A DNA stretch of 32,175 nucleotides from a virus, in IMG/VR virus record IMGVR_UViG_3300025326_001399, positions 1 to 32,175 of that record; one strand, given 5' to 3'. Below are positions 1-32,175 of the stretch, piece by piece (within the stretch, counting starts at the first letter, position 1; every line of letters begins with the position of its first letter). A program made the position numbers and the translations under genes. The notes below the pieces were generated by a model that worked only from the letters and a program-made list of their open reading frames with translations, was not told where the DNA came from and searched no databases.

Positions 1-460
1 GAGGTCGCAGGGACTCGAGCCACGAGAGCGGGTCGTCGGCGGGCCACTCGTCGAGGGTGTCGAGCAGATCGGCGGTAGCGGTGGTCAGGTGCGCGAACTC
101 GGGGGTCTGGCGCAGGTCGCGGAGCAGCGTGGCGAGTTCGTGTGGCGTGGCGCCGGCGAGGGCCCGGACGATCAGCGCGAGGCCGAGCAGGGCGTGGTTC
201 CGGTAGCGGTGGTGAAGTTCCCGTTGCGATAGCGAATTCCCCTCCGGGGCGGTCCGGGGTTGGGTGGGTGGTCCGGGGCGGTGGGTGCCTTGGCGGTGGG
301 CGCGGGCCGCCCAGGAACCGAGCAGGGCTTCGCGAGAACGCACGGCGTGGGTATCGGCGAAGACCTCGACTTCGATCGCGAGCTGCTCGAGATCGAGACC
401 GGGGAAGCGATCGGCGAGGCGGGAGGTGACGACGGGGTCGAAGCGATCGAGTGCGGTCAC
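1..460 (-). CDS. Hypothetical replication-operon protein, 3' end cut by window edge
   Basis: This reading frame starts at a GTG at 460-458 and stays open to the left edge, giving at least 153 residues. The start overlaps the TGA of the upstream DUF1376 gene as GTGA, and a GGAGG sits about 6 bases upstream, so it should be translationally coupled. The N-terminal half has an alternating acidic/hydrophobic stretch (around DLEQLAIEVEVFADTH, residues 23-38) and a W-A-A-R segment. A loose resemblance to the C-terminal arms of phage primosomal proteins is only an impression. Residues 95-150 look helical. I do not recognise the family. Its place directly after a DUF1376 gene suggests a helicase loader or another replication partner, by context only. 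Confidence 0.6.
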   Translation of the reverse strand, partial: MTALDRFDPVVTSRLADRFPGLDLEQLAIEVEVFADTHAVRSREALLGSWAARAHRQGTHRPGPPTQPRTAPEGNSLSQRELHHRYRNHALLGLALIVRALAGATPHELATLLRDLRQTPEFAHLTTATADLLDTLDEWPADDPLSWLESLRP

Positions 461-1074
461 GGGGTGCCTCCGGTTTCGAGCTCGGGGTGGGCGCGGCGCC
501 AGCGTTCGAAGTCGCTGCGCATCTGTGCACGCCAGGCCTCAAGCGTCTGAGATACAGGAAGGAGGATGGAGGAGGGTTTTGAAGTAGATTCTATGGAAGA
601 GGAAGGGGCGGGCATGCGCGCGCATGTCGCGCGCATTTCGCGCGCATCGCCATTCCCTTTATTCCAACGGGCTTGCGCTGCTTTGCGCGCATTAGCCTGG
701 CGCTGGCGCGCATCAAGTTTGGAATTGGTCGCATCGGCACCCGCACGGGAGCGCGCATACCTCACGCGCTGGACGGTCCGCTCGAGCACCATGCGCTTTT
801 GAACCCATACCTTATTACCACCACGCTCATTATGCGCGAAAGCGCGCATTACGGCTGCTCGGTGATCAGGCCAGCGTGGTCCGAGCCCGGACAGACCAGC
901 CAAGAGCTCGTCGTCGTCCGGTAGGACGCCCGGGTCGTCTGAATCCCAGGCGTGGCACAGGAGGTTCACGTAGGCGCCGCGCTGCTCAAGCGTCATGCAC
1001 GCGACGGCGCGATCGGCGAGGTAGTCGTGGGGATAGAACTGGAAGCTGGGCGGGCGTTCCTTGCTCGAGCTCAC
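457..1074 (-). CDS. DUF1376-family phage replication initiator-like protein carrying intragenic repeats
   Basis: The N-terminal region (residues 7-75) matches the DUF1376 signature: an F-Q-F-Y-P-H-D-Y-L segment, then T-L-E-Q-R-G-A-Y-V-N-L-L and a W. Such proteins in phages and prophages usually sit in replication modules and are thought to act like lambda O or DnaT. The chosen start is the GTG at 1074, nine bases after the TAG of the upstream gene and just before the conserved region. The frame is open further upstream, but that part is Arg/Pro-rich shadow sequence. No convincing ribosome site precedes this GTG, so the start is uncertain. The middle of the protein is Arg/Ala/Gln-rich and the C-terminus (W-R-A-Q-M...F-E-R-W-R-R) is helical. 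The central DNA carries seven GCGCGCAT copies, annotated separately. Confidence 0.8.
   Translation of the reverse strand: MSSSKERPPSFQFYPHDYLADRAVACMTLEQRGAYVNLLCHAWDSDDPGVLPDDDELLAGLSGLGPRWPDHRAAVMRAFAHNERGGNKVWVQKRMVLERTVQRVRYARSRAGADATNSKLDARQRQANARKAAQARWNKGNGDAREMRATCARMPAPSSSIESTSKPSSILLPVSQTLEAWRAQMRSDFERWRRAHPELETGGTP
549..612. other. Purine-biased, AT-richer tract beside the iterons (candidate unwinding element)
   Basis: The plus strand here is mostly purine and clearly less GC-rich than its surroundings (for example TTTTGAAGTAGATT at 577-590). It lies immediately beside the 11-bp repeats at 618-647. In lambda, the iterons inside gene O are followed by an AT-rich tract with purine/pyrimidine strand asymmetry. 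This arrangement looks the same by analogy. The segment also encodes a Ser/Pro-rich linker on the minus strand, which could explain part of the bias. Confidence 0.35.
614..849. repeat. Seven GCGCGCAT repeats (candidate replication iterons)
   Basis: Exact GCGCGCAT octamers on the plus strand begin at 618, 629, 640, 685, 706, 751 and 842. The first three are spaced exactly 11 bp, about one helical turn, and the first extends to a 12-bp palindrome ATGCGCGCGCAT (614-625). The seventh is the right arm of an inverted repeat (832-838 and 843-849, four-base spacer). An 11-bp period does not match codons, and the copies encode different residues in different frames (A-R-E, M-R-A, C-A-R, A-R-K, A-R-Q, A-R-S, M-R-A). 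A protein repeat therefore does not explain them. Location inside a replication-protein gene makes an origin the leading idea. Confidence 0.6.
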
Positions 1075-1082
1075 GGGTGGAA

Positions 1083-1277
1083 CTACATGGGCGGGCGGTT
1101 CACGCGGCCGCCTTCCGGCGCTTGCCGCCCGAGAACTGCGCGGCCGGTGGTCGCCTGCACGACGCGGTAGACCGGCGCGGAGGGATCGAGCGGGATCGCG
1201 GCGCTCTGCTCGTCGCGCACCAGCTCCAGCGCCTGGTCGCACGCGGCGGGCTGGTGGATGCGCGGCGCGCCGGTCAT
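1083..1277 (-). CDS. Small hypothetical protein between csrA and the replication protein
   Basis: This 64-residue protein starts at ATG 1277-1275 and overlaps the csrA stop codon as ATGA, so it should be translated by coupling. It ends at TAG 1083-1085, nine bases before the likely start of the DUF1376 gene. The sequence has a helical N-terminal half (C-D-Q-A-L-E-L-V-R-D-E) followed by a short Y-R-V-V-Q-A-T-T-G-R strand-like segment. It has no membrane segment, signal peptide or Cys cluster. I do not recognise a family. The position in a tightly packed operon and the exact overlap support it as real. Confidence 0.6.
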   Translation of the reverse strand: MTGAPRIHQPAACDQALELVRDEQSAAIPLDPSAPVYRVVQATTGRAVLGRQAPEGGRVNRPPM

Positions 1278-1513
1278 TCCGGGCTCCCGTCCGGGCTCCC
1301 GTCCGGTACCGCGTGGTAGGTGCGCGGTTCGCGGTCGAGCCCGGCGTCGACGCGCTCCTGGATCTCGGAGCGATGGATCGTGAACTCACGCGAGGCGGTC
1401 AGGCCGAGCTTGACCTCCCCCGAGCGCATCTCGAGCACGGCCAGCTTGAGACGCCGGCCGCGGTCGTCCGTGACGATGATCTCTTCGCCCAGCTTTCTCG
1501 TCAGTACCAGCAT
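1274..1513 (-). CDS. csrA: CsrA/RsmA-family RNA-binding translational regulator
   Basis: The 79-residue product starts M-L-V-L-T-R-K-L-G-E-E and carries G-L-T-A-S-R-E-F-T-I-H-R-S-E-I at residues 37-51, both hallmarks of CsrA. CsrA dimers bind GGA motifs in mRNA leaders and usually block ribosome access. The RNA-contact residues of E. coli CsrA have counterparts here: L4-T5-R6, and the Arg of the VHREEI motif (R48 here). Residues 55-79 form an extra polar tail beyond the about 60-residue core. The start is ATG 1513-1511 with GGAGGG three bases upstream. It is the first gene of a leftward operon with replication genes, behind its own promoter. CsrA in a phage is unusual but not unheard of. It could reprogram host translation or time the phage's own genes. 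Confidence 0.92.
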   Translation of the reverse strand: MLVLTRKLGEEIIVTDDRGRRLKLAVLEMRSGEVKLGLTASREFTIHRSEIQERVDAGLDREPRTYHAVPDGSPDGSPE

Positions 1514-1556
1514 TCGCCCTCCGATGGCCCTCCGTAACTGCTGGACGGGACAGCAG
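1514..1556 (-). promoter_or_regulatory. csrA leader with hairpin and two GGA motifs
   Basis: Read on the minus strand, the leader contains a six-base-pair hairpin (CTGCTG/CAGCAG, arms 1551-1556 and 1538-1543, seven-base loop). It then has ACGGAG (1535-1530) and TCGGAGGG (1524-1517). The second GGA is the ribosome-binding site itself, 11 bases from the first. CsrA is known to recognise ANGGA-type sites, with one often overlapping the Shine-Dalgarno sequence. Autoregulation by the phage CsrA is a natural inference, but the match is short and the second GGA is needed for ribosome binding anyway. Confidence 0.4.
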
Positions 1557-1561
1557 GGCAC

Positions 1562-1590
1562 TTTACACCCGGCCCGGGCCAGGAGGTCAA
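1562..1590 (-). promoter_or_regulatory. Candidate sigma-70 promoter for the csrA operon
   Basis: On the minus strand TTGACC (1590-1585) is followed after exactly 17 bases by TGTAAA (1567-1562). This matches the sigma-70 -35 box at five of six bases and the -10 box at four of six. The spacer holds the palindrome GGCCCGGGCC (1571-1580), which could be an operator. Transcription would start near 1555, giving a leader of about 42 bases before csrA. Confidence 0.5.
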
Positions 1591-1608
1591 GGGCTTTCCG
1601 ATTCCGCT

Positions 1609-1643
1609 TGGCAAGCCCCCCGGAGTAGGCGTAGGCTCTACCA
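1609..1643 (+). promoter_or_regulatory. Weak candidate promoter and operator half-site for the repressor gene
   Basis: TTGGCA (1609-1614) and TAGGCT (1632-1637) are 17 bases apart and lie just upstream of the repressor's ribosome site GGGAGG. The spacer contains GAGTAGGCG (1623-1631), which differs by one base from the GACTAGGCG arm of the strong operator at 1840-1860. This would fit negative autoregulation. The -10 box is poor and there is no second good arm, so this stays tentative. Confidence 0.3.
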
Positions 1644-1657
1644 CTCGGGAGGACCCC

Positions 1658-1858
1658 ATGACCTTGGCAGACTATCGTCGTCGCCGCGACCTGACGCAGC
1701 AGGAGCTTGCGAACAAGCTCGGCGTGGATGTTCAGACCGTCTCGAATTGGGAGCGGGCGGTCTACGATCCCGGACCCTGGCACGTATTTCGCATGAGTCG
1801 CATTTTCAAGGTCCCATTGCGCCGGTTGAAAACCCACTTGACTAGGCGCGCCGCCTAG
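1658..1858 (+). CDS. XRE-family helix-turn-helix repressor
   Basis: The 66-residue protein is essentially one helix-turn-helix domain of the Cro/CI (XRE, HTH_3) type. Residues 13-34 read T-Q-Q-E-L-A-N-K-L-G-V followed by D-V-Q-T-V-S-N-W-E-R-A, the usual helix 2 and recognition helix with the N-W-E signature. No C-terminal protease or dimerisation domain is present, so it resembles Cro or a mini-repressor more than full CI. The start ATG follows GGGAGG by five bases. Its stop codon lies within a 21-bp palindrome that sits between the -35 and -10 boxes of the next promoter. This makes it the obvious candidate to bind there and control the rightward module. It stands divergent to the csrA operon. 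Confidence 0.85.
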   Translation: MTLADYRRRRDLTQQELANKLGVDVQTVSNWERAVYDPGPWHVFRMSRIFKVPLRRLKTHLTRRAA

Positions 1859-1866
1859 TCTATATT
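1838..1866 (+). promoter_or_regulatory. Strong sigma-70 promoter with a palindromic operator in its spacer
   Basis: TTGACT (1838-1843) and TATATT (1861-1866) are separated by exactly 17 bases, each matching consensus at five of six positions. The interval is almost filled by a perfect inverted repeat: GACTAGGCG (1840-1848), spacer CGC, CGCCTAGTC (1852-1860). A dimeric repressor bound here would block RNA polymerase. It sits directly after the XRE gene and overlaps its stop codon. It should drive the run of small genes and the recombination genes that follow. Confidence 0.8.
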
Positions 1867-1913
1867 GCCAGTGGAGGGCGGTAGGGCCGCCGCTCCGAAC
1901 ACAGGAGGACGTG

Positions 1914-2162
1914 ATGGGATTCCACGACAACGGGCACAAAGCCGAAGGCCCCGCGAAGAACGTGCGCGACGATCTCGAGATCGCGCACGGCGCCGCTTGG
2001 ATGGTGGGGAACGCCGACGCCTTGAAGGCGCTGGCTTCCGTCGTGACGCCGTGGCAGAGCGTGCACGAGCGCCTCTCCTGGATGCTCCTTCACGCAGGCC
2101 GGTCCGGGAAGGTCAAGGCGATCCGCGAAGCGCGGGCCGCGCTGGAAGGGGGTGCGTCATGA
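1914..2162 (+). CDS. Hypothetical small protein, first gene of the rightward operon
   Basis: AGGAGG (1903-1908) is placed five bases before ATG 1914, favouring this start over the GTG at 1911. The product is 82 residues. It opens with a charged, Gly/His-containing segment and then forms likely helices (D-D-L-E-I-A-H-G-A-A-W-M, then H-E-R-L-S-W-M-L-L-H-A). It has no membrane segment, signal peptide or Cys motif. It is the first gene after the strong operator-controlled promoter, so it is likely early expressed. The stop overlaps the next start as ATGA. The family is not recognised. Confidence 0.75.
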   Translation: MGFHDNGHKAEGPAKNVRDDLEIAHGAAWMVGNADALKALASVVTPWQSVHERLSWMLLHAGRSGKVKAIREARAALEGGAS

Positions 2163-2350
2163 CCCCGAACCGCTGCAACGACTGTGGCGACCGCTGCAAG
2201 GGCAGCCTGTGCACGGGCTGCGCCGACGCCCGCGAAGCCGCGGGTGCACGGTTCCTGACGGCCGAGGAGCTCGAGCTGATCGGGAAGCCCGGAGAAGACG
2301 ACGCGCGGCACGAGGCGCACGAGTACGACGACGAGCGGGTGGCGTCGTGA
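2159..2350 (+). CDS. Small Cys-rich zinc-binding-type protein
   Basis: The 63-residue product has C6-x2-C9-x3-C13-x4-C18-x2-C21 in its first 25 residues. Two CxxC pairs and an extra Cys are typical of a small zinc ribbon. The rest is acidic and helical (L-T-A-E-E-L-E-L-I-G, then a D/E/H-rich tail). The ATG at 2159 overlaps the upstream stop as ATGA, and the protein ends in a GTGA overlap with the next gene. The frame is open further upstream, but that sequence is Arg/Gly-rich shadow. A nucleic-acid or protein-binding adaptor role is plausible. No specific function can be given. Confidence 0.7.
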   Translation: MTPNRCNDCGDRCKGSLCTGCADAREAAGARFLTAEELELIGKPGEDDARHEAHEYDDERVAS

Positions 2351-2601
2351 CCACCCCCGCGCTGCGCATCGTGCCGGTGCCCGACCGCCTCGCCGAGCAG
2401 CTCGAGCGCAGCGTCCAGGCGTACCGGCTCATCAATCGCCTCCAGCGCGCGGCCCGTGCGGTCGGCGTCGCTGCCGAGCGCGCCGAGCACGGCCACAACC
2501 GTCAGTCGTACGCCGCCGCGTATCGGCGCTACGAAGCACGCATACAGGTGCTGGGGCGGGTTCGTAGCGAGGTGATCGCGTACCTGCGGGGCCTCGCGTG
2601 A
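2347..2601 (+). CDS. Hypothetical helical protein
   Basis: The 84-residue frame begins at GTG 2347 inside the GTGA overlap with the previous gene and ends in another GTGA overlap. The sequence is strongly helical and basic (L-A-E-Q-L-E-R-S-V-Q-A-Y-R-L-I-N-R-L-Q-R-A, then Y-R-R-Y-E-A-R-I-Q-V-L). This is compatible with a small coiled-coil or nucleic-acid-associated protein. There is no separate Shine-Dalgarno, so translation probably depends on coupling. The family is not recognised. Confidence 0.65.
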   Translation: MTTPALRIVPVPDRLAEQLERSVQAYRLINRLQRAARAVGVAAERAEHGHNRQSYAAAYRRYEARIQVLGRVRSEVIAYLRGLA

Positions 2602-2747
2602 GCCGCCGCCCTCAGTACGGCTTGCGCCTGGAACGCTACGCCCGGCACCGCCGCGTCGAGGGCATCGTGACCGCGGCCTGCGCGTTGTTTATCATCCTGA
2701 TCAGCGTCTTTGCCTTCTTCGTGCTCTTGTGCGGAGATCGCCCATGA
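2598..2747 (+). CDS. Small single-pass membrane protein
   Basis: This 49-residue frame starts with GTG 2598 in a GTGA overlap. It has a basic N-terminus (R-R-P-Q-Y-G-L-R-L-E-R-Y-A-R-H-R-R) followed by one hydrophobic segment at residues 23-45 (rich in I, L, F, V) and a short C-terminal tail. The charge pattern predicts N-terminus in the cytoplasm. Its place just before the recombination genes is typical of phage early membrane peptides, some of which alter host membranes or exclude other phages. Nothing here proves such a role. It belongs to a group of similar tiny membrane proteins in this module. Confidence 0.55.
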   Translation: MSRRPQYGLRLERYARHRRVEGIVTAACALFIILISVFAFFVLLCGDRP

Positions 2748-2805
2748 TCCGGTCGAACGATCAGCCGTGACCCCGCTCGACAACGCCCACCAGGAAGGAA
2801 ATGCG

Positions 2806-3597
2806 ATGATGGCAGCAGAGATGCCACCCGCGACCGCCGATGAAGGCGAAGTCCTCGAGACCCTGCCGGCGCGCCGTGAGGCGCCGCTCACGGCCTCGCA
2901 GGAGCCGACTTCGATCGAGCAGTTACTCTCGCGCGCGATCGACAAGGGCACGAGCGTCGAGGCACTGGAGAAACTCGTCACGCTGTACGAGCGCATGGAT
3001 GATCGCCGTCGCGCGGCCGAGTTTTTCGAGGCGCTCGCGGGCTTTCAGCAGGAGTGTCCGCCGATCCCGCGCTCGAGTGCGAGCAAGCCAAGCACGAATC
3101 GGTCAGGGACAGGATTCCAATTTAGATACGCAGCACTGGAGCAGATTGCGGAGACGATCGGCCCCCATCTCTACAAGCACGGCCTCTCGTACACCTGGGA
3201 CACGACGTTCTCGGACAAGATGGTCCACGCCACCTGCGTGCTGCGTCATCGCAACGGGCATGCGATCACTGCCAACTTCTCTTGCCCGGTCGACGCCTCA
3301 GCGCACATGAATCCGATGCAGCAGTTTGCCAGCTCGCGCGGCTACGCCTGCCGGTACGCGCTGATTCAGGTGCTCGGTCTCTCCACTGCTGACGACAAGG
3401 CGATCGAGGACATTCCGGACGCTTCTAAGATCACGCGCGATCAAATGGAGACCCTTTGGACGTTGATCGAAGAGACGAAGTCTGTAACGGCGATGTTTCT
3501 CAAGTACATGAAGATCGAGCGCCTTGAGGACATGCTCCAAACCGATTACCAGCGTGCGGTCAGCGCGCTGGAGGCCAAACGAAGGAGGCCGCAATGA
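2806..3597 (+). CDS. erf: ERF-family single-strand annealing recombinase
   Basis: The 263-residue protein fits the ERF superfamily, which anneals complementary single strands in phage recombination and genome circularisation. The signature is Q-Q-F-A-S-S-R-G-Y-A-C-R-Y-A-L-I-Q-V-L-G at 172-191, followed by D-D at 196-197. A Tyr/Phe-rich core precedes it (F-Q-F-R-Y-A-A-L-E-Q-I-A-E at about 104-116). Residues 1-40 are acidic and poorly conserved. ATG 2806 is chosen because AAGGA lies six bases upstream. A GTG at 2767 in frame is an alternative. The stop overlaps the exonuclease start as ATGA, so the two proteins form an exonuclease-annealase pair like lambda Exo and Beta. Confidence 0.9.
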   Translation: MMAAEMPPATADEGEVLETLPARREAPLTASQEPTSIEQLLSRAIDKGTSVEALEKLVTLYERMDDRRRAAEFFEALAGFQQECPPIPRSSASKPSTNRSGTGFQFRYAALEQIAETIGPHLYKHGLSYTWDTTFSDKMVHATCVLRHRNGHAITANFSCPVDASAHMNPMQQFASSRGYACRYALIQVLGLSTADDKAIEDIPDASKITRDQMETLWTLIEETKSVTAMFLKYMKIERLEDMLQTDYQRAVSALEAKRRRPQ

Positions 3598-4928
3598 GAT
3601 TCCTCGCAGTCGCACAGGGATCAGAGGAATGGCGGGAAGCCCGTCGCGGCATCCCAACTGCGTCACAGTTCCATCGCATCCTGACGCCCGGGAAGCTGGC
3701 CCTGTCGGACTCGTCGTTCAGCTACCTGTGCGAGTTGGTGGCTTCGCGGCTACTCGGACGCGACATCTCGCCCGAGGCCACGCAATTCATGGAACGCGGC
3801 ACGGCGCTCGAAGAGGAAGCGGTGCGCTACTACGAGTTTCAGTCTGGCGAGACGGCATCGGCGGGTGGATTCTGCACGGTGCCGAGCGGGCTCGCGGGGT
3901 GTTCTCCCGACCGGCTGATCGGCGAGAAGGGCGGGCTTGAGATCAAGTGTCCCTCGGCCGCCATCCACGTCGGGTATCTGCTCGAGGGGATCGCGAACAA
4001 GTACCGGCTCCAGGTCCAGGGCGCGCTTTGGATCACGCGGCGCCAGTGGTGGGACATCCTCTCCTACAATCCGGAGCTGCCACCCGCACTGGTCCGATGC
4101 TACCCGGACACGGAAGTCTTCACGGCGCTCGACAGCGTGATGCCCGAGTTCTTGCAGCGGCTCGAGGACGCCGTCGCGAAGCTGACGAAGGATGGCCCGC
4201 AGGGGCTCGTGGAGCATCCGTCGCAGGACGCTCCGGTCGAGAAAGGGGCGCCGCGTCCCGCCGCTGCACCTAGCGAGCGCCCATCGCCCGCCAAGGCCAC
4301 GGCGGGCTCGGCCCCCGTGAAGCCGCCAGGACGGACGCGGGCGACCACGACGAAGAAGAAGACGCCGGAGCCGGACGCGGACGGGCGCCATCCCCTGCTA
4401 GGTGACGAGGTGCATACGAAGCTGCGCCGCAAGTTCTTCGCCACGCTGGAGAACCTCATCGGGCGCGGGGTCCTCAGAATCGGCGCGGTCGATCTGCGCG
4501 ACGTCCAGAAGGCCGACGCGGAGGTAGGCTCAGCGGCGCGCCGGGCACTCTACGAGGAGCTCGGCTATCCGATCAAGGATTGGAACCGCGTTGACCCCGA
4601 GACCCTCGAAAACCTGATCGCGGAAATGGATCAACGCGCGCTCAAGGAGGAGCAGGACGACGCCGACCCCGTGCGAGAGAAGGCCGTCAAGGGCGACCTG
4701 GCCGCATTCCTGGTCTACGCCGACAGACGCGGCCAAGAGCTCGGGCGCGAGTTCGTGAGGACAACTCGCAGCGACTCCGGGCAGGAATTCCACTGGTTTA
4801 TGAGCAGGAAGATTCTCGAGAAGTGTGGGGCTGACCCCTCGAAGGGCCTGAACCTGAATCGGGTTGGGGCGCCAGTCATCAGCGCCCTGGCGCAGGAAGT
4901 ATCCGATCAAGGATCAGAGTCGCGTTGA
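3594..4928 (+). CDS. Lambda-Exo/YqaJ-type recombination exonuclease with a C-terminal extension
   Basis: Residues 1-195 align by eye with lambda exonuclease: W13 and P-T-A-S near 21-24, M-E-R-G-T-A-L-E-E-E-A at 66-76, C-S-P-D at 103-106, L-E-I-K-C-P at 115-120, and Y-R-L-Q-V-Q-G-A-L-W at 137-146. D106, E116 and K118 correspond to the lambda catalytic residues D119, E129 and K131. It should digest 5' strands to feed the annealase encoded just upstream. Lambda Exo is 226 residues, whereas this protein is 444. After a Pro/Ala/Lys linker (about 201-262) comes a charged domain (about 268-444) that I cannot assign. It starts in an ATGA overlap with the annealase gene. Confidence 0.9.
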   Translation: MRFLAVAQGSEEWREARRGIPTASQFHRILTPGKLALSDSSFSYLCELVASRLLGRDISPEATQFMERGTALEEEAVRYYEFQSGETASAGGFCTVPSGLAGCSPDRLIGEKGGLEIKCPSAAIHVGYLLEGIANKYRLQVQGALWITRRQWWDILSYNPELPPALVRCYPDTEVFTALDSVMPEFLQRLEDAVAKLTKDGPQGLVEHPSQDAPVEKGAPRPAAAPSERPSPAKATAGSAPVKPPGRTRATTTKKKTPEPDADGRHPLLGDEVHTKLRRKFFATLENLIGRGVLRIGAVDLRDVQKADAEVGSAARRALYEELGYPIKDWNRVDPETLENLIAEMDQRALKEEQDDADPVREKAVKGDLAAFLVYADRRGQELGREFVRTTRSDSGQEFHWFMSRKILEKCGADPSKGLNLNRVGAPVISALAQEVSDQGSESR

Positions 4929-4954
4929 GCTAGCGAAGCAGAGCGGAGGGAAAC

Positions 4955-5152
4955 GTGAGCGAAGACGATCTCGAAATGAAGCGCATCTTCAAGAATACCA
5001 GCGATTCACTTCAGCAGATACATGATGAGTATTTCATGCTGTTGGAGCTGTCTCAGCCAGGAGGCCCCATTGCTTCTTTCCAGCGGGTTGCTGGCGCTGT
5101 GGTTGCTGCTGTGGATCTACAAGTGGCTCGGCCCCGACGTCGTAGTGTGTGA
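4955..5152 (+). CDS. Hypothetical small acidic protein
   Basis: GTG 4955 follows GGAGGG (4945-4950) by four bases. The 65-residue product has a hydrophilic, helical N-terminal half (S-E-D-D-L-E-M-K-R-I-F-K, then L-Q-Q-I-H-D-E-Y-F-M-L-L-E). It ends in an Ala/Val/Arg-rich tail that looks like frame shadow of the membrane peptide encoded in the +1 frame at 5070-5162. Either the two are separate overlapping genes, or a shift joins this N-terminus to that membrane segment. The good ribosome site supports translation from here. No family is recognised. Confidence 0.5.
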   Translation: MSEDDLEMKRIFKNTSDSLQQIHDEYFMLLELSQPGGPIASFQRVAGAVVAAVDLQVARPRRRSV

Positions 5153-5162
5153 CGGCGGGTAG
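5070..5162 (+). CDS. Tiny membrane protein in an overlapping frame
   Basis: In the +1 frame relative to the previous gene, TTG 5070 lies five bases after a perfect AGGAGG (5059-5064). The 30-residue product is almost entirely one hydrophobic segment (L, W, I-rich, residues 2-18), with a K-W-L-G-P turn and a short tail containing Cys. The frame is open upstream to an ATG at 5022, which has no ribosome site. Eighty-three bases overlap the preceding gene. The AGGAGG placed within the upstream gene could serve either re-initiation or +1 frameshifting. Its function is unknown. Confidence 0.45.
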   Translation: MLLSSGLLALWLLLWIYKWLGPDVVVCDGG

Positions 5163-5279
5163 ATGAAGTCGGCGCAGGTTCCCTATCCGTGCGAGGATGA
5201 TCTGGCTGAGCTTATCAACGATCAGCGAGTCGTCACCCTCCTGGGCAAATGTGCGGGCGGGGCCTGCGCCGGATTGTAG
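5163..5279 (+). CDS. Small hypothetical protein
   Basis: ATG 5163 directly follows the TAG of the upstream membrane peptide (TAGATG), which would allow re-initiation. The 38-residue product has an acidic middle (C-E-D-D-L-A-E-L-I-N-D) and three Cys residues, the last two in a Gly-rich tail. There is no clear ribosome site. It is supported mainly by its position and reasonable composition, and could be spurious. Confidence 0.35.
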   Translation: MKSAQVPYPCEDDLAELINDQRVVTLLGKCAGGACAGL

Positions 5280-5380
5280 TGGGGCCTGGCCCGGGTGGCG
5301 CGTGGCTACACCACGAAGTCTATACGAGATGCCAGGCGAGTGGCCCGGGCCCCATCGCCACACAACGGAGGGAGGCGAGG
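5280..5380 (+). other. Intergenic gap with nested inverted repeats
   Basis: This 100-base gap has no convincing gene. It contains a seven-base outer pairing (TGGGGCC 5280-5286 with GGCCCCA 5348-5354). An alternative pairing joins CTGGC (5286-5290) with GCCAG (5331-5335), and a hairpin CGTGG-CTACA-CCACG lies at 5301-5315. There is no T-tract, so a factor-independent terminator is unlikely. A structured leader for the gene at 5381 or a small RNA is possible but unproven. Confidence 0.35.
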
Positions 5381-5554
5381 GTGGCATTCGCATCGGACAC
5401 GAAGGTCCCGGTCGACCGGAGCCGCACCGAGATCGAAACGACCCTGAAGCGCTACGGTTGCACCGCGTTCGCCTTCGGGTGGTCGGACGCGGGCGCGATC
5501 CCGCAGCTCCCGCCGGCCGTGGAGCCGAAGAGGCTGCGCGCGGTGAACTCGTGA
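5381..5554 (+). CDS. Shortened version of a widespread phage hypothetical protein
   Basis: GTG 5381 is preceded by GGAGG-rich sequence. Residues 6-40 (V-P-V-D-R-S-R-T-E-I-E...Y-G...F-A-F-G-W-S-D) resemble the N-terminus of a phage protein family I know as typically about 150 residues. This copy has only 57 residues. After the F-G-W-S-D-A point the sequence jumps to G-A-I-P-Q-L-P-P-A, which recalls the family's far C-terminus. An internal deletion is the simplest reading. The stop overlaps a GTG as GTGA. Function of the family is unknown. Whether this short form still works cannot be told. Confidence 0.55.
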   Translation: MAFASDTKVPVDRSRTEIETTLKRYGCTAFAFGWSDAGAIPQLPPAVEPKRLRAVNS

Positions 5555-5655
5555 CCCCCGAGGCGCCCGGCAAGGGGCGGGCAGTAGGCGAGCCAATTTT
5601 CGATGAACGCCCTGCCGTTCCTGCTCGACGCAGCAGAAGCGAAGGTCGTTTCGCC

Positions 5656-5994
5656 ATGACCCCCCTCAGCGACCTCCGGCGCATCGCGGAGGCGGCGCTG
5701 CAAGATTATCCCGACGACAGGATAATGAACGCGGCCGATGCTGCTTTCGTTGAAGCCTTCTCTCCCGCGGAGTGCCTGCGGCTGCTCGATCGAGTCGAGG
5801 CCTATCAGGAGGCCGGCGAGGGCGTGCTGGCCGCATTCGATGCCGGAGCCTTCGTGCGTGATATTCGCGGAGACGGAGATCCGGCCTGGGGCATAAAGCT
5901 GTTTCCGCACCTTCGCTGGCTGGCGAAACTGACGCAGTTGGTGCGCCCCGAGCCAGCGCCGCGCCCGGAGCCAGGAGAGACGCCCCATGCCTGA
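5656..5994 (+). CDS. Ea22-like phage accessory protein
   Basis: The 112-residue product opens M-T-P-L-S-D-L-R-R-I-A-E-A-A and contains A-A-D-A-A-F-V-E-A-F-S-P-A-E-C-L-R-L-L-D-R at residues 26-46. This recurs in Ea22-like (ead) proteins of phage accessory regions, whose role is unknown. The frame extends upstream to a GTG at 5551 that overlaps the previous stop, so a 147-residue form is possible. ATG 5656 is preferred because it matches where the family usually begins, although its ribosome site is weak. An 18-codon frame (5603-5659) ending in an ATGA overlap could instead couple this start. Confidence 0.65.
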   Translation: MTPLSDLRRIAEAALQDYPDDRIMNAADAAFVEAFSPAECLRLLDRVEAYQEAGEGVLAAFDAGAFVRDIRGDGDPAWGIKLFPHLRWLAKLTQLVRPEPAPRPEPGETPHA

Positions 5995-6172
5995 CCCGGG
6001 AGCGCGCCGCACCATGTTCTCGGTGCATTGGTGTGGCACCGGCGAGGTCAAGGGCAGCCCGTTCGCGACTCGCGCCGCCGCCGAGCAGTGGATTAAAGAT
6101 ATGTGCGAGAGTGCTCGGGCAGCGAAGCAGCAGATGTACGGTCATTACGAAATCCGCGAGGTGAAGCGATGA
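5987..6172 (+). CDS. Small hypothetical protein
   Basis: The 61-residue product starts at ATG 5987, overlapping the upstream stop by eight bases, behind GGAGAG. It opens M-P-D-P-G-A-R-R-T-M-F-S-V-H-W and has a helical Arg/Ala/Gln stretch and a charged Y-E-I-R-E-V-K-R end. No family is recognised. The DNA for its first residues (5989-6005) is repeated at 6177-6193, just after the gene, where it begins an 11-codon remnant frame. This suggests local duplication at the cassette boundary. Confidence 0.6.
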   Translation: MPDPGARRTMFSVHWCGTGEVKGSPFATRAAAEQWIKDMCESARAAKQQMYGHYEIREVKR

Positions 6173-6193
6173 GCGGGCCTGACCCGGGAGCGC
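5989..6193 (+). repeat. 17-bp direct repeat flanking the small gene at 5987
   Basis: GCCTGACCCGGGAGCGC occurs at 5989-6005 and again at 6177-6193. The second copy lies in an 11-codon frame starting at ATG 6169 that repeats the P-D-P-G-A peptide. The pair brackets one small gene and may mark a duplication or an insertion point for accessory genes. Confidence 0.5.
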
Positions 6194-6200
6194 CGGACGC

Positions 6201-6344
6201 ATGAGCCGTTACGCTATCGAGCGAGTCTGCGGCTGGGCCACACTTGCGGCTGGGATGATCTTGCCGTGGCGAATCGGGCTCGTGGTTATCGTCGCAGCCG
6301 CCGCGTTTCTTTGGTACACCCGCACCGAGGAGCAAGCCCCATGA
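6201..6344 (+). CDS. Small single-pass membrane protein
   Basis: The 47-residue product runs from ATG 6201 to a TGA that overlaps the next ATG as ATGA. Residues 10-40 are hydrophobic, broken by P-W-R at 22-24, so they form one long or two short membrane segments (C-G-W-A-T-L-A-A-G-M-I-L, then I-G-L-V-V-I-V-A-A-A-A-F-L-W). The C-terminus is acidic. It belongs to the set of tiny membrane proteins in this accessory stretch. Function is unknown. Confidence 0.55.
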   Translation: MSRYAIERVCGWATLAAGMILPWRIGLVVIVAAAAFLWYTRTEEQAP

Positions 6345-6646
6345 ACGAGCCGCGCGTCAGCGATGAGAGGTTAGCCGAAATCATCCCAGACACGGCCGGC
6401 CCGTGTCAGCTCATCGGCATATCCGAAGCACATTCCATAGCAGCAGACCTCCGCGACACCCGCGCCCGTCTAGCGGCTGCCGAAGCACAGGTGGCGGAAC
6501 TGCGGGATGAGCTGATCAAGGCCGCGACCGAACTGCGTGTAACGGCCAACGTCCTGCACAAACGAGAGGGGTACACGAAGCTTGAGTCCGATCTACGCCA
6601 AGCCGAGACACGTGCTTGCCGCGCTCTCGGTACCGGGCGCTGGTGA
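6341..6646 (+). CDS. Ea22-like coiled-coil accessory protein
   Basis: The 101-residue product begins at ATG 6341 with GAGGAG about nine bases upstream. An N-terminal R-V-S-D-E-R-L-A-E-I segment is followed by a coiled coil (D-L-R-D-T-R-A-R-L-A-A-A-E-A-Q-V-A-E-L, about 37-63). This layout is common in Ea22-like proteins of phage accessory regions. The family has no established function. It ends in a GTGA overlap. Confidence 0.65.
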   Translation: MNEPRVSDERLAEIIPDTAGPCQLIGISEAHSIAADLRDTRARLAAAEAQVAELRDELIKAATELRVTANVLHKREGYTKLESDLRQAETRACRALGTGRW

Positions 6647-6696
6647 TATTGGTGGCGTACCTGGCTGGCCTAGTCGTGGGGAAGTTCTTCCTGTGA
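6616..6696 (+). CDS. Tiny single-pass membrane peptide
   Basis: The shortest reading starts at GTG 6643 in the GTGA overlap with the upstream gene and gives 17 residues. Starting at TTG 6616 gives 26 residues, with a basic R-S-R-Y-R N-terminus and one hydrophobic segment (V-I-L-V-A-Y-L-A-G-L-V-V-G). The stop overlaps the next start GTG 6693 as GTGA. The chain of overlaps and the charge/hydrophobic pattern support a real membrane peptide, but it is too short to be sure. Confidence 0.35.
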   Translation: MPRSRYRALVILVAYLAGLVVGKFFL

Positions 6697-7073
6697 GCCC
6701 CACCTCCCGATCCCTAGCATGGCTGCGCGAGCATGGCTACCGTGTCGCAATCGTCGAGCGGCGGCTCACGATCCCCGGCAAGTTCGTCACGCAAGACCTA
6801 TTCGGGTTCGCCGATCTCTTCGCAATCTCGGCGGATGGCGAGTGCGCGCTGATCCAGGTCACGAGCGGAGCCCACGTCGCGGCGCGCGTGAAGAAGGCCC
6901 GCGCCATCATCGACGCGAGCCCCCACCTACAACTCTCTGGCCTGCGAATGCTGGTCCACGGCTGGTCTCGGCTCAAGAAGACCGGATGGACCCTGCGAAT
7001 TGTCGATCTTGACCCTATTCCGATCCCGCCTGCGACCCCCGAGGAGCCGTCTTCAGCGGTTCCAGATCGCTGA
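6693..7073 (+). CDS. Phage nuclease-fold-like hypothetical protein
   Basis: From GTG 6693 the product has 126 residues. Its core (S-L-A-W-L-R-E-H-G-Y-R-V-A-I-V-E, Q-D-L-F-G-F-A-D-L-F-A-I, then I-Q-V-T-S-G-A-H-V-A-A-R-V-K-K and H-G-W-S) is characteristic of a small phage protein group resembling VRR-NUC/restriction-like folds. The usual E-x-K is Q-V-T here, as I recall for that group, so nuclease activity is doubtful. The frame extends upstream to TTG 6582 but that part is shadow of the neighbour. GGGGAAG lies nine bases before the chosen start. The end overlaps the converging gene by 59 bases. Confidence 0.7.
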   Translation: MSPTSRSLAWLREHGYRVAIVERRLTIPGKFVTQDLFGFADLFAISADGECALIQVTSGAHVAARVKKARAIIDASPHLQLSGLRMLVHGWSRLKKTGWTLRIVDLDPIPIPPATPEEPSSAVPDR

Positions 7074-7296
7074 AGAGCTCTCGGAAGAGCCCCGGAGACA
7101 AATGCATCGCCTGCTGGAAGAACTTCTCGAGCAGGCCCTTCGAGACTTCCGGAACGGTGGTTTTCTTGCGCCCGTCCTCGGTGTAGGTCCGCGTGTTCCG
7201 CTTCATGTGATCCGCGATCCTCTCGCGGAAGCGGGCGCCAACGCCGGCCTCCTCCAACACCTCGCGGACGGTCTTGTCCATCACTGATTTCACCAC
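7015..7296 (-). CDS. Hypothetical helical protein, last gene of the late operon
   Basis: GTG 7296 follows GAGGAGG-type sequence by about six bases. The 93-residue product is charged and helical (V-R-E-V-L-E-E-A-G-V-G-A-R-F-R-E-R-I, then V-S-K-G-L-L-E-K-F-F-Q-Q-A). It shows no signal peptide, Cys motif or membrane segment. It is the final gene of the minus-strand run and converges with the plus-strand gene ending at 7073, sharing 59 bases. No terminator hairpin was seen between them. The family is not recognised. Confidence 0.65.
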   Translation of the reverse strand: MVKSVMDKTVREVLEEAGVGARFRERIADHMKRNTRTYTEDGRKKTTVPEVSKGLLEKFFQQAMHLSPGLFRELFSDLEPLKTAPRGSQAGSE

Positions 7297-7339
7297 GACT
7301 TTCCTCCTCTGTTGTGGGGTGGCTTTGCGCGGCCAGTCC

Positions 7340-7588
7340 TTATCCGACGAGATCGCTCGGGTGGGACTTCGGCGCGATCTTGCCGGTTACGATCTTGAGC
7401 AGTTCAGACGGGATCGCCGATCCGAGCGCGGCGAGGTTCTCCGGCGATGCTGGAGCACCGAGCTTCTCGAGCAACTCGGCCGCCTTGCCAGCGAGAGGCC
7501 CGGCACCATCGCGCACTTCCTGGAGGAACTCGACGAGTTCCCCGGCCGCCGAACCCGCGTATTGCCTGAGGATGTCGAGCCAGTTCAC
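7340..7588 (-). CDS. Hypothetical helical protein
   Basis: GTG 7588 overlaps the upstream stop as GTGA, with GGAGG eight bases before it. The 82-residue product begins N-W-L-D-I-L-R-Q-Y-A and consists of amphipathic helices rich in Ala, Leu and Glu (E-L-V-E-F-L-Q-E-V, A-A-E-L-L-E-K-L, S-E-L-L-K-I-V). It may bind membranes or oligomerise. It lies in the lysis/secreted cassette. No family is recognised. Confidence 0.65.
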   Translation of the reverse strand: MNWLDILRQYAGSAAGELVEFLQEVRDGAGPLAGKAAELLEKLGAPASPENLAALGSAIPSELLKIVTGKIAPKSHPSDLVG

Positions 7589-8103
7589 CGTCCACCTCCG
7601 ATCTCATAGCGGACTCCGGCCAGCGCGGACACCTGTTGCGTAGAGAGGCCGTATCCGCCCTGTGCAACGAGGATCAGGCGCGGGAACTCGTATTCATAGG
7701 GCTTCCATCCAACGTCCGCGTGGACGATCCATTCCTCCGGTCGCAGATCCGGCTGACTCGACAACTGTCGCTGAATCCCAAGCCCGACCGAGAAGTTGCG
7801 GTCATCGACATCGGTTGCAGTGACGACAGGGCCGATCACGGCGCGCAGGTAGCTGTGGTCGATCCCATACCACACCGCCCCCACGAGCGACAGATGGTGC
7901 TGACCGGACGCGCGCGCGACCGCACCGACCTCGAAGTCCGAGGGCGGCACCGAACCGTTCGCGTCGAACCAGACGCCGTTGATCCCGGCGGCCCCCTTGA
8001 TGGCGGCGTCCGTCTGTCCGGCTGGCTCGGCAACCTGGGCCCTGCACTTGTGTGGAAACATCCACAGCGCGACCAGGACCAGTAATAGCACGACTCGACT
8101 CAT
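7585..8103 (-). CDS. Exported protein with beta-barrel-like sequence
   Basis: The 172-residue product starts at ATG 8103 in an ATGA overlap behind GGAGG. Residues 4-23 form a classical Sec signal (long V/L run, then cleavage after C-R-A before Q-V-A-E). The mature part, from about residue 50, shows alternating hydrophobic strands with many Gly and aromatic residues (H-H-L-S-L-V-G-A-V-W-Y, F-S-V-G-L-G-I-Q, W-I-V-H-A-D-V-G-W, L-I-L-V-A-Q-G-G-Y-G, A-L-A-G-V-R-Y-E-I). This is what small outer-membrane barrels look like. Position next to the lysis genes would suit envelope work, such as disruption or exclusion of other phages. Fold and role are inference. Confidence 0.65.
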   Translation of the reverse strand: MSRVVLLLVLVALWMFPHKCRAQVAEPAGQTDAAIKGAAGINGVWFDANGSVPPSDFEVGAVARASGQHHLSLVGAVWYGIDHSYLRAVIGPVVTATDVDDRNFSVGLGIQRQLSSQPDLRPEEWIVHADVGWKPYEYEFPRLILVAQGGYGLSTQQVSALAGVRYEIGGGR

Positions 8104-8489
8104 GATCGACCTCCTCTGAATGGGCCCCACAAGAATCCGATCAACGATCCGATCGACCTGTGCACGATGCCCGGTCCCCGCGGCGCTTCTACCGCCACGG
8201 TATCGATGACAACCGCGAAGCCGCCCCTACCTCGAGCGGCCAGTCTTAACCGCCTTACCTCGGCCCGCGTACTGTCCAGCCGAGATTCGATCCGCGTGAT
8301 CTGGGACAGCGCGAAGGCCGTTCGTGCCGCCTCGTCGGTCGTCTGCTTTTGCAGTTTGCCGTCGTTGTTGCACCACCCCGCCACCGCGGCCATGATCGGC
8401 AGCAACATCTTGGGATCGACCGTCCATGCGGCTGCCCGATGAACCCGCGACTTTTGCCGCGGGCCGCGGACTGCGGGCCGCGGGTTCAT
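8100..8489 (-). CDS. Candidate spanin-like or membrane-associated protein of the lysis cassette
   Basis: ATG 8489 overlaps the upstream stop as ATGA and lies inside a strong inverted repeat (8438-8490). The 129-residue protein has a basic start and a hydrophobic stretch M-L-L-P-I-M-A-A-V-A-G-W-C at 28-40. A heptad-like helix follows (T-A-F-A-L-S-Q-I-T-R-I-E-S-R-L, about 57-78), and a hydrophobic C-terminal patch (G-S-L-I-G-F-L-W-G-P-F). A membrane anchor plus coiled coil is typical of inner-membrane spanins, and the neighbours support a lysis role. No spanin family match can be claimed. An internal ATG at about 8408 is an alternative start. Confidence 0.55.
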   Translation of the reverse strand: MNPRPAVRGPRQKSRVHRAAAWTVDPKMLLPIMAAVAGWCNNDGKLQKQTTDEAARTAFALSQITRIESRLDSTRAEVRRLRLAARGRGGFAVVIDTVAVEAPRGPGIVHRSIGSLIGFLWGPFRGGRS

Positions 8490-8490
8490 C
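8438..8490. repeat. Inverted repeat covering a start codon, with internal direct repeats
   Basis: GATGAACCCGCG (8438-8449) and CGCGGGTTCATC (8479-8490) are perfect 12-base complementary arms around a 29-base GC-rich interior. The interior carries GCGGGCCGCGG at 8459-8469 and 8473-8483 (14-bp period, the second copy running into the arm). The ATG of the gene at 8489 is inside one arm. On the minus-strand mRNA this could form a stable hairpin that hides the start until ribosomes arrive from the upstream gene. Confidence 0.7.
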
Positions 8491-8707
8491 CATCGGCCTT
8501 CATCCAGCCGCCGGACGGCGAGCCAGGGTTCGGGAAGATGAACTTCGCGAGCTTGCCCAGAACGCGCACGGCGACGTATCCCCACGCCACCGTCTTGAGA
8601 TCATCGGGCACAGGTGCCGAAATGGATTCGGTGATTGCCTGGCCGACCATCACCCAGAACTCTGAGGTCCGGATGGCGGCCATGAACAGTTTAACGAGCC
8701 CCCTCAT
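8486..8707 (-). CDS. Small membrane-associated protein, possible holin-type
   Basis: ATG 8707 follows GGAGTGAACG. The 73-residue product starts M-R-G-L-V-K-L-F-M-A-A-I-R-T-S-E-F-W-V-M-V-G and contains moderately hydrophobic segments at residues 3-25 and 42-60 (V-A-W-G-Y-V-A-V-R-V-L-G-K-L-A-K-F-I-F). I recall similar short proteins near phage endolysins. Because it lies between the SleB-type hydrolase and the exported protein, a holin or antiholin-like role is plausible. The segments are shorter and more charged than in typical holins. Confidence 0.6.
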   Translation of the reverse strand: MRGLVKLFMAAIRTSEFWVMVGQAITESISAPVPDDLKTVAWGYVAVRVLGKLAKFIFPNPGSPSGGWMKADG

Positions 8708-8710
8708 CGT

Positions 8711-8914
8711 TCACTCCTCCTCGTAGATCCCGAGCTTTCCGGTGATCCTCTGGACCTGGCCTGAAACCCTTCGCGTACTATCCTCAAGTGCCAGCAGCCG
8801 CTTTTCGATGTTATCCATCCGTCCCACGATCCGCCCCGCAGCGAACGCCACGCCCGCGAGGGTGAGGGTCCCGATCATGGCTTGAACAACGAGCCCCAGG
8901 CCACCGTAGGTCAT
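8711..8914 (-). CDS. Membrane protein with coiled-coil tail, holin/spanin candidate
   Basis: ATG 8914 overlaps the hydrolase stop as ATGA. The 67-residue product has one hydrophobic segment at residues 5-30 (G-L-G-L-V-V-Q-A-M-I-G-T-L-T-L-A-G-V-A-F-A), followed by R-I-V-G-R-M and a heptad coiled coil (I-E-K-R-L-L-A-L-E-D-S, V-S-G-Q-V-Q-R-I-T-G-K-L) ending in acidic residues. A single membrane helix plus coiled coil next to an endolysin points to holin or spanin function. The open frame upstream of this ATG is shadow of the hydrolase gene. Confidence 0.6.
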   Translation of the reverse strand: MTYGGLGLVVQAMIGTLTLAGVAFAAGRIVGRMDNIEKRLLALEDSTRRVSGQVQRITGKLGIYEEE

Positions 8915-9348
8915 GCCGCTCTCCCGAATACATGATGCCCTTCCTCGAAGGTCTCGACCCAGCCGTGATGCCCACGACCCCAGGTCGGCGGGTTCTTCAT
9001 CGCTGCGACATAGTAGTGCGTGGCGCCCTTGGTCGGGTCGGTTGTCAGATGCGCGGCGTAGAGCTCGCAGATCGCGTCGCAAGCCTTCCATCCGGCCGGG
9101 TCGAGCTCGTGTGCCTTGAGCAGTTTCTCGCGGTTCGGATCATCGGCGTTGAAGCACGAGAACTGGCGATCGCGGAGCGCCTCGGTCTTGAGGCTCGTGT
9201 CCCGAAGGAGCGCGCGGTTGTGGACCACCCACAGCACGGCGAGCTTGCCGACCGCCGATTCTCCGCGCGCCTCGCCCCATACGAGCAGGCGGATCACGAC
9301 CTCTTCGAGCTGCTGTTCGATTGTCAGGCCAGGAGCGGGGCGGACCAC
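8911..9348 (-). CDS. SleB-type cell-wall hydrolase (endolysin)
   Basis: The 145-residue protein matches the cell-wall hydrolase SleB domain. It has V-W-G-E-A-R-G-E-S-A-V-G-K-L-A-V-L-W-V-V-H-N-R at residues 23-45, where E26 is the probable catalytic acid, Q-F-S-C-F-N at about 62-67, and a C-terminal D-P-T-K-G-A-T-H-Y-Y with P-P-T-W-G. This family cuts peptidoglycan glycan strands. There is no signal peptide, so release should depend on a holin. The start is GTG 9348 immediately after the TAG of the upstream gene. Its neighbours downstream are small membrane proteins, forming a lysis cassette. Confidence 0.85.
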   Translation of the reverse strand: MVRPAPGLTIEQQLEEVVIRLLVWGEARGESAVGKLAVLWVVHNRALLRDTSLKTEALRDRQFSCFNADDPNREKLLKAHELDPAGWKACDAICELYAAHLTTDPTKGATHYYVAAMKNPPTWGRGHHGWVETFEEGHHVFGRAA

Positions 9349-9990
9349 CTAGTACTTCGCTCCCCGTGGGATGTAGGAATCTCCTGTCACCTGGTAGTAC
9401 ACCTTTGCAACGACGCGGAGCCCGAGGATCGAGGCGAGGCCGGTAACGTCGTTGTCTCGCGGGCGGGTCGTCGGGGCGAGTCGGATTCGCGCATAGGCGT
9501 AGGGAATGTGGTAGAACGCCGCGGCCGTTCCAGTCGCGCCGTTCTGATGGGGGCTCAGCGTTCCAAGGAGATAACCGGAGCGATTGCCCCCGATCAGCTC
9601 CGAATAGGAGAGCGCCGCGCCGAGCAACTTGCCGCTGAACGCGATTTGCACGGTGTCATTCACGGCCCGCGTGTAGGAGCCGAAGCTGAACTCGTGCCAG
9701 TGGACTCCGTCGTTACTGACCCCCACGATCGCAGCGCCGAGAGAGTCCGCGTAGGGAGAACAGCAGGTCGTCCCATCGGATAGCACTGAGTACACCGTAT
9801 CCCGAACGATGAAATCCACCTGCTCGGCGCCGCTGATGGGGACCGCGGCAGAGGTGAAGAAGGTCCCGCTCGCGAGAGAGTCGGCAGGGTCGCCATCGGC
9901 GAGGATGTATGTATCCACGCGCCGACCCTGGGCGAGCGCCGCCCCGCAGAGCGCGATCATCGCGACCATGAATAGCAGTAGTTTCTTCAC
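9349..9990 (-). CDS. Exported protein of unknown function in the late operon
   Basis: GTG 9990 is preceded by a G-run ribosome site. The 213-residue product begins with a textbook Sec signal (K-K-L-L-L-F-M-V-A-M-I-A-L-C-G-A-A-L-A, cut before Q-G-R-R). The mature protein is beta-rich with Asp/Ser/Thr loops, and contains a C-C pair in T-T-C-C-S-P and a late A-Y-A-R-I-R-L-A-P-T-T segment. Such strands are common in phage decoration or tail proteins, and the gene lies between an internal virion protein and the endolysin. A phage structural protein would not normally carry a Sec signal, so its destination is unclear. No family is recognised. Confidence 0.75.
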   Translation of the reverse strand: MKKLLLFMVAMIALCGAALAQGRRVDTYILADGDPADSLASGTFFTSAAVPISGAEQVDFIVRDTVYSVLSDGTTCCSPYADSLGAAIVGVSNDGVHWHEFSFGSYTRAVNDTVQIAFSGKLLGAALSYSELIGGNRSGYLLGTLSPHQNGATGTAAAFYHIPYAYARIRLAPTTRPRDNDVTGLASILGLRVVAKVYYQVTGDSYIPRGAKY

Positions 9991-10001
9991 CGAATCCCCC
10001 C

Positions 10002-13000
10002 TTACTGGTTGCTGGCTCTGCGCCGCAGCGCCTCCTCGAACGAGTCCCCAGCCGTCGTGTCGGCCTCCACTGACGGCGTTCCGCGCACTCCAAACTCCAG
10101 GGACGGCGCTTCGAGCCCGCCCTCGGAAATCAGGTCGGCGAGATCCTGCGCCACCATCGGAACCAGGCGCTCCCGCACGGCCTTGTCCAATTCAAATGGC
10201 TGGCCGCGGAAGTCCTTGCCGGTGAGCCACTCGTCCACGAAGGAGACGACCGGGTTCTCCTTCTGCGCGATGAATCGCGCGAGCACGTCCTTGCGCGTGA
10301 TCGGTTTGTATCCCTCGCCGAGCCGCATCACGCGCCCCGTGGTCGAACTCACGACCTCGCCAGTCGCGAGCTGGACCGCGAGTCGCATGTACTGCTGCTG
10401 TCCGGCGAGGATGTCATAGCGAGTCTCGCCGCCATAGGTCTGCGTGCCGACTCCGAAGAAGGCGGGGACGCCGACGATGAGCGAAAGCGGGGCGTTGCCA
10501 CGAGGCGTTGGGAACCGGACCTTGAGAAAATCGGCCGAGCGGGCATCCGTGCCGACCTCGGCGCCGCCGAGTTTCGCGAGCGACATGATCGAGGCGGCTA
10601 GGGCGCCATCGGCGATCAGCGTTTGCAGCGCGCGCCTCCGCGCACCGGCCGGCAGGCGCAGGTAGTGGTAGGGCGTCGTGATCCGTCCCGCAGCGAGCCG
10701 CGGCGAGAAGAAAAGCCCGTTCAGCACCGGCGCCGCGCGCTCGAGTGCGCCGAGAGATCCCCGACCCGTGGCCGCGTTCACGAACGACGCGATCCGTACG
10801 GCGGCATCGTCGCGATCGACCCCGGCCCGGATCGCCGCGCGCAGGTAGTCGTCGAAGACGTCGGCGCGGAGCTGGTTCAGGAACGCCACGTAACCGCGGT
10901 TCGAGGCGCTGACCAAGCGCCCAGCCAGCGGGATCTTCTCGGCGAGGTTCGAGAGGAACCGCTCCTCGCGCTGGGCGATCACGCCGCCGGCTTCGGTGAG
11001 CGCCAGCCCGCCATCGCGCATCGCTCCGTAGCTCGGGCGCAACTTGATGCGGTCGAGCGCGTCCACGTACTTCCTCTCGGAGAGCGCGGCCCGCGCCATC
11101 GTCCCAAGCGCGCGCGTGAACTCCTTCGGCGCCCCGACGAATACCACGCCCTGACGGAACGGGGCCGAGAGATCCCCCGTCGCCATGAGTGCGCGCGGCA
11201 GGTTGAGGACCTCGACGCCGGCTTCCCATGCTTTCTCGATCAGCGGACGCTTCGCGAGCACGTCCTTCACGAAGTCCGAGCCGTACACCTCACGCAAGAG
11301 TGCGAGCTCGGAATCGGTCGGCACCGCTCCGCCGTGCTGGCCGAAGAGTTTGAGCAATCCGACCGCGGCGTTCTGGCGATCGTACTCGCCAGCGAGTTTC
11401 GGGTGCGTGTTGATCCGGTCCACCAGGGCGTCGACATCGACCTGCGCGATCTTCCCGCGCAGCGACTCGAACTGGACCCTTTCGATCGGACCGGTCTTCA
11501 TCACGCGGAACCGTTCGCGCACCCCGGCCTCGCCAGGGACGCGCTCGCGGACCGAGCGCATCTTGGCGGCCACCTGCCCGCGGACCTTGCGGAAGATGGC
11601 TTTCTGCTCGCGCTGGAGGGCTGGAGCGGCGCGCAGGGCGGCGCGGATGCGCTTGAGCGCAGCGTCCGCGTCCGGTGGTTCTCCGCCCGCTGGCGGTGCC
11701 GGAGGACGCTTCCGGGGCGGCTTGGCCGGTGGTACAATGCGCGTGGAAGGCGCTACCGGTGCGGCCGCGGCCCGTGGTATTCTTGCTTCGAAAGGAGCCT
11801 CCCCAATGAGCCTCGACAAGGCCCCTCCCACCTCCTCAGAAACCGAACGACTCGCCGACGTTTCGGCGTAGGTGTTCGGGCGCCCGCCGCGGTTCGCGTC
11901 GCGCGAGAAGGCAAGCGCCTCCTGGTAGTTGCCACGGAACCGGACCGCGTCCATCGGGCGATCGACCGGACCCTTCGAGACGTACCGACCGTTCTCGAGT
12001 TGCCAGTCGCTCGCGGCCAAGACAACCCGATGGTGCCCGTCGAGGACATAGCTGCGGCCGCGTTCCCCGATCTCTCCCAGGTTGTCTTTCCAGACGGTGA
12101 TCCGACCACGGCGATCAGGATCGAACTTGCCGCCAGCATCCCGAAGGAATTGCTGGATTCCCTCCTCGTCCACGAACTCGCCGCGCGCGGTGACCGACGC
12201 CCGGTTCTGGAAGGGCGCGTGGAAGGAGAGTTCGCTCGTCCGGACCTCGGTCGGCTGGAACTTGCGCGGTGCACCGGCCTCTGCCGGTTTCTCCACGGCT
12301 CCTGGGGCTGCGGCGCGCCGCGTTTCGGCGGTCGGCACCGTGGCTCGCGCCGCGGCCGGGCGGCTCTCGAGCGCGGCCGTGAAGATGTCGCCCTGTCCGG
12401 CTTCGGAGAGAGCCCGGAAGCGAGCTTGGGCGACGGCGCGGGCAGGGTCGAACCCCGTAGGGCGCTTCTGACCGCTCATGCGCTCGGCCGTCGCCGCAGC
12501 CTCCTCCGGGCTCACATCCTGACGCCAGAGCCGGTTGAACGCCTGATCGAAGGATTCAGCTTCGCGCCCGAGGCCGGCCACGGCCGCCTGACCCTCGGCA
12601 CTCCCTGCACCAATCTGGCGGGTGGCGACCTCGGGCGCTGTTCCAGGAATCCCGGTCTGTGGCAGACGTCGGCCCCGGGGGAGCCCGGCGACCGCGATAA
12701 TTGGTTCCCGGGCCGCCCGGGTTGCCGCCTCCCTCAGAACGGGCACCGTGCGACGCGCCAGGGCCGCCCCGCCTGCGATCGTCCCCCCGGCAAGGGTGGC
12801 GGTCGTGAGCGGGTTCAGAGCGGCTATGCGGCCAACGTCGCGCGCCAGGGGGCCAATACCGCGTGCTTGTAGCCGTTCAACCTCCGGCACGGCCCTGGTC
12901 AGCAATTCGGTTTCCTGGGGCCCGAGCCCTGGGGTTGCGAGTTCGGGGGCGATCTGGAAGAGCGGAGCCAGGGCCGGGATGTCGCTGGGGAGCGGGACGC

Positions 13001-13184
13001 TGCCGACCAATTCCTGGAAGGCGTTCGAGACGACGTTGCTCGGGTCCGGCTCTCCGAAGAGTGCCCGCGCGCGGGCCGCCCGGATGGTCCGACCGAGTGC
13101 GCTGAAAGGCCCCCGCTGGGTCTCGAAGATCTCGCCCCGTTCGCGGGCCGGTCGTCGAGCAAGCGCGTCGTCGAAGCCGCTCAC
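10002..13184 (-). CDS. Large internal virion/polyvalent protein with ParB-like and LPD38-like regions
   Basis: The 1060-residue product starts at GTG 13184, overlapping the upstream stop as GTGA. The frame extends further upstream but only as Arg-rich shadow. Residues about 355-395 contain R-I-T-V-W and Y-V-L-D-G-H-H-R-V, the motif of ParB-like nuclease domains. From about 690 to 1040 it resembles the LPD38 region of large polyvalent phage proteins (F-L-N-Q-L-R-A-D-V-F-D-D-Y-L, A-T-G-R-G-S-L-G, F-F-S-P-R-L, T-G-K-D-F-R-G-Q-P-F). Between them is a Pro/Ala linker with positively charged helices. Polyvalent proteins are thought to be carried in the particle and injected with DNA to protect it. 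Lying between tail and lysis genes fits an ejection protein. Confidence 0.8.
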   Translation of the reverse strand: MSGFDDALARRPARERGEIFETQRGPFSALGRTIRAARARALFGEPDPSNVVSNAFQELVGSVPLPSDIPALAPLFQIAPELATPGLGPQETELLTRAVPEVERLQARGIGPLARDVGRIAALNPLTTATLAGGTIAGGAALARRTVPVLREAATRAAREPIIAVAGLPRGRRLPQTGIPGTAPEVATRQIGAGSAEGQAAVAGLGREAESFDQAFNRLWRQDVSPEEAAATAERMSGQKRPTGFDPARAVAQARFRALSEAGQGDIFTAALESRPAAARATVPTAETRRAAAPGAVEKPAEAGAPRKFQPTEVRTSELSFHAPFQNRASVTARGEFVDEEGIQQFLRDAGGKFDPDRRGRITVWKDNLGEIGERGRSYVLDGHHRVVLAASDWQLENGRYVSKGPVDRPMDAVRFRGNYQEALAFSRDANRGGRPNTYAETSASRSVSEEVGGALSRLIGEAPFEARIPRAAAAPVAPSTRIVPPAKPPRKRPPAPPAGGEPPDADAALKRIRAALRAAPALQREQKAIFRKVRGQVAAKMRSVRERVPGEAGVRERFRVMKTGPIERVQFESLRGKIAQVDVDALVDRINTHPKLAGEYDRQNAAVGLLKLFGQHGGAVPTDSELALLREVYGSDFVKDVLAKRPLIEKAWEAGVEVLNLPRALMATGDLSAPFRQGVVFVGAPKEFTRALGTMARAALSERKYVDALDRIKLRPSYGAMRDGGLALTEAGGVIAQREERFLSNLAEKIPLAGRLVSASNRGYVAFLNQLRADVFDDYLRAAIRAGVDRDDAAVRIASFVNAATGRGSLGALERAAPVLNGLFFSPRLAAGRITTPYHYLRLPAGARRRALQTLIADGALAASIMSLAKLGGAEVGTDARSADFLKVRFPTPRGNAPLSLIVGVPAFFGVGTQTYGGETRYDILAGQQQYMRLAVQLATGEVVSSTTGRVMRLGEGYKPITRKDVLARFIAQKENPVVSFVDEWLTGKDFRGQPFELDKAVRERLVPMVAQDLADLISEGGLEAPSLEFGVRGTPSVEADTTAGDSFEEALRRRASNQ

Positions 13185-14065
13185 CGCTTCTTTCCCTTCA
13201 TCCGCTGCGTCCGCTTCAGGTAGTTCTCGCGGACCTCGCGGTCGCGCTCGAGCGCGTTGCCGGGCGGGATCAGGTTCACGGCGTCCTGTAGTTCGGCCGG
13301 ATCGCGAGCCGCCCGGATGCGGCGCAGCACGGTCGCCCTGAGATCCTCGGTTGCCGTGACCTCCTGCATGGTCTCGCGAGCCGTGGCCGGCTTCGCCGAC
13401 TTCTCGGGCTCGGGGTAGGCGCGCTTCCGCAGCGTCTCGTACTCCGAGAAGGTGACGGCCTTGCCGACCGGGAAGTTCGGGTCCCCAAGCCGTTGCGACA
13501 TCTCCTTGCTGACTCGATAGGCGCGCTGGTCCTCGTGTGGGCTGCGGCGGCCGGCTGCGCGCTCCTCGCGCGCGAACGCCCGCTCCTCCTGCCGGGTTTC
13601 CCGGGCAAGCGCCCGCTCCTCGGCCCGATTCTCGCGCTCGAGTGTCGCAGCCCGAGCCCGGCCCTCGCGGCGGCGGGCGACGCGATCTCGCACGGCCTGC
13701 TCGGTGAGCGCCGCGGTGCGCCGATTGCGCTCGCGGGCCTCGGCGTCGAGTGCCGCCTGCGCCTCCTCGCGCCGCTGCATGTCGGTCATCCGAGACTGGC
13801 CGAAGGTGCGCGCGGCGCTGGTCAGCAGATGGGCTCCGAAGACGTCTCCGGGAGGCCCTTGGGTTCCGGGCTGGGGCAACTGCGCGAACGATTGGGCGAG
13901 AATGTCCCCAAACGCCCCCCCGGCGGCGAACCGCAGGCCGGGGTCGATCGCCGGCTCGCCCCGGAACTCCATGCCGGTCCCGGGATAGAACGGTCCCCGA
14001 TCGGGTTCCCGGTAATCCGGGATGAACAGGTCCTCGGGCGGGCTGTCCAGGAAGCGCGGTGGCAT
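13181..14065 (-). CDS. Coiled-coil internal or tail-associated protein
   Basis: ATG 14065 overlaps the upstream TAA by one base (TAATG). The 294-residue product begins P-P-R-F-L-D-S-P-P-E-D-L-F and has a Gly/Pro-rich first third. A very long Arg/Glu/Ala helix follows (about residues 92-187, with repeated A-R-E/E-E-R-A units), then a mixed region with a basic end. Long coiled coils upstream of a large ejection protein are common among internal virion proteins of short-tailed phages. The repetitive Arg/Glu makeup may reflect GC-rich codons. No family is recognised. Confidence 0.7.
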   Translation of the reverse strand: MPPRFLDSPPEDLFIPDYREPDRGPFYPGTGMEFRGEPAIDPGLRFAAGGAFGDILAQSFAQLPQPGTQGPPGDVFGAHLLTSAARTFGQSRMTDMQRREEAQAALDAEARERNRRTAALTEQAVRDRVARRREGRARAATLERENRAEERALARETRQEERAFAREERAAGRRSPHEDQRAYRVSKEMSQRLGDPNFPVGKAVTFSEYETLRKRAYPEPEKSAKPATARETMQEVTATEDLRATVLRRIRAARDPAELQDAVNLIPPGNALERDREVRENYLKRTQRMKGKKR

Positions 14066-14667
14066 TAGCGGAAGAGCCTCGCTGCTCCGGCACCGGCAAA
14101 CGGTCCCAGGAACTGGCCGGCCGCAGCAGCCCACGGCTCACCAGGCTGGGGATCGCGCCGATTCACGGCCTGACCGAAGTAGCCGCGCGTGATGTCCTGG
14201 AGAAATCCCTGGTTCTGCATCATCGAACGCAAGATCGCATCGGACAGCGCGCGCTCGTACTCGTCGTCGGCCTCGCCTTGTGCGCTCAGACGTGCGTACC
14301 CGCGGAGATAGGGGTCGTCGCCCGAGTAGGCGTCAGCCGCGGTGAGCGCCCGTGATACGCGGGAACCTCGACGTTGCAGAAGATTCGCGCGAATGAAGTC
14401 GAGCAACGCAGGCGACCCCAGCGGATCGAACACCCCGGCCTCGCGGCCCGACTCGATCAGGTTGGTCTGGAACTGCGGGCCCGAGAACTCGCCCTCGGGA
14501 TTGACGCCGAGCGCGGATGGCCCTGCGGGCATCGGTTGACTGCGCCGGAAGGCGCCGACCGCTCCGCGTAGACGTGGGTTCACCGCTGGTGCACCACCGG
14601 CCGATGATCCCAAGAGTGCCGGTCTCGGGAAGGGGCGGTCGTAGACTGAATATCGACTCTCGGGCAC
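14065..14667 (-). CDS. Hypothetical virion-associated protein
   Basis: GTG 14667 follows AGGAGGG by four bases. The 200-residue product is Gly/Pro/Ala-rich in the first half, with helices later (A-L-L-D-F-I-R-A-N-L-L-Q-R-R, then E-Y-E-R-A-L-S-D-A-I-L-R-S-M-M). It ends in a small Ala/Gly hydrophobic patch. It is sandwiched between the large tail protein and internal proteins, so it is probably part of the tail or the ejected set. The stop overlaps the next ATG. No family is recognised. Confidence 0.7.
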   Translation of the reverse strand: MPESRYSVYDRPFPRPALLGSSAGGAPAVNPRLRGAVGAFRRSQPMPAGPSALGVNPEGEFSGPQFQTNLIESGREAGVFDPLGSPALLDFIRANLLQRRGSRVSRALTAADAYSGDDPYLRGYARLSAQGEADDEYERALSDAILRSMMQNQGFLQDITRGYFGQAVNRRDPQPGEPWAAAAGQFLGPFAGAGAARLFR

Positions 14668-14675
14668 AGACCCTC

Positions 14676-17600
14676 CTATACGATCGCCGACTCGAACTCC
14701 ACCTCGAGCTCGCGAACCTCGAAGCGGTCGCTGTTCACGGCGTCATCTCTCACACCGAATTCAGTGACTTCAGCGTAGCGCATTAGTGATCGCGGGACGT
14801 TGCGGACTTCGGCCGGATCGTCGTCGGCGTTCACGAGCAGGTCGACGGCTTGCTGGTAGGTCCGGGCGCGATCATTCGCGACGAGCAGTTTGAGCCCGCT
14901 CGCGCGCGCGCGTCCCAGCCACGAGACGCGGCTGATGCGGTGACGGCGTCGGTTGCTGCCGCCAAGCTCCTTGCGGAAGTAGGCGATTGGCACGAAGTTC
15001 ACGCCGTCATCCTGGAAGGTCGTGTCGAGCTGCTGGATCTGCCCGTCGCCCGTGCTACCGGCGTTCGTGTCCAGGAATCCGAAGTGGCGCGCGGGTGTGG
15101 TCGAGCTGTTGGCACCGACGCTGACGCCGGCCACGACGGGAGTCGTGAGGGGCGCGCTCCACGGATAAGGCGTGCCGTCTGGCCGTAGAACTTCGGCAAG
15201 CCCGCTGGCGCTCGAGGTCGGTGAGAAGTCGTACTCCTGCCGGTAGCGCGTCGCAGCATCGAAACGGTATGAGATCACGAGCTTCGTCCCATCGAGCCAG
15301 GCATGGAATCCGTAATCGTCGCCGTCCGAGTCCGCGCTGGCACCGGACGCCTCCAGCTCGTACTTGAGAACGCCGAGATCGAGGTGTCCGGCCGTTCCGG
15401 TCCGCACGGACGGATTGTGGAGCGCGCCGGTGATGATGACCTCGCGACGCGAGCTGTCCGTAACTACGTAGCCGTCGCGCGTGAGGTAGCCGACCCAGCC
15501 GTCTCCCTCGACCAGGCTGTAGGGCGAGATGCACCCGCGACGCCGGTTGATCGGAGCGAAGCGGTAGTCGATGTCCTCGCCCGAGTTGCCATCGCGCCGG
15601 TTGGAGAACAGGTAGACCGCTCGCGAGTAGGCCGCGACGCCACCGACTTCGAGCGCACGCAAGCCCATGAAGTGACCTGCCTTGGCGGGCGGAGACCGGC
15701 GATGAGCGGGGTCGTTGTAGAAGGCGTTCGCCGTGAGCGACGTCGTCATGCGCGCGTCGATCGAGGGGCGCTGCGCCGAGATCCACAGGCTGCGCTTGTC
15801 GATCGGCGAGTTCAAGTCGAGCCAACGCCCGCGTAGCCCGATCGGCGCCGGGAAGCAACCGCCGAAGGCCCGCACGTACCCGCGCTCGGTGCCGCTCGTG
15901 AGTCCGTTGTCCCCGGTGTCCACGAAGAACGCGACCGTCGCGGTGCCTGCGGTCACGTTGAAGATGCCGCCGCCGCGGCGCGCAAGCGTCACCGACGCAT
16001 CGGAAGACTTCGCCGTCACGATGAGATCAGAGACCGAGACCGAGCCGGTGCCCGACGAGATCCGGAACCCCATGCCCAACGCGACATCCTGGAACCCATC
16101 GGGGAACGTCCCGGCACAACTGATCGTGAAGGAAGTAATCCCGGTCAACGTTATGAGGTTGTCGATCGGCACGAGAAACTCGGTGAGGGCGAGAGTGTCC
16201 GAGCGGATTGCTGGGTCGATACCCCCGACCGCCTGCATCACCCATTCCTTGCCAGCACCACCGACGACCGTTTCCTGAATCTCGTCGATGATGTCCTGCA
16301 AGGTGCCGAAGGCGGGCACATCGCTCGCGGGGGCCGCACGTAGCGTGATCGAGGTCACGGCCGGAGCACTCGGGATCGACGAAAAGTAGCAGAGCTGCAG
16401 GACGATCGATCCGTAGTCGCGCCAAGAATTCGGTGGAGCCCAGATCGGGACCGTCCCGCTCATGTCTTTGAAGATGCGGTAGGCGAAACTGCCGCCTCCG
16501 AGAGCGCCGTAGATCGAAGGGATGCCGCCAACGATGGCCGCGTCGACCGTATCGGGTTGGTTCAGGTCCCGGGTCGTCGAGACTCCGGTGGGCGCGATGT
16601 AGGCGGCGGTCGCTGGCATGCGCGAGTACCCGAGGATGACGCGCTCATCCATGTCGGCGACGTGGCGTGCGGCGGGGGGAGAGATGAGGTCGCGCCCGCC
16701 GTAGGGCCCGAGAATGATGTCGGCCGACTCAAGGGCGTCGTTCGACCCGTTCTCGTCCGAATACGCCGTCTGCGCGTTGTCCTCGAGGATCTTCACGATG
16801 TAGAGCTTGAGCGGGATGTCGGCTACTTTGCCGAACCCGAACCCTTCGGGTGCCGGATCAACGGTGTTGACGTTGACCTTGTACGTGCGAAGGATCGCCC
16901 GCCGGGCGATCTCGGGACCCATGATCGGCAGGTTCGATAGCAGCACCGCCGCATGGTAGGTGGCCGTGGTCCCGTCGCCGACGATGCACAGCCCCCCCCG
17001 CGCCGGGGTCGTCCGATTCGGACGGATCTGGAAGGGGCGGGTCCAGCTCCCATCGCGCCGCTGGCCGGCCATGCTGTAGTAGCACGCATCGCCGCTTCGC
17101 CAATTCTGGTTCGCGCTGCCCGAGGCAGAAGTGAAGGAGAAAGTCGGGGCGAAGAGCGGCGGGCAGGGAGACCACGGCCGTGCCCTGAGCACATCCGTTA
17201 CGGTCGTGGTCTTGTCGAGCCAACGCTGGTCCCATTCCATCGGCGTCCCATCCAGGTTCGGAGTGAGCGCCCGGTCGCCGTAGAAGCCGACATCGCGGGC
17301 CCCGGCCGCCGTGAACCTCCGCGAGTACTCGTAGGCGCAGCGCGTCATGCCGGTTCCGCTCGTGGCCCCCGCTGCCCCTTTGCTGACGTAGGGGATCGGG
17401 ACCATGCGGAAGACCGGCCGCGATCCGTCGACCGGATAGGTGGTCGCCGAGAACTCCTCGCCGAACGTGTGATTCGCTTCCGCCTGAGTCAGCCCGGCGT
17501 TGGTCGAGCGCCACCAGAATTGCCCGAACTTCTTGGCGATCGACTCGTTCGAGAAGAGCCCGATCACGGAAGGCCAGCCATCGGCGAGCGTGCCGCTCAC

Positions 17601-17888
17601 GAACTCGTAGCCGTGGCGCGGCTTCATGGAGTCCTTGAACTCCAGCAGCCCCACCGGGGCGGCCGGAGCCGCCTCGAACTGTGTCACGCGCCCGAGCCTG
17701 GACACGACTGCCCCGGTATTCGGGTCGATGATGACGTCGCGGGAATCGGCGGTGATCGCGTCCACTGGTGCCTCGGACGCCTTGACCGACGCCACGAAAC
17801 CGAGCCGACCGGAATAGCGTCGTCCGAACCTGTGGCCGACCCGGTTGGTGATGGTCTCGGAGTCGAGGAGCCTTCTTCTGGCTACCAT
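14676..17888 (-). CDS. Very large tail structural protein
   Basis: The 1070-residue product starts at ATG 17888, overlapping the adaptor stop by seven bases. The composition is beta-rich with many Gly, Thr, Asp and aromatic residues and no long helices. A repeated strand-turn pattern is clear near residues 780-960 (S-L-V-E-G-D-G-W-V-G-Y-L-T-R-D-G-Y-V-V-T-D-S, then G-F-H-A-W-L-D-G-T-K-L-V-I-S-Y). Its place directly after the head-tail adaptor matches the tail nozzle/hub position in short-tailed phages (compare T7 gp12 or P22 gp10), and a beta-propeller-like fold would suit. This is inferred from position and composition, not from a family match. Confidence 0.7.
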   Translation of the reverse strand: MVARRRLLDSETITNRVGHRFGRRYSGRLGFVASVKASEAPVDAITADSRDVIIDPNTGAVVSRLGRVTQFEAAPAAPVGLLEFKDSMKPRHGYEFVSGTLADGWPSVIGLFSNESIAKKFGQFWWRSTNAGLTQAEANHTFGEEFSATTYPVDGSRPVFRMVPIPYVSKGAAGATSGTGMTRCAYEYSRRFTAAGARDVGFYGDRALTPNLDGTPMEWDQRWLDKTTTVTDVLRARPWSPCPPLFAPTFSFTSASGSANQNWRSGDACYYSMAGQRRDGSWTRPFQIRPNRTTPARGGLCIVGDGTTATYHAAVLLSNLPIMGPEIARRAILRTYKVNVNTVDPAPEGFGFGKVADIPLKLYIVKILEDNAQTAYSDENGSNDALESADIILGPYGGRDLISPPAARHVADMDERVILGYSRMPATAAYIAPTGVSTTRDLNQPDTVDAAIVGGIPSIYGALGGGSFAYRIFKDMSGTVPIWAPPNSWRDYGSIVLQLCYFSSIPSAPAVTSITLRAAPASDVPAFGTLQDIIDEIQETVVGGAGKEWVMQAVGGIDPAIRSDTLALTEFLVPIDNLITLTGITSFTISCAGTFPDGFQDVALGMGFRISSGTGSVSVSDLIVTAKSSDASVTLARRGGGIFNVTAGTATVAFFVDTGDNGLTSGTERGYVRAFGGCFPAPIGLRGRWLDLNSPIDKRSLWISAQRPSIDARMTTSLTANAFYNDPAHRRSPPAKAGHFMGLRALEVGGVAAYSRAVYLFSNRRDGNSGEDIDYRFAPINRRRGCISPYSLVEGDGWVGYLTRDGYVVTDSSRREVIITGALHNPSVRTGTAGHLDLGVLKYELEASGASADSDGDDYGFHAWLDGTKLVISYRFDAATRYRQEYDFSPTSSASGLAEVLRPDGTPYPWSAPLTTPVVAGVSVGANSSTTPARHFGFLDTNAGSTGDGQIQQLDTTFQDDGVNFVPIAYFRKELGGSNRRRHRISRVSWLGRARASGLKLLVANDRARTYQQAVDLLVNADDDPAEVRNVPRSLMRYAEVTEFGVRDDAVNSDRFEVRELEVEFESAIV

Positions 17889-18592
17889 CCTCGCCTCACG
17901 GTCATGCCACGCGGCGCACGCCGCTGGCGGCGACGCCTGTTCGATGCGTTCTGGCGGCCGGCCGCCGCTTCACGCTCCCAGCGCGCCAGCAGGTCTTTCG
18001 AGAGCCCGTGGTCGTCGAAGTCCTCGGCGAGCATCCCCAGCGCGAGGTCGATCGCCGCTTCGCGTTCCAGTGCCCGCAACGCATCGTGAGAGAAGGGGAG
18101 TACGGTGGCATCGGCATAGGCCGCCGTGGGGATCTCTTCCAGGAGGGCGTCGAGCGAGTCGGCCGCCGTGGGACGGGGATGAACCCGGATCGTGACGACT
18201 TCATTCGCCCCGGACGTCTTCTCCAGGATCGTGTAGTGCGTGACCTTCGGACCGAACGGGATCATCGTGCCACGCCTGAGCATCTCCATCTCCGTGTTGC
18301 TCACGCGCTCCAGCGGCCAGTGGTCGGAAGCCCGCACGAGCTCGAGGATGGTCTCGTACTCGATGCCCACGGCTGGCGAGAAGTCGCTGGACTCGGTGTC
18401 GGAGATCGCGATCCAAGCCGACACCCAGCCGCGTCCGAGTCCCAGATCCGGCGCCATGATCTGAGCGAGATCCATGAGGGTGTGATAGGCGTCGACATCC
18501 GTCACCGCGAGCACGGTGCCGCCGGCGGGCGGATTCGGGTCTTTGAGGAGGATGCGGACGCGAACGAGAGTTTGGGCGAGCGTTTGGCTCAC
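17882..18592 (-). CDS. Head-tail adaptor (neck) protein
   Basis: The 236-residue product starts at GTG 18592 in a GTGA overlap. It opens with a helical S-Q-T-L-A-Q-T-L-V-R-V-R-I-L-L-K-D and has a central beta region. A helical C-terminal part follows, P-F-S-H-D-A-L-R-A-L-E-R-E-A-A-I-D-L-A-L-G (about 165-185), ending in a very basic tail (R-R-R-R-Q-R-R). This layout resembles phage adaptor proteins that sit under the portal, including those annotated DUF6682, and the gene sits between capsid and tail genes. The basic tail could touch DNA. Assignment is by resemblance and position. Confidence 0.65.
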   Translation of the reverse strand: MSQTLAQTLVRVRILLKDPNPPAGGTVLAVTDVDAYHTLMDLAQIMAPDLGLGRGWVSAWIAISDTESSDFSPAVGIEYETILELVRASDHWPLERVSNTEMEMLRRGTMIPFGPKVTHYTILEKTSGANEVVTIRVHPRPTAADSLDALLEEIPTAAYADATVLPFSHDALRALEREAAIDLALGMLAEDFDDHGLSKDLLARWEREAAAGRQNASNRRRRQRRAPRGMTVRRGW

Positions 18593-19080
18593 CAGAGTGG
18601 CCTTCCCTCGGCCTTGGGTTCATGTTCGACGGTTCCGTCCGGATGGATGACTGTCCATGAACCATCGCGATTCAGGAGATACCTCTTCACCCTGCGGCCT
18701 CGATAGGGCTTGAATCGGATGCCGCCCTTGCTGATCCGCTTCTCGGCGTTGTGTTCCGGGGCCGAGACCCTGCGTCCGGTCACGGCGTCGACGCCGAGGT
18801 CCACGCTCGGAATCGAGGCGTTGAGAATGGCGCTGCGCTCGATCTCCTCCTTGCGCCAATCGTGCTGCATATCCATGAGCCGGGCGACAGCCTCGTGTCC
18901 CACCACTTGTCCGCCACACTGGCCTTCATCGTCAACAGTTACGCCATCCGCCGCCCGGCCGATGTCCTTGCGGATGTCCTCGAGCGAGGGCAGTTTCGCC
19001 CGCGCGCGGGCGATGCGGCGCGACTGGTCAAGGGCGAACTCGGTCGCCTTGGGATCAGGTGCCGGTGGCGGGTGGGACAA
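18589..19080 (-). CDS. Hypothetical head-completion-region protein
   Basis: The likely start is TTG 19080, with AGAGGA about nine bases upstream. It overlaps the previous gene by 26 bases and gives 163 residues (S-H-P-P-P-A-P-D-P-K-A-T-E-F). The frame is open further upstream but that is shadow. The protein has a basic helix (Q-S-R-R-I-A-R-A-R-A-K-L), an acidic middle, and a C-terminal strand-turn region (R-Y-L-L-N-R-D-G-S-W-T-V-I-H-P-D-G-T-V). It lies between capsid and adaptor genes, so it may be a head-completion or neck factor. No family is recognised. Confidence 0.6.
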   Translation of the reverse strand: MSHPPPAPDPKATEFALDQSRRIARARAKLPSLEDIRKDIGRAADGVTVDDEGQCGGQVVGHEAVARLMDMQHDWRKEEIERSAILNASIPSVDLGVDAVTGRRVSAPEHNAEKRISKGGIRFKPYRGRRVKRYLLNRDGSWTVIHPDGTVEHEPKAEGRPLW

Positions 19081-19771
19081 TCTCGGTTTCCTCTTCCTCG
19101 TCGTCCTCGAGTGACAGCCCGAGGCGTTCGTTGCGACGGCGCTGTACCTCCTGCTCGCGCGCACGCTCGCGAAGGTCCGCGCCGATCTTCACCTCGGCCA
19201 GATCCGGGTTCTCACGCGGACGCGGGAACTTCTTCCCGATGTCGATCTCCGCAACCGGAACCTGGGTCAGCGAGTCGCGATGGTTCGGATTGAGCGCAAC
19301 CGCTCTGATCTGTTCCAGCTCCTTCAAGACTGCGGGGTCCTTCTTGGCGATCAGCGTGGCGTTGTCCCTGACGAAGCTGTCCAGGGCCACGATGCTACGC
19401 GGCTTCGATCTCTGGTGCAGGTACTTGGTCCCTGGCCCGCCGATGAGGTCGAACACGCCGCCGGGCTGCGTCTCAATCGTCCGCTTGAGGCGCATGGCTG
19501 CCCAGCACATCGCGCAACCCTCGCGCATCCCGCTTCCATTCGCCTTGCCCTTGATGAATCGGTAGACCACGAACTCCGGAGCCTGCCGGGACTTGCCCTT
19601 GAAGTCGAAGTCGCAGACATCCCACTCGGGGCATCCGGCGTTCTTCTTCCCGGGCTCCGAGCACGATCCGAACCCGCCTGCGGTGCTCGGATCGAGCGAC
19701 ATCTCTCGCAGTTCGTCCGGAGTTCCGTAGGGCATCGGGTGATGACTCGAGCGGCGCTTCTGCAATTCCAT
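19055..19771 (-). CDS. Cys-rich protein next to the capsid gene
   Basis: ATG 19771 follows GGAG by six bases. The 238-residue product contains C37, C47, C53, C86 and C89 (C-x9-C-x5-C-x32-C-x2-C), which could bind zinc or an iron-sulfur cluster. Its C-terminal half is helical and strongly charged, ending in an acidic run (L-E-D-D-E-E-E-E-T-E-I). It lies immediately after the major capsid gene, but its Cys pattern is unlike standard head proteins. The phage might use it as a metal-binding minor head protein or an unrelated late factor. Confidence 0.65.
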   Translation of the reverse strand: MELQKRRSSHHPMPYGTPDELREMSLDPSTAGGFGSCSEPGKKNAGCPEWDVCDFDFKGKSRQAPEFVVYRFIKGKANGSGMREGCAMCWAAMRLKRTIETQPGGVFDLIGGPGTKYLHQRSKPRSIVALDSFVRDNATLIAKKDPAVLKELEQIRAVALNPNHRDSLTQVPVAEIDIGKKFPRPRENPDLAEVKIGADLRERAREQEVQRRRNERLGLSLEDDEEEETEIVPPATGT

Positions 19772-19803
19772 CGTGATCTCCGTGTGTGTGGGTGTGGAGG
19801 GGC

Positions 19804-19824
19804 GGGGAGCGCGGCCCGCTCCCC
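19804..19824. terminator. Hairpin between the capsid gene and its downstream neighbour
   Basis: GGGGAGCG (19804-19811) and CGCTCCCC (19817-19824) form a perfect eight-base-pair GC-rich stem with a five-base loop, 13 bases after the capsid stop. There is no T-tract, so it is not a classical intrinsic terminator. It could slow decay of the capsid message or attenuate transcription so that capsid exceeds downstream products. Confidence 0.5.
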
Positions 19825-19837
19825 GTCCATGCCGCGC

Positions 19838-20737
19838 TTACCCGGTGAGGCTCGTTTGCACGTCGACCGCGTCCTCGTCCCAGATTTCGCCCACCCCGAA
19901 CTCCTCGCTCCCGATGAAGCGCCACGCGATCAGGTATCGCTGCGGATCCTCGAAGTGGAAGGGGATGTTGTAGGCGAGCATGTAGGCCGTGCCCAGGTAG
20001 ATCAGGTTGTGCGTGACCGTGTCCTGGTAGATGTTGCCGCTCTCGGCGAATTCCATGTCGAGGGCTTCCCACACCGCACCGCGGACCATCGGCATTTCGG
20101 CACCACCGCGGATATTGGCTGCGGTGATCTCATTGATGTTCTGGACGTGCTTCCACTGCGTGGGGTGGTAGCACAGGTACTTGAGCGGTCGCGCCCCCTG
20201 CCGGTTGATGTTCTGGTGGTTCTTCGACGCGATGATGAGTGCGCCGCCCGCATCGAGCAGCAGGGCCTTCGTGAAGTTCTCCGCAGGACCGCCGCGCACG
20301 CTCGTCGAGAGCAGCGGTGCGAGCTGTGCGCCCGCCGAATCCTCTGCCGCCGCGATCGCCGCCGCGATCTGCTGCCGGTAGGCGCGCGCGTACTTCGCAC
20401 CACCCGGGTAGTCGCCGGTCCGTGAGAGCGCCTGATCGCCGATCTCGACTGCCGCGTAGCGGAAGTCGGGCGGGACCGTGACGACCTGCTCGGTGGCCGT
20501 ATGGAAGTTGAGGCTGGAAGGATCACCAGCCGTGGGCGAGAAGGTCTGCACCGTCACGGCGCCGATCTTCCGGACATTGAGAAGGTTTCCAATCGACACG
20601 CCGCCACCGATCACCTCGACGTCCTGATCGAAGTGTCTCGTGACGACGCGCTCTTCGTTCGCAGCGAGTCGGAACATCGCGGCCCACTTCTGGACCAGAT
20701 GATTCGCGAGCTCGGTGCCTGCGCGTTGCGAAGGCAT
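19838..20737 (-). CDS. Major capsid protein
   Basis: The 299-residue product starts at ATG 20737 with AGGAG six bases upstream. It lies directly after an acidic scaffold gene and before head-completion genes, the canonical place for a capsid protein. The N-terminal helix (T-E-L-A-N-H-L-V-Q-K-W-A-A-M-F) is followed by beta-rich sequence, a long helix (A-R-A-Y-R-Q-Q-I-A-A-A-I-A-A-A-E-D), and T-H-N-L-I-Y-L-G-T-A-Y-M-L-A near the C-terminus. About 300 residues is in the HK97-fold size range. I do not match a named capsid family, so the call rests on gene order, size and fold-like pattern. Confidence 0.75.
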   Translation of the reverse strand: MPSQRAGTELANHLVQKWAAMFRLAANEERVVTRHFDQDVEVIGGGVSIGNLLNVRKIGAVTVQTFSPTAGDPSSLNFHTATEQVVTVPPDFRYAAVEIGDQALSRTGDYPGGAKYARAYRQQIAAAIAAAEDSAGAQLAPLLSTSVRGGPAENFTKALLLDAGGALIIASKNHQNINRQGARPLKYLCYHPTQWKHVQNINEITAANIRGGAEMPMVRGAVWEALDMEFAESGNIYQDTVTHNLIYLGTAYMLAYNIPFHFEDPQRYLIAWRFIGSEEFGVGEIWDEDAVDVQTSLTG

Positions 20738-20764
20738 TCGTTTCTCCTATACGAGCGAGCCCTC

Positions 20765-21625
20765 TCAGTCCTGCAATAGCCGGCGCTTCCCGGAGGTCTC
20801 CTCGTCATCCAGTGCCCGCAAGCCCTTCATGTCTCCGGCCTTTGCGAGCCTTTCGGCTTCGGATACGAAGTCGCTGGTTTTCTGTTTGCGCTCTCGATGC
20901 TCTCCGGCCGAGACGCTGCGATGGCTCGACCCCACGTAGTTGCGAGGCCGACGCACTACTGGCTCGTCATCGTCATTGTCGTCGCCGGATCGCGGTTTCG
21001 GTTTCGGTTTGCCAGGGCGGGCTCCGACTGAGTCGTAGAGATCACCCTTCACCGCCCGCAAAGCAGCCTGCGGGGTCTTGAACTCTCCGGATTCCCATGC
21101 GGCGCGGGCTGCGGCTTGCAGCTCGGACGGCATCTTGAGGAAAGAGATTTCGGCCATCGTATCGACGTTCTGCCGCTGGGTTGAGGCGGCGAGGTGAAGC
21201 GTGGCCTTGGCTGCGACCGCGGCCCGGCGAATCGCGGGGTCAGGGTCCTTCTCTTCCAGGGCGATCTGTCGGAGTTGCAGCTCGAGATCCCGTGCGGCGA
21301 TCTCGGCCTCGTGATACCGCTGCTCGTCGGCGGAGCTGCGAGTCGCGATCGGTGGCGCCTCAGCGCCCGCAGCCTCGGCCGCTCGGCGAGCGCGATTTCG
21401 CTCAGCCGCTACGTACTGCTGGTTCTTACGCCGCAGATCCTCGTTCTCCCGCCGCAGTTTCTCGACGGGGTCCTCGTCTTCGCCTCCGGAATCATCCTCG
21501 GAGTCATCGCCAGAGCCGTCTTCGCCGGATTCGCCAGAGCCGTCCTCAGGATCTTCGTCCTCGGTGTCGGGTGGGTCCGGGGGAGTCTCGGATGACAGAC
21601 GCTCTTCGTCGTTCTCGCGAAGCAT
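20765..21625 (-). CDS. Capsid scaffolding protein
   Basis: From ATG 21625 (GAGG upstream), the 286-residue protein has a remarkable acidic N-terminus (residues 6-54, mostly D, E, S and G). A coiled coil follows (V-E-K-L-R-R-E-N-E-D-L-R-R-K-N-Q-Q, about 53-70), then Arg/Ala helices and a basic C-terminal third. Acidic start, coiled coil and basic end between portal and capsid genes is the pattern of phage scaffold proteins, whose basic end contacts capsid. The frame is open upstream of 21625 but that is the portal's shadow. No maturation protease was found nearby. Confidence 0.75.
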   Translation of the reverse strand: MLRENDEERLSSETPPDPPDTEDEDPEDGSGESGEDGSGDDSEDDSGGEDEDPVEKLRRENEDLRRKNQQYVAAERNRARRAAEAAGAEAPPIATRSSADEQRYHEAEIAARDLELQLRQIALEEKDPDPAIRRAAVAAKATLHLAASTQRQNVDTMAEISFLKMPSELQAAARAAWESGEFKTPQAALRAVKGDLYDSVGARPGKPKPKPRSGDDNDDDEPVVRRPRNYVGSSHRSVSAGEHRERKQKTSDFVSEAERLAKAGDMKGLRALDDEETSGKRRLLQD

Positions 21626-21644
21626 CTGATCCTCGTGGTGTGTG

Positions 21645-23636
21645 TTAGACCAGAGCGCCGTTGGTCGGCGCCCCGTTTGGGCTGCGAGCAGGGGTGCCAT
21701 TGGTACGGCCAGCGGGGGCCGCTCCCGCAGGGCCTCCCGCCGACACCCCGGCTTGCAGCCTTCTCAAATCGTCGTTGAAGCTCCGGTTCGACTGCTGATC
21801 CGCCAGGGATGCCTGAGTCCTCACCTGCATCGCCTGCTGCTCCTGCTGCCACTCCAGGAGATCCTGCTCGTACTCGAGGAGGTCGGCGATGTTGATCCCG
21901 TAGGCGCGCGCCATGAGCTTGCGCGTCGGCGGGTCGAGCCGGGCGAGAGCCTGAATCCGTTGCGCGTCCTCGACGGCGAACCGGCGGAAAGCGTTCTCGG
22001 TCATGATCGTGAAGTCGTAGCCCGGCTGCTCGTCCAGCCGCAGGAGCGCGAGTTGCCACTGGCCATCGTCGCCGAGCAGGCGTCCGATCCGGCGTTCGGG
22101 GTTGGTCGACCGGTCGCGCGCCATGTCCCACCAGCAGCCAACGAACACGGCCTCCAGCCACTTGAGGTCGTTTGTGAGACCGCGCGCGGGCAGTTCCTGG
22201 ACCTCCTGCATGGCCTGAATGGTCCCGACCGGGATGTCGCGCGAGCGGCCGGCGTCGAGCCGGATGTCGTTGCTCGCCTTGGCGCGGTCGAAGCGGCTCG
22301 CGAACGTCTCACGCATCATGCCCCAGGCGTCCGGGGCGCCCTTGGCCTCGAGCATCTCGATCCCGTGGGGATTGCCGAACGGGTAGAAGAGCAGCAGGCC
22401 CTGATCCTCGCCGTTGTACCACTCCTCGCCGCGGTAGTCCTTGATCCGGTCCTCAGGAACGGCCATGCGTGGAAGCGCCTGCATCATGTGCTCGATGCCG
22501 ACGCGGTCGATGACCTCGATCATCTGCTGCGAGCTCCACATCTCCGACGTGTAGCTCTCGCCCACGATCTCCCACGGATAATCGTCGTAGGTGAACATGA
22601 GGCAGGGGAACGACCGCATTTTCTGCGGCCACTCGTCGTCGTAGTAGGGTTTCGACTCGTAGGGCGATCCGATCGTCAGGCGGCCCAGCGGATAGACGAG
22701 GTATTCGGGGAACTCCTCCTCGGCGTCGCGCCGGTGGAGATCGCCGCCGCAGCGCGGACAGGCACCGGGCTCGACCGCGGGCAGCTTGAACGGCATCCCG
22801 TGCTGGCGGGGAGACTTCCAGCCGCAGCCGTCCTCGTCGTTGTAGCCGCACGCCATGTACCGTTCGTCGCGCTTGAGCGTCTTGTACTGCGATTCTCCGA
22901 GGACGGTAGTGAAGTCCTTCTCCCAGAACCGGATCACCGACACGATATCGCCGGCCTGCTGGCCCTGGTCAGCCGGAGTCCAGGGCACCGCGAACGCCTG
23001 ATCGCCCATCTGCGTTGCGCCTGGCAGGATGTCGCCGTCCGGCCGCGGATCGCGGTTGTTCCTCCAGCCCGACGTCGTCCGCACCGTGTCCTTGTGGAGT
23101 CGTTGCGTCTCCCACCAGTTCGGGCACTTCATGTCGTGGGGGTTGTAGAAGTTGCTCGGCCATCCGGTGCGGCGGCCGTCGACCTCGCGCGGCAGGATCT
23201 CGCCGTAGCGCCCCATCTGGGGATCGAAGTCGAGCGCGAGGCCCCACATCCGGCCCGCGAGTGCGAACTTCACCATGCGCTTTCGGAGCCGCCGGTAGTG
23301 CTTCTGGGGGTTGTTGAGTTCCCATTCCATGTACTGCTTTGCCATCGAGGCGAGGTAGGCGTCCGCCTCTCGATCGTTGGGCCGGACGTCGAGATAGATT
23401 TCGGCGCCCGCGACCTGCTCGGTGAGGTGGACGATCTCCTGTTTGAGTTCGCGGCCTACCGGCTGGATGCGCTCGGCCATCCCGTAGCGTTCGCCGCGCT
23501 CGCGCCAGTGCTCACCCTTGAGCCCGAAACGCAGTTCCTCGTCCTGGGAGTAGTTGACCGCCATGAGCGAGTCTCGGCGCTCGAAGTACAGCGCCTTGAC
23601 CCGCTCCCAATGGCTGGCGGTGCCGGTGTTGATCAA
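21645..23636 (-). CDS. Portal protein with an embedded zinc ribbon
   Basis: The 663-residue protein lies between terminase and scaffold genes and has portal-like features. These are a helical N-terminus, a conserved P-W-E-I-V-G-E-S-Y-T-S-E-M-W-S-S-Q-Q-M stretch, and a Gln-rich helical barrel-like C-terminus (L-L-E-Y-E-Q-D-L-L-E-W-Q-Q-E-Q-Q). A CxxC pair occurs at C293/C296 and two more Cys at C263/C271, with C-G and C-G-W contexts, suggesting a zinc ribbon insertion. The nominal start is TTG 23636. A good AAGGAG (23657-23652) is 15 bases away, better placed for ATC 23645. Pro/Gly/Asn-rich tail residues end the protein. Confidence 0.8.
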   Translation of the reverse strand: MINTGTASHWERVKALYFERRDSLMAVNYSQDEELRFGLKGEHWRERGERYGMAERIQPVGRELKQEIVHLTEQVAGAEIYLDVRPNDREADAYLASMAKQYMEWELNNPQKHYRRLRKRMVKFALAGRMWGLALDFDPQMGRYGEILPREVDGRRTGWPSNFYNPHDMKCPNWWETQRLHKDTVRTTSGWRNNRDPRPDGDILPGATQMGDQAFAVPWTPADQGQQAGDIVSVIRFWEKDFTTVLGESQYKTLKRDERYMACGYNDEDGCGWKSPRQHGMPFKLPAVEPGACPRCGGDLHRRDAEEEFPEYLVYPLGRLTIGSPYESKPYYDDEWPQKMRSFPCLMFTYDDYPWEIVGESYTSEMWSSQQMIEVIDRVGIEHMMQALPRMAVPEDRIKDYRGEEWYNGEDQGLLLFYPFGNPHGIEMLEAKGAPDAWGMMRETFASRFDRAKASNDIRLDAGRSRDIPVGTIQAMQEVQELPARGLTNDLKWLEAVFVGCWWDMARDRSTNPERRIGRLLGDDGQWQLALLRLDEQPGYDFTIMTENAFRRFAVEDAQRIQALARLDPPTRKLMARAYGINIADLLEYEQDLLEWQQEQQAMQVRTQASLADQQSNRSFNDDLRRLQAGVSAGGPAGAAPAGRTNGTPARSPNGAPTNGALV

Positions 23637-23660
23637 GTCGGCGATGAGCGGCTCCTTCGG

Positions 23661-24353
23661 TTACTGCTCCGTGTAGTACTCAAATCGAACTCTGCACGCA
23701 CCGAATCCGCCCCCCACGACAGCGACGGTGGCGTACATCTGGTCATTCCACCATTGCACCCCGACCGGGGACGCTCCGCTGAAGTTCGCTGCCGTCGTCT
23801 CCGTGGGCCCTAGTGGGCCGGCGGGAATGTAGATCGGGACTTCGATCGTTCCCGTCGTGTTGTCCGTTGAGTGGCCCCCCGATCGGTAGCGATAGCACTG
23901 CGCGCCAAGCCATGAGGCCGGACTCACCGCTGTCGTCACCCTGGGCGCCCACGTCGCCGAGTACAGTGTGACTTTGAGGGTGTCGATCGTGGCCGAAAGA
24001 ACCGTGCTATCGGACCAGAAGACCAACTTCCCGATCGCCACCAGCGAGTCGCGATTGATTGCGACGGGCGCCCCCGTCGCGACCGGCGCGGCCAGGTTTC
24101 GGTTGCCGGGCGACCAGGAGGGCGGGATTGCGGGGTTGAAATCCGGGACGAAGACGTTGAGCGTCTCGGCCTTGCCGGATGCGAGGCTGATCTTGTCGCT
24201 GAAGGGGGATGCCTGGAAACCCGCCGAGAACTCGGCGTAGCGCACCCATTGCAGCTTGTCGGTCCTCCGTGCCCGGGCAGCGTCGGCCGGGCCGGCGAAC
24301 AGTAGAAGCGCGCTCGCAATGATGCCGGCGAGCGCCGCGAGTCGTCTGAGCAT
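23661..24353 (-). CDS. Exported protein of unknown function between terminase and portal
   Basis: ATG 24353 follows GAGGAG by four bases. The 230-residue protein begins with an unmistakable Sec signal (L-R-R-L-A-A-L-A-G-I-I-A-S-A-L-L-L-F, cleavage near A-D-A). The mature part is beta-rich (W-V-R-Y-A-E-F-S-A-G-F, T-L-N-V-F-V-P-D-F, L-K-V-T-L-Y-S-A-T-W) with two Cys. It looks like a decoration- or spike-type jelly-roll protein, and it sits between terminase and portal genes. A Sec signal on a protein here is odd. A role at the host envelope or periplasm is possible. No family is recognised. Confidence 0.75.
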   Translation of the reverse strand: MLRRLAALAGIIASALLLFAGPADAARARRTDKLQWVRYAEFSAGFQASPFSDKISLASGKAETLNVFVPDFNPAIPPSWSPGNRNLAAPVATGAPVAINRDSLVAIGKLVFWSDSTVLSATIDTLKVTLYSATWAPRVTTAVSPASWLGAQCYRYRSGGHSTDNTTGTIEVPIYIPAGPLGPTETTAANFSGASPVGVQWWNDQMYATVAVVGGGFGACRVRFEYYTEQ

Positions 24354-24401
24354 GGTTCTCCTCACGCAATCGAGGGGTTGTCGGCGCCACCGACGCGCGC
24401 A

Positions 24402-24429
24402 ACTATGGCGCATAAACGCCGACTGTCAA
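24402..24429 (-). promoter_or_regulatory. Candidate promoter after the terminase gene
   Basis: On the minus strand TTGACA (24429-24424), a perfect -35 box, is followed after 16 bases by CATAGT (24407-24402), four of six matches to the -10 box. It lies in the only sizeable gap (82 bases, 24354-24435) within the morphogenesis operon, which also holds a small GTCGG/CCGAC inverted repeat. It could add expression of the exported protein, portal, scaffold and capsid genes. Confidence 0.4.
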
Positions 24430-24435
24430 GTGGGT

Positions 24436-26088
24436 TCAGCGGCGCCAGAGCCGTGGCCGCGTCATGATCGGACGCTTTCTCACCGGGAATCCGGCGCGCC
24501 CGAGCGCCTGATTGAACTCCTTCGCCCGCGGCGAGACGCGCTCCTTCGGTGGTGCCTCGAGCGGATCGAGCACCATCCCGAGCCCGTAGCCGAGGCAAAC
24601 GAGCGCCTCCCGGCGTCGCCCTTCGCCGCGAATCACGCGGTCGCGCTCGTCCACGATCACGTCCATGAGCTGCTGCACCACCTCGAGCGACTGGCACTCG
24701 AAGAGTCGGCGCAGGAGGCCGTGCTTGAGTGCCGACACCATCTCGCCCTTCGCGTAACTCGTCTCGACCATCCCGAGCCGGATGCGGCTGCTCTCCGGCC
24801 GCGTCACGTCCCTGTCGCGGCCGACGTAGTGATAGCCGGACGGGAAGGCCTCGGATCGGTAGGCATTGATCGCCGTGAGCGTCGGACCGCCGTAGCCGCC
24901 TGTGACCAGCGGCCAGACCCAGGCATTCGAGTACCGCTCCCCGTAGAAAGCCATGAGGGATCCGAGGCCGTAGGCGTCGAGGAACCCGGTGTACCACGCG
25001 CACACGCGCGGGTGACGGCGCGAGAGCACGATCAGGGCCGACTTGTCGTGCGTGTCGTCCTCGACGCCCAACGCCGGATCGCCGATCACGTAGTACAGCT
25101 CGCCCGGCTCGGGCGGATGCCAGACGCCGACCTTCACGCGCGCCACGATGATCTTGCGTCCCTCGGGCGTGTCCTCCTCGGCGTCGATCCTGACCGTGTC
25201 CGTCTCGGGTGCCGGGATGCACCGTGCTTTCATCTCGCGCAGCACGGCGTAGGCCGGACCCTTGAACGGGCTGTGCCCAGCGGTGTCGACGTGGTGCCCC
25301 CACAGGCGCGCATCCCCGTGCTCGTCGGACGCTGCAGCCCGCTCGGCGCGCAGGAGGTCGGCCCTCGTCAACGCCTTGTTGTCGTAGATCGAGGATTCGA
25401 TCCGAAGCTTGGCTTCGCGGATCTCGCCGTCCGGGATCGAGCCGAATTCCTTCTCGTTCATGAGCCAGCCCCAGCCCGAACCGTCCGCCTTCACGCGTTC
25501 GAGCGGAGTCGCCGTGATGTAGGCGACGAACTGCTTGTCGGCCTGCCAGCGCCAACGCATCTCACGCCACATGCGCTCGGGCGGCGGCTCGTCGGCCCAC
25601 ACCCAATCGAGCCGGATGCCCGCAGGGATCGCGCCGCCGTGCGGGAACAGATAGATGCGCGACCACTTCTCGTAGCGCGTCGCGCGCGACTTCTTGGGCT
25701 TGATGTAGATGATTCCGACCTCGTCGAGCGCGCGGTTGGTCGGCGCCTCGAACGACGGCCACGCGCCGATCGCCTCACGGAGCTTAGCGAGGGAGGCGAG
25801 GCCACCGGCCTTGTAGGTCTGGAGGATCAGGGCGCCCGCGGAGGGTTGCTGGAACTGCGGAATCGGGACGCCGCCGAGCTCCTCCTCGCCGCGGGCGAGC
25901 GCCACCGCGAAATAGGCGCCCGTCGTCGTCTTCGCCGAGAGGTTGGCGCCGTGGGCGTAGACCTCGGCCTCACCGCTGTGGACGACCAGGAGCTTGAGCT
26001 TGTCGTTCTTGAACTCGAAGTCGGCGAGCGGATCGAGGATCTTCGCGCGCTCGACCGACATCGCGACATGGATCGCCTCGATACTCAC
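24436..26088 (-). CDS. terL: Terminase large subunit (packaging ATPase-nuclease)
   Basis: The 550-residue protein starts at GTG 26088 in a GTGA overlap. Walker A is G47-A-N-L-S-A-K-T54, the second Gly replaced by Ala. Walker B is L-D-W-V-W-A-D-E with D166-E167. A coupling motif I-T-A-T-P is at 191-195. In the nuclease half, Y-Y-V-I-G-D-P-A-L-G places an acidic D337, followed by D349-K-S-A-L-I-V-L and D477/D480 late in the protein. The enzyme threads DNA through the portal and cuts concatemers. The non-canonical Walker A is notable but such variants occur among terminases. No recognisable small subunit lies directly upstream. Confidence 0.85.
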   Translation of the reverse strand: MSIEAIHVAMSVERAKILDPLADFEFKNDKLKLLVVHSGEAEVYAHGANLSAKTTTGAYFAVALARGEEELGGVPIPQFQQPSAGALILQTYKAGGLASLAKLREAIGAWPSFEAPTNRALDEVGIIYIKPKKSRATRYEKWSRIYLFPHGGAIPAGIRLDWVWADEPPPERMWREMRWRWQADKQFVAYITATPLERVKADGSGWGWLMNEKEFGSIPDGEIREAKLRIESSIYDNKALTRADLLRAERAAASDEHGDARLWGHHVDTAGHSPFKGPAYAVLREMKARCIPAPETDTVRIDAEEDTPEGRKIIVARVKVGVWHPPEPGELYYVIGDPALGVEDDTHDKSALIVLSRRHPRVCAWYTGFLDAYGLGSLMAFYGERYSNAWVWPLVTGGYGGPTLTAINAYRSEAFPSGYHYVGRDRDVTRPESSRIRLGMVETSYAKGEMVSALKHGLLRRLFECQSLEVVQQLMDVIVDERDRVIRGEGRRREALVCLGYGLGMVLDPLEAPPKERVSPRAKEFNQALGRAGFPVRKRPIMTRPRLWRR

Positions 26089-26324
26089 GGCTTAGGTGTG
26101 GGGTGCTCGCCTACCCAGCGCGCCCGCGCGATCGTTGGACGTCCAAGACCGCGACGGTCGGCCATGTCCATCACCAGCGGACCGAACTTCCGAACCGTCG
26201 CCCCACACGTCAGGCAACGCGCCGGAACGGAGCAGTGGACCTCGTTCCCATTCCCGCCGAGCTCGCACGCTTCGACCGGGCCACCGCACAATCCGCAGGT
26301 TCCGATGATCGTTCGTGTTTTCAA
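26085..26324 (-). CDS. Small zinc-ribbon protein
   Basis: The 79-residue product starts at TTG 26324, overlapping the upstream stop as TTGA, with GGGGAG upstream. It has C10-x2-C13, then C31, and C37-x2-C40, a two-knuckle zinc ribbon layout. A basic C-terminus (R-A-R-W-V-G-E-H-P-T-P-K-P) follows. It sits directly before the terminase, where a small subunit would normally be, and could recognise DNA or packaging signals. This is context only. The TTG start is unusual, but the four-base overlap supports it. Confidence 0.6.
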   Translation of the reverse strand: MKTRTIIGTCGLCGGPVEACELGGNGNEVHCSVPARCLTCGATVRKFGPLVMDMADRRGLGRPTIARARWVGEHPTPKP

Positions 26325-26536
26325 CCGAGCACTCCCCGCTCAAAGGTGGGGCGGGTTCCGGATCGCGGCCCCCCTCGTGAATCCGCGTGGCCGGATGGGC
26401 CCGCCCCTCCCGCCGCTTCGCCTGGGACGTGGACCGTCACGGTGGCGCCGTGGCCGAGACACGCCCAGCAGGTTTCATCGGGTCGGGTCTTCCCGGTCCC
26501 GGCGCAGGCGAAGCACCGCTCTTCCGTGCGGTGCAT
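26321..26536 (-). CDS. DnaJ-type CxxCxGxG zinc-finger protein
   Basis: ATG 26536 is preceded by GGAGG-type sequence. The 71-residue product contains C8-F-A-C11-A-G-T-G and C23-W-A-C26-L-G-H-G, two CxxCxGxG motifs as in the DnaJ zinc centre, followed by a Gly/Arg-rich tail. DnaJ-like zinc domains bind unfolded or partner proteins. A phage using one could help virion assembly. It is a single isolated motif pair without the J domain, so the role is open. Confidence 0.65.
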   Translation of the reverse strand: MHRTEERCFACAGTGKTRPDETCWACLGHGATVTVHVPGEAAGGAGPSGHADSRGGPRSGTRPTFERGVLG

Positions 26537-26537
26537 C

Positions 26538-26729
26538 CTAGTACCTCCGACTGCTCCGCGACTTCTTACGCGGCATCGATTCGCCCGCCTCTCGGGCCTC
26601 GCTCATGCCGATTGCGACGGCCTGCTTGTGGCTCTTCACGACCGGACCGGTCTTCGATCCCGAGTGCAACTTGCCAGTCTTGAACTCCTCCATCACTTTC
26701 CCCATCTTTCCACCACGCTTCTTCTTCAT
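26538..26729 (-). CDS. DUF6496-like small basic protein
   Basis: ATG 26729 has GGAGGAC upstream. The 63-residue protein starts K-K-K-R-G-G-K-M-G-K-V-M-E-E-F-K-T-G-K-L-H-S-G and contains K-Q-A-V-A-I-G-M-S-E-A-R-E-A-G. These are the recurring elements of a short phage protein family I know as DUF6496. It is strongly basic, ending R-K-K-S-R-S-S-R-R-Y. Role is unknown, with DNA binding possible. The upstream extension of the frame is shadow of the membrane peptide. Confidence 0.75.
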   Translation of the reverse strand: MKKKRGGKMGKVMEEFKTGKLHSGSKTGPVVKSHKQAVAIGMSEAREAGESMPRKKSRSSRRY

Positions 26730-26749
26730 CGCGTCCTCCAGAACGCCCG

Positions 26750-26839
26750 CTACCCAGGCGGTGTTGACAGGTGTAACCACAGGCCCCACAACAGCACGCC
26801 GAGGATTGCGGCGATCGTCTCCCGCGTGCGTTGGCTCAC
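26750..26839 (-). CDS. Tiny single-pass membrane peptide
   Basis: GTG 26839 overlaps the stop of the beta-helix gene as GTGA. The 29-residue product has a basic start (S-Q-R-T-R-E-T) and one hydrophobic segment (I-A-A-I-L-G-V-L-L-W-G-L-W-L) ending in P-P-G. Small size leaves doubt, but the exact overlap and clean charge/hydrophobic arrangement favour a real gene. It resembles other tiny membrane peptides in this window. Confidence 0.45.
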   Translation of the reverse strand: MSQRTRETIAAILGVLLWGLWLHLSTPPG

Positions 26840-27675
26840 GTCGTGATCTCGACCGCGTCGCGCACTATGACCGTCCGCCACGGCGCCGCGACGTGCGGGC
26901 CCGTAACGCCGCGATAGATCGGACGTTGGAGCAGAACGCCGCGGCATCCGAAAGCCGTCACGGCGGTCTTCCCACCGATCCACCGGCAGTTCGCGAACAC
27001 GGTGCCGGCGAGCCCCATCGGGCCTCCGTAGAGGCTCGCACCGTAGGGAGACGCCTCGAATCGACAGCCCGTGAAGACGTGCCCCCAGCCGGCTTCCACT
27101 CGCACGCCGAATTGCCCGTTCGCCTCGAGATCGGCTTCCACGTTCCACGCCGAGCAGTCGTCCAGGACGAGTCCCGAACCGCGGTTGCCGTGGAAGAAGC
27201 CGCGCACGATCGAGCCAGCGTGCGTGCCCTTCGCGTAGACCCCGTGGCCGCCGCTCTTCGCGCACACCACGTCTTCGAGCACGAGCGCATTGGTCTGCCC
27301 CGGAACGTGAATGCCGTTGCCCCCCACTCCCCACACCATGCAGTCGCGGATGGTCACACACGCCAGGGGGGCGACCTCGATTCCATGTCCGTGCGCCGCC
27401 AACAGCTCAGGACCCTTCACAAGCGCGCCCTCGAGCGTGGTGTTGCCGGCCTCGAGCACGATCGCCGGACTGTCGAAGTGCTGCTGCACGATGATCGTGC
27501 CGGCCAGGAGTCGGTTCTTACGCGGGTGGGCGCACTCGACTCGAACCTGGCGCGAGACCCGGAACCCGCTTTCCGGGGCGAGGTAGCGGCCCGCCGCGAG
27601 CGTCACGGTATCGCCGTTGTCCATGCTGGCGAGCACGTCGACGAGCGCAGACGCGGTGGAGACGACTATCCCCAT
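26836..27675 (-). CDS. Parallel beta-helix protein, possible tailspike
   Basis: The 279-residue protein overlaps the upstream stop by ten bases (start ATG 27675). It has the rhythm of a right-handed parallel beta-helix: short strands of alternating hydrophobic residues separated by G/N/D turns (G-I-E-V-A-P-L-A-C-V-T-I-R-D-C, G-I-H-V-P-G-Q, G-V-Y-A-K-G-T-H, G-L-V-L-D-D-C, F-G-V-R-V-E-A). Many phage tailspikes that bind or cut surface polysaccharide use this fold. No catalytic pattern can be assigned. No N-terminal head-binding domain is obvious. Proximity to the fibre gene supports a host-recognition role. Confidence 0.7.
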   Translation of the reverse strand: MGIVVSTASALVDVLASMDNGDTVTLAAGRYLAPESGFRVSRQVRVECAHPRKNRLLAGTIIVQQHFDSPAIVLEAGNTTLEGALVKGPELLAAHGHGIEVAPLACVTIRDCMVWGVGGNGIHVPGQTNALVLEDVVCAKSGGHGVYAKGTHAGSIVRGFFHGNRGSGLVLDDCSAWNVEADLEANGQFGVRVEAGWGHVFTGCRFEASPYGASLYGGPMGLAGTVFANCRWIGGKTAVTAFGCRGVLLQRPIYRGVTGPHVAAPWRTVIVRDAVEITT

Positions 27676-28118
27676 TGCACCCTCGCGGCGTTATTCATCG
27701 GGAGCCCTTCCCGCCCGTTTGGGTTTTGCCCAAGCACGTCCACCGCGCCAGACTCGATCAGGTTTGACATCGGGCTTGATGGGTTTCGGATAGGTCCAGG
27801 CTCCCGAATTCGTTCGCGGTCTTTGACGTCACATTCGATCTGCCCCAGCGGCGCTTCCTGATTCGGCGTGCGGCCAGTCGCGAGCCAGCGCAGCAGCAGC
27901 AGCGCGAGTGCCCCGAGCGCCCACAGCACTACCAGCGGTGACCACCACGACCAGCGTCCGGTGCCGGGACCGATCGATACCTGAGGATCGAAGTAGCCGT
28001 AGCCTTCACGCCTCCACAACCGGAGCTGCCCGCAGCGCCGGCACGGAGCCCGGAAGACCTCGGGGTCGACGTTCTCGAACGGTGGCAGATGGCCGCTCGA
28101 CCAGCACATCGGGTTCAC
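27666..28118 (-). CDS. Membrane protein with N-terminal CxxC pair
   Basis: GTG 28118 overlaps the previous stop as GTGA. The 150-residue product has C26-R-R-C29 in an A-P-C-R-R-C-G-Q context and a membrane segment at about 58-80 (W-W-S-P-L-V-V-L-W-A-L-G-A-L-A-L-L-L-L-R). A polar C-terminal half with Pro and Asn follows. The upstream part of the open frame is shadow. The Cys pair could bind zinc together with a partner. A single membrane helix fits a role in envelope attachment or assembly. No family is recognised. Confidence 0.65.
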   Translation of the reverse strand: MNPMCWSSGHLPPFENVDPEVFRAPCRRCGQLRLWRREGYGYFDPQVSIGPGTGRWSWWSPLVVLWALGALALLLLRWLATGRTPNQEAPLGQIECDVKDRERIREPGPIRNPSSPMSNLIESGAVDVLGQNPNGREGLPMNNAARVQWG

Positions 28119-28462
28119 GGCGCGTTGCTCGCATCGGTTGAGACGACGATTCGCACCGGGTTGATGCCTCCACCGAGCTGAGACGCCTGGTCGTCCCGCG
28201 CCTGATTGAGCGCCGCGTTGGGCGTGGTGAGCCCGGTCGTGACCTTGAACACGGCGCCGTCCTTCTCCGACATCACGAACCAGGGACCACCCTGGCCGCT
28301 CGGTGCCGGACGCAAGACCGAGGTTAGCTTGGTCCGGACGACCTCGGTCTGAGCCTGAGCATCGGGTACGAGCTGATTGAGCGCCATCTGCGCGTGGCAA
28401 CCGAGTCCGGTCGCGATCCCCAGCACCGCGAGCGCGAACAGCGTGATGCGAAGTTCTTTCAT
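28115..28462 (-). CDS. Small exported protein
   Basis: ATG 28462 is preceded by AGGGGG. The 115-residue product has a Sec signal (M-K-E-L-R-I-T-L-F-A-L-A-V-L-G-I-A-T-G-L, cut before Q-M-A-L-N-Q near residue 26). There is a Cys just before the predicted cut (G-C-H-A), but the residues around it do not fit a standard lipobox. The mature portion has polar helices and strands (V-F-K-V-T-T-G-L, V-R-I-V-V-S-T-D). It sits between a fibre gene and a membrane protein. No family is recognised. Confidence 0.7.
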   Translation of the reverse strand: MKELRITLFALAVLGIATGLGCHAQMALNQLVPDAQAQTEVVRTKLTSVLRPAPSGQGGPWFVMSEKDGAVFKVTTGLTTPNAALNQARDDQASQLGGGINPVRIVVSTDASNAP

Positions 28463-28472
28463 GCGAGTCCCC

Positions 28473-30446
28473 CTATGCCGGCGCGTACTGGATGAATCCG
28501 AGTTTAGCAACGATGTCGTTCGTCGCCGCACCCACCGCTCCAGCCTGCCCGGTGATCTTGAGAATGTTCGTCCCCGAGAGCGTCAGACCCGTCAACCGTG
28601 TGTAGGTCGAGCTCGTCTGTCCCTCCGGGAACGTGGTCTCCATCGTCGTCATGCAGCGCACCACCGTCGCGCTTTCGCGGATGATCTTCACCCGCACGTC
28701 CCAATTCGTTCCGGCCGTGGTCACGAGCGCCGTTGAGTTCCAAATCAGCGTCCCGGCGAAGTAGACCCGAAGCTGGCGCGTCGCGGTCGCATGCGCCACC
28801 GTCAGCCCCGAAAACTCGGCGATCAGCTTGTCCCCGTCCGCGATCAACTGATTCGCAGCAGTCGTGTGGGTGTAGAGATCGGTCTCGACCGTCGTCCCAT
28901 TGCCGGCGTCGGCGAAATCATTGAAGAGCGTCTTCTCAACCTCGGTCATTACCGCCCCGGTCCCCACCTTGAGCGACGTCGTCGCTACCATCTTCGTTGC
29001 CGTAAGCTGATTGGTGCCATCCCAAGTCAGATCGGTATCAGTCGTGATCCGATTGTTAGTAGAAGTGATCGGCACGCTGCCCGTCGCCAGCACCGACGGG
29101 CTCCCAACCACGTTCATTGACACATTTGGAAAGGTCCACGTCCGATTGCCGTTAAGCGCCGCCGTCAGCGTCCCCGAATACGGCGGGAACGAGAGCGAAA
29201 GCCCGGCCGCAAGAATCGACCCAGACGCATCGACGAAGAACAAGTCCGATCCGCCGCCATCGGTGTCGTGTGCAACGAAGATGTTGGCCGCGTGACTCGC
29301 AGCACTGTAGTTGACCTTGACCCCGTCTTCGGAAATCGCCGGGGTCATGTTGAACCCGCCGTGCGCCGTCACCGTACCAACCGTCCCGTGGTCGGTCGCG
29401 ACCCATGACTGCAATGGAGCCGCGTGCAGCGCGCCGCCCGTCACGACGAGCGGAATCGAGTCCACGTGCGACGCCCACGGCTTCAAGTGCTGCCCGCCCT
29501 GAGTCGCGCTCGAGTGGAAGTGCGTCGGCAGGGCGCTGGCGCCACCCCACGACAGCGTGCCCGCACCGTCGTTCGCCAGGAGGCCGACCGCGTTCGCCCC
29601 CGGGAGGGTCAGCGTGTGCGTCGTCGGAGCACTCGGCGGATTGATCGTGATGGTGTTCGTGCCCGCGCCGCGGTCCTCGAGCCGGACGCCCTGGAAGTAG
29701 CCCATGCCGTCGAACAGGACGGCCGCCATCCCGGTGCCTCCTTCGTCGGCCCAGCGCGTCAGGCTTGAAGTCTGAGTCGCGCGCCGAGTGAAGATCCCGG
29801 TGGGCGCCGTGCTGAGAGCGTCGCCAGCGTTGAGCTGCGCCCGAATCTGGCCCCCGAAACTGTAGTTGAAGTTCGCGACGGCCGTCGTGAAGCCTAGCGA
29901 TGTCGCGAGCCCGCCCAACGCGAACGAGTACGTGCTCGCCGTGCTCGCGAGCTTGAGCGTGCCGCCCGTGGCCGAATTGCCAAGCAGGATATGATCACGC
30001 ACGCCCCCGATCGTGCCGATCTGCAGCTGCGGCGCCGACGAGCTCGAATTCTCGAGGAAGACCGTGCCGTTCTCGTCGAGATCGAGGAAGTCGCCACCCG
30101 CGCTGTTCTCGACCAGGAAGATCGAGCCGGTCTGTGACAGCTTGCCGCGCAGCGTCAGCGCGATATTCGTGGGGTTGAGGGGAAAGACCACCTGATTCGC
30201 GGGCCGCCCCGGCAGGTACAGGTAGTTCGCGAGCGAGTCCTTGAGCCCGGTCACGATCGCGGTGTTGACGCCGAGGTTCTCGCGTGCGCCCTTCGCGGTC
30301 CGCGCTCCAGTGCCGCCGCCGAAGATCGACAGCGGAGCGGTCTGCGCGTGGGCGACGCACCGGAGGCCAGTCACGAGCAGCGCCGCGGCGATCGCGCCCT
30401 CGAGCGCGACGACCAGAAGCCAGTGCGGGCGCTGGGGGGGTGGCAT
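28473..30446 (-). CDS. Tail fibre-like protein with an N-terminal signal peptide
   Basis: The 657-residue product starts at ATG 30446 (no clear ribosome site, three bases after the upstream stop). After a hydrophobic signal segment (about 9-33, cut before Q-T-A-P-L-S) it has G-G-G-T-G-A-R-T-A-K-G-A-R-E-N-L-G-V, the motif typical of tail fibre N-termini (G-G-T-G-x-T-x-A-x-x-A-R-x-N-L-G). Long Ser/Thr/Gly-rich beta sequence follows, with repeated T-L-x-G turns. The C-terminal 170 residues (from about 480) are more globular, likely the receptor-binding end. A signal peptide on a fibre is unusual. Whether it is functional or an assembly segment needs experiment. Confidence 0.75.
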   Translation of the reverse strand: MPPPQRPHWLLVVALEGAIAAALLVTGLRCVAHAQTAPLSIFGGGTGARTAKGARENLGVNTAIVTGLKDSLANYLYLPGRPANQVVFPLNPTNIALTLRGKLSQTGSIFLVENSAGGDFLDLDENGTVFLENSSSSAPQLQIGTIGGVRDHILLGNSATGGTLKLASTASTYSFALGGLATSLGFTTAVANFNYSFGGQIRAQLNAGDALSTAPTGIFTRRATQTSSLTRWADEGGTGMAAVLFDGMGYFQGVRLEDRGAGTNTITINPPSAPTTHTLTLPGANAVGLLANDGAGTLSWGGASALPTHFHSSATQGGQHLKPWASHVDSIPLVVTGGALHAAPLQSWVATDHGTVGTVTAHGGFNMTPAISEDGVKVNYSAASHAANIFVAHDTDGGGSDLFFVDASGSILAAGLSLSFPPYSGTLTAALNGNRTWTFPNVSMNVVGSPSVLATGSVPITSTNNRITTDTDLTWDGTNQLTATKMVATTSLKVGTGAVMTEVEKTLFNDFADAGNGTTVETDLYTHTTAANQLIADGDKLIAEFSGLTVAHATATRQLRVYFAGTLIWNSTALVTTAGTNWDVRVKIIRESATVVRCMTTMETTFPEGQTSSTYTRLTGLTLSGTNILKITGQAGAVGAATNDIVAKLGFIQYAPA

Positions 30447-30448
30447 CG

Positions 30449-30856
30449 TTAGTTCGATTGTGGGTCCGGAGGCCGGATGCGGGGACGCGCCTCGATCACG
30501 AGCTCGCCGAACGCATTGACCCCAAGCGTCGCGGCGCCGCCGTCGTCGGGATCAGCAGGGCTCAGCACCACCCGCCCGCCGAGGCGCTCGACCAGCACCA
30601 GTGCGATCGCGCGCCACGTGGCTAGGGGCAGGTTGTCATTGCCGACGCTCACGTTCATGGGTCCGAGCTCGCTCGGGATCTCCAGTGTCACCACCGACTC
30701 ATCGTCGTTTGGCGTGGTCGTCATCTCAACGCTGTGAGCACGTAAAAACTCGGCCTCGGTGATCACCGCCTTGCCGCCGAGCTTGGTCACGAGAACCCGG
30801 ATCACGAGCTTGTTCGCGAGCTGCCGGCAGGCTTCACGGTCGCGGTCGCCAATCAT
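30449..30856 (-). CDS. Small protein with an internally repeated motif
   Basis: ATG 30856 overlaps the upstream stop as ATGA. The 135-residue product contains two similar segments, V-L-V-T-K-L-G-G-K-A-V-I-T (about 21-33) and V-L-V-E-R-L-G-G-R-V-V-L-S (about 87-99), each preceded by a helical stretch. This suggests duplication of a helix-strand unit. Charged loops separate them. It lies at the start of the fibre region. No family is recognised. Confidence 0.65.
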   Translation of the reverse strand: MIGDRDREACRQLANKLVIRVLVTKLGGKAVITEAEFLRAHSVEMTTTPNDDESVVTLEIPSELGPMNVSVGNDNLPLATWRAIALVLVERLGGRVVLSPADPDDGGAATLGVNAFGELVIEARPRIRPPDPQSN

Positions 30857-31260
30857 GGCCGCGGGCGATGCTTCAAGTCGGGGTCCATCAGGGGCACGTT
30901 GCGGTCCCCGTAGCGCGACGCCCGAGGACTGAGGGCCTCGTGTGCTGGGGTCGCGGGGGGATTGGTGGGTGCAGCGAAGCCGCGCTTCATGGACCCCACT
31001 TCAAGAATCCCGGTCGGCGTCAGCAGCAGCTCGGCGAGGCAGCCGGCGCAGGTCAGCACGTGCGCTCGCGCTTCGATGTGAGCCTCGCCATCCGATGTCG
31101 TGGCCGTCACTCCGCGCGGCCTGTCATCGCTGCCGACGCGGAGGATGAACCAGTCACAGCCACAGCGCGGGCACGGACGCGCGGTCCGTGGCGCTGGGGC
31201 CAGAGCCTCAGCCGAGACGGATCTCGAGCTGGGCTTCGTCGTACGAGAGCGGCCGCTCAC
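30853..31260 (-). CDS. Zinc-finger-like small protein
   Basis: The 135-residue product starts nominally at GTG 31260, a 53-base overlap with the upstream gene. It has no clear ribosome site and no better start before the first Cys pair. It contains C30-P-R-C33-G-C35 and C71-A-G-C74, the two knuckles of a zinc ribbon separated by a beta region. The N-terminal 25 residues are basic and Ser-rich, and the C-terminal third is Pro/Arg-rich. A DNA- or protein-binding adaptor is plausible. No family is recognised. Confidence 0.6.
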   Translation of the reverse strand: MSGRSRTTKPSSRSVSAEALAPAPRTARPCPRCGCDWFILRVGSDDRPRGVTATTSDGEAHIEARAHVLTCAGCLAELLLTPTGILEVGSMKRGFAAPTNPPATPAHEALSPRASRYGDRNVPLMDPDLKHRPRP

Positions 31261-31660
31261 AGTATGTCTCGCCGGTATCCAGTCGAGTGTAGTACGCCTT
31301 GCGGTCGACGTAGTCGAGCTTGACTTCGACCTCGACGTCGATCAGCACCGTTCCGGTGCGGAGATCGCTGGCCAGGCCGCCGGCTTCGCCCTCGAGCGCG
31401 CAGCGGCGCTGCTTCGCGTCGGCCTTGGCTTCGGCGAGTTCGGCGTCGATGCCGTCGAGTTCGCCGTGAATCGCGGCCAACTGGCGACCGTGTTCGATCA
31501 GTTCGTCGGGGCGCAAGAAGCGGGTGAGGGACTGCTGCACGTGGTGGCGGCGGAAGCGATTCTCGGTGAGGGGATTGCCCGTGGTGAGCGGCGTGGTCGG
31601 GGCCGGGTGCGTTTCGGGCTCGGTGCTGGGCGCTGGCGGCTGGGCTTGGGCTGCGCTCAC
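31208..31660 (-). CDS. Hypothetical coiled-coil protein
   Basis: The 150-residue product starts at GTG 31660, overlapping the upstream stop as GTGA. The first 30 residues are Pro/Thr-rich and probably disordered. A coiled coil follows (I-H-G-E-L-D-G-I-D-A-E-L-A-E-A-K-A-D-A-K-Q, about 64-84), then a small beta domain (V-L-I-D-V-E-V-E-V-K-L-D-Y-V-D-R-K-A-Y-Y-T-R) with one Cys. It may be an accessory protein at the start of the late operon. No family is recognised. Confidence 0.65.
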   Translation of the reverse strand: MSAAQAQPPAPSTEPETHPAPTTPLTTGNPLTENRFRRHHVQQSLTRFLRPDELIEHGRQLAAIHGELDGIDAELAEAKADAKQRRCALEGEAGGLASDLRTGTVLIDVEVEVKLDYVDRKAYYTRLDTGETYCERPLSYDEAQLEIRLG

Positions 31661-32139
31661 TCGATTTCCTCCGCGTTCGTGGGGGGCGCCCCCTCGTCCT
31701 CGACGCCCCCGCTCCTCAGCATTTTCAGCTCGGGGTGGTGCTGATATACCCCATCCAGGAAGTCAACGCAACGACGAACTTTGTCGCGCAGCGGCATCGC
31801 GTCGGCCTGCCGCGACGTCGCTACCATCGCCGCGAGTTCGGTCAGCGTCGCCACGCCGAGCTGCCCGAGGAACGTCTCGACCAGGCGCTGATCCAGCCCG
31901 CGCAGTCGAGCTAGGTCCATCACGTCGCGCACCGCCCACCGCTGCGGCCGGTGGCACTTGCAAAACGGGCACTGGTGATTCGACAGCGTCACCCCAGCAC
32001 GCAGCATCTCGATCGCTGGCGGCAGCAGATCCTCGACCAGCTCGGCGCGCAGACCCTCGGCGTCCGCCTTGCGCAGCAGTACGCGAATCGCCTTCGCGTT
32101 CAGCCCGTGCCGTGGTCGCCTCACGGCGAAAATCCCCAT
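31657..32139 (-). CDS. Hypothetical protein with a CPFCKCH motif
   Basis: ATG 32139 is preceded by a GGGGG-type ribosome site. The 160-residue product is helical, with a central H-Q-C57-P-F-C60-K-C62-H63 cluster that could bind zinc with distant residues. After it come two helix pairs (V-M-D-L-A-R-L-R-G-L-D-Q-R-L-V-E-T-F-L, then L-T-E-L-A-A-M-V-A-T-S) and an acidic end. It is the most upstream late gene seen. The promoter for the late operon is presumably beyond the right edge. Confidence 0.65.
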   Translation of the reverse strand: MGIFAVRRPRHGLNAKAIRVLLRKADAEGLRAELVEDLLPPAIEMLRAGVTLSNHQCPFCKCHRPQRWAVRDVMDLARLRGLDQRLVETFLGQLGVATLTELAAMVATSRQADAMPLRDKVRRCVDFLDGVYQHHPELKMLRSGGVEDEGAPPTNAEEIE

Positions 32140-32175
32140 GATCCCCCTTCGTCGTCGAGCGTCGGCGGAGGCACG

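Follow-up and report, generated by a model that had tools for sequence, protein, structure and literature searches.

The DUF1376 gene at the left end of the window

The window, which is the whole stretch of viral DNA analysed here (32,175 nt), derives from a record that is a linear fragment and carries a DUF1376 gene at its left end. The features of this gene are listed below in coding order, with coordinates of the window.

457..1074, minus strand: DUF1376 gene (205 aa), proposed to encode the initiator, probably starting at the GTG at 1074
790..1044, minus strand: DUF1376 domain (residues 11-95), a predicted winged helix-turn-helix that would bind the iterons
842..849, minus strand: iteron ATGCGCGC, frame MRA, within the domain-coding part
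751..758, minus strand: iteron ATGCGCGC, frame YAR
706..713, minus strand: iteron ATGCGCGC, frame DAR
685..692, minus strand: iteron ATGCGCGC, frame NAR
640..647, minus strand: iteron ATGCGCGCGAA, frame DAR, begins the set of three spaced exactly 11 bp apart
629..636, minus strand: iteron ATGCGCGCGAC, frame MRA, middle copy of this set
618..625, minus strand: iteron ATGCGCGC, frame TCAR, closing copy of this set and the final iteron ahead of the tract
614..625, both strands: 12-bp palindrome ATGCGCGCGCAT, one octamer copy per strand
549..612, minus strand: AT-richer, strand-asymmetric tract adjoining the last iteron, proposed DNA-unwinding element
460..548, minus strand: C-terminal segment with one predicted helix (residues 178-195), putative helicase/loader contact

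The gene product matched DUF1376 (PF07120) with 43.5 bits against a curated cut-off of 30.1 (E 4.3e-11), and its nearest PHROGs phage family (E 6.6e-9) is named 'primosomal protein'. AlphaFold2 modelling with 67 relatives predicted a winged helix-turn-helix with confidence, then a long helix, a disordered linker and one further helix (pLDDT 82 at full length; pLDDT 92 and pTM 0.82 for the domain alone). The C-terminal segment is short and has no Pfam match. At the coding level the iterons specify the end of the domain and the linker, and the tract specifies the Ser/Thr-rich part of the linker. A longer open frame reaching to 1389 was rejected as the gene start as it lacks domain support; its 105 extra residues are Arg/Ala-rich and overlap a csrA-like gene and an ORF at 1083-1277.

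The csrA-like gene (PF02599, E 1.7e-14; 1274-1513, minus strand) lies just upstream, so that a phage-borne CsrA adjoins the proposed replication initiator on the same strand. A Cro/CI-like HTH gene is found at 1658-1858, and an ERF-type annealing protein and a YqaJ exonuclease are encoded nearby in divergent orientation (2710-4928, plus strand). No helicase or loader gene is visible in the window, which ends with the contig.

An octamer array and an adjoining tract

Seven copies of the octamer GCGCGCAT start at positions 618, 629, 640, 685, 706, 751 and 842 of the plus strand, with start-to-start spacings of 11, 11, 45, 21, 45 and 91. Read in the coding sense on the minus strand they are ATGCGCGC, seven times within 205 codons, and an eighth copy lies on the opposite strand at 614-621. 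The sequence-only reading that first drew attention to the array had reported these seven positions, the exact 11-bp spacing of the copies at 618, 629 and 640, and the 12-bp palindrome around the first copy, and all are present as it described. Only three of the seven copies are spaced at 11 bp, and the spacings of 45 and 91 bp do not correspond to whole helical turns.

That reading had also argued that protein constraint does not explain the array, and our analysis agrees. The seven copies are spread over all three reading frames and encode differing residues. Synonymous-codon shuffles of the coding sequence contained a mean of 2.16 copies and a maximum of 6, and none of 20,000 reached 7. When any single octamer on either strand was counted, 7 was reached in 2 of 3,000 synonymous shuffles, and the observed 8 never. 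The octamer is not dense elsewhere: the rest of the 32-kb window has two copies only (15748, minus strand; 25306, plus strand), compared with 4.9 expected from dinucleotide shuffles of the whole window. Outside the gene the octamer is thus below expectation, and the excess lies entirely within the DUF1376 gene. A scan of the whole window revealed no other 240-bp stretch in which a single octamer occurs five or more times.

The tract next to the last iteron, described earlier as purine-biased and AT-richer, has both properties. Its AT fraction is 0.48 compared to 0.37 for the gene, which is modest in absolute terms, and its purine fraction on the plus strand is 0.78, a strand asymmetry equalled in only 7 of 32,111 64-bp windows. 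On the coding strand, the 60 nt at 547-606 contain only 5% G.

Iterons at 11-bp spacing in DUF1376 genes

Single-protein searches of viral contigs with the DUF1376 protein and the exonuclease of the window gave no confirmed relative, and a scan with the ERF protein found only a distant 5-kb contig without DUF1376. Neither these protein scans nor a repeat scan yielded a close relative keeping ATGCGCGC, which is particular to the window among the DUF1376 genes compared. When 2.9 million viral contigs were scanned for ATGCGCGCNNNATGCGCGC, 41 loci were recovered, four of them inside DUF1376 genes of one clade; since the pair in these four loci is non-homologous and lies on the far side of a (CACCAA)n tract, it was counted as suggestive only. 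In L322 and L330, the GGCAATGCCGCA-type repeats of the DUF1376 genes precede a (CACCAA)n tract that encodes Thr-Pro repeats. Clusters of three to four ATGCGCGC copies, some at 11 bp, were also seen outside DUF1376 genes (L338:2290-2420, L305:6490-6560, L316 and L320).

Because no close relative of the phage was found in the viral collection, we examined DUF1376 genes in general for repeats. Exact 7-mers were counted in the part after the domain in 131 non-redundant genes drawn from 303 loci, and the expectation was taken from synonymous shuffles. Recurrence at 11 bp was found in 65 of the 131 genes compared to 12.6 expected, with 325 pairs against 22, and recurrence at 22 bp in 33 genes compared to 7.9, with harmonics at 33, 44 and 55 bp. 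Since 11 is not a multiple of 3, repeated peptides are not the source of this period. The signal was kept under stricter removal of redundancy (41/99 genes against 8.8; 31/80 against 7.1), whereas 188 other genes of the same loci showed no 11-bp excess (9 pairs against 6.8). Gene by gene, 54 of 131 were significant at p <= 0.05 and 43 lay within a 5% false-discovery limit, indicating that not every DUF1376 member shows the repeats. About half of the genes had no significant 11-bp repeats in the exact-word test, including L043, the nearest relative found.

The iteron sequence changes from clade to clade and the layout persists. Perfect 11-bp examples are L072, with seven copies of AAGCTCAGCTC, L192 (CGCGGGACCTC), L124 (ATCGATCATCG), L110 (AACCAACCTTC), L046 (AAGGGTGGTTC, also in L063) and L060 (AACCACCCTTT), and an alphaproteobacterial clade has CGAAAACGCGC. 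Such differences between genes are as expected of initiator-specific sites. Four genes of the alphaproteobacterial type (L157, L191, L167 and L175) have a second 11-bp repeat, the palindromic AAGCC(A/G)GGCTT, downstream of the first.

When 71 genes were aligned on their last iteron, the AT fraction rose from about 0.45-0.48 to 0.57-0.59 at 20-60 nt past the iteron, and G dropped to a minimum of 0.18 where AT peaked. Short tandem arrays with units of 6 or 7 bp, among them (CTTCAT)n, (TACATC)n, (CTTCAGT)n and (AGAAGCC)n, clustered 0-90 nt after the iterons in 33 of 73 genes, and the family excess at the 7-bp period was 181 pairs compared to 9.8. Exact examples just downstream of the iterons occur in L123, L114, L166 and L170 (AACCAATAACC..., CTTCAGT, AGAAGCC). 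Candidate roles for these repeats are unwinding, helicase loading or slippage. The genes with iterons share one layout, in which a winged helix is followed by 11-bp iterons and then, within 90 bp, by an AT-richer, G-poor tract; the tract of the window is the G-poor equivalent in the same place.

The genes around DUF1376 were also inspected. A helicase profile matched in 42 of the 131 loci despite short flanks, with the helicase downstream on the same strand in 26 and upstream in 14. Ten of ten large ORFs near DUF1376 genes were DnaB helicases or primase-helicases, a count that is biased because some of these ORFs had been picked for their helicase-like look. DnaC-like neighbours were found in only 5 loci by single-sequence search, and DnaB-type helicases were commoner. 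Overall, DUF1376 genes either occupy the position of lambda gene O (repressor-cro-cII-X-DnaC) or adjoin DnaB helicases.

The Rac prophage of E. coli K-12 offers an example. Its ydaU belongs to the DUF1376 family; repeats of the TGTTCAAACA type recur in it at 33, 11 and 12 bp, its tract is AT-rich and contains 6-bp repeats, and the gene that follows is ydaV, which encodes a DnaC-type loader (E 2.3e-92). Rac has been reported to have an active origin, oriJ (PMC3945230), and we infer that oriJ is the ydaU repeat array. Lambda-O-type proteins encoded by Gifsy-1 and by a Klebsiella plasmid of 4.6 kb have the C-terminal domain of YdaU joined to PF04492 N-domains, and there too the iterons, at 22-24 bp, are placed in this linker. 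This 4,627-bp plasmid (L348, NZ_CP080357.1) carries a repressor, cro, cII, an O-like gene with internal iterons, a loader and ren, and is a natural counterpart of lambda-dv plasmids.

Two Rac relatives differ from K-12 by exchanges in this region. The relative 673R7 agrees with K-12 (93-96%) as far as the end of ydaT and once more from position 1004 of the compared segment onwards, near the tract end (about 1030); between these matches, it has a different N-domain with repeats of its own in place of the DUF1376 domain and iterons. Rac-SA53 (L347) shows the reverse: it retains domain, iterons and tract up to position 1026 and has a DnaT-type C-domain instead of the one in K-12. The L347 ydaU thus joins a DUF1376 N-domain to a DnaT (PF17948) C-domain, in effect an exchange of the recruitment domain. 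Both exchanges have their junction at the tract end, which suggests that the DUF1376 domain, iterons and tract behave as a cassette, with the caveat that DNA neighbours move together anyway. The block in Rac appears to have been swapped as a unit against a fixed O-like C-terminus. Divergence within the YdaU clade is too small for a comparison of synonymous sites.

A candidate origin within its own initiator gene

We consider it likely, from the sequence features described, that the array is a phage replication origin embedded in its own initiator gene. The sequence-only reading had proposed such a candidate origin, and the array, the tract and the layout of the family all support it. The DUF1376 winged-helix N-domain would bind the ATGCGCGC iterons, three of which are stacked one helical turn apart. 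The assembled nucleoprotein would then open the adjacent AT-richer, strand-asymmetric tract at 549-612, and the C-terminal part, joined via the iteron-encoded linker, would recruit a helicase loader or a DnaB-type helicase. Iteron binding, unwinding, helicase recruitment and origin activity are thus put forward here as presumed steps.

Other explanations of the repeats were weighed against a replication origin. Codon usage, amino-acid repeats or functionless microsatellites born of slippage might produce short repeats here, given that this GC-rich phage favours the codons GCG and CGC, that the Ser/Thr-rich linkers of the family tolerate repeats and that periods of 6 or 12 bp can come from slippage. 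However, the window copies are mostly not in tandem, they occupy three frames with different residues at a number that 20,000 synonymous shuffles did not reach, and the 11-bp period is seen again, in unrelated sequences, across dozens of DUF1376 genes and not in neighbouring genes. This origin of the repeats is highly improbable. It is very unlikely that they serve as operators for transcriptional control by the DUF1376 protein or by another regulator: although winged-helix proteins often bind operators and initiators frequently autoregulate, the array extends from mid-gene to the 3' end, away from the promoter, in a region with no promoter-like site. It is also followed by an unwinding-like tract, and the gene is one that takes the lambda O position, beside DnaC or DnaB.

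The least probable reading is that the repeats act in the segregation of a plasmid-like prophage, for instance as a centromere-like partition site. Centromere proteins with a winged helix likewise bind short iterons, and centromere-binding folds of the TubR and AspA types came up far down in the fold search, in which initiator folds rank first. No parA, parM or tubZ partner was recognised in the scanned ORFs, the ParB-like match to phrog_1033 at 10002-14141 is weak (E 0.0087), and the associations seen in relatives are with helicases and loaders.

DUF1376, which still bears the label 'unknown function', occurs commonly in phages and prophages across many bacterial phyla. Five papers in the literature collection searched mention it, and a search for it together with replication found none that, judged by title and abstract, links it to replication origins. 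With moderate confidence, we propose that DUF1376 proteins are a widespread class of phage initiator apart from lambda O and RepA_N, with gene-embedded origins of 11-bp iterons and a 6/7-bp tandem unwinding tract, in which domain, iterons and tract form an interchangeable specificity cassette and the iterons diversify with the domain. If this is true, the repeat test gives the family a function, that of an origin-binding initiator, and the replication origins of many uncultured phages become predictable from sequence alone. It would also suggest where the Rac origin oriJ may lie, and the naturally occurring pairs of domain and iterons would form a series from which to learn recognition rules.

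The best explanation of the working mode, by analogy, is one like that of lambda ori and O, with the lambda origin within gene O serving as the comparison for the working principle (PMC7466680). This likeness, already drawn from the window sequence, is strengthened by gene order, by block exchange and by the finding that some DUF1376 proteins end in an O-like domain. As in lambda and the Stx-phage origins, the iterons lie mid-gene between an N-terminal DNA-binding domain and a C-terminal domain and are followed by an AT-rich tract. The gene order repressor-cro-cII-O-P/DnaC is shared, and some DUF1376 proteins, such as YdaU, have an O-type C-terminal domain. In contrast to lambda O, the N-domain is DUF1376 instead of PF04492, and a Pfam search of the window protein found only PF07120 and no PF04492 (Phage_rep_O). 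The lambda-type origins of Gifsy-1 and the Klebsiella plasmid have palindromic units of about 22-24 bp, whereas DUF1376 iterons recur every 11 bp, and the tract in DUF1376 genes, unlike that of lambda, is often made of 6/7-bp tandem repeats. Rac ydaU-ydaV/oriJ is alike in having a DUF1376 gene with repeats and an AT-rich tract upstream of the DnaC-like ydaV.

RepA_N plasmids provide a further comparison. The top 7 PDB chains for the winged-helix model were all RepA_N initiators (5kbj, 4pt7, 4pql and 4pta), with weak matches (E 0.012-0.041, probability 0.90-0.98, TM about 0.43); 4pt7 and 4pta are S. aureus RepA_N proteins (PMC7145576). A sequence-profile search of the PDB gave nothing credible, and the window protein had no Pfam match to PF06970 (RepA_N) up to E 1. 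As the fold match is below usual significance, RepA_N homology is not established, and a distant kinship, suggested by the structural model, is possible. In RepA_N plasmids the Rep boxes lie mid-rep and the linker they encode is dispensable, and in pPR9 a segment of ~500 bp with the N-domain and origin has been swapped (PMC5703833), which resembles the ~498-bp swap in the Rac relatives. The RepA_N systems of pSK41 and pTZ2162 (PF06970) likewise have a winged-helix N-domain, which binds repeats central in rep, and an exchangeable C-domain. They are unlike DUF1376 in that the two families show no sequence match, their iterons are different and they belong mainly to Firmicutes plasmids. The general principle of a gene-embedded origin is already known from these systems, and what is new is that DUF1376 is tied to embedded origins with 11-bp iterons.
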